From the NCBI RefSeq assembly GCF_030053155.1, contig NZ_CP125640.1, forward strand, positions 3,490,001-3,554,000: a DNA stretch of 64,000 nucleotides, given 5' to 3'. Position numbers and translations under genes: made by a program. The notes below the pieces were generated by a model. The model saw only the letters and a list, made by a program, of their open reading frames with translations, was not told the origin of the DNA and did no database searches. Shown piece after piece: positions 1-64,000 of this stretch. Every line of letters starts with the position of its first letter. Position 1 is the first letter of the stretch. The stretch comes from Rhizobium sp. BT03 (GTDB lineage Bacteria > Pseudomonadota > Alphaproteobacteria > Rhizobiales > Rhizobiaceae).

Positions 1-179
1 ATCGTCTGCAGGAAACGGTCCAGCCGGCCCCGATCCTCGATCTCCTGCTTGCCGTTCTTCGGCGAGAGAACGAGCTTGCCGTTCTCGATCGAGAAGATGA
101 CCTCGCTGTTGGCCTCGATGCCCGCAAGCTCTCTAAGATCGCGAGGAATGGTGACCTGGCCTTTGGACGTGACGCGCAT
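1..179 (-). CDS. AbrB/VapB-type antitoxin, 3' end outside the window
   Basis: The first 59 codons are visible, beginning MRVTSKGQVTIPRDLRELAG. This is the swapped-hairpin SpoVT-AbrB DNA-binding fold (motif SKGQVTIP, then a segment of type GxxxxVxFxxENGKLVL). Such proteins are usually VapB/MazE-like antitoxins of about 80 residues, followed by a PIN-domain toxin. Any toxin gene would lie beyond the left edge, so the pairing is inference. The start is fixed by an AAGGAG ribosome binding site 7 bases upstream. The gene lies 57 bp downstream of ruvC on the same strand but has its own palindromic operator in the gap. A free-standing AbrB-type regulator is the alternative. Confidence 0.85.
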   Translation of the reverse strand, partial: MRVTSKGQVTIPRDLRELAGIEANSEVIFSIENGKLVLSPKNGKQEIEDRGRLDRFLQT

Positions 180-195
180 CTTGCTGCTCCTTCGA

Positions 196-214
196 AGTAA
201 GAATTATCCTTACT
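196..214. promoter_or_regulatory. Palindromic operator in front of the antitoxin gene
   Basis: The inverted repeat AGTAAG-N7-CTTACT lies 17 bp upstream of the antitoxin start in an AT-rich patch. AbrB-fold antitoxins commonly bind dyads at their own promoters, so autoregulation is the likely role. This is inferred from position and symmetry. Confidence 0.5.
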
Positions 215-236
215 GTTGGAACAAGTCAAGAACAGA

Positions 237-746
237 TTAGCCGGCCAGCGCTTCCCGCATCCGGTTGCTGCCGCGATTGTGGGCATGGCAAATGGCGATC
301 GCCAGGGCGTCGGCAGCGTCATCGCCTTTGAATTCGACCTTCGGCATCAGGATCTTCAACATCATGTGGATCTGGTGCTTTTCGCCGTGGCCGACGCCGA
401 TGACAGCCTTCTTCACGGCGTTCGGAGCATATTCGGAGACCCGCAGACCGGCGCGCGCCGGCACTAGCATGGCGATGCCGCGGGCCTGGCCAAGCTTCAG
501 GGTCGCCACCGCATCCTTGTTGACAAAGGTCTGTTCGACGGCGGCTTCATCCGGCTTGTAAGTGTGGACGACCTCCGCCAGGCCGTCATGCAGCTGGCAG
601 AGGCGAGAGGCAAGGTCCATGTCACCGTCGGAGGTCACGGTTCCGGAGGCGACAAAGCGCAGGGAATTGCCAAGTGTGTCGATGATTCCCCAGCCGGTGC
701 GGCGAAGGCCGGGATCGATGCCGACGATGCGAATCGTATTTTGCAT
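237..746 (-). CDS. ruvC: Crossover junction endodeoxyribonuclease RuvC
   Basis: RuvC resolves Holliday junctions during recombinational repair, working with the RuvAB branch-migration motor. The 169-residue length is normal. The RNase H-like fold shows the acidic catalytic set: D11 in GIDPG, E71 in AVEQTF, and D143 and D146 in DDAADALA. ruvA and ruvB, often adjacent in alphaproteobacteria, are not in the window; they may lie beyond the antitoxin gene to the left. A near-match to the alphaproteobacterial LexA box lies 44-58 bp upstream, which would fit SOS control. Confidence 0.97.
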
Positions 747-789
747 GCTTCAACCTATAGCGACTGCGAAATAACTGCCACCGATATGT

Positions 790-804
790 GAACGAAACAA
801 AAAC
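790..804 (-). promoter_or_regulatory. Putative LexA (SOS) box upstream of ruvC
   Basis: Read on the minus strand the site is GTTT-N7-GTTC, one mismatch from the alphaproteobacterial LexA direct repeat GTTC-N7-GTTC. It lies 44-58 bp ahead of the ruvC start, where a repressor would block transcription. The function is inferred. Confidence 0.4.
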
Positions 805-988
805 ATTCTCGGTTTTAAGCCGGTCCATTTACCGCGAATTAAAACAGATGCTTGAATTCTAGTGTCCAATACGAAGGGGGTCTCGTGTCGCAAGGAGATA
901 GGCCCCCGATGTCTGTTTAAAAGATCGGTCGATCAGGCATGCGCTGCGTGCCAACGCCGGCAGGCGTGTTCAGAGGGGTTCGTCGTAC

Positions 989-3304
989 ATGGCACAGAGA
1001 TTTCAATCCCTGTCCTTTAAGGTCATCGTCACATTCATTCTGCTGACGGTGCTGTCGATTGCAGTGATCGACGTGCTTGCCTATTTCGCCAGCAGCCGGA
1101 TCTCCGACGAGCAGGCGCTGAAAGCCAAGGAGAGCGTGCTAATCTTTCGCGGCGACATGCTTCAGGATCAGCTGACGCAGCTTGAAAACCAGGCAACCTC
1201 GATTGCGCGCATCGAAGCGCTGCAGATGTCGATCACCAGCCTGAAAAGCGGTTGGAAGACGATCGAGAAGACCTCCGGCGATGCCCGTGCCGAGTTGAAG
1301 AAGATTTTCATCTCCGGCAATCCCAACCCGGCGGATCAGCGCGAGAAACTGATGAAGCCGGAAGGGCCGAGCGGCTTTTATTATTCGAACCACGAGAAGA
1401 CGCAGGGCGAAGTCGCCCGCGACCTCGCAGATACCGCCTTCAGCGATCTGCTGATCGCCGATCTTGACGGCACCGTCCTCTATTCCTACAAGAAGCAAGA
1501 CGACTTCGCCGAGAATCTGAAGACGGACGCGTGGAAGCCAACCGGCGCCGGTATCGCTTTCGCCAAGGCAATCGAGAATACTGCCAAAGCGACCGATGAC
1601 GCCGCACCGACAGGTTTTTCCGGCCTTCGCGTCGATGCCGCCAGCGGCAACTCGGCGATCTTCTATGCCGTGCCGATCGTCAAGCTCGGGGCGGCCAAGG
1701 GCATCATCCTGTTCAAGGTGCGCGACGACATCGTCACCGGCATCCTTGCCAAAGGCATCGTCCAGGGCAGCACGGCGCGGGCGGCGATCGTCTCCGCCGA
1801 TGGTTCCGCGATCGGTCTCGACGCGAGCGGCAAGCTTGCGACGCTCGATGCCGCTCCCTTCGGCTTCATCAAGGACGCGCTTGCCAGTTCGGCGATGACG
1901 GTTGCCGATTTCAGCCGAGCGGATGGGGCGGCCCGCGCCTATGTCCGCGGAATTGACTATCGCGGCGACCGTTTCCTTGTCGTTGAGAGCGTGCTGCTCA
2001 GTGAGCTCAATGCCGGTTCGATCGAGATCGCCACTTTGCTGACCATGATCGGCATCGGCGTGCTCGTCGTCATGGCAGTCGCCACCGGCCTCGTCACCAA
2101 TTTCCTGTTCTCGCCGCTGGCGCGGCTTGCCGGTGTGACCCGCGACGTCGCCGACGGCAAGCTTGACAGCGAGATCGGCAGCCTGAACCGCAAGGATGAG
2201 ATCGGCACGATGGCGAACGCGCTCGCCCGCTTCCGGCAGTCGCTGATCGAAGGCCGCGAACTGGAAGCCGCCAGCGAAGAGACACGCCTTCAGGCCGAGC
2301 AGGACCGCCAGCAGAACCTTGCCGAGCGCGAGGCCGAGGCGAAGACGCTGCAGCAGGTGGTGGAGGCGATCGATGAGGGCCTGCATCATCTGGCGAGCGG
2401 GGATCTCGCCTATCAGATCGATCGGCGCTTCCCGAACGAGCTCGAAAGCCTGCGCATCAATTTCAACGAGGCACTCGCGACGCTGAGCGAAACCATGACG
2501 GCCATCGGCGGCAACTCGATGGCGGTGCGGGCCAGCTCCGAGGAGATGCGCACCGGCGCCGACGAGCTTGCCGGGCGCACCGAGCGCCAGGCCGGCTCGA
2601 TCACCGAGACGGCGAATGCAATCAGCGCCATCACCCAGTCCGTCCGCCGCCAGATCGAGCGGGCCGAACAGGCCGAGCGCATCGCCCGCGACGCCAAGAA
2701 GGAGACCACCGGCTCCGGCCAGATCATGCGCGAGACGATCGCGGCGATGGAGGCGATCCAGACCTCCTCACGCCAGATCAACACGATCATCTCCGTCATC
2801 GACGACATCGCCTTCCAGACCAACCTTCTGGCGCTCAATGCCGGTGTCGAGGCGGCGCGCGCCGGTGAATCGGGCAAGGGTTTTGCTGTCGTCGCCATGG
2901 AAGTGCGCGAGCTCGCCCAGCGTTCGTCGAGTGCGGCCAAGGAGATCTCCAGCCTGCTGCAGAAATCGACGCATGAGGTCGAAAGCGGCGTGTCGCTTGT
3001 GGAAAGGGCAGGTGTAGCGCTGACCGGCATCGGCGCGCATGTCGAGGCGATCAACGGGCAGATCCACGAGATCATGGAATCGACCCGCGAGGAGGCCAAT
3101 ACGCTGCGGGAGATCAACAGCGCCGTCGCCGAACTCGACGCGATGACGCAGCAGAACGCCTCGATGGTCGAGGAGACGACGGAAGCGATCCACCGGCTGG
3201 CGACGGAAGCCCTGGAAATGGACCGCCAGCTCGGCAATTTCACGCTGCCGCCTGGCCACCACACGCCGAGCGCCGAGGTCCATGTGCTGCGCCGTCACCG
3301 GTAG
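989..3304 (+). CDS. Methyl-accepting chemotaxis protein
   Basis: This is a transmembrane chemoreceptor of 771 residues. An N-terminal membrane anchor (about 10-32) is followed by a long periplasmic sensor region of dCACHE-like size (about 35-340). A second membrane segment (about 345-370) leads into a HAMP linker (about 370-425). The cytoplasmic signalling domain carries the very conserved hairpin tip near residues 600-655 ([20 protein letters not shown]). The C-terminus has no CheR-binding pentapeptide, so methylation would depend on other receptors or on direct CheR access. The gene is monocistronic: a hairpin terminator follows. The ligand cannot be told from sequence. The ATG is preceded by GAGGGG. 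Confidence 0.95.
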
Positions 3305-3323
3305 TCATCGTTTCCAGTGCTGC

Positions 3324-3353
3324 AAAAAAGGGTCGTGCTCCAGCGGCCCTTTT
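3324..3353 (+). terminator. Rho-independent terminator after the chemoreceptor
   Basis: A-rich tract, stem GGGTCG/CGGCCC (one G-T pair) and a T tract begin about 20 bp after the stop codon. Confidence 0.7.
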
Positions 3354-3429
3354 GATTGCGCGCATGGTTTGGAATGGCGCGGGCGCGAACCTACATAGGC
3401 TGCATCTTTCACTTGCCCGGCAGGTTTCC

Positions 3430-4431
3430 ATGGTTCCCTTCTCCATACTCGACCTTTCCCCCGTTGCCGATGGCAGCACCGTGCGCCAGTCTCTTGAGAG
3501 TTCGGCGCGGATGGCTCGCAAGGCCGAGGAATTCGGCTACAAGCGCTTCTGGCTTGCCGAGCATCACGGCATGCCGGGCATTGCCAGTGCGGCCACATCA
3601 GTCGTCATCGGTCATGTCGGGGCGGCGACCAAGAGTATCCGCATCGGCTCCGGCGGTATCATGCTGCCCAATCATTCGCCGCTCGTCATCGCCGAGCAGT
3701 TCGGCACGCTGGAGGCGCTCTTCCCCGGCCGTGTCGATCTCGGTCTTGGGCGCGCGCCGGGAACGGATATGCGCACGGCACAGGCGCTGCGCCGCAATCT
3801 CGAGGCCGGCGCCAACAGCTTCCCGAACGACGTGGTCGAACTGCAGCAGCTCCTCGGCACGCCGGTCGAGAACCAAGCGATCCTCGCTGTTCCCGGCAAT
3901 TCATCGCATATCCCGATCTGGCTGCTCGGCTCCAGCCTCTACAGCGCCCAGCTTGCCGCCATGCTCGGGCTTCCCTATGCCTTCGCCTCGCATTTCGCGC
4001 CCGACATGCTGCTCGATGCGATTGCGATCTACCGTGACCGCTTCCAACCCTCGGCGACGCTCGACAAGCCCTATGTGATGGTCGGCGTCATGGGCGCGGT
4101 GGCCGATACGGACGAGGAGGCACGCTACCATTTCACCTCCGCCGAGCAGCAATTCGTCAACCTGCGCCGCAATGTCCGCGGCCCGTTCCCTCGGCCGTTG
4201 GCCGATATGGAAAACTTCTGGTCGCCGATGGAGAAGATGAACGTCGAGCATACGCTGCGTTACGCCGTGGTCGGGTCGCCGAAGACGGCGGAGGCGAAAC
4301 TGACGGAGTTTCTCAAGGAAACGCAGGCCGACGAGGTGATCATCTCGATGCCGATCCATGATATCGAGACGCGGCTGAGATCGGTGGAACTCTTTGCGGG
4401 CTTGGGAAGCTTCATGCGCGCCGCGGCATAG
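3430..4431 (+). CDS. LLM-class flavin-dependent oxidoreductase (luciferase-like, MsnO8 type)
   Basis: This 333-residue protein belongs to the bacterial luciferase-like monooxygenase superfamily, FMNH2-dependent TIM-barrel enzymes. Family hallmarks are the start [11 protein letters not shown], the segment [15 protein letters not shown], the flavin-site region [16 protein letters not shown] and the motif [16 protein letters not shown]. The internal ATG at 3430 is chosen over an in-frame upstream one at 3352 because homologous proteins begin at this VPFSIL block and the upstream residues look like untranslated sequence. The substrate is unknown. The gene stands alone between two terminators. Confidence 0.92.
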
Positions 4432-4455
4432 ATCCGCAAAGGCGCAGCTCGGCAC

Positions 4456-4484
4456 AAAAAACCCGGCGTCACGGCCGGGTTTTC
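4456..4484. terminator. Bidirectional terminator between convergent genes
   Basis: Stem ACCCGGC/GCCGGGT flanked by A and T tracts sits between the convergent monooxygenase and yebC genes, so it can serve both strands. Confidence 0.8.
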
Positions 4485-4507
4485 TATGGGCGATCGATTG
4501 AGGAGAA

Positions 4508-5254
4508 TCAGGCCGAGAGCTTGGCCAGTACTTCTTCCGAGACCTCGAAGTTGGAATAGACGTTCTGCACGTCGTCATCGTCTTCCAGGCTGTCGATGAG
4601 CTTCATCAGCGACTGGGCCTTTTCTTCGTCCACCGGCACGTTGTTCTGGGCGCGCCAGACGGCCTTGACGGTTTCGGCTTCGCCGAGGCTTGCTTCCAGC
4701 GCTTTCGCCACTTCGCCGAGGGCTTCGAAACCGCAGGTGATGTAGTGGCCTTCCTCGTCGGTCTCGACATCGTCGGCGCCGGCTTCGATCGCGGCTTCCA
4801 TCATCTTGTCGGCGTCACCGACCGAAAGCTTGTAGGTGATTTCGCCGACATGGTCGAAGGAGAAGGAGACCGAACCGGTTTCGCCAAGCGCTCCGCCGGC
4901 CTTGGTGAAGATCGAGCGGACGTTGGAGGCGGTGCGGTTGCGGTTGTCGGTCAGGGCTTCGACGATGATCGCCGTACCGCCGGGACCGTAGCCCTCGTAG
5001 CGGACTTCGTCATAGTTTTCGCCGTCGGCGCCGGCTGCCTTCTTGATGGCGCGATCGATATTGTCCTTCGGCATGGACTGGGCCTTGGCGTTCTGGATCG
5101 CCAGGCGAAGACGGGCGTTCATCATCGGGTCGGGCAGGCCGGCCTTGGCGGCTACGGTGATTTCGCGCGCAAGCTTGGAGAACATTTTCGACCGCACGGC
5201 ATCCTGACGGCCCTTGCGGTGCATGATGTTTTTAAACTGTGAATGGCCAGCCAT
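4508..5254 (-). CDS. yebC: YebC/PmpR-family transcriptional regulator / translation factor
   Basis: The 248-residue protein starts [19 protein letters not shown], the signature of the YebC/PmpR/TACO1 family. Members act as DNA-binding regulators or help ribosomes on difficult sequences. Three domains are visible: the helical N-terminus, the central stretch [20 protein letters not shown], and an acidic C-terminal region. The start is placed at MAGHS, five codons after an earlier ATG, because this is the conserved family start. In many bacteria yebC lies near ruvC; here the two genes are about 4 kb apart on the same strand, interrupted by other genes. Confidence 0.95.
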
Positions 5255-5393
5255 GGCACCCCTGTTCACGTCTCATTGTTCGGAATGGGCCGCCTTATAG
5301 GAGCGAAACGACAGCCGTTCAAGGAAAAAGCAGTTTGGAACAAAGGCCAGGGGATGACGTTTCAACAACTCCATCCAACGGAAAGGAACGGTC

Positions 5394-5897
5394 ATGGCAA
5401 GTCTCAGCGATGCGCAGGAACAGCCAGCACGTCAGCTCTGGGATCAGGTCAACGATGTCCATGCCGGCATGCTCGGAGTTTCCGGGCTGGATATGCACAT
5501 GCAGCCGATGGCGCCGCATGCCGATCCCACCACCAACACGATCTGGTTCTACACCAAGACCGATGCCGACATCGTGCGCGCCATCAAGCCGGGCAGCCGC
5601 GCGCATTTCTGCGTCATCGGCAAGGATCACGACTATCATGCCTGCCTCGCCGGTGTGATCGACGTGCGTCCCGACCCTGCCAAGATCGAGGAATATTGGA
5701 GTTCGATCGTCGCGGCCTGGTATGACGGCGGCAAGAAGGATCCCAAGCTCACCATGCTTGCCTTGCATGTCGACGATGCCGAGATCTGGGTTTCGACGGG
5801 CAACACGCTGAAATTCGGCTGGGAGATCGCCAAGGCCAATCTCGATGACGACAAGATGCCTGATGTCGGCATCAAACGTCACCTGCAGTTCGCTTGA
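5394..5897 (+). CDS. Pyridoxamine 5'-phosphate oxidase-like (general stress protein 26 type) protein
   Basis: The 167-residue protein has the split-barrel FMN-binding fold of general stress protein 26. Recognisable parts are the strand IWFYTKTDADIVRAI, the piece AHFCVIGKDHDYHACLAGVIDV, and the C-terminal WVSTGNTLKFGWEIAKAN. These proteins bind flavin (or sometimes F420 or heme) and are not vitamin B6 oxidases; the exact reaction is unknown. A GGAA ribosome binding site precedes the ATG. The gene is divergent from yebC and convergent with the next one. Confidence 0.88.
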   Translation: MASLSDAQEQPARQLWDQVNDVHAGMLGVSGLDMHMQPMAPHADPTTNTIWFYTKTDADIVRAIKPGSRAHFCVIGKDHDYHACLAGVIDVRPDPAKIEEYWSSIVAAWYDGGKKDPKLTMLALHVDDAEIWVSTGNTLKFGWEIAKANLDDDKMPDVGIKRHLQFA

Positions 5898-5930
5898 GGC
5901 GTCGCGGCTCGGAGCAGACTGCCGGCCCTT

Positions 5931-6776
5931 CTACTGCACACCCTTCAGCACATAGATCAGCGGCTTTTTCGGCAGCGTGCGCATGGAGACGGTGATACTG
6001 TCATCGGGCGCATTGGCGACGTCGAAATCCTTGCCGAACATCGAGACGAAGGCTTCGACCGGCGGGCCGCGCCGGTGCATCGGCAAAATCAACGATGAGC
6101 GCAGCCGCTTGATGACGCGGCTCATGCTGTCGGCGCCCATCGTCAGGCCGCCATCGACAGGAACCATGACGACGTCGAGGCGGCCGATCTCGATATAATG
6201 AGCATCCGTCAGTTCGTAGTGCAGGTGGCCGAGATGGCCGATGCAGAGGCCGGCAATCTCGAAAATGAAGATCGAATTGCCGTTCTCCTGCGAACCGCCG
6301 AGGCCGTAGCTGAAGCGGATATCTGTCGGGACATTGCGGATATAGGCATCGCCGACGACGAGATCGACATCGGCCTTTTCGCCCGGAACGTCGCTCCATC
6401 CATGCAGCACATGCTTGATCTCAGGATCGGGCGTCAGCGTATAGTGGGTCGGGTGCGCCTTGTTCATGGTCACGACATCGGGCATCGTCGCCGGCCTGTA
6501 CCAGCCGTTATAGTCTGTCGCGATGACGATGCCGCCGGGGGTGTCGATCTCGAAAGTGGAATGGCCGAGGAAGGTGAACTTGACCTCTTCGCCCTCGGAG
6601 ACGGCAGGCGCCAACGGCGCGGCGCCGGAAAAGCTGGCGAAGGTTACCTTCGGGATAGTCTCAGCGATCGCCTGGCACTGGCTGACGGGCGTTCGCTGTT
6701 CCTGCGCTCCGGCAGGACCAGCCGCGGCGAAGGCCGCAAGGCATGCGATAGCGAGGACGAGATATTGCGGCTTCAT
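5931..6776 (-). CDS. Exported metallo-beta-lactamase-fold (UlaG-like) protein
   Basis: The 281-residue protein has a Sec signal peptide (MKPQYLVLAIACLAAFAAAG, cleavage near AGA-Q), so it is probably periplasmic. The mature part resembles UlaG/YtnP-type metallo-beta-lactamase-fold proteins: FLGHSTFEIDTPGG followed by TDYNGW, HPTHYT, and a later GHLHYEL segment. The classical HxHxDH zinc motif is not intact, so activity may differ or be absent. The start at residue 9 of the longer frame is chosen because it opens the signal peptide. The 120 bp before ymdB on the same strand hold nothing obvious. Confidence 0.75.
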   Translation of the reverse strand: MKPQYLVLAIACLAAFAAAGPAGAQEQRTPVSQCQAIAETIPKVTFASFSGAAPLAPAVSEGEEVKFTFLGHSTFEIDTPGGIVIATDYNGWYRPATMPDVVTMNKAHPTHYTLTPDPEIKHVLHGWSDVPGEKADVDLVVGDAYIRNVPTDIRFSYGLGGSQENGNSIFIFEIAGLCIGHLGHLHYELTDAHYIEIGRLDVVMVPVDGGLTMGADSMSRVIKRLRSSLILPMHRRGPPVEAFVSMFGKDFDVANAPDDSITVSMRTLPKKPLIYVLKGVQ

Positions 6777-6896
6777 GCCAGCCCTCCGGCGCTCTACCAC
6801 TTTGAATTGGCGGCGGGAGGATGCGGCATGAGGTCGCAGCGGTCCAGACTGGGGATGCTCACGATCGCGTGTTGGGCGCGCCTTGCGCCGGCTAGA

Positions 6897-7721
6897 CTAG
6901 CGCCAGAACTCCGGCACCGTCTCGGCCAGCCGCGGTCCGAGCCGGAGCGGCGCGATCTTTTCGGCCAAGCCCGTGCTGTCTGAAATCTCCACACCGACGC
7001 CGCAGATCGTCGCCGGGCCGCTGGCTGCTTCCATGCGGCCCTTCGGCATCTTGGAGATGAAGCGGTTGAGCGGCTCTTCCTTATCCATGCCGAGGGAGGA
7101 GTCGTAGTCGCCGCACATGCCTGCATCCGACATATAGGCGGTGCCGCCGTTCAGGATCTGTGCGTCGGCCGTCGGCACATGCGTGTGGGTGCCGACGACG
7201 AAACTGGCGCGGCCGTCGACGAAATGGCCGAAGCACTGCTTCTCGCTGGTCGCTTCCGCATGGAAATCGAAGATGATCGCATCGGCCTGCTCCTTCAGCG
7301 GGCAGGCGTCGAGGATCACCTCCGCCGATTTGAAGGGATCGTCGAGTTCCGGGTGCATGAAGACCCGGCCCATGACGTTGGCCACGAGCACGCGCGCGCC
7401 ATTCCTGGCATAAAACAGTCCGGAGCCGCGGCCAGGCGTGCCTTGTGGATAGTTGGCCGGCCGCAGGAATTGATCGTGCCGCCCGGCAAAAGCCACGGCT
7501 TCCTTCTGGTCCCAGACGTGATTGCCCGTCGTCACCACATCGGCGCCGGCATTGATCGTTTCCAGAAAGATGTCCTCGGTGATGCCGAAGCCGCCGGCGG
7601 CATTCTCGCCGTTGACGACGACGAAATCGAGCTTGAGGTCGGAGATCAGGCCGGGAAGGCGGTCCCAAACCGCCGTACGTCCCGTCTTGCCGACCATGTC
7701 ACCCAGAAAAAGCAGCCGCAT
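6897..7721 (-). CDS. YmdB-family metallophosphoesterase
   Basis: The 274-residue protein begins MRLLFLGDMVGKTGRTAVWD, typical of the YmdB/TIGR00282 calcineurin-like phosphoesterases. Metal-binding motifs are GDMVG, NGENAAGGFG, GNHVWDQKE, DFHAEATSEK and GTHTHVPTADA. Characterised members hydrolyse 2',3'-cyclic nucleotides. It starts 3 bp after the stop of the folate gene upstream, so the two are almost certainly cotranscribed, an arrangement common in alphaproteobacteria. Confidence 0.94.
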   Translation of the reverse strand: MRLLFLGDMVGKTGRTAVWDRLPGLISDLKLDFVVVNGENAAGGFGITEDIFLETINAGADVVTTGNHVWDQKEAVAFAGRHDQFLRPANYPQGTPGRGSGLFYARNGARVLVANVMGRVFMHPELDDPFKSAEVILDACPLKEQADAIIFDFHAEATSEKQCFGHFVDGRASFVVGTHTHVPTADAQILNGGTAYMSDAGMCGDYDSSLGMDKEEPLNRFISKMPKGRMEAASGPATICGVGVEISDSTGLAEKIAPLRLGPRLAETVPEFWR

Positions 7722-7724
7722 TCC

Positions 7725-8312
7725 CTATCCAATCCAAGAGGCAAAAAAGCGAAGGCCGCTTTCTGTCAGGATGGCATCCAGGCTAATGTCATGCGGCTCG
7801 TCCGGCACATGTGCCACTTCCTGGCAGTCGAATGCAATGCCGATCAGCTTCGGATGCAGGCCTTTTTGCCTCAGCCGGCTGATGGCGCGGTCGTAATGGC
7901 CGGCGCCGTAGCCGATGCGGTGGCCGCGGGCATCGAAGGCTGAAAGCGGTACCAGCATAATTTCCGGATCGAGAATGGCGGCATCGGCGCCAGGGCCGAG
8001 CGTGCCGAAACCGGTATCGACAAGCGGCGCCCCCTCCGCCAGCTCGCGAAAGACGATGGTCTGCCGGTCGAGGATTGCCGGCACGCAGAGCCGCGCACCG
8101 CGCACGGCAAAGCGTGCCATCAGCGGCCTGAGATCAGCTTCCGAACGGATCGGCAGGAAGCCGGAGACAATCGTGCCCAGCGCAAAACCAACCGCCTCGC
8201 CGGCATGATCGGCCATCGCAAGGCTTTTGGCGGCGCGCTTCTCCGGCGAAATGGCGTCGCGCGCCGACAGTCGTTCATTGCGCAGCTGCGTTTTCAGTTC
8301 TTTCACGCTCAT
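7725..8312 (-). CDS. ygfA: 5-formyltetrahydrofolate cyclo-ligase
   Basis: The enzyme converts 5-formyl-THF to 5,10-methenyl-THF using ATP, returning a storage folate to one-carbon metabolism. The 195-residue sequence shows the family ATP and folate motif DARGHRIGYGAGHYDRAI near the C-terminus, and an early basic helix KTQLRNERLSARDAI. The start at 8312 (MSVKEL) is preferred over an in-frame ATG at 8348. It is the first gene of a pair with ymdB. The 6S RNA often found near this gene in proteobacteria has no room here. Confidence 0.93.
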   Translation of the reverse strand: MSVKELKTQLRNERLSARDAISPEKRAAKSLAMADHAGEAVGFALGTIVSGFLPIRSEADLRPLMARFAVRGARLCVPAILDRQTIVFRELAEGAPLVDTGFGTLGPGADAAILDPEIMLVPLSAFDARGHRIGYGAGHYDRAISRLRQKGLHPKLIGIAFDCQEVAHVPDEPHDISLDAILTESGLRFFASWIG

Positions 8313-8430
8313 TCGATCCGCCCGATAGGGAAAGGTTCGAGCGAGCATAGACGGCTGGGTGTCCGATGCAAATGCCCGATGCGACAGCGCTGCGCCCGTT
8401 TCACGGCTTGTCGGGGGATGCGGCCTAAGG

Positions 8431-9138
8431 TCAGACGATGATGCTGGTCGGTATTGCCGAGGTGCCGATGGAGAAATCTGCCATATCGGAAACGGTGTTC
8501 GTCCCGGCCTGCCGGTTCTGCTGGCGCAGGTCGTGCATCGCCTTTTCGAGCAATTGCTTGAGTTCGGGCACCACCGCCTTGAACTCTTCCATCGTGTCTC
8601 GATTATCGGCCGAGATGCCCGAGAATTTTGGCGCGTCCTCGGCAGTGCTCTGATAGGCCTCGCGGGCCTGGGCGGCGTCGACCGGTTCCTGCGATCCGGT
8701 CGCTTCGGCCGCAGTTATTCCGGAGGCATCCGTCAGTGCAGCTTCAGTCTCGCTCGCCGCGGCGGCCGCTGCATCCGTGGTTGCGTCCACCGAAGCGACG
8801 GCGGCCGGGCTGCCGGTCGCGACAGCCGATGCGAATTCGGAGGCGGCCGTGCCGACCTTGCGCGCCAGTTCGGCGGCCAGACGGGCGACCACCTCGGGCG
8901 GCATGTTGGAGCTGCGCAGCATCTCCAGCTGCTGCTTTGCCTCTTCCAGCCTGCGTTGCGCCTTCGTCTTGGCTTCGTCCTCGGAATTCGCCGAGGTCTG
9001 GCGCATCTGCTGCAGCGTCTTGGTGCTGCGCTGCAGCTTCAGCACACCCTGATCGGTCTCGTTTCCGGCAGCGGATATGGCTGCCGCCGAAGACGTGCCG
9101 CGCAGGAGGATGGAGGCAGACGTGGTTGCGACCTGCAT
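8431..9138 (-). CDS. Ala-rich hypothetical protein with a short coiled coil
   Basis: I do not recognise this 235-residue protein. It begins MQVATTSASILLRGTSSAAA and has no signal peptide. A charged helical stretch (about residues 40-80, with EDEAKTKAQRRLEEAKQQLE) looks like a coiled coil. A very Ala/Thr/Ser-rich middle follows, and then another helical piece (MEEFKAVVPELKQLLEKAMHDL). Codon use is like that of its neighbours, so it is probably genuine. The start at 9138 has GGGGA upstream; an in-frame ATG at 9183 is the alternative. Low-complexity composition prevents a functional guess; similar regions occur in flagellar or surface-associated rhizobial proteins. Confidence 0.7.
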   Translation of the reverse strand: MQVATTSASILLRGTSSAAAISAAGNETDQGVLKLQRSTKTLQQMRQTSANSEDEAKTKAQRRLEEAKQQLEMLRSSNMPPEVVARLAAELARKVGTAASEFASAVATGSPAAVASVDATTDAAAAAASETEAALTDASGITAAEATGSQEPVDAAQAREAYQSTAEDAPKFSGISADNRDTMEEFKAVVPELKQLLEKAMHDLRQQNRQAGTNTVSDMADFSIGTSAIPTSIIV

Positions 9139-9192
9139 GGACAATCCCCGATAATTCGGGTCCCCGATTGCAATTGGGCGCATCCTGCCATG

Positions 9193-10110
9193 TCAGACTT
9201 GCGTGGACCTGTGTTCCCGAGGTGTCGGGAGCGCCGCGGCGAGCCGCTGCATCGTCTCCTCGAACAGTGCGGCCCCGCCCGGCATCCAGCCGAGCGCGCG
9301 GATTTTCGCCGTGCTCATGGGATTGAGCGCCATCCTGTCGGTGGGGGGCGGCAGCACGTGCCGACAGCCGGTCTCGCGTCGGATGGCTGAAAGGATGTCG
9401 CGCGTGTCGACCGATATGTCCGAGACGTTGAAGACCTCGCCGGAGATGCGGGTGCTTTCCGTCTCCAGCATCAGCCGTACCGCACGCCCGAGGTCGTGGC
9501 CGTGAACTTCCGTCCCCACACGCGAAACCACCGGCCGGCCGGCGAGGTAATCGGCGATGAGGCCGTCCCACTTGTTCGGCGAGCGATCGCCGTAGATGCC
9601 GGTCGCCCTCAGGCTTACGCCGGCAAAACCTGGAGTGGAGAGGTGGGCAAGCGCGCGTTCTGCATCCAGCTTGACCTGGCCGTAGAGCGTTTCCGGCTTG
9701 GCCAGCATCGTTTCCGCGAGCTCGGTTCCGTCGGGATGTTCGCCATAGGCGGCGCGGCTGGAGAGGAAGATGCAGCGGCGCGTGCCGGCGCGTTTGGCGG
9801 CGTCGAAAAGGCGGACGGTGCCGTCGAGGTTCAACCTGTGGAAACTCTTTGGATCGTCGCCTTCGCCGCCGCGATATTTGCCCGGAACATGGTTGAAGGC
9901 GGCGTGGACGAAGAAATAGGCGTCGTCGAAAATGTCGATCTGATCCTTATTGGGATCGAGCGAAAGTGCCGCGAACTCAACCGGGCGGGAGAAGAGGCGA
10001 GGTGGCGGCGCACGGCGCCCGCCGACGATCACCTGATAACCGGCGCTCAAAAGTTCCTCGACGACATAGCGGCCGACGAGACCCGTTCCGCCGGATACCA
10101 GTACCTTCAT
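9193..10110 (-). CDS. sqdC: NAD-dependent epimerase/reductase of the sulfolipid operon (SqdC-like)
   Basis: The 305-residue protein is a short-chain dehydrogenase/epimerase with the N-terminal nucleotide motif SGGTGLVG and a later SSRAAYGEHP and LYGQVKLDAE (a Y-x3-K pair). It is the third gene of a minus-strand series sqdB-sqdD-sqdC, the same order as the sulfolipid operon described in Rhodobacter sphaeroides and Sinorhizobium meliloti. Its ATG overlaps the sqdD stop (ATGA at 10107-10110), showing translational coupling. The role of SqdC is less clear than that of SqdB or SqdD. The name rests on synteny plus fold. Confidence 0.8.
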   Translation of the reverse strand: MKVLVSGGTGLVGRYVVEELLSAGYQVIVGGRRAPPPRLFSRPVEFAALSLDPNKDQIDIFDDAYFFVHAAFNHVPGKYRGGEGDDPKSFHRLNLDGTVRLFDAAKRAGTRRCIFLSSRAAYGEHPDGTELAETMLAKPETLYGQVKLDAERALAHLSTPGFAGVSLRATGIYGDRSPNKWDGLIADYLAGRPVVSRVGTEVHGHDLGRAVRLMLETESTRISGEVFNVSDISVDTRDILSAIRRETGCRHVLPPPTDRMALNPMSTAKIRALGWMPGGAALFEETMQRLAAALPTPREHRSTQV

Positions 10111-10931
10111 GCTGCTCCTTCCGGATTGGCCAGCGCCGCAATCTCGGGCACATCGCTGTTGTCGTGGAAACGGTGCCACAAATCGATCAAAGGTTGTAGC
10201 CGCGCTGCCTTGGGATGATTCTTTTCCCACGGTTTTTCATACTGGTAGTGCAGGATGGAAATGCTCTTCCAGTCCCAAAGCGCCGGCATGGTGAACCATA
10301 CATATTGCAGCATGTTGAAATAAACCGGCAGGCCGTGCCAATCCGGGAAGAAGGTCTCGAGAAAGGTCTGATCGGTGCGCCGCCAGAAGACGTCCGGCCT
10401 GTCGAGGCTTTCAAGCATGTTCCGGAATGTGTCATGCGACGGCGTGGCGACGAAGACGCCGGAATTCATGCGGCGGAAGTCGGCAAGGCTTTCGTAGACA
10501 TTGGGCGCGGCTGAGAATTCCGGATAGAGGAAAAGCCTGTCGACGTTCTTCAGCACCAGGGCGTCTGCGTCGATAAAGACGCAGCGCTCGTATTCGACGA
10601 GCTGCCACAGCCTGAGCTTGCAGAAATTGTCGAGCGGCGAATGGAAATCCGGCTTGCGGCCTTTGGTGAAGGGGGCAGCCGAATGGAGCCGGCTGCGGGC
10701 GTGGCGCTCGTTGAAGGCGGCAGACAGCGGCAGGTGCTCGACTTCGATCAGCCGGCAGCCGAGGGCCTTGAGCGGGGCGAGGGCGGCGGCATCGACGCCG
10801 CCGGTATGGAGGACGACGATGTCTGCGGTGGTGCCGGTGCGCCTCAGGGAGTGGGCGAGGGCGGTGGCGCCCATGGCGTAGTCGGCGTTGGTGACGAGGG
10901 TGACGTAGGCGAATACGGACGAGCGGTTCAT
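10107..10931 (-). CDS. sqdD: Sulfolipid glycosyltransferase (SqdD-like, GT8/glycogenin family)
   Basis: The 274-residue protein has the GT-A fold of family 8 (glycogenin-like) transferases: N-terminal AYVTLVTNADYAMGATALAHS, the metal-binding DxD motif in FIDADALVLKN near residue 107, and a conserved MNSGVFVATPS. In the sqd operon this enzyme is thought to transfer sulfoquinovose from UDP-sulfoquinovose to diacylglycerol. The start at 10931 is chosen because sequence further upstream is a repeat element, and this ATG opens the conserved first beta strand. It couples with sqdC by a 4-bp overlap. Confidence 0.85.
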   Translation of the reverse strand: MNRSSVFAYVTLVTNADYAMGATALAHSLRRTGTTADIVVLHTGGVDAAALAPLKALGCRLIEVEHLPLSAAFNERHARSRLHSAAPFTKGRKPDFHSPLDNFCKLRLWQLVEYERCVFIDADALVLKNVDRLFLYPEFSAAPNVYESLADFRRMNSGVFVATPSHDTFRNMLESLDRPDVFWRRTDQTFLETFFPDWHGLPVYFNMLQYVWFTMPALWDWKSISILHYQYEKPWEKNHPKAARLQPLIDLWHRFHDNSDVPEIAALANPEGAA

Positions 10932-10996
10932 CGGGTTCGACTGCCTCGATATGTCTTGCTCCAGCGGAGGAGAGACGGCAAGGCGTTGCTGCATGT

Positions 10997-11155
10997 CTCT
11001 TCTCCCCAGCGGGGAGAAGGTGCCGGCAGGCGGATGAGGGGGCGAGCGCCGATAGGAGCGAGTGCGCTGAGCGCAAGCGAAGGGCAATGAAGGGCGTGCC
11101 GTGTGGCCCCCTCATCCGACCCTCCGGGCCACCTTCTCCCCGCTGGGGAGAAGAG
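10997..11155. repeat. RIME-like palindromic repeat between sqdB and sqdD
   Basis: Perfect 26-bp inverted arms (10997-11022 and 11130-11155, each itself a CCCCAGCGGGG-type hairpin) enclose about 107 bp. The inner flanks carry the GGATGAGGGGGC / GCCCCCTCATCC pair seen in two other repeats of this window. It resembles the RIME mosaic elements of rhizobia and could slow or stop transcription within the operon. Confidence 0.85.
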
Positions 11156-11198
11156 GGGGCAAGCCGCGGCCTTTCTAGTCTTCGTCATCGCTCAGCAC

Positions 11199-12419
11199 TC
11201 ATGACACCGACTTCAGCCGCTTGCCTTCCGGATCGTGGTTGATCGTCGCGGCGATGTCCCTGGTCCAGGCGGAGACGGCCGGGACGCGCGAGCGGTCGAC
11301 GCGATAGGCGAATTTTTTCGCGACGTCGACGATCTCGCCGAGCAGGCCTGTTTCCAGCGTGATCGGTTCGAGGCCGAGATTGCGGAATTTCTCGTTCTGA
11401 ACGATCAGCTCGTTCTCTGCGGCTTCCTTGCGCGGGTTGGGCAGCCAGGCGATGTCGGCGCCGCTGATGCCCGCGATCATCTGGGCGAGGTCGCGCACCC
11501 GGTGGGTTTCCGTCATCTGGTTGAAGATTTCGACGCGGGCGCCGCAGGCCGGCGGATTCCTCAATGCCAGCTCGATGCAGCGTACAGAATCCTGGATATG
11601 GATGAAGGCGCGGGTCTGGCCGCCGGTGCCGTGCACCGTCAGCGGATAGCCGATCGCCGCCTGGATGAGGAAGCGGTTCAGGACCGTGCCGTAATCGCCA
11701 TCGTAATCGAAACGGTTGATCAACTGCGCATGGCGGCGCGTCTGCTCGGTATGTGTGCCCCAGACGATGCCCTGGTGCAGGTCGGTGATCCTCAATCCGT
11801 CGTTCTTGGCGTAGAACTGGAAGAGGAGCTGATCCAGGCACTTGGTCATGTGGTAGATCGAGCCGGGATTGGAGGGATAGAGGATCTCCTGGCTGACCGT
11901 CTCGCCGCCCGCCGTTTCGATGCCGACCGGCAGGTAGCCTTCGGGGATCGCCGCGCCCACCGTCGAATAGCCGTAGACGCCCATGGTGCCGAGATGGATG
12001 AGATGGGCGTCGAGATTGAGCTCGGTCAGTGCGTTCAGCAGGTTGTGCGTGGCGCTGACATTGTTGTTAACAGTGTAATTCTTGTGGCGGTCGCTCTTCA
12101 TCGAATAGGGCGCGGCCCGCTGTTCGGCGAAGTGGACGACGGCATCCGGGCGGTGTTCGGAAAGCCAGTTCTTCAGCAGCTCGTAATCCCTGGCGAGATC
12201 GATCAGATTGAAGTGGATGCGGCGCCCGGTTTCGGCATGCCAGATGCGGGTGCGCTCCTGGATCGAATCCATCGGTGTCAGCGACTGAACGCCAAGTTCC
12301 GTGTCGATCCAGCGGCGTGAGAGATTGTCGAGGATATGAATGTCATGCCCGGCATCGGAGAGATGCAGCGACGTCGGCCAGCCAATGAAACCGTCTCCGC
12401 CCATAACCGCAATTTTCAT
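11199..12419 (-). CDS. sqdB: UDP-sulfoquinovose synthase
   Basis: SqdB makes UDP-sulfoquinovose from UDP-glucose and sulfite, the head group donor for sulfolipid (SQDG). The 406-residue protein starts with the NAD-binding motif MKIAVMGGDGFIG. It has the family's DNLSRRWID segment and the catalytic triad T145 (LGTMGVYG), Y189 and K193 (YHMTKCLDQ). SqdB sequences are highly distinctive and the match is strong along the whole length. It heads the sqdB-D-C series; the divergent ybgC gene starts 141 bp away. Sulfolipid can replace phospholipid under phosphate limitation, but no clear Pho box was seen. Confidence 0.97.
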   Translation of the reverse strand: MKIAVMGGDGFIGWPTSLHLSDAGHDIHILDNLSRRWIDTELGVQSLTPMDSIQERTRIWHAETGRRIHFNLIDLARDYELLKNWLSEHRPDAVVHFAEQRAAPYSMKSDRHKNYTVNNNVSATHNLLNALTELNLDAHLIHLGTMGVYGYSTVGAAIPEGYLPVGIETAGGETVSQEILYPSNPGSIYHMTKCLDQLLFQFYAKNDGLRITDLHQGIVWGTHTEQTRRHAQLINRFDYDGDYGTVLNRFLIQAAIGYPLTVHGTGGQTRAFIHIQDSVRCIELALRNPPACGARVEIFNQMTETHRVRDLAQMIAGISGADIAWLPNPRKEAAENELIVQNEKFRNLGLEPITLETGLLGEIVDVAKKFAYRVDRSRVPAVSAWTRDIAATINHDPEGKRLKSVS

Positions 12420-12475
12420 TACATCGTCTCCTGATCTGTCGCTCGATATCGGGGATAGTTAGGAATTATGACAAT

Positions 12476-12507
12476 CATTCAATGCCTACCGGCCGGGCAT
12501 TCAATGC
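12476..12507. promoter_or_regulatory. Two tandem small dyads in the sqdB/ybgC divergent region
   Basis: CATTCAATGC occurs at 12476-12485 and 12498-12507. The core CATT-C-AATG is an inverted repeat, and the two copies are 22 bp apart, about two helical turns. This is the spacing expected of paired operator sites between divergent genes. The binding protein is unknown. Confidence 0.4.
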
Positions 12508-12560
12508 TTGCCTGTGGGCAAGCGTTGCGCCAAAGAGGGCACCGCAGTTTGGAGAAAATT

Positions 12561-13016
12561 ATGACCGAGCGCCCTTTTTCCATTTCGGGAGAGCTGACCG
12601 AGGCCGGGCACCGCCTCGTCCAGCGTGTCTATTATGAAGATACGGACTTCTCCGGCCTGGTCTACCATGCCCGCTACTTGCATTTCCTCGAGCGCGGCCG
12701 CACCGATTATCTGCGCTGCCTCGGCGTCGAGCAGCGCGAACTCGTCAGCGCCGACGAGGAGGGCCTCGTCTTCGTCGTCCACCGCATGGAGATCGACTTC
12801 AAGAGCCCGGCGCGCATGGACGACGTGCTGACGATCCTGACCCACACGGAAAAAGCCGGCGGCGCCAAGATGGTGCTCAATCAGCAGATCCGCTCGGGCG
12901 AGACGCTGCTGATATCAGCCAAGGTGATCATCGCCGTCATCAATGCCAGGGGGCGGCCGAGGCGGTTGCCGGAAACGCTGGCAGCGAAATTCCTGGAAGG
13001 CAGCACGCCGCTATAG
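12561..13016 (+). CDS. ybgC: Acyl-CoA thioesterase YbgC
   Basis: The 151-residue hotdog-fold thioesterase is the usual first gene of tol-pal clusters. The motif VYYEDTDFSGLVYHARYLHFLERGRTDYL contains the catalytic Asp and the family's Tyr-His-Ala-Arg block. It hydrolyses short-chain or ACP-bound acyl thioesters and is linked to phospholipid metabolism. The ATG at 12561 has GGAG 7 bases upstream and is preferred over a longer frame starting at 12468, which runs through regulatory DNA. The tol genes follow after a 375-bp gap, so ybgC may be transcribed separately. Confidence 0.95.
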   Translation: MTERPFSISGELTEAGHRLVQRVYYEDTDFSGLVYHARYLHFLERGRTDYLRCLGVEQRELVSADEEGLVFVVHRMEIDFKSPARMDDVLTILTHTEKAGGAKMVLNQQIRSGETLLISAKVIIAVINARGRPRRLPETLAAKFLEGSTPL

Positions 13017-13391
13017 CCGCGAATCGCCCGGAATTCAGGCTTGTCAAAACTTGAACTTTATGTGAAGGAATTCCCGCGCCGCAGGATGAGCGCTCTTTCG
13101 GCAGCCGGATCTTGCTCCGGTCAAGTAAACCATGGAACGAAATCTTCCAGACACAGGCTTACTGTCATAGTCCGGCACTAACGATCTATTAACCATAATA
13201 GTGTCTTACTAGGAAAGTCGGAGTTTGTGCGGTGCACGCCTTCCTTTGACCAAATTTGACGGCAAGAAGGCGGAAGATGAGCTTGGAAGCTTGACCAGGG
13301 CTTTGGGCGGCGGCCGCCGGACACTTCTTGCGAGATCACTTTGTGCCGCCCGGTCCAGCACCGGGCGTTTGGATTCGGGGATTTTGGATCA
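13017..13391 (+). promoter_or_regulatory. Intergenic region upstream of tolQ
   Basis: These 375 bp hold no convincing gene. They contain the dyad CTATTA-ACCA-TAATAG at 13186-13201, within which lies TTAACCAT (13189-13196), the 8-mer half-site described for CtrA. The tolQ promoter is presumably here, but no clear -35/-10 pair stands out. Confidence 0.45.
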
Positions 13392-14111
13392 ATGGAACAA
13401 GTAGGATTGGCAGCAGCAACGACGGACGTCAGCCTCTGGTCGCTTTTCATGCAGGCCGGCATCGTCGTCAAGCTCGTCATGCTCGGGCTCATCGCAGCCT
13501 CGGTGTGGACCTGGGCGATCGTCATCGACAAATATCTGGCCTATGGCCGCGCACGGCGCCAGTTCGACAAGTTCGAGCAGGTCTTCTGGTCGGGCCAGTC
13601 GTTGGAAGAACTCTACCGCTCGCTGTCGGACCGCAACAATACGGGGCTGGCGGCGATCTTTGTGGCGGCCATGCGCGAGTGGAAAAAATCCTTCGAGCGC
13701 GGCGCCCGTTCGCCGATCGGCCTGCAGATGCGTATCGACCGGGCGATGGATGTGACGCTGTCACGCGAATCGGAATTTCTCGGCGCCCGCCTCGGATCGC
13801 TGGCGACGATCGGTTCGGCCGGTCCGTTCATCGGCCTCTTCGGCACGGTCGTCGGCATCATGACTTCGTTTCAGGCGATCGCCGGTTCGAAGTCGACCAA
13901 CCTTGCGGTCGTCGCGCCCGGTATCGCCGAAGCGCTGCTTGCCACCGCAATCGGCCTTGTCGCCGCTATTCCGGCGGTTATCGCCTACAACAAGTTCTCT
14001 GCCGATGCCGGCAAGCTCTCGGGCCGCATGGAAGGTTTCGCGGATGAATTCTCCGCCATACTTTCGCGCCAGATCGACGAGAAGCTGCAGCCGCGCGCTG
14101 CAGCTCAGTAA
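13392..14111 (+). CDS. tolQ: Tol-Pal system proton channel subunit TolQ
   Basis: TolQ forms, with TolR, the inner-membrane proton channel that energises TolA during outer-membrane constriction at division. The 239-residue protein has the ExbB/TolQ architecture: one membrane segment near residues 20-42 (AGIVVKLVMLGLIAASVWTWA) and two more in the segment RLGSLATIGSAGPFIGLFGTVVGIM and after APGIAEALLATAIGLVAAIPAV. The motif GPFIGLFGTVVGIM is the family signature. The start at 13392 gives MEQVGLAAA; tolR follows after 18 bp. Confidence 0.97.
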   Translation: MEQVGLAAATTDVSLWSLFMQAGIVVKLVMLGLIAASVWTWAIVIDKYLAYGRARRQFDKFEQVFWSGQSLEELYRSLSDRNNTGLAAIFVAAMREWKKSFERGARSPIGLQMRIDRAMDVTLSRESEFLGARLGSLATIGSAGPFIGLFGTVVGIMTSFQAIAGSKSTNLAVVAPGIAEALLATAIGLVAAIPAVIAYNKFSADAGKLSGRMEGFADEFSAILSRQIDEKLQPRAAAQ

Positions 14112-14129
14112 CCAGCGGAGTATACTGAC

Positions 14130-14585
14130 ATGGGTATGGCTGTTGGAGGCAATGGCGGCGGGGGCGGCGGACGCCGCCGTCGCGGCGGTCGGAACAAGGC
14201 CGTGATTTCCGAAATCAACGTGACGCCGCTCGTCGACGTCATGCTCGTGCTTTTGATCATCTTCATGGTCGCCGCACCGATGATGACCGTCGGCGTGCCG
14301 ATCGACCTGCCGGAAACGCAGGCCAAGGCGCTGAATTCCGAGACGCAGCCGATCACCATCTCCGTCAAGAACGACGGCGAGGTGTTCCTGCAGGAAACGC
14401 CGATCCCGGCCGCCGAGATCGCCGCCAAGCTCGAGGCGATCGCCACCACCGGCTACAACGAACGGATCTTCGTGCGCGGCGATGCGACAGCGCCCTACGG
14501 CGTCATCGCCGACGTCATGGCTCGTATTCAGGGCGCAGGCTTCAAGAATATCGGTCTCGTGACGCAGCAGAAGAAGGACCAATAG
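14130..14585 (+). CDS. tolR: Tol-Pal system protein TolR
   Basis: TolR is the peptidoglycan-binding, proton-conducting partner of TolQ. The 151-residue protein has a Gly/Arg-rich cytoplasmic tail (residues 6-22), then the single membrane segment. The essential Asp lies in NVTPLVDVMLVLLIIFMVAAP. A periplasmic ExbD/TolR domain completes it. The basic Gly-rich N-terminus is longer than in E. coli, as is common in alphaproteobacteria. It is cotranscribed with tolQ and tolA. Confidence 0.97.
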   Translation: MGMAVGGNGGGGGGRRRRGGRNKAVISEINVTPLVDVMLVLLIIFMVAAPMMTVGVPIDLPETQAKALNSETQPITISVKNDGEVFLQETPIPAAEIAAKLEAIATTGYNERIFVRGDATAPYGVIADVMARIQGAGFKNIGLVTQQKKDQ

Positions 14586-14593
14586 CGTTCAAG

Positions 14594-15730
14594 ATGAAGA
14601 CCAGCGTCGTCACATCTGCTGTTCTGCACTGCCTGGTGCTTACCTGGGCGATGGTGTCGCTTAGCGCGCCTGAATCCTTCAAGGTGGAGGATTTCGAGGC
14701 GATGCCGGTCGATCTCGTGCCGGTGGAATCGATCACCCAGATGCAGCAGGGTGACAAGAAGGCTCCGAAGAAGGAGACATCAGCGCCGGTGCCGACGACA
14801 CGTCCGCCGATCGCGCAGCCGGCAGAGAACGCCGGCGACAACAATGTCGACCTGAAGACGCCGCCAGTCCCGAACGCCAAGCCGAGCAATAGCGAGGCTG
14901 CCGCGGCGAATTCGAGCGAAAAGCCGCAGCCGAAGACCGATCCCAAGCCGAATGACGTCAAGGACATCGTCAAGGAGGAAACGGAAGTCGAGCAGCCGAA
15001 GGAAGTCGCTTCCATTCCGCCGCCGAAGCCCGTCGAGGTGACGCCGCCGAAGCCCGAGGAAAAACCGCCGGAAGAGCAGGCCAAGCCCGATGAACCGCCG
15101 AAGCCCGATGCCGAGGCGCTGCCGGACAATGTGCCGACCCCGGTCGCCAAACCGCAGGTGAAACCGCCGGAACCGCAGAAGCCTGCCGAAAAGCCGCCGG
15201 AAAAGACCCCGGACCAGCCGAAGACCGCCGACACGCCGACCGACAAGAAGAAGGCCGACAAGAAGCAGGAAACGGCGAAATCCGCTTCATCGATGAAGAG
15301 CGACTTCAATGCCGACGAGATATCGGCGCTGCTGAACAAGACTGATCCTTCCGCCGGCGGCGCCAAGCGATCGACGCAGGAGGCATCTCTAGGGGCGAAG
15401 AAGAGCAACGGCGGCTCGAAGCTGTCTTTGAGCGAGATGGATGCGCTGAAGAGCGCCATCGCAGGGAACTGGTCGGTCGTTCCCGGCATGGAGGGTATGG
15501 GCGACGTTCGCATCAAGGTGCATATGAATCTTGATCAGGACGGCAATATCGTCGGCGAGCCGCAAGTCGAGGCGGTTGGCGGTGATAATGAGTCCACCCG
15601 CCGGGCCCTCGCCGGCGGCGCCTATCGCGCGATCATGAAATCGGCCCCCTTTTCGTCGCTTCCGAAAGACAAATACGATGCCTGGAGCGAAGTCGTCGTC
15701 AACTTCGATCCAAGCGATCTCGGAATTTAA
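14594..15730 (+). CDS. tolA: Tol-Pal system protein TolA
   Basis: TolA spans the periplasm and links the TolQR motor to Pal at the outer membrane. The 378-residue protein has an N-terminal membrane anchor (about 5-24) and a long Pro/Lys/Glu-rich region (about 50-235) in place of the Ala-rich helix of E. coli. The C-terminal domain (about 275-378, ending FDPSDLGI) has the TonB/TolA-like pattern WSVVPGMEGMGDVRIKVHMN. Identity rests on this layout and on position between tolR and tolB, since the middle is poorly conserved. Confidence 0.93.
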   Translation: MKTSVVTSAVLHCLVLTWAMVSLSAPESFKVEDFEAMPVDLVPVESITQMQQGDKKAPKKETSAPVPTTRPPIAQPAENAGDNNVDLKTPPVPNAKPSNSEAAAANSSEKPQPKTDPKPNDVKDIVKEETEVEQPKEVASIPPPKPVEVTPPKPEEKPPEEQAKPDEPPKPDAEALPDNVPTPVAKPQVKPPEPQKPAEKPPEKTPDQPKTADTPTDKKKADKKQETAKSASSMKSDFNADEISALLNKTDPSAGGAKRSTQEASLGAKKSNGGSKLSLSEMDALKSAIAGNWSVVPGMEGMGDVRIKVHMNLDQDGNIVGEPQVEAVGGDNESTRRALAGGAYRAIMKSAPFSSLPKDKYDAWSEVVVNFDPSDLGI

Positions 15731-15751
15731 ATGCTGAAAGGCTTTTACTCC

Positions 15752-17059
15752 ATGAACAAATGTTCCTTTATCCGCGCGATTGCGGTCGCTGCTGGTCTCA
15801 TGACCATAGCCACGTTCGCAACGCCGGCAAATGCGCTCGTTGAAATCAACATCAATAAGGGTAACGTCCAACCGCTGCCGATCGCGGTGACCGACTTCCA
15901 GGGCGACATGGGCGCGCAGGTCTCGCAAGTCATCGCCGCCGACCTGCAGCGCTCTGGCCTCTTCGCGCCCATCAACAAAACCGCTTTCATCGAGAAGATT
16001 TCCAATCCTGACGCTTCGCCGCGCTTCGAGGACTGGAAGGTCATCAATGCCCAGGCACTGGTCACCGGTAGGGTTACCAAGGAAGCCGATGGCCGCCTTC
16101 GCGCCGAATTCCGCCTGTGGGATACTTTTGCCGGCCAGCAGATGACCGGTCAGCAGTTCTATACGCAGCCGGAGAACTGGCGCCGTGTGGCTCACATCAT
16201 CGCCGATGCGATCTACAAGCAGATCACCGGTGAGGAAGGCTATTTCGACACCCGTGTCGTCTTCGTCTCCGAATCCGGCACCAAGCAGCAGCGCAAGCGC
16301 CAGCTCGCGATCATGGATCAGGACGGCTTCAACGTGCGCATGCTGACGGATGGTAGCGATCTCGTGCTGACGCCGCGCTTCTCGCCGAGCCGGCAGGAAG
16401 TCACCTACATGTCCTTTGCCAACCAGCAGCCGCGGGTCTACCTGCTGCAGCTCGAAACCGGGCAGCGCGAGGTGGTCGGCAATTTTCCTGGTATGACTTT
16501 CTCGCCGCGCTTTTCTCCTGATGGCCAGAAGGTGATCATGAGCCTGCAGCAGGAGGGCAACTCCAACATCTATACGATGGACCTGCGCTCGCGCACGACG
16601 ACGCGGCTGACCTCGACGGCGGCGATCGACACCTCGCCCTCCTATTCGCCTGATGGTGCCCGCATCAGCTTCGAAAGCGACCGGGGCGGAAAGCCGCAGA
16701 TCTACGTGATGAATGCCGATGGTTCCGGCCAAACCCGCATTTCCTTCGGCGACGGTTCCTATTCGACGCCGGTCTGGTCGCCGCGCGGCGATCTCATCGC
16801 CTTTACCAAGCAGGCCGGCGGCAAGTTCTCGATCGGCGTGATGAAACCCGACGGTTCCGGCGAGCGCATCCTGACGACCGGCTTCCACAATGAAGGCCCG
16901 ACCTGGGCGCCGAACGGCCGCGTGCTGATGTTCTTCCGCCAGGCTGCAGGCTCAGGCGGGCCGCAGCTCTATTCGATCGATCTGACCGGCTATAATGAAC
17001 AACTCGTCAAGACGCCGAGCTACGGTTCCGACCCGGCCTGGTCGCCGCTTATGGAGTAG
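15752..17059 (+). CDS. tolB: Tol-Pal system beta-propeller protein TolB
   Basis: TolB is a periplasmic protein that binds Pal and TolA. The 435-residue precursor has a signal peptide ending ATPANA before LVEI. An N-terminal TolB domain follows (about 30-165), then a six-bladed propeller whose repeats show [34 protein letters not shown] and [11 protein letters not shown]. An in-frame ATG directly after the tolA stop (15731) would add seven residues; the ATG at 15752 gives the better signal peptide. It is translationally close to tolA. Confidence 0.97.
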
Positions 17060-17132
17060 CGGGTGCGGCAATGCCTTCATGTCGCCTCAGAATCATGAAA
17101 ACCGGGCGACTACGGGACAAATCAGTAAATTG

Positions 17133-17162
17133 TTAACCATAAACTTTGAGGGGCGGTTAACC
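17133..17162 (+). promoter_or_regulatory. CtrA half-site-like sequence upstream of pal
   Basis: TTAACCAT at 17133-17140 and a second GTTAACC at 17156-17162 lie 50-80 bp upstream of the pal start. The first equals the 8-mer half-site described for the cell-cycle regulator CtrA and is also present upstream of tolQ. The role is inferred. Confidence 0.35.
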
Positions 17163-17212
17163 GAGTGCGGTTACTGTCCGGAAACCCTGATGAACTCGCA
17201 AGGAGACCGGCC

Positions 17213-17749
17213 ATGAGCCGAATTCATACCCCGGCTATGAGCCGCATGCAGAATTTCGCCCGCAACCCCGTCATGATCGCGCTGGTCGCCGGTCTTGCAC
17301 TTGCAAGCTGCGGTACCAAGAAGAACGGCGGCATGCCGAACAGCGCCGGCGATATGGGCCTCGGCGGCGGTGCGGCAACGCCGGGCTCGGCCCAGGACTT
17401 CACGGTCAATGTCGGCGACCGCATCTTCTTCGACACCGACTCCTCGTCGATCCGCGCCGATGCCTCGCAGACGCTCGACCGTCAGGCGCAGTGGCTCGCC
17501 CGCTACCCGAACTACCAGATCACTGTCGAAGGCCATGCCGACGAGCGCGGCACGCGCGAGTACAACCTGGCACTCGGCGCTCGCCGTGCGGCTGCCGCCA
17601 AGGATTACCTCGCCTCGCGCGGCGTCCCGGCGCAGCGCCTGAAGACGATCTCCTACGGCAAGGAACGTCCGGTCGCCGTCTGCGACGATATTTCCTGCTG
17701 GTCGCAGAACCGCCGTGCGGTCACGGTTCTCGGCGGCGCCGGCATGTAA
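17213..17749 (+). CDS. pal: Peptidoglycan-associated lipoprotein Pal
   Basis: Pal anchors the outer membrane to peptidoglycan and is the outer-membrane end of the Tol machine. The 178-residue precursor has a lipoprotein signal with lipobox LALAS-C (Cys near residue 29), a Gly-rich linker, and an OmpA-like domain. The domain shows FFDTDSSSIRADA, the peptidoglycan-binding segment VEGHADERGTREYNLALGARRA, and the ending ISCWSQNRRAVTVL. The ATG at 17213 follows GGAG; a longer frame from 17165 is not needed. A strong terminator follows. Confidence 0.97.
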   Translation: MSRIHTPAMSRMQNFARNPVMIALVAGLALASCGTKKNGGMPNSAGDMGLGGGAATPGSAQDFTVNVGDRIFFDTDSSSIRADASQTLDRQAQWLARYPNYQITVEGHADERGTREYNLALGARRAAAAKDYLASRGVPAQRLKTISYGKERPVAVCDDISCWSQNRRAVTVLGGAGM

Positions 17750-17772
17750 TCTGCCGATTTCGTTGGCTTTCG

Positions 17773-17806
17773 GAAAGGCGGTCCTCTCGGGGGCCGCCTT
17801 TCTTTT
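17773..17806 (+). terminator. Terminator after pal
   Basis: Hairpin GAAAGGCGG / CCGCCTTTC followed by five T residues ends the tol-pal transcript before cpoB. Confidence 0.85.
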
Positions 17807-17909
17807 TGACCACACTTTGGCCAGACTCCGTTGCTTTTTGACAGCAATTGGAAAAATCTCCTGTTCGTGCCATCGAGGTGCGAAGAATCACTGGGACAGG
17901 ACGATACAT

Positions 17910-18899
17910 ATGAAGAAACTTGTCGTGGCAGGCATGCTGTGCCTCGCGGCTGTAACCGGGAGCGAACGGGCGGCCTATTCCGCTTCGTTCTTTGGGCTGC
18001 ATCTCGGCGGCCGATCCGCGGAAAACCAGTCGGCGCCGCCTGTTGTCAAAGTGCAGAGCGGCGACGCCGAGGTTCGCGTGCAGCAGCTCGAAGAGCAACT
18101 GCGGCAGCTGAACGGCCGGATCGAGGAGATGAGCTTCCAGCTGCTGCAGATGCAGGAGACGATCCGCAAGCAGCAGGAAGACAATGAATTCCGCTTCCAG
18201 CAGTTGGAAAAGACGGGCGCCAGCGGCGGCGGCGCCAAAGCTCCTGTCAAAAAGAGCGAGACCGATACCGCTCCGGCAGCTTCCGGCGGCGATGACGTTG
18301 CCAGGGTGATCCAAGCACCGCAGGGGGCCGAAACGGCTCCCTCCACCAACGTGCCTGGCAATAGCGGCCTCGGCCAGCCGCCGAAGGAGCTCGGCTCGAT
18401 CGATTTCGATCAGAACGGCAATCCGGTCGGCGGAACCGTCGATGAAAATGCGGGAATGGGTTCCGGCCCTATCCCCGATGCCACTCCCGGCGCGCCGCAG
18501 CAGACTGCCTCGCTCGGCGGCGAGGCGGACCAGTACAAGGCGGCCTATGGTCACGTCTTATCCGGCGACTACAGCACGGCCGAACAGGAATTCACCCAGT
18601 ACATCACCCGCTACCCGAGCAGCGCGCGGGCGGCGGACGCCAATTTCTGGCTCGGCGAAGCGCTCTATTCGCAGGGCAAGTACAACGAGGCGGCCAAGAC
18701 CTTCCTCAATGCGCATCAGAAATACGGCACATCCGAAAAGGCGCCCGAGATGCTGTTGAAACTCGGCATGTCGCTTGCGGCGCTCGACAATACCGAGACG
18801 GCCTGTGCAACACTGCGCGAAGTCTCGAAGCGCTATCCGAAGGCTTCGCGTGCCGTCATAAGCAAGGTTGCGAGCGAACAGAAGCGCCTCGCCTGCTAA
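17910..18899 (+). CDS. cpoB: Cell division coordinator CpoB (YbgF)
   Basis: CpoB couples the Tol-Pal machine to septal peptidoglycan synthesis in characterised species. The 329-residue precursor has a signal peptide (MKKLVVAGMLCLAAVTG). A coiled coil rich in Gln/Glu (about 50-95, VQQLEEQLRQLNGRIEEM) is followed by a disordered Pro/Gly/Ala-rich stretch (about 100-200) and TPR repeats in the C-terminal third (YKAAYGHVLSGDYSTAEQEF, NFWLGEALYSQGKYNEAAK). Position after pal supports the call. The start at 17910 has AGGA upstream. The tilS gene starts 11 bp after its stop. Confidence 0.95.
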   Translation: MKKLVVAGMLCLAAVTGSERAAYSASFFGLHLGGRSAENQSAPPVVKVQSGDAEVRVQQLEEQLRQLNGRIEEMSFQLLQMQETIRKQQEDNEFRFQQLEKTGASGGGAKAPVKKSETDTAPAASGGDDVARVIQAPQGAETAPSTNVPGNSGLGQPPKELGSIDFDQNGNPVGGTVDENAGMGSGPIPDATPGAPQQTASLGGEADQYKAAYGHVLSGDYSTAEQEFTQYITRYPSSARAADANFWLGEALYSQGKYNEAAKTFLNAHQKYGTSEKAPEMLLKLGMSLAALDNTETACATLREVSKRYPKASRAVISKVASEQKRLAC

Positions 18900-18910
18900 G
18901 GTCTTCCGGC

Positions 18911-20392
18911 ATGTTTCCGGAAGCCCGATCGCCGCGAGAGGCGATCCTCCAGTTTCTCACCTCGCTTCAAAGCCCCGCACGCATTCTCGTCGCGATATCG
19001 GGCGGCAGCGATTCCACCGGCCTGCTTCTCCTTCTCGATGAAGCCGTGAAGGCCGCGCCCCATCTCAAAATCTCCCTATGCGCTGCGACCGTCGACCACG
19101 CGTTGCGCACCGGCTCCGCAGACGAGGCGCGAGAAGTCGCAGCCCTCTGTACGCCGCTCGGCATTGCCCACACCATCATGACCTGGCAGGGCGACAAGCC
19201 GAAAACCGGCATCATGGCCGCGGCCCGCGAGGCGCGTTACAGCCTGCTCGCCGAAGCGGCGGAAGCGTTTGGCGCCGATCTCATCGCCACCGGCCATACT
19301 CTCGACGATCAGCGCGAAACATTGCAGATGCGCGGCGTGCGAACGGAGCAGCTGTCATCAGGTATCGCCGATGCGGTGCTGTTCGACCGGCGGTTCTGGA
19401 TTTTGCGGCCGCTTCTCTTTTCCAGCCGGGCAGATATCCGCGCTTTTCTCAAAGATCAGCGTGTTTCGTGGATCGACGACCCCAGCAATGAGGACGTAAA
19501 ATACGAGCGGGTGCGGGTGCGCCGGCAGCTATCGACCGATCCTGCGATGGAGACGGATATTCGCGCGGCCTGGGAAGCACGGCTGGCTGTGTCGTCCGCA
19601 GCAGCCGAATGGCTTGACCGCCATTTCAGGCTTCATGGCGGTCTGCTTGGCCAGGTATCTGTCGATGGGTTGCGGCAGGATCGCGCAGTTCTGGACTATG
19701 CGCTCGGCCGCCTGACGGCGGTCTTCGGCGGGCAGGCATTCGCGCCGGGGAGGGCGCAGATGGAGCGCCTTCTCTCATTTGTCACCGGCGGGGAACCGGG
19801 GCGGATGACTGTCGGTCGAGTGGTGTTCGATCTGAGGCGTGACGGGCTCTATCTCTCGCGCGAGAGCCGGGGAATATTGCCGCTGGTGTTGCGACCGGGA
19901 GAGGCGGGGGTGTGGGATGGGCGGTTTGAAGCCGCAAACGGCTCCGGAGCGACCGTAAGGATAGAGGCGCAGGCCACCCGCTCCTCCCTCATTCCTGTGT
20001 CCTCAGGGCTTCGCCTGAGGGATGTCACAGGAATCCAGCCACCGCGCGTCGGCGCGGTGAATGACTCGACAAAACAGGACGAATCTCCCGCGCCCAAGGA
20101 CTTGGGCGCGCTGGATTCCTGTGACGAGCACAGGAATGAGGGGGAGTGGAGCAGGGGCCTGCCCAAGTCCGCTTCGAAGCGTGCCGTCGCCTCAGCGCCG
20201 GCTTTTTCCGTCGATGGACACCCTCTATCTCTGGAATCCGCCGCAGCGATCCATCTCACACCCTATTTCGCACCCTTCGACCGCTTTTTGACACGATTTG
20301 ATTTCATCTTTGCCAACAGGCTTTCGGCGGTTTTCGCGACGGCGCCCTATGCGAGGCCGCCTTTAAGAAGTATTGACGGAAAAACCATCTGA
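18911..20392 (+). CDS. tilS: tRNA(Ile)-lysidine synthase TilS with in-frame repeat insertion
   Basis: TilS adds lysine to C34 of tRNA-Ile2(CAU) using ATP, allowing it to read AUA. The N-terminal PP-loop motif is SGGSDST (residues 30-36). The ATP-pyrophosphatase domain continues through ATVDHALR and GHTLDDQRET. At 493 residues it is longer than usual for the family. The excess matches residues about 358-412, encoded by a nested palindrome (19984-20145) with no stop codons. Beyond it the normal C-terminal segment resumes (HLTPYFAPFDRFLTRFDFIFANR), so the gene appears functional. It follows cpoB closely. Confidence 0.95.
   Translation: MFPEARSPREAILQFLTSLQSPARILVAISGGSDSTGLLLLLDEAVKAAPHLKISLCAATVDHALRTGSADEAREVAALCTPLGIAHTIMTWQGDKPKTGIMAAAREARYSLLAEAAEAFGADLIATGHTLDDQRETLQMRGVRTEQLSSGIADAVLFDRRFWILRPLLFSSRADIRAFLKDQRVSWIDDPSNEDVKYERVRVRRQLSTDPAMETDIRAAWEARLAVSSAAAEWLDRHFRLHGGLLGQVSVDGLRQDRAVLDYALGRLTAVFGGQAFAPGRAQMERLLSFVTGGEPGRMTVGRVVFDLRRDGLYLSRESRGILPLVLRPGEAGVWDGRFEAANGSGATVRIEAQATRSSLIPVSSGLRLRDVTGIQPPRVGAVNDSTKQDESPAPKDLGALDSCDEHRNEGEWSRGLPKSASKRAVASAPAFSVDGHPLSLESAAAIHLTPYFAPFDRFLTRFDFIFANRLSAVFATAPYARPPLRSIDGKTI
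19984..20145. repeat. Nested palindromic repeat inserted in the tilS reading frame
   Basis: Outer arms CCCTCATTCCTGTG (from 19986) and its complement (ending 20142) enclose a second perfect 14-bp pair (20026-20039 with 20110-20123). Inner hairpins lie at 20001-20020, 20042-20057 and 20089-20110. The same kind of sequence occurs in non-coding repeats in rhizobia and other alphaproteobacteria. Here it is read through as about 54 extra amino acids. Confidence 0.85.
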
Positions 20393-20405
20393 CCTGGGGG
20401 ATCGC

Positions 20406-20435
20406 CTTGGCAATCGCACGGCGCAACCCTATGTT
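20406..20435 (+). promoter_or_regulatory. Putative RpoH (sigma-32) promoter of ftsH
   Basis: CTTGGCA at 20406-20412 and CCCTATGTT at 20427-20435 are separated by 14 bp. This fits the heat-shock sigma consensus CTTG...CCCNATNT, 55 bp ahead of the ftsH start. ftsH is heat-shock regulated in many proteobacteria. Confidence 0.55.
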
Positions 20436-20489
20436 AGAAACGAATAAGACGGTCGCCATGAGGCGGCTGTTCCAGTGCTGGGGAGTTCA

Positions 20490-22421
<1,932 letters not shown>

Positions 22422-22442
22422 GCGGCTGAGACCATCTTGAAC

Positions 22443-22480
22443 AAGGCCGGGTTTCCCCAGCAGGAGATCCGGCCTTTTCT
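22443..22480 (+). terminator. Terminator after ftsH
   Basis: Stem AAGGCCGG / CCGGCCTT followed by TTCT about 20 bp after the stop codon. Confidence 0.8.
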
Positions 22481-22663
22481 ATTGGTAACGGGATATAATC
22501 ATTTTTCTTGCTAATTTACGTGCCGATCGCCGCATTTTGTGGCATTCCGCTGAATTGAGGCAAGCGTGAATCACGCTCCTGGATTGACGACATTCCACGG
22601 AAGCCGGATTCGCTTGGAACGGTGCGCTGCCTTGAATGGCGCGCGAAAAGCGCAGGAGAGCAG

Positions 22664-24016
22664 ATGAAGAGACGCTATTTCGGTACGGACGGTATTCGCG
22701 GCCAATCCAACGTCTTCCCGATGACGCCGGATCTCGCCATGCGGGTCGGCATTGCCGCCGGCACGATCTTCCGCCGCGGCAACCACCGCCACCGCGTCGT
22801 CATCGGCAAGGATACGCGCCTTTCCGGTTATATGCTTGAGAACGCCATGGTCGCAGGCTTCACCGCGGCTGGTCTGGATGCCTTTATTCTCGGCCCGATT
22901 CCGACGCCTGCCGTCGCGATGCTGACGCGCTCGCTGCGCTGCGATATCGGCGTGATGATCTCGGCGTCGCACAATCCTTACGAGGATAACGGCATCAAGC
23001 TCTTCGGCCCTGATGGTTACAAGCTTTCCGACGACCTCGAAGCCGAGATCGAGGATCTGCTCGAAAAGGACCTGAACGCCCAGCTTGCCAAATCCGACGA
23101 TATCGGCCGCGCCAAACGCGTCGATGGCGTGCATGACCGCTATATCGAACATGCCAAGCGCACGCTGCCGCGCGACGTGACGCTGCAGGGTCTGAGGATC
23201 GCGATCGACTGCGCCAATGGTGCCGCCTACAAAGTGGCGCCTGCCGTGCTCTGGGAGCTCGGTGCCGAAGTCGTCACCATCGGCAACGAGCCGAACGGCA
23301 CCAACATTAATTTGAATTGCGGCTCCACGAGCCCGGTTGCGCTGCAGAAGAAGGTCGACGAAGTGCGCGCCGATATCGGCATCGCGCTCGATGGCGATGC
23401 CGACCGAGTCATCATCGTCGATGAAAACGGCTCGATCGTCGACGGTGACCAGTTGATGGCCGTCATCGCCGAGAGCTGGGCCGAGAACCAGCAGCTGCGC
23501 GGCAATGGCATCGTCGCCACCGTGATGTCCAATCTCGGCCTCGAGCGCTTCCTCGACGAGCGCGGCATGGCGCTTGCCCGCACGCGGGTCGGCGACCGTT
23601 ACGTCGTCGAGCATATGCGCCAGCACAATTACAATGTCGGCGGCGAACAGTCGGGCCACATCGTGCTCTCGGACTACGGCACGACTGGCGACGGTCTGGT
23701 CGCAGCGCTGCAGATCCTGGCCGCGGTCAAGCGGACCGGCCGGACCGTCAGCGAGGTCTGCCGCCGCTTCGAGCCGGTGCCGCAGCTCCTGCGCAACGTG
23801 CGTATCAGCGGCGGCAAGCCGCTGGAGGATATCCAGGTGCAGAAGGCGATCGCCGATGCCGAAGCCGAGCTCGCCAAGAACGGCCGCCTCGTCATCCGCC
23901 CCTCGGGCACCGAGCCGCTGATCCGCGTCATGGCCGAGGGCGACGACCGCGCTCAAATCGAGCGTATCGTCAACGAGCTGATCGGCACGATCTCGAACGT
24001 GCGGACTGCCGCCTGA
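22664..24016 (+). CDS. glmM: Phosphoglucosamine mutase
   Basis: GlmM converts glucosamine-6-phosphate to glucosamine-1-phosphate for peptidoglycan and LPS synthesis. The 450-residue protein starts [13 protein letters not shown] and has the phosphoserine loop [14 protein letters not shown] (Ser near residue 102). The metal-binding loop is [11 protein letters not shown], the sugar-binding loop is [12 protein letters not shown], and the phosphate-binding loop is [12 protein letters not shown]. All four signature regions of the alpha-phosphohexomutase family are intact. The start at 22664 follows GGAGAG. It has its own upstream region after the ftsH terminator; ftsH-glmM is a common order. Confidence 0.98.
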
Positions 24017-24104
24017 TTCTTTGAGGCCACATCTGGCTCGACGGCAAGCCCGGCGACATGGTTTGGGGATGGGCGACGTCCTCTCTCCGCCCTCATCCTG
24101 AGGC

Positions 24105-24212
24105 GCCCCGCAGGGGCCTCGAAGGACGAGGTCGGCCACCGGGGCGCTATCCTACAATTCGGATGGCTGTGAGCGCAGCCAACCGCTTCGTCCTTCGAGG
24201 CCCCTGCGGGGC
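24105..24212. repeat. Palindromic repeat with perfect 25-bp arms
   Basis: Arms at 24105-24129 and 24188-24212 (core GGGGCCTCGAAGGACGA and complement) enclose 58 bp. This is a dispersed intergenic repeat type common in alphaproteobacterial genomes. It sits just after glmM. Confidence 0.85.
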
Positions 24213-24400
24213 ACCTCTGAAGGCTGATCGGTCTGCTTTGCTCGTGACGCTTTGCTCTACGGCAGAAAATCTAGCGCAAGTATCCAACCGCCCACCTCAC
24301 CAAGTCAGTTTATGCGGGGACTGGCATTGTCTGGTTTCGCTAGCGGACGGCGTCCCTGACACGAGCGTCTGCGCTGTGAATGGGGTTCTTCCGCCCGCCC

Positions 24401-24503
24401 CACCCTCCGTCCTGCTCGGCCTTGAGCCGAGCATCCACACCGCGTCCCCAGTTGTTGCCGTATGGATCCCAGGCTCAAGGCCTGGGAAGACGGAGAGTGT
24501 GGT
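24401..24503. repeat. Nested palindromic repeat (second type)
   Basis: Two hairpins, GCTCGGCCTTGAGCCGAGC (24414-24432) and CCCAGGCTCAAGGCCTGGG (24468-24486), lie inside outer complementary flanks (CTCCGTC and GACGGAG). The organisation resembles the element inside tilS. Confidence 0.75.
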
Positions 24504-24764
24504 TAGCGTGCTCGCCAAACCCGCCGTCAGCGTGCAGAGACACACCACAGCGGTGCTTCGTTAGGCCGGCACTTACTACGCCCCCGCCAATTTATCACCA
24601 CCGGTGATGATCATAGGCCCGTGTCACGGCCGGACGAAGATTACGGGAAAAGCTGGAGCGTTAACCAGCCAAATCGTCTCGTCAGGTCGTCCCTTCAAAG
24701 ACTTACCGTGGAAATCCATGTTTCCTCTACCTGCAGCTTCAAGATCTACGGTAAATAATCGTGG

Positions 24765-24780
24765 TTAAGCAGCTTTTAAC
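24765..24780 (+). promoter_or_regulatory. Exact CtrA-type binding site
   Basis: TTAA-GCAGCTT-TTAAC fits the CtrA consensus TTAA-N7-TTAAC without mismatch. It lies 86 bp before the start of the outer-membrane protein gene. CtrA is the cell-cycle master regulator of alphaproteobacteria; regulation of this gene by it is inferred. Confidence 0.55.
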
Positions 24781-24865
24781 GTTTCCCATTCATTATCCAT
24801 CCGAAGCGTATCAGTTTGGCAGCGACTTGAAGCCTGCCGACCCAACGGATTTTGGAGTGGGATCC

Positions 24866-25702
24866 ATGAAAAGAAGCTTGTCCGGCATCTTTGCCGCATT
24901 GTTGATCGCGACAAACGCCTATTCCGCGGACCTCGCCCCTGCCGAGCCTATTCCGGAGCAGCCGCCCGAAGTGGCGGTCAGCGAAGCGACCGGCTGGTAC
25001 CTGCGCGGCGATGTCGGTTATGCCTTCACCGATCTGCGCGGCGCCCGCTATTTCCAGGGCAGCAATGCCACCGAGGTCGATTTCGACGACGCTGACCTCG
25101 ACGACGCATGGACGATCGGCGGCGGTGTCGGTTATCAGATCAACAGCTATCTGCGCACCGATCTGACCTTTGATTATCTGACGCAGGCGGATTTCAAGGG
25201 CTCGACGGTCGGACAGTGCGGCTTCCCGCTGGTGGATTGCACCTCGAGCGACCGCTCTTCGCTGACAGCCTATACGCTGCTCGCCAACGCTTACGTCGAC
25301 CTCGGCACCTATGGCTACGTCACGCCTTATGTCGGCGCCGGTATCGGTGGTTCCTACGTCAAGTGGAAGAACCTGCGCAACGTCGCCTGCGCCGATGACG
25401 GCAGCTTCTGCGACGATCAGGTCACTCATGGCGGCAAAGGCAACTGGCGCTTTACTTACGCCCTCATGGCCGGCGCCTCGGTCGACGTGACCTGCAACTT
25501 CAAGGCCGATGTCGGCTACCGCTACCTGCATATCGATGGCGGCAACATGTTCGGCTATGCCGAAAATGGCGGTCCGGGCCGCGACAAGGGCCTCAGCGCC
25601 CATGAAGTCCGCGTCGGTGGCCGCTACCTCTTCGGCGGATGCGCCCAGGCGAGCTACGAACCGCCGCCGGAAATTCCGCTGCAGCCGGCGGTCTACAAGT
25701 AA
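24866..25702 (+). CDS. Outer-membrane beta-barrel protein (Omp25/31-like)
   Basis: The 278-residue precursor has a signal peptide (MKRSLSGIFAALLIATNAYS, cleaved before ADLAP) and a short Pro-rich linker. An eight-strand-type barrel follows, with alternating patterns such as GWYLRGDVGYAFTDL, YVTPYVGAGIGGSYVKW, and ADVGYRYLHIDGGN. A near C-terminal strand VRVGGRYLF precedes a Pro-rich tail. This is the OmpA-like transmembrane/Omp25-Omp31 porin group common in Rhizobiales. Two Cys pairs in loops (QCGFPLVDC and CADDGSFC) could form disulfides. The start at 24866 follows GGAG; a longer frame from 24761 overlaps the CtrA-type site and is rejected. Confidence 0.88.
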   Translation: MKRSLSGIFAALLIATNAYSADLAPAEPIPEQPPEVAVSEATGWYLRGDVGYAFTDLRGARYFQGSNATEVDFDDADLDDAWTIGGGVGYQINSYLRTDLTFDYLTQADFKGSTVGQCGFPLVDCTSSDRSSLTAYTLLANAYVDLGTYGYVTPYVGAGIGGSYVKWKNLRNVACADDGSFCDDQVTHGGKGNWRFTYALMAGASVDVTCNFKADVGYRYLHIDGGNMFGYAENGGPGRDKGLSAHEVRVGGRYLFGGCAQASYEPPPEIPLQPAVYK

Positions 25703-25726
25703 GCTCAATTCGCGCCCATCAGAAAC

Positions 25727-25749
25727 GCCGCCCGCCCGGGCGGCTTTTT
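25727..25749 (+). terminator. Terminator after the outer-membrane protein gene
   Basis: Stem GCCGCCCG / CGGGCGGC with a 2-base loop, followed by five T residues. Confidence 0.85.
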
Positions 25750-25816
25750 GCTGCGTCAAGCGTGCCTGCGTCAAAATATCCTCTCTCTGCGACACTTCGA
25801 TCTTGACTAAGGCGCC

Positions 25817-25884
25817 TGCTATCCATACACACGGCGGCGGGACACCCTTCCCCAACGAAGGGCTTTCTATCTGAGAGGATAGCA
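25817..25884 (+). ncRNA. serC leader RNA motif (cis-regulatory)
   Basis: The 5' untranslated region of serC has closing stem TGCTATCC (25817-25824) paired with GGATAGCA (25877-25884). An inner CCCTT/AAGGG hairpin lies near 25845-25863. The 3' strand of the closing stem contains the GAGAGGAT ribosome binding region, 2 bp before the ATG, so folding would hide the translation start. This agrees in position and layout with the serC motif described upstream of serC in alphaproteobacteria. Its ligand, if any, is unknown. Confidence 0.75.
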
Positions 25885-25886
25885 TC

Positions 25887-27065
25887 ATGGCAAAGACCGC
25901 AAAGCCGGACATCCGTCCGAATAATACTCATTTTTCTTCTGGCCCCTGCTCGAAGCGCCCCGGTTGGTCGCTCGAGGCTCTTTCTGACGCGGCCCTTGGC
26001 CGTTCGCACCGTGCGAAGGTCGGCAAGACCAAGCTGAAGCAGGCCATCGACCTTACCCGTGAAATTCTTGACGTGCCGGCGGATTACCGCATCGGCATCG
26101 TTCCGGCGTCCGATACCGGCGCCGTCGAAATGGCGCTCTGGTCGCTGCTCGGCGAACGCGGCGTCGACATGCTCGCCTGGGAAAGCTTCGGCGCCGGCTG
26201 GGTCACCGATGTCGTCAAGCAGCTGAAGCTCAAGGACGTCCGCAAGCTCGAAGCCGGTTACGGCGAGCTTCCCGATCTCTCCGCCGTCGATTTCGACCGC
26301 GATGTGGTCTTCACCTGGAACGGCACCACGTCAGGCGTGCGCGTGCCGAACGCCGATTTCATTCCGGCCGACCGCAAGGGCCTGACGATCTGCGATGCCA
26401 CTTCGGCGGCTTTCGCCCAGGAACTCGATTTCGCCAAGCTCGATGTCGTCACTTTCTCCTGGCAGAAGGTTCTGGGCGGCGAGGGCGCCCACGGCGTCAT
26501 CATTCTTTCGCCGCGCGCCGTTGAGCGCCTCACCACCTATACGCCGGCCTGGCCGCTGCCGAAGATCTTCCGCATGACCTCGGGCGGCAAGCTGACGGAA
26601 GGCATCTTCCAGGGCGAGACGATCAACACGCCGTCGATGCTCTGCGTCGAGGACTACATCGATGCGCTTGTCTGGGCCAAGGGCCTCGGCGGTCTCAAGG
26701 CGCTGATCGCGCGCGCCGATGCCAATGCCAAGGTCATCCACGATTTCGTCGCCGCCAACGACTGGATCGCCAATCTCGCCGTCAAGGCGGAAACGGCCTC
26801 CAACACCTCCGTCTGCCTGAAGATCGTCGACAAAGACATCACGGCGCTCGACGACGACGGCCAGGCGGCTTTCGCCAAGGGCCTGGTCGGCCTCCTGGAA
26901 AAGGAAGGCGTCGCCTATGACGTCGGACACTATCGCGACGCGCCGTCCGGCTTGCGTATCTGGGCCGGCGCCACGATCGAGGCATCCGACATGCAGAAGC
27001 TGATGCCCTGGCTTTCCTGGGCCTTCGAAACACAGAAGGCGCAACTCGCTCAGGCAGCCGCTTGA
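25887..27065 (+). CDS. serC: Phosphoserine aminotransferase
   Basis: SerC converts 3-phosphohydroxypyruvate and glutamate to phosphoserine in serine biosynthesis, using PLP. The 392-residue protein begins with the family segment [16 protein letters not shown]. It shows the aspartate and lysine of the PLP site in [14 protein letters not shown] and [15 protein letters not shown]. It is of the alphaproteobacterial long SerC type. The gene is preceded by the serC leader RNA and followed after 81 bp by serA, giving the first two steps of the pathway together. Confidence 0.97.
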
Positions 27066-27146
27066 CGTGATCGCATCCGGCTCCGCCACAGGGCGGAGCC
27101 CGCATCTCCATTCATTCATCGCTGAACACTTTTGAAGGAGGCCACA

Positions 27147-28742
27147 ATGGCACCTCGCGTTCTCGTATCCGACGAATTGTCGGAAACCGCCGTCCAGATC
27201 TTCCGCGACCGCGGCGTCGAAGTCGATTTCGAACCGCAGCTCGGCAAGGACAAGGACCGTCTGCTCGACGTCATCGGCAAATATGATGGTCTGGCCATCC
27301 GCTCCGCCACCAAGGTGACGGAAAAGATCATCCAGGGGGCGACGAACCTCAAGGTCGTCGGCCGCGCCGGTATCGGCGTCGACAATGTCGATATTCCGGC
27401 CGCTTCGCGCCGCGGCATCATCGTCATGAACACGCCTTTCGGCAATTCGATCACCACGGCCGAACACGCGATCGCGCTGATGTTCGCCGTTGCCCGCCAG
27501 CTTCCGGCAGCCGATACCTCGACGCAGGCCGGCAAATGGGAGAAGTCGAAATTCATGGGTGTCGAGATCACCGGCAAGACGCTCGGCGTCATCGGCGCCG
27601 GCAATATCGGCTCGATCGTCTGCGCCCGCGCCATCGGCTTGAAGATGCATGTCGTCGCCTATGACCCGTTCCTGTCCAAGGAGCGCGCCGAGGAGATGGG
27701 CGTCACCAAGGTCGAGCTGGACGAGCTTTTCGCCCGTGCCGATTTCATCACGCTGCATGTGCCGATGACCGACAAGACGCGCGGCATCCTCAACAAGGAA
27801 GCGCTGGCAAAGACCAAGCCCGGCGTGCGCATCATCAATTGCGCCCGCGGCGGCCTGGTCGATGAAGCAGCGCTGGCCGAAGCCATCAAGTCCGGCCATG
27901 TCGCGGGTGCTGCCTTCGACGTGTTCGAGGTCGAGCCGGCCAAGGAAAGCCCGCTCTTCGGCCTGCCGAACGTCGTCTGCACGCCGCATCTCGGGGCTTC
28001 GACGACCGAGGCGCAGGAAAACGTTGCTCTCCAGGTCGCCGAGCAGATGGCGGACTACCTCGTCAAGGGTGCGGTCTCCAACGCCATCAACATGCCGTCG
28101 ATCACCGCGGAAGAAGCACCGATCCTGAAGCCCTTCATCCGCCTCGCCGACGTTCTCGGCGCTTTCGTCGGCCAGGTCACCGAGGAGCCGATCAAGGAAA
28201 TCGAGATCCTCTATGACGGCATTACCGCCAACATGAACACGCGGGCGCTGACGAGCGCGGTGCTCGCCGGCCTCATCCGCCCGCAGGTCGCCGACGTCAA
28301 CATGGTTTCGGCGCCGATCATGGTCAAGGAAAAGGGCGTCGTGCTTTCCGAGGTCAAGCGCGACAAGACAGGTGTCTTCGACGGCTATATCAAGCTGACG
28401 GTGACGACCGAGAGCATGACGCGTTCGGTCGCTGGCACGGTGTTTTCGGATGGCAAGCCGCGCTTCATCCAGATCAAGGGCATCAACCTCGATGCCGATG
28501 TCGGCTCGCACATGATCTACATCACCAATACCGACGTCCCTGGAATGATCGGCTTCATCGGCACGACGCTTGGTACCGCTGGCGTCAACATCGCCAACTT
28601 TCAGCTTGGCCGCGACAAGCAGGGCGGCGACGCCATCGCTCTGCTCTATGTCGACGGCGACGTGGATGAAGCCGTGCTTGGGGAACTGACTGCTCACCAG
28701 GCGATCCGCCAAGCGAAGCTACTGACCTTCAATATCGACTAA
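27147..28742 (+). CDS. serA: D-3-phosphoglycerate dehydrogenase
   Basis: SerA oxidises 3-phosphoglycerate to 3-phosphohydroxypyruvate, the first step of serine synthesis. The 531-residue protein is the long form. It has a catalytic and NAD domain (GRAGIGVDNVDIPAA, NAD motif LGVIGAGNIGS, catalytic CTPHLGASTTEAQENV), then an intervening domain (about 320-450) and a C-terminal ACT domain (DVPGMIGFIGTTLGTAGVNIANFQLGR) for serine feedback. The start MAPRVLVSD follows AAGGAGG, the best ribosome binding site in this part. A terminator is found about 130 bp downstream. Confidence 0.98.
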   Translation: MAPRVLVSDELSETAVQIFRDRGVEVDFEPQLGKDKDRLLDVIGKYDGLAIRSATKVTEKIIQGATNLKVVGRAGIGVDNVDIPAASRRGIIVMNTPFGNSITTAEHAIALMFAVARQLPAADTSTQAGKWEKSKFMGVEITGKTLGVIGAGNIGSIVCARAIGLKMHVVAYDPFLSKERAEEMGVTKVELDELFARADFITLHVPMTDKTRGILNKEALAKTKPGVRIINCARGGLVDEAALAEAIKSGHVAGAAFDVFEVEPAKESPLFGLPNVVCTPHLGASTTEAQENVALQVAEQMADYLVKGAVSNAINMPSITAEEAPILKPFIRLADVLGAFVGQVTEEPIKEIEILYDGITANMNTRALTSAVLAGLIRPQVADVNMVSAPIMVKEKGVVLSEVKRDKTGVFDGYIKLTVTTESMTRSVAGTVFSDGKPRFIQIKGINLDADVGSHMIYITNTDVPGMIGFIGTTLGTAGVNIANFQLGRDKQGGDAIALLYVDGDVDEAVLGELTAHQAIRQAKLLTFNID

Positions 28743-28744
28743 TG

Positions 28745-28846
28745 CAGGTCGCCGGGAAGTGTGCAGCACTTCCCGGATAACGACATGCATAAAACAAAGA
28801 GCCAAAGAGCGTCGCATGAATCAAGTTAACTGCGACGCGCTTTAAG
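28745..28846 (+). repeat. Dispersed rhizobial repeat, copy 1
   Basis: About 100 bp containing CGGGAAGTGTGCAGCACTTCCCG (itself a hairpin), then CGGATAACGACATGCATAAA, and the dyad GCGTCGCATG...TGCGACGCGC. A second copy lies at 45639-45740 in the opposite orientation. It starts right after the serA stop codon. Confidence 0.85.
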
Positions 28847-28873
28847 TTTGTTCCTCCCAAGGAAAACACAGGA

Positions 28874-28904
28874 AACCCGGTGCTGGAAGCGGCGCCGGGT
28901 TTTT
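28874..28904 (+). terminator. Terminator downstream of serA
   Basis: Stem AACCCGGTGC / GCGCCGGGTT followed by TTT. Confidence 0.75.
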
Positions 28905-28927
28905 GCTGCATCAGGAATGGAAAAATC

Positions 28928-29191
28928 TCAGTGGTGCTTGCGTCGGCGGACGATCCGGCCGAGGCGGGCGGCGTCATCCTGCGCCTTGGTGCGATGAAGA
29001 AAAGCGAGCCGGCTGCCGTCTAGACCCTGGAAAAACTCGTCCCAGGAAATTTCCTCCATCGGTTTCGAGGAGAAATCGACGCCGACGGTTTCGCTATCCC
29101 GGGCGTCCTTGATGCGGGCGGGATGGCCGCCGCGCTCCTCGATCCAGTGTCTGATCCTGTTGTAATCCGCTGTCGTTCCGAACCTGGCCAT
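28928..29191 (-). CDS. Small conserved-type hypothetical protein
   Basis: The 87-residue protein starts MARFGTTADYNRIRHWIEERG and includes EISWDEFFQGLDGSRLAFLHR and a basic tail. Short rhizobial proteins of this pattern (a TTADYxxIRxWxEERGG opening and an ISWDEFF motif) are common and are sometimes mislabelled as glucan branching enzymes. No enzymatic domain is present. GGAGG precedes the ATG at the right spacing, which supports it over an upstream start at 29260. Function unknown. Confidence 0.75.
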   Translation of the reverse strand: MARFGTTADYNRIRHWIEERGGHPARIKDARDSETVGVDFSSKPMEEISWDEFFQGLDGSRLAFLHRTKAQDDAARLGRIVRRRKHH

Positions 29192-29373
29192 GAAACCCTC
29201 CGCAGAAATTCGATTGCGACATTCATCACCCGCAACGCATGATGGAGTGAAATGTTCCATCGCGTGTAAATTATTTTATCGAATGATTTTCGGTTGAGCC
29301 GGTCCTGCTCAAGCATTCGTTATTTTGAGAACTGCAGCCGAACCGGCATAATTCCCATGGGCTGGAAAGGAGA

Positions 29374-29481
29374 ATGTCTATGAAACGCTATTCATTCTCG
29401 ATAATCGGACTGGCGCTCTTGACCGCCATCATCGCCAATCCGGGCATCGCATTCGCCTGCAACAAGCTGATCGGCACCTGA
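29374..29481 (+). CDS. Small exported or membrane peptide, unrecognised
   Basis: This 35-codon ORF encodes a basic start (MSMKRYS), a hydrophobic core ([17 protein letters not shown]) and a short tail [17 protein letters not shown] sits just ahead of the ATG. The layout is that of a signal peptide with almost no mature part, or of a single-pass small membrane protein with one Cys. A second ATG lies two codons in. I do not recognise it. Confidence 0.5.
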
Positions 29482-29698
29482 GCCGCACCCCCCGCTTCCA
29501 AGGCGTGGCTTCGGCTGCGCCTTGCTTTGCACGGGGAATCCCAAATCCGCTATCCGAGACCGCCTCTTGCGTCCCGATACAATCCTTTCTATATCGGTTT
29601 CTCATCGAGAAGGCGGCCGATCCCGCCTGATATCGGCAAATCCGCCGCAATTGCAGCGCAAGGGCGGATCGAGACCCAAGCAGAATTTGGCACCACCG

Positions 29699-30898
29699 TT
29701 GAACACACTGGATTTTGACAAGCAGCCGGAAGAGACCCGTGTCGTCGTCGCCATGTCGGGCGGCGTCGATTCATCCGTCGTCGCCGGCCTTCTCAAACAG
29801 CAGGGTTACGACGTGCTCGGCATCACGCTGCAGCTTTACGACCATGGCGCCGCCGTTCACCGCGCCGGTTCCTGCTGCGCCGGCCAGGATATCGACGATG
29901 CGCGCCGCGTCTGCGAAACGCTCGGCATCCCGCATTATGTGCTCGATTACGAAAAGCGCTTTCGCGAGACAGTGATCAATCCCTTCGCCGAAAGCTATGT
30001 CGCCGGCGAAACGCCGATTCCCTGCGTTTCCTGCAACCAGACCGTCAAATTCGCCGATCTGCTGGCGACCGCCAAGGAGCTCGGCGCCGATGCGCTGGCG
30101 ACCGGCCATTATATCCGCTCGCGGCCGAACCCGTCGCCGGAGCATCCCGGCCGCCGCGCGCTTTACCGCCCGGCCGATGCCGACCGTGACCAGAGCTATT
30201 TCCTGTTCGCCACGACGCAGGAGCAGATCGACTACCTGCGCTTTCCGCTCGGCGGCCTGCCGAAGGCCGAGACCCGCAGGCTCGCCGAAGAGATGGGTCT
30301 GGTCGTCGCCAAGAAGGCCGACAGCCAGGACATCTGCTTCGTGCCGCAGGGCAAATATTCCGACATTATCACCAAGCTGAAGCCGAATGCGGCGCTTGCC
30401 GGTGAGATCGTCCATCTCGACGGCCGGGTGCTTGGAACCCATGAGGGCATCCTGCACTTCACCATCGGCCAGCGCCGCGGCATCGGCATCGCCACCGGCG
30501 AGCCGCTCTACGTCGTCTTTCTCGACGCTCGCTCGCGCCGCGTCATCGTCGGACCGAAGGAGGCGCTGGAAACCCACCGCGTCTATCTGCGCGACGTCAA
30601 TTGGCTGGGCGACGAGACGCTTGCGCAAGCTGCCTCCGGCAACGGTTTTGCCTGCTACGCCAAAGTCCGCTCGACACGGGCGCCGGCGCCTGCCGTGCTG
30701 CATGTCGATGCAACGGGCACCTATGTCGACCTGACGGTCGGTGAGGCTGGCATCGCCCCCGGCCAGGCCTGCGCGCTTTATTCCGCACCCGGCGACGACG
30801 CCCGCGTCTTCGGCGGCGGCTTCATCGAGCGCTCCGAGCGCGAACCTTCGGCCGAGGCCTCGCTCAAGGCCCTTTTGGCCGGCCCCGTCGCTGCCTGA
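29699..30898 (+). CDS. mnmA: tRNA-specific 2-thiouridylase MnmA
   Basis: MnmA thiolates U34 in tRNAs for Lys, Glu and Gln. With a TTG start ([14 protein letters not shown]) the protein is 399 residues, normal for Rhizobium. The PP-loop SGGVDSS is at residues 20-26. The catalytic cysteines lie in [11 protein letters not shown] and [11 protein letters not shown]. The rest matches the family ([23 protein letters not shown]). No ATG is available near this position: an alternative upstream start at 29522 would add 59 atypical residues, so the TTG is chosen. No strong ribosome binding site is visible. Confidence 0.95.
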
Positions 30899-30951
30899 AA
30901 CCGGTAGGACAGGGCGGCCGGCAAAGCCCACCGTTTTTCTCCATCATGCGC

Positions 30952-30980
30952 TTGACACAAAGCCGAAGCGCACCTTATAA
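30952..30980 (+). promoter_or_regulatory. Sigma-70 promoter of tRNA-Met
   Basis: TTGACA (30952-30957) and TTATAA (30975-30980) with 17-bp spacing lie 54 bp upstream of the tRNA gene. This is the closest match to the standard consensus seen in the window. Confidence 0.8.
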
Positions 30981-31034
30981 GCCGCTCATCCCACGAGCCC
31001 GCAGCGCTTCGCGAGCAGGTATCGTTTGACCAGT

Positions 31035-31111
31035 GGCGGAGTAGCTCAGTAGGTCAGAGCAGAGGAATCATAATCCTTGTGTCGGGGGTTCAAATCCCTC
31101 CTCCGCTACCA
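31035..31111 (+). tRNA. tRNA-Met (CAT anticodon)
   Basis: The 77-nt cloverleaf folds with acceptor GGCGGAG / CTCCGCT (one G-T pair), D arm GCTC/GAGC, anticodon stem GAGGA/TCCTT with loop ATCATAA, T arm GGGGG-TTCAAAT-CCCTC, and an encoded CCA. The CAT anticodon means methionine elongator or a TilS-modified Ile2; the body resembles elongator Met. A small hairpin GAGGCTC/GAGCCTC (31143-31163) then CTTT may terminate it. Confidence 0.95.
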
Positions 31112-31642
31112 CTTTCAAATCATTGGATAATTCGCGAAATTTGAGGCTCGAAATGAGAGCCTCCTTTGATGCCCGTGGTAACACACTGGTAGCAGCGGCC
31201 GAACGGGTAGCGGCTGGCCGGCAAAGTCGGTCAGCTTCCGATCTGCGGGATTTCCGCTGGCGCCGAAGGCACGACTATTGCGTCAGAAGCACCATTGGCA
31301 GCTTCATCGCCCAAAGGTGGGATGCGGCGGCGATAATAATGGCCCATACGGCAAGCGAGAACGTCACCGCCGCTAACTTGATCCCGACTGGCTGCATCAT
31401 TTCCTCCGTCCCAGCATCCGTGTCCTCCTCGGACATTCTCATGCTAGCAAACACGCAGGTCTGTCCGCTATCGCAAGAAATTGGTACTAGGCAGGCGGCT
31501 ACAGTGTGAGGATGCCCGCTCGCGCGGGTGACGCTCGTGATTGTTCTTCACCATGGCGAACAGCTTCGGCCTCTCTGCCATCTGGAACATCACCTCGTTC
31601 ACGATGCGGGAAGGCCGACTGCTTGTTCATCCGAGACGCCCC
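31112..31642. other. Spacer after tRNA-Met with one candidate small gene
   Basis: The 530 bp hold a terminator-like hairpin (31143-31163) and a 41-codon minus-strand ORF (listed separately). A 128-codon plus-strand open frame (31123-31509) begins with no ribosome binding site and has unlikely composition. No integrase or attachment-site duplication was seen. Confidence 0.6.
31275..31400 (-). CDS. Small single-pass membrane protein, unrecognised
   Basis: The 41-residue peptide MMQPVGIKLAAVTFSLAVWA continues IIIAAASHLWAMKLPMVLLTQ. It has one strongly hydrophobic segment (about 9-27). ACGGAGG lies 4 bases before the ATG, better than most genes here. Function unknown; it is isolated between tRNA-Met and the VCBS gene. 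Confidence 0.5.
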   Translation of the reverse strand: MMQPVGIKLAAVTFSLAVWAIIIAAASHLWAMKLPMVLLTQ

Positions 31643-32476
31643 TCAAACGATGAAATGAAAGTTGTCGTATTGTGCGCCATAATAATCCGGGCCGCTCGTT
31701 TCGGTGATGACGGGCTCGGTGTCGAGCACGAGATAGTCGATCTGGCCATAGGCGCTGAGATCGATCACTTGCGGGTTATGAATGCTGTCGGCGGTCACGT
31801 TGACCGTGACCAGGAACACGGTATCGCCGTTCAGCCTGCCTTCGATCGTTAAAACGTTGTCATAGTCGGATGTGCCATTTGCCACGCTGAATTGCTCGAT
31901 CTGGAAGGTGCCGCCATCGGCGGCTTGGATGGGTGTCCAGAATACGCCGCCTGCGAGATAATGGTTGCCGTCGGCTTCCTTATGTACCGTTGCATCGTCA
32001 CCATCGTGCCAAGCGCCCCAATCGAAGCCTTTGTAACCCGTGGGGAAGTCGTACTTGCCGACATCCTCGAAATTGACGAAGACGTCGCCGCGTTCCGGCA
32101 AGTCGACCGCGATATTGAGCAAGCCGAAGTCGGTGGCGCCTTTGCCATCCGATATCTTGAAATTGAATTGGTCGACGAGTTGATCGCCCGGGCCGAGCGC
32201 TGCGACCACCGGGTTGGTGTGATCGAGTTCATAGGTATAGTTGCCGTTGGAATAGACGGTCAGCGTGCCGTATTTTCCCTCGATTGTCGTCGTCGTGGCG
32301 GGTCCGTCCGGATCGGCCGGCTGCGGAATTCGCTGGCCGTTCACGAAGTTGAGGCGCACCCGATCTCCGTCGGCATCCGTGGAACTGGTGCTGTCCAATA
32401 TGTTGCCGTCGATCGGGTTGTCGATGTTGAAAATAGGCTGGTATACGTCACCTGCGACCGGCTTATGATTTGCCAT
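31643..32476 (-). CDS. VCBS-domain protein, probable type I-secreted surface protein
   Basis: The 277-residue protein has an N-terminal VCBS/cadherin-like domain (about 5-115). Its typical end is KYGTLTVYSNGNYTYELDHTN followed by DQFNFKISDGKGATDFGLLNI. The C-terminal half (about 120-277) is beta-rich and contains FVNFEDVGKYDFPTGYKGFDWG, which resembles carbohydrate-binding or adhesin modules, but I cannot name a family. There is no signal peptide and no RTX nonapeptide. In rhizobia such cadherin-like proteins (the Rap group) leave by the PrsDE type I system, so secretion is plausible. The start at 32476 follows GGGAGG. Confidence 0.75.
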   Translation of the reverse strand: MANHKPVAGDVYQPIFNIDNPIDGNILDSTSSTDADGDRVRLNFVNGQRIPQPADPDGPATTTTIEGKYGTLTVYSNGNYTYELDHTNPVVAALGPGDQLVDQFNFKISDGKGATDFGLLNIAVDLPERGDVFVNFEDVGKYDFPTGYKGFDWGAWHDGDDATVHKEADGNHYLAGGVFWTPIQAADGGTFQIEQFSVANGTSDYDNVLTIEGRLNGDTVFLVTVNVTADSIHNPQVIDLSAYGQIDYLVLDTEPVITETSGPDYYGAQYDNFHFIV

Positions 32477-32858
32477 TTCTACCTCCCATGTGATGTTGAA
32501 TTCGACTATGCAACCCTGTCGGGTGCCTGGCAACCCAAATTGCTGGGAACGTCAGAGCAGTTCCTGTCAATCCAATGAATTTTCGGCCGGATTTAGCTTA
32601 AACGCCCAAGTAAAGAAGGTTCAGGAGCCAGGGTTTTACGTCTTGTCCTGCACTGTTGCGGCACGGTCGACCATCATGTTTCTCGCCTCTTCAGGCGATC
32701 CATCAATTCGGCCGGCATGAAGCTTTCGGTCAGGATAATAATGGCAGGTCATCGATGACGTCGTCATGACGATATACTGCATGAATGGCTCGGCGTGCCA
32801 AGGGCAATTTGGAAGGCGGAGCGGGATCACCGACGGCCCGACTTCTGCCGGCCATCAA
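32477..32858. other. Spacer without a recognisable gene
   Basis: The 382 bp contain only short open frames lacking ribosome binding sites, and no repeat or terminator that I can identify. It presumably holds the promoter of the VCBS gene on the minus strand. Confidence 0.5.
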
Positions 32859-33575
32859 TCAATGCAGGCCGCCGACGCCCAGCAGACTCTCGACGGCTTC
32901 ATGATCCCTTGTGAGGTTCTCCGGCGTTCCCGACCAGGCCAGCCTGCCTCGTTCGAGAATGACGACCTGATCGGCAAAATCGAGTGCGCTCTGGAGGCGC
33001 TGTTCCACAAGCAGAATGGTCATGTCGCCTGACTTGGCGAGTTCGGTAAAGGCCGCCATCAGCTCCTCGCAAATGACCGGTGCCAGCCCCTCCAGCGGTT
33101 CGTCGAGCAACAGGACGGACGGGCGGCCGAGAATGGTGCGGGCCGTCGAAAGCATCTGCTGCTCGCCGCCCGAGAGCTGGCTGCCGAGGTTGCGGCGGCG
33201 CTCTTTTAGGCGCGGGAACATGGCATAGGCTTCCTCCAGCGCCGTCTTCGGCCGCGCCTTCAGGCCGACGAACAGGTTCTCCTCGACCGTCAGCGTCGGG
33301 AAGACGCAGCGTGTCTGCGGCACATAGCCGAGACCCTTATGCGCGCGCGTCGCGCTCGGTGCGGCGGTGATGTCGGCATCGCCAAGGCGGATGTGGCCCT
33401 CATATCGCCTGGTCTGTCCGGCAAGCGTCGCCAGAAGCGTTGTCTTGCCCATGCCGTTGCGGCCGAGCAAGGCGAGCCGGGCGCCTGCCGGTATGGAGAA
33501 GGAAATGTCTTCGAGCACGCGTGTCGGACCATAGCCGGCCGACAGGTTTTTGACCTCAAGCGACAGGGCCGGCAT
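32859..33575 (-). CDS. livF: Branched-chain amino acid/aromatic-type ABC transporter ATP-binding protein (LivF)
   Basis: The 238-residue ATPase belongs to the LivF group of HAAT-family transporters. Walker A is GRNGMGKTTLL, the signature is QLSGGEQQMLSTARTIL, and Walker B is VLLLDEPLEGLAP. It is the last gene of a five-gene series livK-H-M-G-F on the minus strand and overlaps the 3' end of livG. Of two close ATGs (33581, 33575) the second has GGGAG at the right distance. The substrate cannot be told from the ATPase. Confidence 0.93.
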   Translation of the reverse strand: MPALSLEVKNLSAGYGPTRVLEDISFSIPAGARLALLGRNGMGKTTLLATLAGQTRRYEGHIRLGDADITAAPSATRAHKGLGYVPQTRCVFPTLTVEENLFVGLKARPKTALEEAYAMFPRLKERRRNLGSQLSGGEQQMLSTARTILGRPSVLLLDEPLEGLAPVICEELMAAFTELAKSGDMTILLVEQRLQSALDFADQVVILERGRLAWSGTPENLTRDHEAVESLLGVGGLH

Positions 33576-34320
33576 TGGCATAACTCCCGAGATAGGCCTC
33601 GCGCACACGCGCATCCCTAGTGACGTCTTCAGGCAGGCCGTCGAAGATGATGGCGCCTGATGCAAGTACGATGACACGTTTGGCGAAACGGAAGACCAGA
33701 TCCATGTCGTGTTCGATCATCAGCACGGCGAGATCGGAAGGCAGATCGGCCAGCGCCTGCTCGATGCGGCCGGTATCGCTCTGCGGCACGCCAGCCGCCG
33801 GCTCGTCGAGCAGCAGCACCTTCGGCTTCAGCGCCAGCGCCACGGCGATCTCCAGAAGCCGCTGCTGGCCATAGGCGATCTCGCTGACCTTGCGATGCAT
33901 CAGCGACGACAGCCCGAGCTTTCCCAGGAGATCGTCGACCTCCGCCATGACATCGGACATCCGCAAGAAGTTTCCGAAGACGCGCCCGGTCTTTCCGTCC
34001 CGTTGCAGAATGGCAAGTCCCACATGTTCGGCCGGCGTCATGTCGTGGAAAAGCCGCGTGACCTGGAAGGATCGCACCAGACCGCGTCTGACCCGGCCGA
34101 TCGCATCGACCTTCGTCACCCTCTCGCCGCCGAGGCGGACCTCGCCGGAATCGGGGGCGAGGTTGCCGGTGACGAGATTGACGAAGGTGGTCTTGCCGGC
34201 GCCGTTCGGGCCGATCAGCGCGATGCGGTCGCCTGGCGACATCGCCAGCGAGACATCGTTGGTGACGGCAAGACCGCCAAAGGCTTTCCTGAGATTGGCG
34301 ACTTCGAAGACCGGGCTCAT
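33556..34320 (-). CDS. livG: Branched-chain amino acid/aromatic-type ABC transporter ATP-binding protein (LivG)
   Basis: The 254-residue ATPase is LivG-like. Walker A is GPNGAGKTTFVNLVTG, a typical LivG insertion gives RSFQVTRLFHDMTPAEHV, and Walker B is VLLLDEPAAGVPQSDT. The LSGGQ signature is replaced by ISEIAYGQQRLLEIAVAL, as usual for LivG. Its ATG overlaps the livM stop by 4 bp (ATGA at 34317-34320), and livF starts within its 3' end, so translation is coupled throughout. Confidence 0.94.
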   Translation of the reverse strand: MSPVFEVANLRKAFGGLAVTNDVSLAMSPGDRIALIGPNGAGKTTFVNLVTGNLAPDSGEVRLGGERVTKVDAIGRVRRGLVRSFQVTRLFHDMTPAEHVGLAILQRDGKTGRVFGNFLRMSDVMAEVDDLLGKLGLSSLMHRKVSEIAYGQQRLLEIAVALALKPKVLLLDEPAAGVPQSDTGRIEQALADLPSDLAVLMIEHDMDLVFRFAKRVIVLASGAIIFDGLPEDVTRDARVREAYLGSYANAGPVA

Positions 34321-35321
34321 GCGCGCTGCCCCCTGCGGCGGTCCATGAAGGCCGCGGCTGTGCCATAGAGACCTTTCGGCGCGAACAGCACGACGGCAAT
34401 CAGCAACGCGCCGACCATGGTCAGCCAGTGGAAGGGATTGGCGGCGGAGACATAGTCCTCGAAGAGCATGAAGATGAGAGTGCCGGAGAGCGCGCCGAAG
34501 AGAGAGCCGGTGCCGCCGAGCACCAGCATGACCAGCGCTTCTGCCGATTGCGTGAAAGACAGGCTGTCCAGCCCGACGACCTGGGTCGAGATCGCATTCA
34601 AGGCGCCGCCGACACCGGCAACCGCGCCTGAGATAACGTACATCCTGATGAGCGCCGCCTTCGGCGAAGCGCCGATGGCGCGGATGCGCAGCGGATCCTG
34701 TTTGATGCCGCGGCAGAGCATGCCGAAGGGCGAGCGGACCAGCAATCTGAGCAGCACGAAGACGACAAGCAGCAGCGCCATGCCGAAGAAGAAGGCGGTG
34801 TGACCGTAGAGATCGAATTCGAAGAGACCGAAGACCGGGTCCGGCGCGATGCCGGAAAGGCCATCGCTGCCGCCTGTCCAGGACGAAGCCTTATTGGCGA
34901 ATTCATGGAAGAGATTGATAAGGGCAATCGACAGTACGAGCTGCGGCAGCCCATGCGCCCGCAGGATGATCGCGCCGCTGAGCAGCCCGGCAAGCGCGCC
35001 GCCGGCAATGCCGGCCAGCATCATCAGCAGCGGATCATTGATGCCGTAATGCGCCGACAGAATGCCGGCGGCATAGGCGCCGGACCCGAACAAGGCGGCA
35101 TGGCCGAGCGTGGCGACGCCGCAATAACCGGTCACGAGATCGAGCGACAGAACGAGCAGCGCGATCGTGATCATCCGGGTCAGAAGCGCCAGATTATCGG
35201 GAAACGTGAAATAGCCGATTGCGGCGATGGCCGTCATAATCGCTATTGCGGCGAGATCGCGGCCGAGAAATCCGCGCCGGTGCTGGAGACGTTCGTTTTC
35301 GTCGTTGAGTGCAAGCGCCAT
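34317..35321 (-). CDS. livM: Branched-chain amino acid/aromatic-type ABC transporter permease (LivM)
   Basis: The 334-residue inner-membrane permease has 8-9 predicted hydrophobic segments and the LivM signature GYCGVATLGHAALFGSGAYAAGIL. The EAA-like loop is present near GIKQDPLRIRAIGASPKAALIRMY. The start at 35321 (MALALNDENE) is preferred over an in-frame start at 35372, which would overlap livH. It sits 1 bp after the livH stop. Confidence 0.94.
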   Translation of the reverse strand: MALALNDENERLQHRRGFLGRDLAAIAIMTAIAAIGYFTFPDNLALLTRMITIALLVLSLDLVTGYCGVATLGHAALFGSGAYAAGILSAHYGINDPLLMMLAGIAGGALAGLLSGAIILRAHGLPQLVLSIALINLFHEFANKASSWTGGSDGLSGIAPDPVFGLFEFDLYGHTAFFFGMALLLVVFVLLRLLVRSPFGMLCRGIKQDPLRIRAIGASPKAALIRMYVISGAVAGVGGALNAISTQVVGLDSLSFTQSAEALVMLVLGGTGSLFGALSGTLIFMLFEDYVSAANPFHWLTMVGALLIAVVLFAPKGLYGTAAAFMDRRRGQRA

Positions 35322-35322
35322 G

Positions 35323-36186
35323 CTATTTCGCCCTTCCGGCAAGGCCGCGCGGGAAGACGCAGATGATCGCAATCACGGCGAGATAAAAGAAGAATTCCCC
35401 GAATTCGGGCATCAGATAGCGTCCTGTCGTATCGATCGCTCCGAGCAGCAGGCAGGCGATCAGCGCGCCCGCAATGGAACCTGCACCGCCGACGGAGACG
35501 ACGACCAGGAAGGTGACCATGTAACGCAGCGCGTAATAGGGTTCGACCGGCAGCAGTTCGGCGCCGACCACACCGCCGAAAGCGGCAAGTCCGACGGCGA
35601 CGGCAAAGCTCACGGCATAGATGATCTCGGTGCGCACGCCGAGTGCGGCGGCCATGGCCGCATCGTCGACGGAGGCGCGCAGCTTGACGCCGAAGCTGGT
35701 CCTTTCGATCGCAAACCAAAGCGCCAGCGCAACAGCCAGGCCGCAAAGGATGGCGAAAAGCCGGTGAACGGGAATGGTGCGGAAGCCGAGATCGGCCGAT
35801 CCCTGCAGCGTCGCGGGAAGCGGTATGGTTTTCAGCGTCGGCCCCATCGCGTAATTCGCAATGCCGATGACGCAGAAGGTGATGCCGATCGTCATCAGCA
35901 CCTGGGTCAGTTCGGGCGCACCGTAGATCCGGCGGTAGAGAAAACGCTCGAGCGGGATTGCGACGAGGATCGTGACGACGATGGCGGCGATGACCGCTGC
36001 GGCATAACCGAGGCCGAGATCGCGGGCGGCATAGGAGGCGATGTAGCCGCCGATCATGGCGAAGGCGCCGTGCGCCAGATTGACGACACGCATCAGCCCC
36101 ATGGTTACGGAAAGGCCGATCGATATGACGAAGAGCACCATGCCATAGGCAAAGGCGTCGACCGCTATGCTGAAGACTGTCTGCAT
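35323..36186 (-). CDS. livH: Branched-chain amino acid/aromatic-type ABC transporter permease (LivH)
   Basis: The 287-residue permease shows the LivH pattern: N-terminal GMVLFVISIGLSVTMGLMRVVNLAHGAFAMIGGY and several further membrane segments, with TSFGVKLRASVDDAAMAAALGV as the cytoplasmic coupling loop. It forms a heterodimer with LivM. It is separated from livK by 66 bp. Confidence 0.94.
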   Translation of the reverse strand: MQTVFSIAVDAFAYGMVLFVISIGLSVTMGLMRVVNLAHGAFAMIGGYIASYAARDLGLGYAAAVIAAIVVTILVAIPLERFLYRRIYGAPELTQVLMTIGITFCVIGIANYAMGPTLKTIPLPATLQGSADLGFRTIPVHRLFAILCGLAVALALWFAIERTSFGVKLRASVDDAAMAAALGVRTEIIYAVSFAVAVGLAAFGGVVGAELLPVEPYYALRYMVTFLVVVSVGGAGSIAGALIACLLLGAIDTTGRYLMPEFGEFFFYLAVIAIICVFPRGLAGRAK

Positions 36187-36252
36187 GGAAATACCTTGCT
36201 TCGTGCGACGGGCTCGGCCTCGCGCGCCCGTCGCTTGCCGGGATGCCGGATC

Positions 36253-37425
36253 TTACTTCACCGCCGCCAGGCCGGGATCGCCCTGCTTCTCGAAGGTCTG
36301 GATCTCCTTGTTGATGTAGGTCCCGTCATCGGCCTTGGCGACCTCGCGCAGATAGATGTTCTGTGTGATGTGGCGGCTTTCCGGGTCGATCGAAACCGGG
36401 CCGCGCGGGCTTACCCAGGCAAGGCCCTTGACCGCATCGACAGCCTTCTCGGCATCCTGCTTGCCGCCCGTCGCCTCGATCATCTTGTAGATGACATACA
36501 TGCCGTCATAGGCGCTGACTGAGGGGAAGGAGATTTCGGCCTTGTTGCCGATCGCCTTGGAAGCCGCCTCGACGAAAGCCTTGTTCTCGGGAGAGTCGTG
36601 CGAGACGGCATAGTGGAAGGTCGTCTGGATGCCGAGTGCGGCGTCACCCAGCGCCGGCAGGTCGGATTCCTGCGTCAGATCTCCAGGCGCAAAGAACTTG
36701 ATGCCGGCAGTCTTCAGGCCATTCTCGTTATAGGCCTTGACGAAGCCCAGCGTCGTCGGGCCCGACGGCAGGAAGGCGAAGACGCCCTCGGCGCCGGAAT
36801 CCTTGATGCGCTGCATGATCGGGCTGAAGTCGTTGGTGGCGAGCGGCATGCGGATCGCCTCGACCACCTGGCCTCCGGCCTTTTCGAACCCGGTCTTGAA
36901 GGCGTTTTCGGCGTCGATGCCGGGGCCATAGTCGCTGACGACCGAAATCACCTTCTTGACGCCGGCGTCGAAGGCGACCTTGGCGATCGGCGTCGAGGTC
37001 TGCCAGGTGGTAAACGAGGTGCGCACGACCAGCGGGCTCTTGGTGACGATCGCCGAGGTAGCGGCATTCATAACGACCATCGGCACATTGCCCTGCTTGA
37101 GGATCGGCGTCACCGCCATGGCATCGGGGGTGAAATAGAAGCCGGCGAGATACTGGACTTTTTCCTTGACGATCAGTTCCTGCGCGAGCGCCTTGGATTG
37201 GGCCGGATCGGCCTGCGGCACGTCGCGATAGACGATCTCGACCGTGTCGTTGCCGATCTTGCTGCCGTTGACCGCCATATAGGCGTCGATGCCGGCCTTG
37301 AAGTTCTTGCCCTGGAGCGCGAACGGACCGGAGAATGGGCCGATGACTCCGACCTTGATGGTGTCGGCATAGGCGCTCGTGCCGATGGCGATTGCCGCAA
37401 CGGCGGCCAGAAGCAGTTTCTTCAT
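36253..37425 (-). CDS. ABC transporter substrate-binding protein (LivK/aromatic acid type)
   Basis: The 390-residue periplasmic protein has a signal peptide (MKKLLLAAVAAIAIGTSAYA) and a type I periplasmic binding fold beginning DTIKVGVIGPFSGPFALQG. Family members bind branched-chain amino acids, amides, urea or aromatic acids. The domain FYFTPDAMAVTPILKQGNVP suits the aromatic/branched-chain group. It is the first transporter gene, 195 bp downstream of pobA on the same strand, suggesting that the ligand may be 4-hydroxybenzoate or a related aromatic acid. That is inference; no ligand residue can be assigned. Confidence 0.92.
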   Translation of the reverse strand: MKKLLLAAVAAIAIGTSAYADTIKVGVIGPFSGPFALQGKNFKAGIDAYMAVNGSKIGNDTVEIVYRDVPQADPAQSKALAQELIVKEKVQYLAGFYFTPDAMAVTPILKQGNVPMVVMNAATSAIVTKSPLVVRTSFTTWQTSTPIAKVAFDAGVKKVISVVSDYGPGIDAENAFKTGFEKAGGQVVEAIRMPLATNDFSPIMQRIKDSGAEGVFAFLPSGPTTLGFVKAYNENGLKTAGIKFFAPGDLTQESDLPALGDAALGIQTTFHYAVSHDSPENKAFVEAASKAIGNKAEISFPSVSAYDGMYVIYKMIEATGGKQDAEKAVDAVKGLAWVSPRGPVSIDPESRHITQNIYLREVAKADDGTYINKEIQTFEKQGDPGLAAVK

Positions 37426-37620
37426 GTCTCTCTCCCTTGTTGGCGCACTCCAGCGCCGCATTTGCTAGCCGCAAAAATTGCGCGTTAGCTTGTCATGCGA
37501 AATGGTGATGTAAAATGAAATAAAAGCCGCAATCCATCACCATGCGATTATGATTATGTGCCGGAATATTGATGACCGGCTCTGCCGTCGCCTGGGTCGC
37601 ACCAGCCTCGGATCTTCATG

Positions 37621-38823
<1,203 letters not shown>

Positions 38824-38911
38824 TCAGATTCTGCCGCGCCGGCCGGATCGCCACAATGGACATTCCAGCCTAAAAATTGCACTAATCGAACATTGGCGCG
38901 GGAGGGAGCCG

Positions 38912-39802
38912 ATGAGCAGGCACATACCGACCTACGAGCTCTACGGCGAAAACATCGGGCGATCGCCGGAATTCTGGTTGCATTGCGAAACAATTCGCTC
39001 CCGCAGCAGCCTGCATCAATGGGAAATCCGCCTCCACCGTCACGAGAGCTTCTTTCAGATATTGTACATCGAAGCCGGTTCGGGCGATGCAATCTTCGGC
39101 GAGAAGAGCTATGCCATCCGGCCGCCGGCGGTCATTACGGTTCCGCCCGGGCTCAATCACGGCTTTCGTTTCTCACGCGATATCGACGGTCTCGTCATCA
39201 CCATATTGCGGTCCCATCTCAGCCATCCGCCCGGCGAGCGGAGCCATCTCGGCGAATGGCTGGCGACGCCGCATCTGACGCCGCTCGATCCCGATCATGC
39301 CGAGGCTGCCCATGTGATGCAGACGCTGCGGCGGCTGGGCGACGAATTCGAAAACCGCCGCAGTGGCCGCAACGAGGTCTTGGCAGCCTACGTCGCCCTG
39401 GCGCTGCGGCTGACGGCGCGGATTTCCCATGCGGGGAATGCGCGGGAGCTTTCGTCAAACGAAAACGAGCGACGGATGGAGATGCTGGGCGAACTCATTC
39501 AGCAGCATTTTCGATCCCATAAGCCCGCATCCTTCTATGCCAGGGAGCTCGGGCTTTCGCCGACGCATCTCACCCGGATCGTCCGGTCGATGACCGGCAG
39601 CACGCCGCATGAACTGATCGCCGGCAAGCTTGTCGAGGAGGCGAAGCGTCAGCTGGTCTTTACGCTCGGCAGCGTTCAGGAAATCGGCTTTCGGCTCGGC
39701 TTTGCCGATCCCGCCTACTTCTCGCGCTTCTTCCTCAAATATACGGGAGAAACACCGCGGGTCTGGCGCATGAAGGAGAAGAGCCGGCTCAAGGGTGTGT
39801 AG
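38912..39802 (+). CDS. pobR: AraC-family regulator, probable PobR
   Basis: The 296-residue protein has a cupin-like N-terminal sensing half (HRHESFFQILYIEAGSGDAIFG, AVITVPPGLNHGFRF). The C-terminal AraC DNA-binding domain has two HTH motifs (FYARELGLSPTHLTRIVRSMTG and VQEIGFRLGFADPAYFSRFF, then GETPRVWR). It is divergent from pobA, 118 bp from it. In Agrobacterium and Rhizobium, PobR of AraC type activates pobA with 4-hydroxybenzoate, so the assignment follows position. GGGAGG precedes the ATG. Confidence 0.88.
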   Translation: MSRHIPTYELYGENIGRSPEFWLHCETIRSRSSLHQWEIRLHRHESFFQILYIEAGSGDAIFGEKSYAIRPPAVITVPPGLNHGFRFSRDIDGLVITILRSHLSHPPGERSHLGEWLATPHLTPLDPDHAEAAHVMQTLRRLGDEFENRRSGRNEVLAAYVALALRLTARISHAGNARELSSNENERRMEMLGELIQQHFRSHKPASFYARELGLSPTHLTRIVRSMTGSTPHELIAGKLVEEAKRQLVFTLGSVQEIGFRLGFADPAYFSRFFLKYTGETPRVWRMKEKSRLKGV

Positions 39803-39817
39803 CAAGTCTCCAATCCA

Positions 39818-42202
39818 TCACGCCGCCGGCCACCTCCAGTCGCGCACCTCCGGCATGTCCTCGCCGTGTTCCCTGACATAGTCGTGATGCTCGGCAAGCT
39901 TGCCGCGGAGGGCGGCGAGGGCTTCACCTGCCTTTTCCTTCAGGCCCGGGACGCGCTCGATGGCTTCGATGGCGAGATGGAAGCGGTCGAGTTCGTTGAG
40001 GACGGTCATGTCGAAGGGCGTCGTCGTCGTTCCCTCCTCGATGAAGCCGCGGACATGGATGTTTTCGTGGTTGGTGCGCTTATAGGTCAGGCGGTGGATG
40101 AGATAGGGATAGCCGTGATAGGCGAAAATGACCGGCTTATCCGATGTGAAGATCGCGTCGAAGGCCTCGTCGGAAAGGCCGTGCGGATGCTGGTCGCTGG
40201 ATTGCAGCGCCAGCAGGTCGACGACGTTGACGGTGCGGATCTTCAGCTCGGGGATGGCCTTGCGTAAGAAATCGACGGCGGCGAGCGTCTCCATGGTCGG
40301 CACGTCGCCGGCGCAGGCCATGACGAGATCGGGTGAGATCGTGTCTTCCTCGTTGCTCGCCCAGTGCCAGATGCCGATCCCGGCTTCGCAGTGTTTTACC
40401 GCCTCGTCCATCGACAGCCATTGCGGCTCCGGCTGCTTGCCGGCGACGATGACGTTGATGCGGTCATAGGTGCGCAGGCAATGATCGCCGACCCAGAGCA
40501 GGGTATTGGCATCCGGCGGCAGGTAGATGCGGACGATATCGGCCTTCTTGTTGGCGACGAGATCGACAAAACCGGGGTCCTGATGGCTGAAGCCGTTATG
40601 GTCCTGGCGCCAGACATGCGAGGTCAGCAGATAGTTCAGCGATGAGATCGGCTTTCGCCATTCGAGCTCGCGCGTCACCTTCAGCCATTTGGCGTGCTGG
40701 TTGAACATGGAATCGATGATGTGGATGAAGGCCTCATAGCAGGAGAAGAGACCGTGGCGGCCGGTCAGGAGGTAGCCTTCCAGCCAGCCCTGGCAGAGAT
40801 GTTCGGAGAGCACTTCCATGACGCGTCCGTCGCGCGAGAGGTGGATATCATAGGGCTCGATATCCTCCATCCAGACACGGTCGGTGACCTCGAAGACGCT
40901 GCCGAGACGGTTCGATTCCGTCTCGTCGGGGCCGAAGATCCGGAAGTTGGCGGTCTCCGCGTTGCGCTTCATCGTGTCGCGCAGGTAGCGGCCGAGGATT
41001 TCCGTCGACTGGACCATGGCGCTGCCGCGCTTGCCGATATTAACGGCGTAGTCCCGGATATCGGGAACGACCAATTCCTTGCGCAGCAAGCCGCCATTGG
41101 CGTGCGGATTGGCGCCCATGCGGCGTTTGCCGGCGGGTGCCAGCGCCCGGAGCTCCGGTTTCAACCGGCCATCGGCGCCGAACAGATCTTCCGGATCATA
41201 GCTGCGCATCCAGTCTTCGAGGATCTTGCGATGGCCCTCATTCTCGCGGCAGTTGGAAACCGGCACCTGGTGGGCGCGCCAGAAGCCTTCCACCTTCTTG
41301 CCGTCGACCTCCTTCGGGCCGGTCCAGCCCTTGGGGCTGCGCAGCACGATCATCGGCCAGCGTGGGCAGCCGTCCAGAGCGTTGCCGTTACGAGCCTGCC
41401 TCTGAATCTCGCGAATGCGGTCGAAGACCTGCTCCAGCGTCGCGGCCATCTGCTGATGCATGTCGCCCGGTTCATGGCCCTCGACGAAGAAGGGCTGGTA
41501 GCCGTAGCCTTCGAAGAGACGGCGGAGATCATCGCCATCGGTCCGGCCGAGAATGGTCGGGTTGGCGATCTTGTAGCCGTTCAGATGCAGGATCGGCAGC
41601 ACGGCGCCGTCACGAGCGGGATTGAGGAATTTGTTGGAATGCCAACTCGCGGCCAGCGGCCCGGTCTCGGCCTCGCCGTCGCCGACGACGCAGGCGACGA
41701 TCAGATCGGGATTGTCGAAAGCGGCGCCATAGGCATGAACGAGGGCGTAGCCGAGTTCACCGCCCTCGTGGATGGAACCGGGTGTTTCGGGCGCTGCATG
41801 GCTCGGGATGCCGCCGGGGAAGGAGAATTGCCGGAAGAGCTTGCGCATGCCTTCGGCATCCTCGGAAATGTCGGGATAGATCTCGCTGTAGCTGCCTTCA
41901 AGATAGGTATTGGCGACCATGCCCGGGCCGCCGTGGCCGGGGCCGCATATATAGATGACGTCGAGGTTGCGGGCGCGGATCATGCGGTTCAGATGTGCAT
42001 AGATGAAGTTGAGGCCTGGTGTCGTGCCCCAGTGGCCGAGCAGGCGGGGCTTGATGTGTTCCGGTTTCAGCGGCTCGCGCAGCAGCGGATTGGCGAGCAG
42101 GTAGATCTGCCCGACCGAGAGATAGTTGGCGGCCCGCCAGTAGCGGTCGGTCAGGGTGAGTTCGGCGTCGGTCAAAGCGGTGGTCGAGACATGCTTTTCC
42201 AT
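39818..42202 (-). CDS. xfp: Xylulose-5-phosphate/fructose-6-phosphate phosphoketolase
   Basis: Phosphoketolase splits xylulose-5-P (or fructose-6-P) to acetyl-phosphate plus glyceraldehyde-3-P or erythrose-4-P with thiamine diphosphate. The 794-residue protein has the N-terminal family block [21 protein letters not shown], the cofactor motif [35 protein letters not shown], and a C-terminal [16 protein letters not shown]. ackA lies upstream by 72 bp on the same strand and would turn the acetyl-phosphate into acetate and ATP. GGAAG precedes the ATG. Confidence 0.96.
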
Positions 42203-42274
42203 GGATTTCTTCCGTTCGAAAACCTGTTCAACGTCAATTCTACCGGCCGGCGCCGGGCCTGCCGTTGATCTGGA

Positions 42275-43453
42275 TCAGCCAGTGCCGAGTATGGACAGCG
42301 CCTCATCGGCGATGACCTGCTCCTCGTCGGTGGCGATGACATGGGCGGCGATACGGCTTTCCCCCGTGCTGATCGTGAACGCATTGGCGGTATTGGCCTT
42401 TTCGTCGATCGCAAGGCCGAGCCAGGAGAGCCGCTTCGCCACGCCGGCGCGAATCTCCGGCTGATGCTCGCCGATGCCGGCGGTGAAGACGATGGCGTCA
42501 AGGCCGCTGAGCGTCATAGCCATGCGGCCGGTTTCGCCGGCGATACGCAGCATGAAGAGGTCGATCGCCTGGCGCGCCTCCGGCCGGCCGTCCCTCAACA
42601 GATCGCGGGTATCGGCGCTGATGCCTGAGATGCCGAGCAGGCCGGAGCGGTGATAGAGCAGGTCTTCGATTTCTTCGAAGGATTGGTTTCGCTGACCGGC
42701 CAGATGCAGAATGACGCCGGGATCGAGTGCGCCCGGGCGCGTCGCCATCGGGATGCCGTCGAGGGTCGAAAAGCCCATGCTGCAATCGCGGCCGACGCCA
42801 TGATCCAGCGCACAGAGGCTGGCGCCGCTGCCGAGATGGGCGACCACCGCCTTCGCCGCGCCCGGCGCCTTGCGGGTTAGTTCGCCGGCGATGAATTTAT
42901 AGGACAGGCCATGGAAGCCGTAACGCTTGATGCCTTCGTCGTGCAGCGCACGGGGGATGGCGAAGCGGCGAACGAGATCGTCCTGCGTGGCATGGAAGGC
43001 GGTGTCGAAGGAGGCCGTCTGGGCAAGATGCGGTTTCAGATGCCGGAGCGCACGGATGAAGCGCAGCGCCTGCGGTTGATGCAGGGGTGCCAGCGGTGTC
43101 AGTGCATCGACGGCATCGATTGCGGCGTCGTCGAGGGCGATCGCCCTGGTGAAACGGTCGCCGCCATGGACGACGCGGTGGCCGGCGGCGCGGGTGGCGG
43201 CAACGTCGAAATGATCGGCAAGAAGCGCGAAGGTCTCATCGATGATGTCGTGCAGGTCTTTCGTTGCCTCGGCTCTCAACGGCACGTCGAATGTCAGCGA
43301 TCCCTTGACAAGGCCGAGCGAGAGCGGTTCGGCGCGGAAATCGATCACGCCTTTGCCGATGCGCCGCGCCTTCTCGCCATCCATCGCGAAGATACCGATC
43401 TTGACGGTCGAGGAGCCGGCGTTGAAGGTCAGGAGCAGGTCGGTCGATGACAT
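42275..43453 (-). CDS. ackA: Acetate kinase
   Basis: AckA interconverts acetyl-phosphate and acetate with ADP/ATP. The 392-residue protein shows the ASKHA-fold motifs FNAGSSTVKIG (start), HRVVHGGDRF, KRYGFHGLSYKF, AHLGSGASLCAL and DAIVFTAGIGEHQPEIR. All key residues seem intact. It is the first gene before xfp; together they make a short route from pentose phosphates to acetate with ATP gain. Confidence 0.97.
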   Translation of the reverse strand: MSSTDLLLTFNAGSSTVKIGIFAMDGEKARRIGKGVIDFRAEPLSLGLVKGSLTFDVPLRAEATKDLHDIIDETFALLADHFDVAATRAAGHRVVHGGDRFTRAIALDDAAIDAVDALTPLAPLHQPQALRFIRALRHLKPHLAQTASFDTAFHATQDDLVRRFAIPRALHDEGIKRYGFHGLSYKFIAGELTRKAPGAAKAVVAHLGSGASLCALDHGVGRDCSMGFSTLDGIPMATRPGALDPGVILHLAGQRNQSFEEIEDLLYHRSGLLGISGISADTRDLLRDGRPEARQAIDLFMLRIAGETGRMAMTLSGLDAIVFTAGIGEHQPEIRAGVAKRLSWLGLAIDEKANTANAFTISTGESRIAAHVIATDEEQVIADEALSILGTG

Positions 43454-43655
43454 GTCTTCAGAGACTCCGCATAGTCGGTATTTTGGCCGAACTTAGTGCG
43501 GAGGCTGCGGACGGAAAGGCGTTTATCCGCCCTTCACATGCTTTGTCGATGCACAGCCCACGTCATCATCGATCTGCCGGGGCTGGAAGGCGCAATTGCG
43601 GCCTCGATTACATTCCTACTCTTCCTCATCAACGCCGGTTTTTTTAGCTGTATCG

Positions 43656-45227
43656 TCAGGCCGTTGAGGCCAGGCTGGCATTACGATCGCGGATGAAGAT
43701 GCCCGCCTCGGCGGCGGGCATCGCCTTGCCGAAAAGATAGCCCTGGCCGATGTCGCAGCCGAGCTGCAGCAGGAAGGCGAGTTGGCCGTGCTCCTCGACG
43801 CCTTCGGCGGTCGTCTTTATGTTGAGGCTCCTGCCCAGTCCGAGCATGGCGCGGACGATCTTTTCCTGGCGTTCGTCGCCGCGATAGGTGGCGATGAAGC
43901 TTTTGTCGATCTTGATCTTGTCGAAACGATAACGGGCGAGCTGGGCCAGACTCGAATAGCCCGTGCCGAAATCGTCGAGCGCGATCTGGATGCCGGCCGC
44001 GTGGAGTTCATCAAGGATGACGGCGGCGATGGCGGGATCCTGGATCAGCGCGTTTTCGGTGATCTCCACCTCCAGGCGCTGCGGCGGCAGCCGGCTTGCC
44101 GAAAGGACCTTCAGAATGCGCGACGTCAGCAGCCTGTCTTCCATCTGCACCGGCGACACGTTGAAGGACAGCATCACATGATCAGGCCAGGTGAGTGCGT
44201 CACTGCAGGCCTGGGCGAGAAGATCCTCGAACAATGCGGTGATCATCCCGTTTTCCTCGGCGATATCGATGAAAACAGGCGGTGGAATATTGACGCCGTC
44301 TTCGCCGATCCAGCGCGCCAGGGCCTCGAAGCCGCAGAGCTGACCGGTCTTCAGGTCGATCAGCGGCTGATAGAAGGGTTTGATCGCCTTGTTGGCGATT
44401 GCGGCGCGCAGCCTGGTTTCCAGCGCGGCACGTTCCGTGACCTTGTCCTGCATGGCCGGTTCGAAAACCAGATAATGGTTGGGACCGCGTGATTTCGCCT
44501 CGTACATGGCGAGGTCGGCGCGATGCGCGGCATCTTCCAGCGGTTCGGCTCCCTCGGCCCAACGGTCGTAGCCGACGCTGGCGCCGACTTCGACGGCAAA
44601 GCCGTCGATGTGAATCGGCCGGGTGACGGCCTGGATCAGCAGCCTGGCAAAACGCTCCTCGCGCTGTGCCGTCAGGGCAAAGGCGACGATGATGAATTCG
44701 TCGCCGCCGAAGCGATAGACGCAATCGGCATTGCCGAGCGCGCAGATCCGTCTGGCAACCTCGATCAGCAGGATGTCGCCGCCCTTGTGGCCGACGAGGT
44801 CATTGACTTTCTTGAAGCCGTCGAGGTCGACCGAGAAGAGCGTGACGTTGCGGTCCCATTCCTCGATCTGGTCCTCATCGTCCTTGACCGGCCGTGAGAG
44901 GATCTTGCGCTCGAAGGCGTAGCGGTTCGGCAGCTTGGTCAGATGGTCGTGGGTGGCCGTCCAATCGGCCTTCGCCTGAGCGGCGGCGCGCAGTTCCGTT
45001 TCCTTGCGCAGGTCGGCGATGCGCAGCACCGAATAGATGAAGCTCATGGCGCCGGCGATGCCGAGCGCCAGAACGAGTTTGTCGGCGCCATATTCGCCGA
45101 AACCGGTCATGAAGAAGACAAGGCTGTCGTCGAGCTGCAGAAGCGCGCCGAGGAGCCAGAGAGTTATCCCAAGCCCGACGATCGACACGCATTGCCTTCC
45201 GGCTCTGCTCTGGAAAAACACCGGCAT
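43656..45227 (-). CDS. GGDEF-EAL cyclic-di-GMP enzyme
   Basis: The 523-residue membrane protein has two hydrophobic segments (about 14-34 and 50-70). A GGDEF domain carries intact GGDEF at 174-178 (FGGDEFIIV), and an EAL domain carries intact EAL in CGFEALARW and DDFGTGYSSL. The usual RxxD inhibitory site before GGDEF is replaced by GNAD (165-168), so product inhibition is likely lost. Both activities could be real; the net direction cannot be told. No sensory PAS or similar domain is visible between membrane and GGDEF. The gene stands alone. Confidence 0.93.
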   Translation of the reverse strand: MPVFFQSRAGRQCVSIVGLGITLWLLGALLQLDDSLVFFMTGFGEYGADKLVLALGIAGAMSFIYSVLRIADLRKETELRAAAQAKADWTATHDHLTKLPNRYAFERKILSRPVKDDEDQIEEWDRNVTLFSVDLDGFKKVNDLVGHKGGDILLIEVARRICALGNADCVYRFGGDEFIIVAFALTAQREERFARLLIQAVTRPIHIDGFAVEVGASVGYDRWAEGAEPLEDAAHRADLAMYEAKSRGPNHYLVFEPAMQDKVTERAALETRLRAAIANKAIKPFYQPLIDLKTGQLCGFEALARWIGEDGVNIPPPVFIDIAEENGMITALFEDLLAQACSDALTWPDHVMLSFNVSPVQMEDRLLTSRILKVLSASRLPPQRLEVEITENALIQDPAIAAVILDELHAAGIQIALDDFGTGYSSLAQLARYRFDKIKIDKSFIATYRGDERQEKIVRAMLGLGRSLNIKTTAEGVEEHGQLAFLLQLGCDIGQGYLFGKAMPAAEAGIFIRDRNASLASTA

Positions 45228-45369
45228 ATGGCCTTCTCCATCTCCACCCTATGCCGGACTATCATGAAAGTCTGAAATGTTCGTTGAAACCAGAAGGCGA
45301 ATTGTTAGAGACCGCAGCCTGTTGCTGCACCGTCGAGAGACGATCGCGCTTCTCGTGAAAGGGGGCGGA

Positions 45370-45418
45370 AAAGCACGAAGGCGAGCGTGCTGTCGCATGC
45401 TCGCCCTTTCTCGTGCTT
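45370..45418 (-). terminator. Terminator after the small membrane ORF
   Basis: A long hairpin (AGCACGA...GGCGAGC with GCTCGCC...TCGTGCTT) then TTTT on the minus strand directly after the stop codon at 45418. Confidence 0.75.
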
Positions 45419-45534
45419 CAGGCGGTGACGATCAGCAGCGGGACGCTGACGACGAGACCGACCAGAACCGTGATTGTGGCGACGCGCACGAAACGCAGGC
45501 GACGCGTGCGCTCCCCACTCCAATCATATGTCAT
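45418..45534 (-). CDS. Small single-pass membrane protein, unrecognised
   Basis: The 38-residue peptide begins MTYDWSGERTRRLRFVRVAT and ends in a hydrophobic segment (ITVLVGLVVSVPLLIVTA). AAGGAG is 9 bases upstream of this ATG; an in-frame ATG at 45543 abuts the ribosome binding site and is less likely. A strong terminator follows at once, which supports a real short transcript. Function unknown. Confidence 0.55.
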   Translation of the reverse strand: MTYDWSGERTRRLRFVRVATITVLVGLVVSVPLLIVTA

Positions 45535-45638
45535 GTCTTCCATCTCCTTGGGATAAGGAAGTAGTCCCGGTGAAGCCGGGTTCAACAGAGATGACGCGAT
45601 TTGCTTGTGTAAGGCTGGATAAGATGAGGGATGGCTAA

Positions 45639-45740
45639 TGCGCGTCGCATTAAACGGGTTTCATGCGACGCGCTTTAGCTCTTTGTTTTTATGCATGTCG
45701 TTATCCCGGAACCGCGGCACACTTCCGGGCGACATGCGTC
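45639..45740 (-). repeat. Dispersed rhizobial repeat, copy 2
   Basis: The reverse complement matches the element at 28745-28846 over about 100 bp, including CGGGATAACGACATGCATAA and GCGCGTCGCATG. It abuts the stop codon of the histidine phosphatase-like gene. Confidence 0.85.
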
Positions 45741-46332
45741 AATGCTGAAAACGCAGCGACCAGCGCCGCCCGTTGCTGGTCATGCGAACAATGCCGAGCG
45801 GCTCGATATCGACGAGCCAGAAGGAGGGCGGCGGTGCTCGAAGCACATGGGCAACCGCTGCCCGAATGACAGCCGCATGGCTGATGGCGATCACATGGCC
45901 GCCGAGGGCGGATTCATTGTCCATCCAGCCGGCGACGCGTGTTCCAAGATCGAGAAGGCTCTCGCCTCCGTGCGGGACCGCTTCCGGATCGCTCATCCAG
46001 GCCATGAGGTTCTCCGGCTCCTCGGCCTCGATCGCCGCGATCGACTTGCCGGCCCAGCGGCCATGATCGCAGTCGCGAAGCTCCGGGTCTGTCCGGGCTT
46101 GAAGGCCGAGCGCCTCGGCAGTCTGGCGGGCGCGCAAAGCCGGGCTGGTGGCAATACGGTCGGCGCGAGGCAGGGCGGCCATCCCGGCCGCTTCTTCCGC
46201 GGCCTTGTCTTCCAGCGGTTCGTCGAGCGGGAACAGGCCCTTGCGGCTTGCCGCCGTCGCGCCGTGGCAGATCCAGGTAAGGCGCGTGTTCACGGTCGTT
46301 CCGATCTCCGGATAGCGATGGGAATAGCCCAT
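45739..46332 (-). CDS. Histidine phosphatase-family protein (CobC-like) with CHG motif
   Basis: The 197-residue protein has the phosphoglycerate-mutase-like fold: start motif TWICHGAT where RHG is usual, an internal TSPALRARQTAEALG, LRDCDHGRWAGK, and a C-terminal HVIAISHAAVIRAAVAH with the second His. The first Arg of RHG is replaced by Cys, which may reduce or alter catalysis. It is divergent from the B12-riboswitch cbtBA operon, so a link to cobalamin metabolism (CobC-type phosphatase) is plausible. The start may instead be a GTG at 46293. Confidence 0.8.
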   Translation of the reverse strand: MGYSHRYPEIGTTVNTRLTWICHGATAASRKGLFPLDEPLEDKAAEEAAGMAALPRADRIATSPALRARQTAEALGLQARTDPELRDCDHGRWAGKSIAAIEAEEPENLMAWMSDPEAVPHGGESLLDLGTRVAGWMDNESALGGHVIAISHAAVIRAAVAHVLRAPPPSFWLVDIEPLGIVRMTSNGRRWSLRFQH

Positions 46333-46365
46333 CGCCGCTTCATGAAGTTTCGTTGACAGGCTCTT

Positions 46366-46490
46366 CGGCGTGCAGGTATAACCGGGCTGTTGCGGGTTTG
46401 GAAGCCGGTGGAAATCCGGCGCGGTCGCGCCACTGTGACCAGCGTGTCGAAGCTTCTTCGCGCTGGAAGTCAGACCTTACCGCACAAGCA
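46366..46490 (+). ncRNA. Cobalamin (B12) riboswitch
   Basis: The leader of cbtB has the adenosylcobalamin aptamer hallmarks in order: GTGCAGGT, GAAGCCGGTGGAAATCCGGC, the B12 box GCGCCACTGTGACC, and the closing GGAAGTCAGACCTTACCGCAC. Expression of cbtBA should fall when B12 is abundant. The end points are approximate. Confidence 0.92.
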
Positions 46491-46525
46491 CTCTTTCGAC
46501 TGAACGCGTCATTCCGGAGGAATAC

Positions 46526-46735
46526 ATGTCTGACACCACTTTCGCGCCCGTCGCGGCACCGGCGCCGATCCCGGTAGGAGAGATCCTGCCCTGGGCGATC
46601 TTCGGCGGCCTGCTGATGCTGATCGCTATTTATTTCGTCGGCACCGAGGAAGGCGCGATGGCGCTGTTCAACGGCATGTATGTGCACGAATTCGTGCATG
46701 ACGGCCGTCATCTCCTCGGCTTTCCCTGCCACTAG
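46526..46735 (+). CDS. cbtB: Cobalt transporter subunit CbtB
   Basis: The 69-residue protein has one membrane segment (about 20-40) and the family C-terminus YVHEFVHDGRHLLGFPCH, rich in His for metal binding. CbtB and CbtA form a predicted cobalt uptake system found by comparative genomics under B12 riboswitches. GGAGG precedes the ATG, and cbtA follows after 12 bp. Confidence 0.95.
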   Translation: MSDTTFAPVAAPAPIPVGEILPWAIFGGLLMLIAIYFVGTEEGAMALFNGMYVHEFVHDGRHLLGFPCH

Positions 46736-46747
46736 GGAGATATTGAC

Positions 46748-47494
46748 ATGGTTGGAAACCTTCTCCTTCGCGGCATGCTCGCGGGGCTGATCGCTGGCAT
46801 CCTGGTTTTTGCTTTCGCCCATATCTTCGGCGAGCCGCTGGTCGATGCGGCGATCGCCTTCGAGGAGGCGAGCGCCCAGGCGGCCGGCGAAGCTTCCGAA
46901 CCTGAAATCGTCAGCCGGGCCACCCAGGCCGGCCTTGGCCTTTTCACCGGCGTCATGGCCTACAGCATTGCCGTCGGCGGGCTTTTCGCGCTCGCCTTTG
47001 CTTTCGTGCACGGCCGCGTCAGCAGCCTTTCGGCGCGCGGCACCTCGGCGGTCATTGCGCTTTTCGCCTTCGTGGCAATCGTGCTCGTTCCCGGCATCAA
47101 ATATCCGGCCAACCCGCCGGCGGTCGGCAATCCCGACACGATCGGCGTCAGGACCGAGCTGTTCTTCCTGATGATCGTCGTCTCGATCGCCGCCCTGATT
47201 GCCGCGGTGGCGCTGTCGCGCCGCCTCTCCGAGCGTTTCGGCCTCTGGAACGGCGCGATCATCGCCGGCATCGCTTACCTCGTCTTCGTCGGCCTCGTGC
47301 TCTATCTGCTGCCGCCGATGAATGAAGTGCCGGAGAACTTCTCGGCGATGGTGCTCTGGCGTTTCCGCACGACCTCGCTCGGCATGCATGTGATCCTCTG
47401 GGCAGCGCTCGGGCTTGGGTTCGGAGCGCTGGCGGAAAAGCGGCTTGCCTTGAAGGGCGGGCAACGGAGCCGGGCGGCAACGGCCTTTCACTGA
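46748..47494 (+). CDS. cbtA: Cobalt transporter subunit CbtA
   Basis: The 248-residue integral membrane protein has about five hydrophobic segments and the CbtA start MVGNLLLRGMLAGLIAGILV, then VPGIKYPANPPAVGNPDTIG. With CbtB it probably moves cobalt for cobalamin synthesis, an important vitamin in rhizobia. It is controlled by the same riboswitch. A hairpin (GGGCGCCG / CGGCGCCC, 47504-47525) lies between it and the next gene and may attenuate transcription. Confidence 0.95.
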   Translation: MVGNLLLRGMLAGLIAGILVFAFAHIFGEPLVDAAIAFEEASAQAAGEASEPEIVSRATQAGLGLFTGVMAYSIAVGGLFALAFAFVHGRVSSLSARGTSAVIALFAFVAIVLVPGIKYPANPPAVGNPDTIGVRTELFFLMIVVSIAALIAAVALSRRLSERFGLWNGAIIAGIAYLVFVGLVLYLLPPMNEVPENFSAMVLWRFRTTSLGMHVILWAALGLGFGALAEKRLALKGGQRSRAATAFH

Positions 47495-47543
47495 ACACAT
47501 CGAGGGCGCCGTCTTGCCGGCGCCCTTAGGTTTTCGGGCGACT

Positions 47544-48176
47544 ATGAAAAGCAGCAGAACCATATTCCTCCTGTCGATGGCGTTTGCTGCCGCAGCTTTC
47601 TTTTGTGTGCCTGCTGAAAACGCCCTTGCTCATAGCCCCAGCGCCGGCGGCAGCCATGCCGGCCTCGATATTCCTGAAATTTCGCATGGTGAGATGGCGG
47701 TGATTTCGGACTATCGCAGCCGGATTATCGGCCTGGCGTCCCGCGCAGTCGATACGAACGAGCCGTTCCGGCGCATTCTGAACTATGCCGAAATCCAGTA
47801 TTCCTACTGTCTCTGGGGGCGGATGCCAGGCAGCGTGAGCGACGAGCTGAGCCCGTTCAACGAATGCGCCCATGCCTATCTGGCGGCGACCAAGGCGGTC
47901 TTACTTTCGATGCGCGAGATGCCGCGGGAGGCCGTTGCGGCTGATGAAATCATTTCCGCGGTCGATGCCGACATGGTGCGGCGCAGCCTGGCGCTCATCA
48001 CCTGCCGGTTCAGCGGCGAGGCCTTCAACACCGCCGATGTTGTCAAGCCACGCTGGAGCAAAGTGCCGTTTCATGCCGCCAGCATGGCGTCGCTGACGGG
48101 AGTTGCTGCCCTGTTCGGTCTTGCCGTCCTTGCGCTTAGACGCGTCTTGCAGCCGAAGGCTCAATCGTCGGAATAG
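47544..48176 (+). CDS. Exported, membrane-anchored protein of unknown function linked to cbtBA
   Basis: The 210-residue precursor has a signal peptide (MKSSRTIFLLSMAFAAAAFF, cleavage near ALA-HSP), a His-containing N-terminus of the mature part (HSPSAGGSHAGLDIPEISHGEM), a helical middle with three Cys residues (SYCLWGR, FNECAHAY, ITCRF), and a C-terminal membrane segment (SLTGVAALFGLAVLALRR). I do not recognise a family. It follows cbtA in the same direction after a hairpin, so it may belong to the cobalt operon. Its last 16 bp overlap the convergent molybdoenzyme gene. Confidence 0.75.
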   Translation: MKSSRTIFLLSMAFAAAAFFCVPAENALAHSPSAGGSHAGLDIPEISHGEMAVISDYRSRIIGLASRAVDTNEPFRRILNYAEIQYSYCLWGRMPGSVSDELSPFNECAHAYLAATKAVLLSMREMPREAVAADEIISAVDADMVRRSLALITCRFSGEAFNTADVVKPRWSKVPFHAASMASLTGVAALFGLAVLALRRVLQPKAQSSE

Positions 48177-48823
48177 CGCTGCTCGCGCCAGGGATCGCCA
48201 TACATATGGTAGCCGTTCTTTTCCCAGAAGCCGGCTTCGTCACCCGGCATCAGCTCGATGCGGCGCAGCCATTTGGCGCTTTTCCAGAAATAAAGATGCG
48301 GGACGACGAGGCGCATCGGGCCGCCGTGGTCCGGCGTCAGCGGCAGGCCCTCCCATGATGTCGCAAGGATCGCGTCCTCGGCGGCGAAATCGGCAAGCGG
48401 CAGATTGGTGGTATAGCCGTCGTAACTCGTCAGCATGATATAACCGGCTTGCGGCTTCGGCATGGCGAGATCGAGCAGATCGCGCGTGGAAACGCCCTTC
48501 CATTTGTTGTCGTAGCGCGACCAGGTGGTGACGCAGTGGATATCGCTGACCTTGGTGCTCTGCTCGATCGCCTGGAAGTCGGCCCAGGTGAGGGTGAGCG
48601 GCGTTTCGACGAGGCCGCGCACTTCGAGACGCCAGGTATCGGTGGAGATGACGGGCTGCTGGCCGAGATCGAGCACCGGCCAGTTTTTGACGAGATGCTG
48701 GCCGGGCGGCAGGCGCTCGGATTCAGGGCGGCCGATACGGCCGGTCAGGAACTTGCCCTCGGCCGCCCAGCGGCGCTTGGAACTGGTGAGCTTGCTGTCG
48801 GCCGGCGTCTGGTCGTCGCTCAT
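48161..48823 (-). CDS. Sulfite-oxidase-like molybdopterin-dependent oxidoreductase
   Basis: The 220-residue protein is a single molybdopterin domain of the sulfite oxidase/MsrP group. Motifs are the dihydro-entry segment WRLEVRGLVETPLTLTWADF, the Mo-ligand Cys in HCVTTWSRYDNKWKGVS, and HGGPMRLVVPHLYFWKSAKW. It has no signal peptide and no Ig-like dimerisation domain, and so differs from classical sulfite oxidase and from exported MsrP. Substrate unknown. The ATG at 48823 follows GGAG. Confidence 0.88.
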   Translation of the reverse strand: MSDDQTPADSKLTSSKRRWAAEGKFLTGRIGRPESERLPPGQHLVKNWPVLDLGQQPVISTDTWRLEVRGLVETPLTLTWADFQAIEQSTKVSDIHCVTTWSRYDNKWKGVSTRDLLDLAMPKPQAGYIMLTSYDGYTTNLPLADFAAEDAILATSWEGLPLTPDHGGPMRLVVPHLYFWKSAKWLRRIELMPGDEAGFWEKNGYHMYGDPWREQRYSDD

Positions 48824-48976
48824 GAGCGGAGCCTCCTTACGATGCCGCAATAGGGCATTCGCGTCTCCGGGTGTCAAGTTTTGGCAGGCCCTTGGAAATC
48901 CTTGTCGGCGTCATTAAACTTGAACTGTCGGGTATGCCTCGCTGGGGAGTGGGGGCGGAAAGGGGAGGAGCCGGAT

Positions 48977-50809
48977 CTGTCTTCGAGATATCGTGCTATA
49001 GTGGCGTTGCTGGTGGTGCCGCTGATCATTTTCGCCTTCTTCACCTATGGAAGCGCGATCGCGACGCGCGCCTATATGGGAGAGGCCTCGGCGCAGGCCG
49101 GAACGGCGCTGCGCCTTGCCGTCTCGGCGCTCAGCGGTCACCTCAACCGCTACGAGGCGCTGCCGGCGCTGATCGCAGATCACGACGACATCAAGGAACT
49201 GGTGAGCGCACCCGACGATGCAGCACTGCGCGACGCGGCCAATCTCTATCTCAGGGAGATCAACGGGCTGCTGAAATCCTCCGACATTTATGTGGTCAAG
49301 CCTGATGGAGAGACGATCGCGGCCAGCAATTACGATGGACCTGGAAGCTTCGTCGGGCAGAATTTCAGCTACCGGCCCTATTTCCAGGACGCGATCGAAG
49401 GCCGGCAGGCGCGGTTCTATGCGCTCGGCACCACCTCGCTGAAGCGCGGCTATTATTTTGCCGCGCCGATCCGCATCGGCGCGGATATTCGCGGCGTCAT
49501 CGTCTTCAAGGTCGATATCGACATGATCGAATCTTCCTGGGGCGGCGGCGAATATAAGATCTTCGTCTCCGATCCTGAGGGCATCATCTTCATGTCCGGC
49601 AGCCCGGAATGGCTCTACGGCGCAATCCTGCCGCTGACGGCCGACCGCATCGCCCGCACGGAAGCGTCGCGGCGTTATGCCAATGCCAGGCTGACAGCGC
49701 TGCCGGTGACGCGCCAGCGCTTCGAGCCGCACGAGCTGATGACGCTCGCCGGCGAGCGCGGATCGAGCGAATATCTGGTTCTCTCGCACTACATGCCGGC
49801 CGAAGACTGGACGGTGAACGTGCTGATGGAAACGAGTTCCATCCGCACCCAGGCGCGCACGGCGCTTGCGGCCGTCTTTCTCATCCTCTGCATTGCCGGG
49901 CTCGCGGTCGCGGTTCTACGCCAGCGGCGGGCGCGGCTTGCCGAGCGCATGCAGCTGCAGACGGAGGCTCGCAACGAGCTGGAGCGGCGCGTCGAGGAGC
50001 GCACGGCCGATCTTGCCCGCGTCAACAGCCGCATCGAGGAGGAAATATCAGAGCGGCGGCTGACCGAGCAGCAGCTTCGCCAGACCCAAGCCGATCTTAT
50101 CCAGGCCGGGAAGCTCGCCGGTCTCGGGCAGATGTCGGCTGCACTTTCGCACGAGTTCAACCAGCCGCTCGCTGCCGCCAAGACCTATACGGACAGTGCC
50201 TCCGTTCTCATCGATCGCGGCCGGACGGAGGAAGCGCGGGACAATATAAGGCGGATCGGCGGGCTGATCGACCGCATGGCTGCGATCAGCCGGCATCTGC
50301 GCAATTTCGCCCGCAAACCGAACGAGAAACTCGGCTCGGTGTCTCTCGACGAGGCGATGCATGACACGCTCGAGATCATCGCCTGGCGGCTGAAGGCGGC
50401 CGATGCCGAGCTCCGGCTTGATCTGGGGACCCGGCCGCCGGTGGTTCGTGCCGGTTCCGTGCGTCTGCAGCAGGTGCTGGTGAATGTGATTTCCAATGCG
50501 GCCGATGCCGTGGAAGGGCTTGATGACAGACGCATCGAGGTTTCGGCCTTCGAGGAGGCCGGCAAGGTGGTGTTGACGGTGCGGGACCATGGGCCGGGCG
50601 TGCCGGCGGCGATCGCCGAGCGTATTTTCGATCCCTTCTTCACGACCAAGGGTGTCGGCAAGGGGCTCGGTCTCGGGCTGTCGATCTCCTACAATATCAT
50701 CAAGGATTTCGGCGGCAGCCTTTCCGCGGTCAATCATCCGGAGGGGGGCGCGGTGTTCCGTATCGAGCTGCAATCGGCAGCAGGGCTGATGCCGGAGGCC
50801 GCGGAATGA
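48977..50809 (+). CDS. DctB-like sensor histidine kinase
   Basis: The kinase has a signal anchor, a periplasmic PDC/dCACHE-type sensor (about 40-290), a second membrane segment, a coiled coil with EERTADLARVNSR, and HisKA plus HATPase domains. The phospho-acceptor lies in SHEFNQPLAAAKTY, the N box in NVISNAADAV, and G boxes in DHGPGVP and GKGLGLGLSI. DctB senses dicarboxylates; here the pair sits before a tctCBA transporter, so citrate or tricarboxylates are likely signals. No ATG fits. The best ribosome binding site (GGGGAGG) points to CTG at 48977; TTG at 48881 and GTG at 49001 are alternatives. Confidence 0.88.
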   Translation: MSSRYRAIVALLVVPLIIFAFFTYGSAIATRAYMGEASAQAGTALRLAVSALSGHLNRYEALPALIADHDDIKELVSAPDDAALRDAANLYLREINGLLKSSDIYVVKPDGETIAASNYDGPGSFVGQNFSYRPYFQDAIEGRQARFYALGTTSLKRGYYFAAPIRIGADIRGVIVFKVDIDMIESSWGGGEYKIFVSDPEGIIFMSGSPEWLYGAILPLTADRIARTEASRRYANARLTALPVTRQRFEPHELMTLAGERGSSEYLVLSHYMPAEDWTVNVLMETSSIRTQARTALAAVFLILCIAGLAVAVLRQRRARLAERMQLQTEARNELERRVEERTADLARVNSRIEEEISERRLTEQQLRQTQADLIQAGKLAGLGQMSAALSHEFNQPLAAAKTYTDSASVLIDRGRTEEARDNIRRIGGLIDRMAAISRHLRNFARKPNEKLGSVSLDEAMHDTLEIIAWRLKAADAELRLDLGTRPPVVRAGSVRLQQVLVNVISNAADAVEGLDDRRIEVSAFEEAGKVVLTVRDHGPGVPAAIAERIFDPFFTTKGVGKGLGLGLSISYNIIKDFGGSLSAVNHPEGGAVFRIELQSAAGLMPEAAE

Positions 50810-52140
50810 ACGATGCGAAGATCCTGCTGGTCGACGACGAGGAGGAGTTGCGCCGCTCGACGGCGCAGGCGCTGGAACTTTCCGGCTTCAGCGTCGAGAC
50901 CTTTTCGAACGGCGATCATGTGCTGGAATTGATCGGCTACAGTTTTCCCGGCGTCGTCGTCAGCGATATCCGCATGCCCGGCATGGACGGCATGACGCTG
51001 ATGCAGAAAATCCGCGAGCTCGACCCTGAAGTGCCGGTCATTCTCGTCACCGGCCACGGCGACGTTCAGCTTGCGGTGAAGGCGATGCGTGAGGGCGCTT
51101 ATGATTTCATCGAGAAGCCGTTCACGCCGGAGATGCTTGCCGGTGTCATCCGCCGGGCGGTGGAGCGGCGCGGCCTCGTGCTCGAAAACCGGCTGCTGAA
51201 AGCGGTCGCCGGCAAGCGCGACGATATCGAGGCGCGGCTGCCGGGACGCACGCAGGTCATGGTGGATCTGCGCTACCGCATCCGGGCGATCGGGGCGAGC
51301 GATGCCGATACGCTGATTGTCGGGGAAACGGGGGCCGGCAAGGAGGTGGTGGCGCGCGCGCTGCACGATATCAGCGCCCGGGCGAGCCGGCCGTTCATTG
51401 CGATCAATTGCGCGGCGCTGCCGGCCAACCTGATCGAAAGCGAGCTCTTCGGCCATGAGGTGGGCGCCTTTCCCGGCGCGGTGAGGCCGCGCTACGGAAA
51501 GTTCGAACATGGGCGCGGCGGCACCATCCTGCTCGACGAAATCGGCTCCATGCCCTTCGACCTGCAGGCGAAGTTCCTGCGGGTGCTGCAGGAGCGGATG
51601 ATTTCCCGGTTGGGATCGAATGAGACGGTGGCGCTTGACGTGCGCTTTATCGCCACGAGCAAGGTGGACCTGGAGGCGGAGGTGGCGGCGGGGCGCTTCC
51701 GCGCCGACCTGTTCTACCGGCTGAACGTTGCGACGCTGCATGTGCCGTCGTTGTCGCAGCGCCGGGCGGATGTTCCGCTGCTCTTTCTGCAGCTGGTGCG
51801 GGAAGCGGCCGCCCGCTATGGCCGCGATGAGGCGGCCGTGCCGCCCGAGGTGATCTCCGATATCGCCCAGCGCGACTGGCCGGGCAATGTGCGTGAACTC
51901 AGGAATGCCGCCGACCGTCTGGTTCTCGGTCTCGACGACGGCGGGCCTCAGGCCGGGGAGGCGACCGGGCTTGCGGAGCGCGTCGCCGAATTCGAACGGG
52001 GCGTCATTGCCAGCGCGCTGGTCGCGCATGGCGGCAGCCTCAAGCCGGTCTATGAGACACTCGGCATTTCCAGGAAGACCCTCTACGAAAAGATGCAGAA
52101 ATACGGCCTCGACAAGCGGATGCTGACCACCGAAGGCTAA
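50806..52140 (+). CDS. DctD-like response regulator (bacterial enhancer-binding type, variant GAFPGA)
   Basis: The 444-residue protein has a receiver domain (about 5-118, phospho-Asp in VVSDIRMPGMDG), a AAA+ domain (Walker A GETGAGKE near 174-181, Walker B TILLDEIG) and a Fis-type HTH (SLKPVYETLGISRKTLYEKM). The sigma54-contact loop reads GAFPGA (220-225) instead of GAFTGA. The Thr normally touches sigma54, so activation may be altered. It overlaps the kinase stop by 4 bp (ATGA). The nearby tctCBA genes are the likely target. Confidence 0.93.
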   Translation: MNDAKILLVDDEEELRRSTAQALELSGFSVETFSNGDHVLELIGYSFPGVVVSDIRMPGMDGMTLMQKIRELDPEVPVILVTGHGDVQLAVKAMREGAYDFIEKPFTPEMLAGVIRRAVERRGLVLENRLLKAVAGKRDDIEARLPGRTQVMVDLRYRIRAIGASDADTLIVGETGAGKEVVARALHDISARASRPFIAINCAALPANLIESELFGHEVGAFPGAVRPRYGKFEHGRGGTILLDEIGSMPFDLQAKFLRVLQERMISRLGSNETVALDVRFIATSKVDLEAEVAAGRFRADLFYRLNVATLHVPSLSQRRADVPLLFLQLVREAAARYGRDEAAVPPEVISDIAQRDWPGNVRELRNAADRLVLGLDDGGPQAGEATGLAERVAEFERGVIASALVAHGGSLKPVYETLGISRKTLYEKMQKYGLDKRMLTTEG

Positions 52141-52167
52141 TTCTCGGCGGCCGCCGGTCTTCGCGGT

Positions 52168-52183
52168 GGGTGGAAATCCACCC
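52168..52183 (+). promoter_or_regulatory. Perfect 16-bp palindrome upstream of tctC
   Basis: GGGTGGA-AA-TCCACCC lies 172 bp before tctC and just after the regulator gene, a fitting place for an enhancer site of the DctD-like protein. A further CCCATGTTGCATCGCAC lies nearby. No clean -24/-12 promoter (GG-N10-GC) was found. Confidence 0.45.
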
Positions 52184-52355
52184 ATTGCACAAGCCGTTTG
52201 TTTCCAAATCGACCCATGTTGCATCGCACTATCGCAAAATCGTGTCTCGAAAGCGGCTGCAATGATTGCGGGCCGGTTTTTCCCGGCGGCAAATAGGTCA
52301 TGCCCGGCGCGGAGGATGTGTCGGCGGGCTTGCTTGTTTCATCAGGGAGGAAACG

Positions 52356-53339
52356 ATGAAAATTCTGAAGGCCATGCTCGGCCTGACCGCGGCTGCCGCA
52401 GTCTCTCTTCTCGCCGGCGTCGCTTCGGCGCAGACCTATCCCGAACGCACCATCACCATGGTCGTGCCCTTTGCGGCCGGCGGCCCGACAGACACCGTCG
52501 CGCGCCTCGTCGCCGAATCCATGTCGAAGGATCTCGGTCAGCAGATCGTCGTCGAAAATGTCGGCGGCGCCGGCGGCACGCTCGGCGCCGGCCGCGTGGC
52601 GAGCGCCGATCCCGACGGCTACACGATCCTGCTGCACCATATCGGCATGGCGACCAGCGCCACGCTCTACCGCAAGCTCGCCTATGACACGCTCGGCGCC
52701 TTCGATTATGTCGGCCTCGTCACCGAAGTGCCGATGACGATCGTCGCACGCAAGGACATGGAGCCGGCCGACCTCAAGGGGCTGATCGACTATATCAAGG
52801 CCAACAAGGACAAGGTGACGGTCGCCAATGCCGGCATCGGTGCGGCTTCGCATCTCTGCGGCATGATGTTCATGAGCGCCATCCAGACGCCGCTGACCAC
52901 CGTTCCCTACAAGGGCACCGGCCCTGCCATGACCGACCTGCTCGGCGGCCAGGTCGACGTCATGTGCGACCAGACGACCAACACGACCAAGCAGATCCAG
53001 GGCGGCACGATCAAGGCCTATGCGGTGACCTCGCCGAAGCGCCTCGACGTGATGAAGGACATTCCGACGGCAGTCGAAGCCGGCCTGCCGGGCTTCGAAG
53101 TCGGGATCTGGCACGGCATCTACACGCCGAAGGGCACGCCGGCCGCGATCAACGAACGCCTGTCGAAGTCGCTGCAGGTCGCACTGAAGGACCCGAATGT
53201 CGGCGCCCGCTTCGCCGAACTCGGCACGGCGCCTTCCTCCGACGCCGATGCGACGCCGGCTGCGCTGAAGGCCAAGCTCGAAAGCGAGATCGCCCGCTGG
53301 AAGCCGGTGATCGAGGCTGCCGGCGAATATGCCGACTGA
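52356..53339 (+). CDS. tctC: Tripartite tricarboxylate transporter substrate-binding protein TctC
   Basis: The 327-residue periplasmic protein has a signal peptide (MKILKAMLGLTAAAAVSLLA, cut after ASA) and the Bug/TctC fold: YPERTITMVVPFAAGGPTDTVARLVAESMS, then VENVGGAGGTLGAG and VPYKGTGPAMTDLLGGQVDVMCD. Citrate and other carboxylates are known ligands in this family. GGGAGG precedes the ATG. A repeat element separates it from tctB. Confidence 0.95.
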   Translation: MKILKAMLGLTAAAAVSLLAGVASAQTYPERTITMVVPFAAGGPTDTVARLVAESMSKDLGQQIVVENVGGAGGTLGAGRVASADPDGYTILLHHIGMATSATLYRKLAYDTLGAFDYVGLVTEVPMTIVARKDMEPADLKGLIDYIKANKDKVTVANAGIGAASHLCGMMFMSAIQTPLTTVPYKGTGPAMTDLLGGQVDVMCDQTTNTTKQIQGGTIKAYAVTSPKRLDVMKDIPTAVEAGLPGFEVGIWHGIYTPKGTPAAINERLSKSLQVALKDPNVGARFAELGTAPSSDADATPAALKAKLESEIARWKPVIEAAGEYAD

Positions 53340-53370
53340 GACTTGTCCTCGTCCAGGACATGCCGGATGA

Positions 53371-53500
53371 GCCCCTCACCCTAACCCCGCGCGCGGGGAG
53401 AGGGACTTGCCCCGCGCAACAGCGGCATGGATGAGAGGCCAGCGGCATATCCCCTTCTCCCCGCTTGCGGGGAGAAGGTGCCGGCAGGAGGATGAGGGGC
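53371..53500. repeat. RIME-like palindromic repeat between tctC and tctB
   Basis: The hairpins CCCCGCGCGCGGGG and CTTCTCCCCGCTTGCGGGGAGAAG with outer CCCCTCA / GGATGAGGGG flanks show the same vocabulary as the element in the sqd operon (GAGAAGGTGCCGGCAGG). It separates the binding-protein gene from the membrane genes. Confidence 0.85.
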
Positions 53501-53552
53501 AATCGCCGCAGCAATGGCATCACGTGAACCATCTCCAACTCCAGGAGACACC

Positions 53553-54014
53553 ATGAAATCCATCAGTTTCGATACCACCAATGCGATCTGCGGCGGGCTT
53601 TTCGTCGCGACCGGCGCTTTCTTCGCCATCCAGTCGCTCTCGCTCGACCTCGGCACGGCAGTGCGCATGGGGCCTGGTTATTTTCCGCTGGTGCTGGCCG
53701 GCGTGCTCGTGCTTCTCGGCGCGATCATCTTCATCCAGGCGCTGCGCGTCGAGGGGGAGCCGATCGGTCTCTTCGCCTGGCGCGGTATGTTCTTTATTCT
53801 GCCGGCGCCCGTCTTCTTCGGGCTGACGGTGCGCGGCCTCGGATTTGCGCCGGCGCTGTTCTTCACCGCATTCATCGCCTGCTTCGCGTCGCAAAAGATG
53901 AACGTGTTCTTCGCGATCATTCTTTCGCTGCTGCTGACGGTTTTTTCGGTGGCGGTCTTCAGCTATGGGCTCGGCCTGCCGTTCGAGCGCTTCGGCCCCT
54001 GGGTCCGGTTCTAG
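53553..54014 (+). CDS. tctB: Tripartite tricarboxylate transporter small membrane subunit TctB
   Basis: The 153-residue protein has four hydrophobic segments with the family start GGLFVATGAFFAIQSLSLDLGTAVRMGPGYFPL. It is poorly conserved apart from this motif, which is decisive together with its place between tctC and tctA. AGGAGA precedes the ATG. Confidence 0.92.
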   Translation: MKSISFDTTNAICGGLFVATGAFFAIQSLSLDLGTAVRMGPGYFPLVLAGVLVLLGAIIFIQALRVEGEPIGLFAWRGMFFILPAPVFFGLTVRGLGFAPALFFTAFIACFASQKMNVFFAIILSLLLTVFSVAVFSYGLGLPFERFGPWVRF

Positions 54015-54023
54015 GAGGCGATG

Positions 54024-55529
54024 ATGGATCTTTTCAGCAATCTCGCGCTTGGTTTTGCGACAGCCGGCACTCTTGACAATCTGCTCTTCTGCCTGATCGG
54101 CGTGCTGCTCGGCACGCTGATCGGGGTGCTGCCCGGCATCGGCGCCACGGCGACGATCGCCATGCTTCTGCCGATTACCTTCCAGCTCGAACCGGTCTCA
54201 TCGCTCATCATGCTGGCCGGCATCTATTACGGCGCCCAGTATGGCGGCTCGACGACGGCGATCCTCATCAACATGCCGGGTGAGTCTTCCTCCGCCGTCA
54301 CCGCAATCGACGGCTATCAGATGGCGCGCAAGGGCAGGGCGGGGGCAGCACTGGCGATCGCCGCGCTCGGTTCGTTCTTCGCCGGCACGGTTTCGACTTT
54401 CCTCGTTGCGATTTTCGCGCCGCCGCTCACCGCCATCGCGCTGCAATTCGGCTCGGCGGAATATTTCTCGCTGATGATCGTTGGCCTCGTCTCGTCGATC
54501 GCTTTGGCGCATGGTTCGGTGGTCAAAGCCTTGGCGATGGTGGCGCTCGGGCTGCTGCTCGGTCTGGTCGGGACCGACATCTACACCGGCACGCCGCGCT
54601 TCACGCTCGGCATCCGCGAATATGCCGATGGGCTGAATTTCGTGGCGCTTGCCGTCGGCGTCTTCGGGGTGGCGGAAATCCTGCGCAACCTCGAGGGTGA
54701 ATCGACCCGCACGGTGCTGATGGCCAAGGTCTCCGGCCTCTTGCCGTCGCGCCAGGAATTCAAGGAGATGATCGCGCCTGTCTTCCGCGGCACGGCGATC
54801 GGCTCGGCGCTCGGCATTCTGCCCGGCGGCGGCGCGATCCTCGCCTCCTTCGCCTCCTATACGGTGGAGAAGCGCCTGTCGAAGACGCCGGAGGAATTCG
54901 GCAAGGGCGCCGTCGCCGGTGTGGCAGGCCCGGAATCGGCCAACAATGCCGGGGCGCAGACCTCGTTCATTCCGCTGCTGACGCTCGGCATTCCGGCCAA
55001 TCCCGTCATGGCGCTGATGATCGGCGCGATGATCATTCAGGGGATCGTGCCGGGACCGAATGTCGCCACCGAGCAGCCGGCGCTGTTCTGGGGCATCATC
55101 GCCTCGATGTGGATCGGCAACCTGATGCTCGTCATCCTCAACCTGCCGCTGATCGGGCTCTGGGTGAAGCTGTTGACGGTGCCCTATTACGTGCTTTTCC
55201 CGGTCATCATGGCCTTCTGCTCGATCGGGGTCTACAGCGTCAACGCCAACGTCTACGATCTCTATGCCGTCGCCTTCTTCGGGTTCATCGGCTACGTGCT
55301 GGCAAAGCTTCGCTGCGAGCCGGCACCGCTGCTGCTCGGTTTCGTGCTCGGGCCGCTGCTCGAGGAGAACCTGCGGCGGGCGATGATCCTGTCGCGCGGC
55401 GATCCGATGACCTTCGTCACCCGCCCGATCAGCGCCACGCTTCTGGCGATCGCGCTCGCTGTGCTGATTGTCGTCTTCCTGCCGAGCGTCAAGAAGAAGC
55501 GCGAAGAGGTGTTTGTCGAGGAGGCTTGA
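54024..55529 (+). CDS. tctA: Tripartite tricarboxylate transporter large membrane subunit TctA
   Basis: The 501-residue permease has about 11-12 membrane segments and the TctA signature regions [42 protein letters not shown], and [18 protein letters not shown]. It completes the secondary, binding-protein-dependent carboxylate transporter. AGGAGG precedes two adjacent ATGs (54021 and 54024); the second has the better spacing. Confidence 0.95.
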
Positions 55530-55574
55530 TGGTTGAACTTGCGAGCTGTTTGATGAACAAAGGATGATCTGACG

Positions 55575-55597
55575 CGGGCGCCGGTGGGCGCCCGTTT
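55575..55597 (+). terminator. Hairpin after tctA
   Basis: Stem CGGGCGCC / GGCGCCCG followed by TTT; a weak to moderate terminator 45 bp after the stop. Confidence 0.6.
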
Positions 55598-55635
55598 CGC
55601 TTGACAGGATATCCAGGCCCCAGGAGCATTGTCCG

Positions 55636-56805
55636 ATGAGCATCCCTGCCCGGATCAAGGGCGATCTGCCGTTTCTCACATCCTTGCGCCGCGATCTGCA
55701 TGCCCATCCCGAACTGGGTTTCGAGGAGGAGCGCACTGCCGGCATCGTCGCGAGACTTCTCGAGGAGGCCGGCATCACGGTGCACCGCGGCCTCGGCGGC
55801 ACCGGCGTGGTCGGCACGCTGCAGGTCGGCAACGGCGTCCGCCGGATCGGCCTCAGGGCAGATATGGATGCGCTCGCCATGCCTGAGATGGCGGAGCGCC
55901 CCTATAAATCGACGGTGCCGGGAAAGATGCATGCCTGTGGCCATGACGGCCATACCACGATGCTGCTCGGTGCCGCGCGGCATCTGGCGGCGACGCGAGG
56001 ATTCTCCGGCACGGTGCATTTCATCTTCCAGCCGGCTGAAGAGGGCCGCGGCGGCGCGAAGCGCATGGTGGAGGAGGGCCTCTTCCGGCGCTTCCCGTGT
56101 GATGCCGTTTATGGGCTGCACAACATGCCGGGGCTATCGGTCGACGAGATCGCCGTGGTCGAGGGGCCGCAGCTTGCTTCTTCCGACAGCTGGCGCATCA
56201 CCTTTCGCGGCATCGGCACCCACGGCGCCAAACCGCATCTCGGCCGCGATCCGATCACGGCAGCCGGCACCTTCCTGTCGTCGCTGCAGACGATCGTCGG
56301 ACGGGTGGTCGATCCGCAGCAGCCGGCCGTCGTCAGCGCCTGTTTCCTGCAGGCGGGCGATCCGAAGGCGTTGAACGTCATTCCCGATATCGTGGAGATC
56401 GGCGGGACGGCGCGGGCCTATTCGCCCGAGGTGCGCGATCAGCTGGAGCGCGAGATCGGACGGCTGGCGCGCGGCACTGCTGATATGTACGGCATATCAG
56501 TCGACTATCATTTCGAGCGGCGGATCCCGCCGGTGATCAATGACGCGGATGCGACTGCCCGGGCGCTTACTGCTGCCGGTACCGTCTTTGGTGAAAAAGT
56601 GCGGACAAGCTTTCCGCCGTCGACGGCGGGCGATGACTTCGCATTTTTCGCCCAGAAGGCGCCGGGCTGTTATGTATGGCTCGGCAACGGGCAGGCGGTG
56701 GACGGAGCGCTGCATCACAACACCGCCTATGATTTCAATGATGAGGCGCTTGCTTATGGCGCCGCTTATTGGGTGGCGTTGGTGGAGCGGGAGCTGGAGG
56801 TTTAG
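55636..56805 (+). CDS. M20D-family amidohydrolase (hippurate hydrolase-like)
   Basis: The 389-residue zinc peptidase-like enzyme begins with LRRDLHAHPELGFEEERTAG and has the metal sites HACGHDGHTTMLLG and QPAEEGRGGAKRM, GLHNMPG, and a final HHNTAYDFND. It belongs to the IAA-amino acid/hippurate hydrolase group, which cleaves N-acylated amino acids. The substrate is not predictable. It follows tctCBA but after a hairpin, so cotranscription is uncertain. Confidence 0.93.
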   Translation: MSIPARIKGDLPFLTSLRRDLHAHPELGFEEERTAGIVARLLEEAGITVHRGLGGTGVVGTLQVGNGVRRIGLRADMDALAMPEMAERPYKSTVPGKMHACGHDGHTTMLLGAARHLAATRGFSGTVHFIFQPAEEGRGGAKRMVEEGLFRRFPCDAVYGLHNMPGLSVDEIAVVEGPQLASSDSWRITFRGIGTHGAKPHLGRDPITAAGTFLSSLQTIVGRVVDPQQPAVVSACFLQAGDPKALNVIPDIVEIGGTARAYSPEVRDQLEREIGRLARGTADMYGISVDYHFERRIPPVINDADATARALTAAGTVFGEKVRTSFPPSTAGDDFAFFAQKAPGCYVWLGNGQAVDGALHHNTAYDFNDEALAYGAAYWVALVERELEV

Positions 56806-56818
56806 CTGGAACTGCGTT

Positions 56819-56909
56819 TGCGGCCCCCTCATCCGCCTGCCGGCACCAGCCTGGGCGAGCCACGGGTCTCGCCCAGGCTGGTGCCCGTAGGGCGGATGAG
56901 GGGGCCGCA
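56819..56909. repeat. Long palindromic repeat between convergent genes
   Basis: About 40-bp arms (GCGGCCCCCTCATCCGCC... and its near-complement, with the inner stem CACCAGCCTGGGCGAG) form a near-perfect palindrome of 91 bp. The first 20 bases share the core GCCCCCTCATCCG/CGGATGAGGGGGC with the sqd and tct elements. Lying between the amidohydrolase and ade, it can end both transcripts. Confidence 0.85.
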
Positions 56910-56950
56910 CGGCACGTCCGTCGTCAGAAGTCCCCCACGCATTGCCGACC

Positions 56951-58738
56951 CTACAAAACCTCCAGCACCGGGCTTTCCATCACCTTTCCCGTCACCACAT
57001 CGGCAATCCCGCGGTCCGTCTGGTGCGGGCCGGCATTGCAGGCAAGCGTTGCGCCGAAGCAGGCCTTGAAGACGCGATAAGGCGGTTTCCAGTCGACGAT
57101 TTTTTCCATGGCTTTGCGGATGCCGGCGAAGGCCGAAGCGGTGTCCTTCAGCGATGCGCCGGTCACCAGTCCGGAGAGCGGCAGCGGCAGGATCGCTTCG
57201 ATCTTTCCGTCTTTGGCGACCGCCATGCCGCCGCCGGCCGATATGACGGCGTTGGCGGCGAGCGCCATGTCGCGCGCATTGCCGCCGAAGACGGTGAGGT
57301 TGTGACTGTCATGCGAGACGGTGGTGCAGAAGGCGCCGCGCCATTCGCCCCAGCCGGTGAGGAAGCCGATGCGCGGGATGCCGTCGGCCTTGCCGTGGCG
57401 ATGGGCGACGGCGATCATGGCGCTGCCAGCCGGCGGCACGACGAACCCGTCCCTGACCTCCGTCTCCGCCTCGCCCCATTGCGTGAAGCGCGGGCGGTCG
57501 ATCGTGGCGACGCGAACGCGCTCGCCTCTCGACGGGATGCGGAAATCATCCGCGGCGAATTGCGGGAGCTTCACCGAATTTTCAAGCGGCGCCGTATCGA
57601 GCTGCTTGATATCAATCTGCATGCCGCCGTCGCGAGCGACGACGCGGCCGCTCGAGATGACCAGCCGCGCCCTGAGTTGTTCGAGGTCCTCGAAGAGCAC
57701 GATGTCGGCGCGCCGGCCAGCGGCGATAAGGCCGAGATCGGAGCGCTTCAGCCGCTCAGCGGCGTTGAAGGTCGCGGCCCTGAGCGCCCATTCCGGCTTC
57801 ATGCCGTAGCGCACCAGGCGGCGGATGACATCGTCGAGACCGCCGCTTTGGCAGAGTTCGTCGGGAAAGACGTCGTCGGTGCAGAGCGTCACGGTCGGGG
57901 GCAGGTGGCCGAGACCGTTCAGCACCGCAACGAATTCCTGCAACAGATGGTCGTGGGAGCCGCGCAGCTCGATCGTCAGGCCGGCGGCAAGTTTGGCGGC
58001 GAGGTCGACGCCGGAGGTGAGTTCGTGGTCGGAGGTGACGCCCGCTGCCATGAAGGCGTTGAGATCGGCGCCCTCGAGGCCGCGGGCGTGGCCGCAGACG
58101 AGTTTGCCGGCGGCAAGGCCGGCATTGATTATGGTGCTCATGCGCGGATCGCCGTCGATGACACCGCGCATGTTCATGACCTCGGCGACGCCGCCGACGG
58201 CGGAGGAACGCAGCATTTCGGCAATGACGGCGGCATCGAAATCGGCGCCGGCAAATTCAAGCCCCGGCGCCGACGGCACGCAGGAGGGGGCGAGCAGGAT
58301 CATGCGCAGCGGCAGTGAGCGCGCCGCCTCGACAGCCCAGCGCACGCCGTCGAGACCATGGACGTTGCCGAATTCATGCGGGTCCCAGACGATGGTGGTG
58401 ACGCCGCGCGGCAGCACGGCGCTCGCATATTCGGCCGGTGTCACCATCGAACTTTCGACATGCATGTGCGTGTCGATCAAGCCGGGTGTTGCGATGCTGC
58501 CCGCCGCATCGATGATCTCGGCCGCATCGCTCCGGCTTGCCGGGGCATGGACGCTGGCGATCAGCGCGCCGACGAGGCCGATATCGGCGTCCCGGATCAG
58601 GCCGGTCACCGCATCGAGCAGCCGGCCGCCGGTAATCAGCATGTCGAAGGGGGCGTCGCCGCGCGCGGCGGCGACGGCGCGCGCACGCAGGGCGGGCTCG
58701 TTGAGATCGGCGGGTTCCTGGCGAGGGGGGGCGTTCAT
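56951..58738 (-). CDS. ade: Adenine deaminase
   Basis: Ade converts adenine to hypoxanthine and ammonia. The 595-residue metalloenzyme has the amidohydrolase motif GLIDTHMHVESSMVTPAEYA, WDPHEFGNVHG, CTDDVFPDEL and the C-terminal Ade domain (HDSHNLTVFGGNARDMALAAN). Its ATG overlaps the stop of the nucleoside hydrolase (ATGA at 58735-58738). The pair turns purine nucleosides into salvageable bases. Confidence 0.97.
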   Translation of the reverse strand: MNAPPRQEPADLNEPALRARAVAAARGDAPFDMLITGGRLLDAVTGLIRDADIGLVGALIASVHAPASRSDAAEIIDAAGSIATPGLIDTHMHVESSMVTPAEYASAVLPRGVTTIVWDPHEFGNVHGLDGVRWAVEAARSLPLRMILLAPSCVPSAPGLEFAGADFDAAVIAEMLRSSAVGGVAEVMNMRGVIDGDPRMSTIINAGLAAGKLVCGHARGLEGADLNAFMAAGVTSDHELTSGVDLAAKLAAGLTIELRGSHDHLLQEFVAVLNGLGHLPPTVTLCTDDVFPDELCQSGGLDDVIRRLVRYGMKPEWALRAATFNAAERLKRSDLGLIAAGRRADIVLFEDLEQLRARLVISSGRVVARDGGMQIDIKQLDTAPLENSVKLPQFAADDFRIPSRGERVRVATIDRPRFTQWGEAETEVRDGFVVPPAGSAMIAVAHRHGKADGIPRIGFLTGWGEWRGAFCTTVSHDSHNLTVFGGNARDMALAANAVISAGGGMAVAKDGKIEAILPLPLSGLVTGASLKDTASAFAGIRKAMEKIVDWKPPYRVFKACFGATLACNAGPHQTDRGIADVVTGKVMESPVLEVL

Positions 58739-59655
58739 TTGCGAGCCTCGTTGACCAGGGCGCCAAGAATGATCGCGCGTGCCTTATCGGCATCGATATC
58801 GGCGGCGAATTGCGCATTGAAGGCCGCATGCGTGGCGCGAGTCTCGACGACGGTGCGGCCACGCGTCAAGGCTCCCTGCAGCTCGACGTCGATGCGCGCG
58901 GGGCGGAAGCTGACGATGTCAGGGGCGACGAAGGCGACGGCGGCGCAAGGGTCGTAGATCGCCATTCCAGGGCGGCCGCGGCTGGTGCCGATACTGACAT
59001 AACCGGAGAACATATCGGCGATCAGCTCGGCATTGGCGCCGCCGGCATTGCGCACCGGCTCGGCATCCTCCGGCCGTGCCAGCACCTTGCGGCATAGATC
59101 GAGATCGACCATGCGCAGCGGCAAGCCATGGGCGATGACGATCGACAGAGCTTCGGGGTCAGCGAGGGCGTTGAACTCGGCAGACGCCGTATGGTTGCCC
59201 GATGTGACGCCGCCGCCCATCCAGACGAGGTCGCTGATACGGGCGGCGAGATCGGGCCGGGCGAGTGCCACGGCGGCGATATTTGTGAGCGGGCCGAGCG
59301 CCAGGATGCGGTGCTGCCTCTCGCCTTCCAGCCAGCGGCACAGTGCTGCGAAAGCATCGCTTTCGGCCAGGGCCGATGCCTCCGGCAGGCTCCTGCCGAT
59401 GGTCGGAATGCCGGTTGCGCCGAGGATCGCCTGCGCGGTTTCGAGCTTGCCGAGAACCGGCATGGCGCGGCCGGTGTGGACGGGGAAGTTCCAGCCGAAG
59501 GCAGCGGCGACGCCGGCGGCATTCATCCTTACCTGCGATAGCGGCGCATTGCCGAAGATCAACGATACGCCGTCGATTTCGAATTCCGACTGTGCCACCA
59601 CCAGAATGGCGGCAATGTCGTCGAAGCCCATGTCGGTGTCGATCCAGACGCCCAT
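58735..59655 (-). CDS. Inosine/uridine-preferring nucleoside hydrolase
   Basis: The 306-residue enzyme cleaves ribonucleosides to base and ribose. The calcium-binding N-terminal motif is DTDMGFDD (residues 6-13), followed by GNAPLSQVRMNA, LALGPLTNIAAV and WMGGG. The final Asp ligand is in AIYDPCAAVAF. Specificity cannot be read directly, but the coupling with adenine deaminase favours purine nucleosides. The start at 59655 (MGVWIDTD) lies 4 bp after the transporter ATPase stop. A longer frame to 59853 overlaps that gene and is rejected. Confidence 0.94.
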   Translation of the reverse strand: MGVWIDTDMGFDDIAAILVVAQSEFEIDGVSLIFGNAPLSQVRMNAAGVAAAFGWNFPVHTGRAMPVLGKLETAQAILGATGIPTIGRSLPEASALAESDAFAALCRWLEGERQHRILALGPLTNIAAVALARPDLAARISDLVWMGGGVTSGNHTASAEFNALADPEALSIVIAHGLPLRMVDLDLCRKVLARPEDAEPVRNAGGANAELIADMFSGYVSIGTSRGRPGMAIYDPCAAVAFVAPDIVSFRPARIDVELQGALTRGRTVVETRATHAAFNAQFAADIDADKARAIILGALVNEARK

Positions 59656-59659
59656 GATG

Positions 59660-60685
59660 TCACCCGAAGCGTTTGAGGTTGGCCGCGCCGGCAACCGGCA
59701 GATCGAAGGCCAGCGCGCTGCCGATCTCGTGCGGCGGCAGGCTTGCGTCGATCTCGGCCTTGATCGGCCCAAGCGGCGTATCGAGGAGATATTCGCGGCT
59801 GTTGCCGGCAAAGGAGGTGCCGCGCACGGTACCCTGGAACGGACCGGAGCCAAGGTTCACCATGCGCGGACGCCAGGCGAGGCCCGCCGCGGCTTCCGGG
59901 ACTGGAGCGGAAAGCGCGACCGGGCCGCTCGGCGTCGCAAGCTTTCCATCCTTCAACGCGAAGACATTCTCGAAGCCGACGAAGTCGGCGACGAAGGCGG
60001 AGGCGGGCTTGTTGTAAATCTCCTCGGGCGTACCGATCTGCTCGATGCCGCCGTTCAGCATGACGACGATGCGATCGGCGAGCGCCAGGGCCTCCACCTG
60101 GTCATGGGTCACGAAGATCATGGTGACGCCGGTCTCCTTCTGCACGCGCTGCAATTCGGCGCGCATTTCCAGGCGAAGCCGGGCGTCGAGATTGGAGAGC
60201 GGCTCGTCGAGCAGCAGCACTTTCGGCTCCATCACCATCGAGCGGGCGAGGGCCACGCGCTGCTGCTGGCCGCCGGAGAGTTCGGCCGGCTTACGGCCGG
60301 CGAAGGCGGCAAGGCCGACCGATTTGAGGCCGGAGCCGACGCGGGTGTCGAGATCGGCGCCCGAGATGCCTTTGAGACGCAGGCCGAAGGCGACGTTCTC
60401 ATAGACCGTCAGATGCGGGAAAAGGGCATAGGACTGGAAGACGAGGCCGACGGTGCGCTTGTTGGCGGAGACGCGGGTGATATCGGCGCCGTCGAGGCTG
60501 ATGCGGCCGGAGGTGGGCGTCAGCAGGCCGGCGATAGCGCGCATCGTCGTCGTCTTGCCGCAGCCGGAAGGGCCGAGAAGGGCGACGAGTTCGCCTTTGC
60601 TGATCGTAAGGTCGAGCTCCTTCACCGCGACCGTATCGCCATAGCTGAGCGTCAGCTTGTCGAGTTGAAGATAGGCATCAGACAT
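59660..60685 (-). CDS. ABC transporter ATP-binding protein, PotA type
   Basis: The 341-residue ATPase has Walker A GPSGCGKTTTMR, Q-loop VFQSYALFPHLTVYENVAF, signature LSGGQQQRVALARS, Walker B VLLLDEPLSNLD and a C-terminal TOBE domain. It is of the spermidine/putrescine/iron type. It overlaps the permease gene upstream by 8 bp and is followed by nucleoside hydrolase and ade. Confidence 0.94.
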   Translation of the reverse strand: MSDAYLQLDKLTLSYGDTVAVKELDLTISKGELVALLGPSGCGKTTTMRAIAGLLTPTSGRISLDGADITRVSANKRTVGLVFQSYALFPHLTVYENVAFGLRLKGISGADLDTRVGSGLKSVGLAAFAGRKPAELSGGQQQRVALARSMVMEPKVLLLDEPLSNLDARLRLEMRAELQRVQKETGVTMIFVTHDQVEALALADRIVVMLNGGIEQIGTPEEIYNKPASAFVADFVGFENVFALKDGKLATPSGPVALSAPVPEAAAGLAWRPRMVNLGSGPFQGTVRGTSFAGNSREYLLDTPLGPIKAEIDASLPPHEIGSALAFDLPVAGAANLKRFG

Positions 60686-61457
60686 AACGCGAGAATCCCA
60701 GGAAACGTTCGGCGAGGAAGACGATGCCGATGGAAAGAAAGGCGAGAAGGGCGGAGAGCGCCGCAATGGACGGATCGTAGGTGGTTTCCATGTAGCCCAG
60801 CATGTCGATCGGCAGCGTCCGGATGCCGGGACCGGAAAGGAAGAGGGAGACAGGCACCTGGTTGAAGCTGGTGACGAAGCCGAGGATGAAGGCGGCCAGA
60901 ATGCCGCCGCGGATATTCGGCATCACCACGCGGAAGAAGGCGCCGAGCCTGGAGGAGCCGAGCAGTACGGCGGCCTCCTCGATATCCGAGCGCAGATTGT
61001 CGAGGCTCGCCGAGACGACGCGCACGGCATAGGGCAGCACCAGGGCCGTATGGGCAAAGAAGAGCGCGAGCGTGATGTTGAAGCCGAAGGGCACGACGAG
61101 ATAACGCAAGAGCGCCAGGCCGACGATGATGCCGGGCACGATGATCGGCAGCGAGACGATGGTGCGCACGGTTTCGGCCGCCGGTAGCCGGTAGCGCGAC
61201 AGCGCGTAGGCGGCCGGGATGCCGAGAACAAGGGCTGCGAGCGTTCCGAAGACGGCGAGGAACATCGACATGGCGAAACTGTCGCGGAAACTCTCGACGG
61301 TAAACACCTTCATGACCCAGCGCAGCGACAGTCCCTGCGGCGGGAAGGCCAGCGTATCGCCTGCCGACAGCGAAGCGGCGATAATGATCAGGAAGGGGCC
61401 GATCAGAAAGACCAGCAGCAGGAAGAGCACGATGGGTGAAAACAGGCGCAGGGTCAT
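60678..61457 (-). CDS. ABC transporter permease, PotC type
   Basis: The 259-residue membrane protein has six hydrophobic segments and the EAA-like loop EEAAVLLGSSRLGAFFRVVMPNIRGGI before the last two. It pairs with the second permease upstream, whose stop overlaps its ATG by 4 bp (61454-61457). Confidence 0.94.
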   Translation of the reverse strand: MTLRLFSPIVLFLLLVFLIGPFLIIIAASLSAGDTLAFPPQGLSLRWVMKVFTVESFRDSFAMSMFLAVFGTLAALVLGIPAAYALSRYRLPAAETVRTIVSLPIIVPGIIVGLALLRYLVVPFGFNITLALFFAHTALVLPYAVRVVSASLDNLRSDIEEAAVLLGSSRLGAFFRVVMPNIRGGILAAFILGFVTSFNQVPVSLFLSGPGIRTLPIDMLGYMETTYDPSIAALSALLAFLSIGIVFLAERFLGFSRYV

Positions 61458-62281
61458 CGGCGGCTCCTCGCCGTCGCAAGCCGTTTCAGCAGGATATTGG
61501 CGGCAAAGCTCATGATGATCAGAATGAAGGCGATGACGCTTGCCGAGACGAAATCATTGGCAACGGAGACCTGCTGATACAGCAGCGTTTCCAGCATCAG
61601 CACCTTGGAGCCGCCAAGCACGGCAGGAGTGATATAGGCGGTCAGCGATCCGGTGAAGACAAGCGTGCCGCCGACGACGAGGCCTTCCCTGGTCAGCGGC
61701 AGGATGACCTTCCAGAAGACCTGGAACCAGTTGGCGCCAAGCACGCGGGCAGCTGGAATCGCATCCTTCGGCATGTTTTCGAGCGCACTGATCAAGGAAA
61801 GTATCATCAGCGGCAGAAAGAGTTGCAGGAGACCGATGAAGACAGCGGTCTCGGTGAACAGCAGCCGCAGCGGCTCGGCGCTGAGGCCGAGGCCCGTTAT
61901 CGCCTGGTTGACGATGCCGGTGCGGCCGAGAATGACGATCCAGGCATAGGTGCGCGCCACCGGAGAGATCATCAGCGGCAGGGTGACGAGGCCGATCATG
62001 CGACCCTTGCCCTTCGCCGGCAGGTTGACGATGGCGAAGGCCGCGGCATAACCGATGACCGCCGAAACGGCGGTGACTTCGAGACCGAGCCGGAAGCTGC
62101 GCAGGAAAACGGTGCGGTTCAGCGTCTCGGAAAAGAAACCGGCATAGGCCGACAATGTCCAGCCGCCGCCGGCAAGGAAGCCCTCCGACAACAGGACCGC
62201 GACGGGTAGCAGGAAGACCACGGTCGCAAAGACCGCTGCCGGCAAGGCCAGCGCCAGGGCTTCTGCGCGGTTCTGGAACAT
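61454..62281 (-). CDS. ABC transporter permease, PotB type
   Basis: The 275-residue permease has six hydrophobic segments and the coupling loop PKDAIPAARVLGANWFQVFWKVILPLTREG. The ATG at 62281 has AAAGG 7 bases upstream and is preferred; an ATG at 62341 would add 20 residues. The binding-protein gene ends 67 bp upstream of this start. Confidence 0.93.
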   Translation of the reverse strand: MFQNRAEALALALPAAVFATVVFLLPVAVLLSEGFLAGGGWTLSAYAGFFSETLNRTVFLRSFRLGLEVTAVSAVIGYAAAFAIVNLPAKGKGRMIGLVTLPLMISPVARTYAWIVILGRTGIVNQAITGLGLSAEPLRLLFTETAVFIGLLQLFLPLMILSLISALENMPKDAIPAARVLGANWFQVFWKVILPLTREGLVVGGTLVFTGSLTAYITPAVLGGSKVLMLETLLYQQVSVANDFVSASVIAFILIIMSFAANILLKRLATARSRR

Positions 62282-62348
62282 GAGGCGCCTTTCGAGCGAA
62301 CAGAGGATGGTCCCGGCAGAGGGGCCGGGGCCGGTTCTCATGCAGGCC

Positions 62349-63371
62349 TTACCGGCTGACCTTTTCGTTCCAGCTCTTCAGCCAGCCGGCGCGATTGTCG
62401 AGGGCGACGGCCGAAGGGATCAGCTTGAGGCTCCTGGCGGTTTCATCGCCATAGGTGAGATTGTTGGCGGCGGCTTCGGACAGCTTGACCTCGCTGTTGG
62501 CGGGGCTGTCGACCAGCTTTTCGGCGAGCTTGGTCTGGATGTCGGTCGAAAGCCAGAAATCCATGAACTGCAAGGCGAGATCCTGGTTCTTCGAACCCTT
62601 GGTCAGCACCAGCACGTTCATGCCGCCGGTCTGCCCCTCTTTCGGCGTCGCCCAGGCGACGGGCACGTCGAGCTTGGTGAAGCCCGCCCAGGAGAAACGG
62701 CCGATCGGTGCTGCCCAGATCTCCTCCTGCTGCATCAGCTGCACGAGCTGCGAGGATTTTTCGTAGAAGGTGACGATGTCGTCCTTCTTCTCGCCCAGCG
62801 CCTCGATCGGTCCCTTCAGATCCGGCGTGTCCTTGCCGAGCGCCTGGCCGAGCATATAGAGCGCCGGCGGGCCCTGGTTTGTGGTGACGTTGGGGAAGGC
62901 GACATGGCCGACATATTCCGGCTTCAGGAGATCGGCCCAGGATTCGATCTTCATCTTGTCGGAACGATAGGCGATCGAGGTTGCGTAGAAGGTATAGCCG
63001 ACGCTCATGCCGTCGCCGTTCGGATCCTTGGCGACGCCGTAAAGCTTGGCGAAATTGGCGAGTTTAGCGGTGTCGATCTTGTCGATCAGGCCGGCACGCG
63101 ATGCGGCCAGCGCATCGGCCATGGAAACGGCAGCGAGATCGACGACGGGATTGGCCTTGTTGGCCTCCATCTTGGCCAGACGCTCGACGCTGTTGCCGGT
63201 CTCGACCACCAGCTTGCAGCCGCATTGGGCTTCGAAGGGATCGTAGACCAGCGCTTTGAAATCATCCTGCGCAAAGGCATAGACGGAAATGGTCAGTGTG
63301 CGGTCCGCTGCGGCTGCTCCGAGCGGAGACAGTGCGGCGAGTGCTGCCGAGGCAATGAGCGCTTTTTTCAT
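62349..63371 (-). CDS. ABC transporter extracellular substrate-binding protein (PotD-like)
   Basis: The 340-residue periplasmic protein has a signal peptide (MKKALIASAALAALSPLGAA, cleaved before DRTLTISVYAF). It is a type II periplasmic binding fold of the spermidine/putrescine/thiamine/iron group, with YDPFEAQCGCKLVVETGNS, SVGYTFYATSIAYRSDKM and LQFMDFWLSTDIQTKLAEKL. Two Cys (CGC) near residue 50 could bind metal or form a disulfide. Operon context suggests a nucleoside-related ligand, which would be unusual for this fold. Confidence 0.92.
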   Translation of the reverse strand: MKKALIASAALAALSPLGAAAADRTLTISVYAFAQDDFKALVYDPFEAQCGCKLVVETGNSVERLAKMEANKANPVVDLAAVSMADALAASRAGLIDKIDTAKLANFAKLYGVAKDPNGDGMSVGYTFYATSIAYRSDKMKIESWADLLKPEYVGHVAFPNVTTNQGPPALYMLGQALGKDTPDLKGPIEALGEKKDDIVTFYEKSSQLVQLMQQEEIWAAPIGRFSWAGFTKLDVPVAWATPKEGQTGGMNVLVLTKGSKNQDLALQFMDFWLSTDIQTKLAEKLVDSPANSEVKLSEAAANNLTYGDETARSLKLIPSAVALDNRAGWLKSWNEKVSR

Positions 63372-63372
63372 C

Positions 63373-64000
63373 TTACATGTTCTCCATCTCTGAGGTTTTT
63401 GGTGCCGGGCTCACGGGCCCGGATGATTGGCGGACGATCAGTTGCATGGGGACACGGTCGATCTCGGCGGTCACGAGCATGCCCTGCCGGATGCTGCTTG
63501 CTCTTATGGTATCCACCAGCGCCGACACGGCAATTCCGGCAATAGCGTCCATGTCCATGCGAACCGTCGTCAGAGACGGCGTGACAACAGGCGACCAGAT
63601 GAGATCGTCGAAGCCGGTGACGCTGACGTCGGCGGGAATGTTGACGCCGGCTTGCTGCAACTCCGTCAACGCGCGCAGCGCCTGCAGATCGGAGAGGGCT
63701 GCGAAAGCGGTGAATCCCTGCCTCACCCTTTCGGCGAGTCCAAGCGGACAGCCGCTGCCCCCATCCCGCTCCAGCTTGTCGATCCACAGGGTTTCAGCAT
63801 GCATGCCGGGACGCAGGCCGGAGCGGATGCCGCCGGCGCGGTCGTTCTGGACGCTGGATTCCTGATTGTTGCCGATGATGAGAATGCGGCGATGGCCGAG
63901 GCCGGCAAGATGGCCGGCGATTTCGCAGCCGCCCTGCCAATGGTCGGCGGAAACGGTGTTGCCCGGCGTCGAAGGGGTGTCGATGACGGCGATTGGGCAG
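63373..64000 (-). CDS. LacI-family transcriptional regulator, 5' end outside the window
   Basis: Visible are about 209 C-terminal residues of a LacI/GalR-type protein: PIAVIDTPSTPGNTVSADHW, GLGHRRILIIGNN, GFTAFAALSDLQALRALTEL, NIPADVSVTGFDDLIWSPVVTPSLTTVRMDM. The last is the typical LacI sugar/purine-binding pattern. The HTH lies beyond the right edge. It ends 1 bp before the binding-protein start codon, so it is probably in the same operon. The effector may be a nucleoside or purine. Confidence 0.92.
   Translation of the reverse strand, partial: CPIAVIDTPSTPGNTVSADHWQGGCEIAGHLAGLGHRRILIIGNNQESSVQNDRAGGIRSGLRPGMHAETLWIDKLERDGGSGCPLGLAERVRQGFTAFAALSDLQALRALTELQQAGVNIPADVSVTGFDDLIWSPVVTPSLTTVRMDMDAIAGIAVSALVDTIRASSIRQGMLVTAEIDRVPMQLIVRQSSGPVSPAPKTSEMENM

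Follow-up and report, generated by a model that had tools for sequence, protein, structure and literature searches.

A palindromic repeat dispersed in root-nodule bacteria lies in frame within the tilS gene of part of the genus Rhizobium, present in some lineages and absent from others, in either of two orientations whose distribution is independent of phylogeny. Only a narrow tract of the gene is linked to orientation, and the stems of the repeat evolve slowly. We consider it likely that the pattern in tilS is explained by tolerated repeat DNA that is exchanged between species as a small cassette, the comparisons suggesting past mobility of the repeat and recombination as the route of exchange. 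The original prediction, made on the window (the whole stretch of 64,000 nucleotides analysed here), had recognised the palindrome and missed its two orientations, its phylogeny-independent distribution and the fact that conservation resides in the DNA of the stems.

Results

The palindromic element within tilS

TilS, an essential enzyme, is encoded in full in the window (Table 1). Pfam places the PP-loop domain (PF01171) at residues 25-205, and the best fold matches of the TilS model are the solved TilS structures 2e21, 3a2k and 1ni5. The gene ftsH follows closely on the 3' side. The palindrome at 19984-20145 corresponds to approximately residues 358-412 and, as the original prediction held, leaves the reading frame unbroken, which stays open across the insert up to the conserved C-terminal end. 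Its nested character is equally clear, with a predicted RNA fold of -109 kcal/mol against a shuffle mean of -59.2 (z = -12.1) that none of 200 shuffles equalled. The outer arms at both ends and the three small hairpins were found as described, and the inner arms are indeed perfect, but 16 rather than 14 bases long.

Table 1. Features of tilS and of its palindromic element, in window coordinates
Feature	Position	Strand	Basis
tilS, tRNA(Ile)-lysidine synthase, 493 aa	18911..20392	+	ORF, Pfam, fold matches
Putative exchange cassette, W codon of WDGRF (residue 335) to LPK (residues 417-419)	19913..20167	+	linkage with orientation
Palindromic element copy, forward orientation (19984-20145 in the original prediction)	19982..20142	+	boundaries from local alignment to consensus
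Left outer arm, partner 20129-20142, 14/14	19986..19999	+	arm complementarity
Accessory hairpin within the loop of the left terminal hairpin	20001..20020	+	fold, copy alignment
Left inner arm, partner 20110-20125, 16/16	20024..20039	+	arm complementarity
Inner hairpin 1, 8-bp stem, 4-nt loop	20040..20059	+	inverted repeat
Variable spacer, mostly unpaired; codons within evolve at gene-like rates	20060..20089	+	copy alignment, rates
Inner hairpin 2, 8-bp stem, 4-nt loop	20090..20109	+	fold, pair analysis
Right inner arm	20110..20125	+	arm complementarity
Right outer arm	20129..20142	+	arm complementarity

By direct reading, the element ends in CCTCATT...AATGAGG and has no GTAG/CGTC tag at its ends, CGTC being present inside loops. 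The tilS copy carries a hairpin in its left loop beyond the consensus; a long left loop recurs in two of the 18 other copies of its own genome (L002 and L006), the rest having a 5-nt loop. A 10-nt perfect inverted repeat pairs inner hairpin 2 with the tilS LPKS codons (20098-20107 / 20161-20170) and may be due to chance.

The AlphaFold model of TilS built with 52 aligned sequences reached a mean pLDDT of 82.8 and was used in place of the single-sequence model (pLDDT 36.8). Confidence fell below 50 at residues 358-368 and 376-413 and at the final four residues, the remainder of the enzyme being confident. The insert is therefore probably a disordered loop, in line with the tolerated surface loop of the original prediction; this disorder is a prediction, and low pLDDT in the insert may also stem from poor alignment there.

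A dispersed and apparently mainly intergenic repeat

The own genome contains 115 matching pieces at E<=10 and 19 full-length places, tilS included. The figure of at least 18 further full-length copies is a lower bound, as it comes from 30 loci, several of them pieces of one copy, and excludes, by manual choice, L023/L024, a divergent variant that spans the full length. The 16 next-best matches are 81-87% identical over about 91-150 of the 182 query bases, which excludes chance for the repeat. The consensus of about 145 bp has four hairpins, two terminal (ATTCCTGTG / CACAGGAAT) and two inner, together with a variable spacer. Some copies of the own genome diverge and may represent subfamilies: L020 and L021 differ in their inner hairpins and have almost no spacer, and L023/L024 has a longer interior. 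The additional genomic copies on which the original prediction was made to depend thus exist, and its label "mobile-type" agrees with their number; mobility itself is deduced from copy number, and a transposase was not linked to the element.

Matches at E<=1e-10 were found in 101 of 148 genomes of the genus, where copy numbers are undercounted since at most five candidates were scored per genome, and in 18 of 247 genomes of a family sample (at most three candidates scored), 14 of these lying outside the genus. Among 72,556 plasmid records (PLSDB) 178 matched, mostly from Rhizobium (107) and Sinorhizobium (66). Phage records gave no match to the element, and the four Rfam matches all fell under the gathering score. 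A terminator role was rejected, the element having no terminator-like pattern.

The usual home of the element looks intergenic. No annotated feature lay under the best match in any of the 56 annotated records among the 60 best plasmid rows, nor in any of 52 among 60 spread rows, which are partly the same records; one place was checked per record, and the PLSDB gene tables are incomplete. A second host gene was not recognised in the own genome, where Pfam was run on the four long ORFs that span a copy and returned CcmH only, entirely downstream of the element. Similarly, 20 places from 11 of the 15 positive genomes, with 18 spanning ORFs longer than 200 aa, showed no clear interior insertion when read by eye. 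At L233 and L236 a gene that otherwise looks plausible has the element at its extreme start, where it may be the 5' leader. It also lies directly upstream of ccmH in the own genome (L006, 1505-1687; Pfam CcmH) and, by eye, upstream of a comparable ORF in a second Rhizobium genome (L244), perhaps a conserved intergenic site.

Allelic states of tilS across the genus

The gene was found and read in all 148 genus genomes. The core of the element is forward in 32 and reversed in 26; five linkers retain one arm only and 85 have no recognisable core. Classes were assigned by score to the asymmetric core with a cut-off of 16, the highest of 60 shuffles per linker being 15; the five arm-only calls are weaker, as the arm cut-off of 16 equals the highest shuffle score. 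The insert-free lineages that the original prediction considered thus exist. Among the core-free linkers 72 of 85 measure 24-31 codons, this class also taking in solo hairpins (e.g. L073, L079 and L080) and diverged linkers. In the 14 element-bearing genomes of seven other genera, tilS is likewise insert-free in every case, with a short linker; the best core or arm score, in L257, is 12 against a maximum of 11 in 40 shuffles of that linker.

Frames were assigned from the peptides. Frame-a peptides are encoded by 31 of the 32 forward copies, the exception (L098) being degenerate, and frame-b peptides by 24 of the 26 reverse copies; L051 and L112 combine a reversed core with arms still in frame a. 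Forward and reverse carriers bear insert peptides unrelated to each other. In every one of the 58 core carriers the frame continues as far as the conserved DRFLTR end, whereas the 18 other own-genome copies are open in frame Fa in only 12 cases, Ra in eight, Rb and Rc in six each, Fc in three and Fb in two. One tilS (L097, genome G002) appears as a pair of neighbouring ORFs (query 1-183 and 186-493) owing to a frame break upstream of and far from the insert, which is either an assembly error or real.

A distant sub-clade (L101, L103, L104 and L112) has linkers of 101-119 codons, in which the element lies inside further sequence that was not found in the insert-free relatives L108, L110, L115 and L120. 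A 5-bp TGCCG repeat surrounds a larger block when L101 is compared with L115 and is ambiguous as a target duplication. Since an exact empty site with target duplication was not found, insertion into tilS is deduced from presence and absence.

Orientation, phylogeny and linkage

On two trees the orientation of the insert is no more tree-like than shuffled labels. The tree of the tilS DNA before the linker (58 carriers) requires 18 changes of orientation against 19.3 (sd 2.0) for shuffled labels, and 673 of 2000 shuffles needed 18 or fewer. The other tree, based separately on 4.7 kb of flanking DNA, was built from the window and 27 named genomes (of 53 loci, the other 26 being mostly more distant), with 25 carriers, eight forward and 17 reverse; it requires seven changes against 6.96, and 1357 of 2000 shuffles needed seven or fewer. 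For instance, the flanks are 96.7 and 98.1% identical between R. johnstonii 3841, a reverse carrier, and the forward carrier Rhizobium sp. WYCCWR10014.

Linkage with orientation is confined to the surroundings of the insert. The scan covered 49 main-clade carriers (26 forward and 23 reverse; the nine others are more distant). Over the 60 nt that follow the W codon of WDGRF, Fst between the two classes reaches 0.16-0.18 (null maximum 0.044); in each of the fifteen 30-nt bins that precede this codon it stays at the null level, at 0.012-0.027 against a null mean of about 0.02. Downstream, the first bin gives 0.044 (null maximum 0.037), the second 0.041 (null maximum 0.041), and later bins fall within the null. 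The left edge of the cassette is therefore sharp at 30-nt resolution and the right edge approximate, with weak linkage about 30-60 nt past LPK. Pairwise comparison gives the same picture: thirteen main-clade pairs of opposite orientation, chosen by eye from the tree, are 76-99% identical in windows before the linker and 43-65% identical in the first 18 linker codons, the same codons being 89, 98 and 98% identical in three pairs of the same class.

The retention index on the flank tree averages 0.54 for 62 sites of the tilS body, declining towards the insert from 0.69 through 0.49 and 0.45 to 0.32 in the last ~100 nt (4 sites). Six flank sites range from 0 to 0.33, and orientation itself, by the same formula, has 0.14, which three of the 62 body sites equal or undercut. 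The C-terminal sites are also lowish (0.39, 10 sites), so any exchange tracts would not be razor-sharp on that side. Synonymous sites of the flanks are near saturation (dS 0.9-1.1), so point mutation may account for part of the homoplasy there; it cannot account for orientation.

Conservation of DNA or of peptide

Substitution rates were estimated from copies within L031-L071, 19 of them forward and 18 reverse; L051, L063 and L068 were excluded deliberately, and the search pattern did not catch L043. Synonymous divergence in the stem-bearing part is 0.116 (forward) and 0.092 (reverse), compared with 0.608 and 0.420 in the spacer, which offers only about 5-6 synonymous sites, and 0.571 and 0.550 in the 150 codons before WDGRF. 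Nonsynonymous divergence behaves alike, at 0.068 and 0.100 in the stem-bearing part and 0.335 and 0.390 in the spacer, so that the former evolves 4-5 times more slowly in two unrelated reading frames. For the whole element dN/dS is 0.62 (forward) and 1.03 (reverse) against 0.21-0.22 in the 150 codons before WDGRF. This conservation of the stems points away from the peptide, to constraint on DNA or RNA or to homogenisation with other copies or via the element's own arms. Covariation gives little, as only 2 of 50 predicted pairs (forward) and 2 of 36 (reverse) show kept double changes; what is conserved is the sequence.

Discussion

Proposed origin and spread of the tilS insert

We propose that a non-coding palindromic repeat of ~145 bp, found mainly between genes in Rhizobium and its relatives, would have entered tilS at the surface linker that joins the WDGRF strand to the C-terminal LPK segment. 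The insert would survive because the palindrome is often open in the frames used and because the linker would tolerate a disordered loop of ~45-60 residues. Two cassette alleles may then have become established in the main clade, forward (frame a) and reverse (frame b), each with its own flanking codons. They would pass from one species to another through homologous recombination over short tracts whose ends fall in the conserved WDGRF and LPK regions, and would also erode, leaving remnants, single hairpins or an empty linker. The main-clade pattern of linkage and divergence fits the expected trace of such recombination between two old linker cassettes.

A more specific version, which we put forward only tentatively, is that the translated palindrome acts as a recombination hot spot in an essential gene. 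Its hairpins would attract breakage and repair, so that a cassette of ~250 bp would be exchanged among Rhizobium species quickly enough to leave no phylogenetic signal. Allele conversion, not transposition, would then carry the palindrome from species to species in either orientation, the host protein bearing it as a disordered loop. SbcCD cuts hairpins. A cleaved palindrome should tend toward loss during repair, which counts against a simple hot-spot model.

Cassette exchange has to be weighed against switching in place, in which recombination between the inverted arms would flip the core or the whole element in each lineage without interspecies exchange. Such a flip leaves the length unchanged and hence keeps the frame, and the arms of the element are perfect inverted repeats. 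L051 and L112 show what it would produce, a reversed core with forward-frame arms, accompanied by forward-type flanks in L051 and, in L112, by flanks 83 and 91% identical to those of its forward relatives L101 and L103; the shared flanks of these distant sub-clade pairs fit an in-place flip, not cassette exchange. As an account of the whole pattern it is nevertheless unlikely, given that 24 of the 26 reverse carriers use frame b and that a flip inside the arms leaves the flanks as they are, whereas main-clade linker codons are only 43-65% identical between classes against 89-98% within a class.

Repeated independent insertion of a mobile element at one permissive spot of tilS, in either orientation and species by species, would account for an orientation unrelated to phylogeny, draws on the many copies per genome, and agrees with flanks in the distant sub-clade (L101, L103 and L112) quite unlike those of the main clade. 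We judge it improbable as the general explanation, though some species may have received a fresh copy, because main-clade inserts have spacers in common (STMREES and STKQDES), are 85-86% alike within a class against 81% to the 18 own-genome copies (six forward copies entering this alignment truncated), and travel with class-specific flanks. Selection for the insert as a functional domain of the Rhizobium enzyme, serving tRNA contact or regulation, is very improbable: its retention in many species, its highly conserved stems and the closeness of ftsH, through which mRNA structure could matter, are outweighed by the unrelated peptides of the two classes, a dN/dS above that of the 150 codons before WDGRF, the 85 of 148 genus members without a core and the predicted disorder.

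Relation to known palindromic repeats

The likeness to Rickettsia palindromic elements (RPE) drawn in the original prediction is a fair one. These are palindromic repeats of ~150 bp with many copies, translated in frame within genes (PMC10969869, PMC3733652). The tilS element, likened to them by description and not by sequence, similarly keeps an open frame in all 58 carriers, as judged from their DNA. It differs from RPE in having one clear host gene in the limited set examined, with most copies apparently intergenic, and in segregating in two orientations as cassettes that appear to be exchanged. Segregating orientations and the proposed species-independent cassette exchange are what is new relative to the known RPE-like translated palindromes. 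Intragenic REPs have been reported in many genes, and in Xanthomonas recB genes roughly the same site is occupied by different REPs (PMC3733652); translated palindromes outside Rickettsia are thus already known. With REP or BIME-like repeats (GTAG and CGTC families) the element shares oppositely oriented palindromic units that are mostly intergenic and in part intragenic, but it lacks the GTAG/CGTC tag at its ends, forms a larger unit of four hairpins, and no RAYT was seen beside it.

Rhizobia possess repetitive intergenic palindromes of their own, among them RIME, Sm and the A/B/C motifs (PMC2573895). The present element, compared with RIME by description only, is likewise a rhizobial palindrome and occurs on Sinorhizobium replicons as well, unlike RIME-type repeats in that these are described as intergenic. 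Its sequence letters had no match in the literature searched, where, within a coverage that is less than all that is in print, no description of such an insert in the tilS of rhizobia was found either. Rickettsia is the classic case of translated palindromes, with intragenic REPs elsewhere; here a single essential gene, in a genus that is free-living and well sequenced, occurs naturally in empty, forward, reverse, core-flipped and truncated forms and with a solo hairpin. This allelic series makes protein tolerance, selection on DNA versus peptide, and palindrome-driven local recombination between species testable.

The element also resembles MITEs in being short (~145 bp, within 70-300 bp), dispersed, bounded by terminal inverted repeats (14/14) and too short to encode a transposase, unlike them in that neither a parent transposon nor a clear target duplication was found. 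The search for an autonomous element covered the Y1 transposase family in the own genome, and the 3360-bp locus of the only such ORF contains no inner-arm match with at most two mismatches. At this locus (L141, 949-1935) the IS200-like Y1 transposase ORF stands beside an apparent ccdA-type membrane protein gene, both named by reading, and is flanked on both sides by CCCCCGGCAAAGCCGGGGG hairpins, a repeat different from that in tilS.
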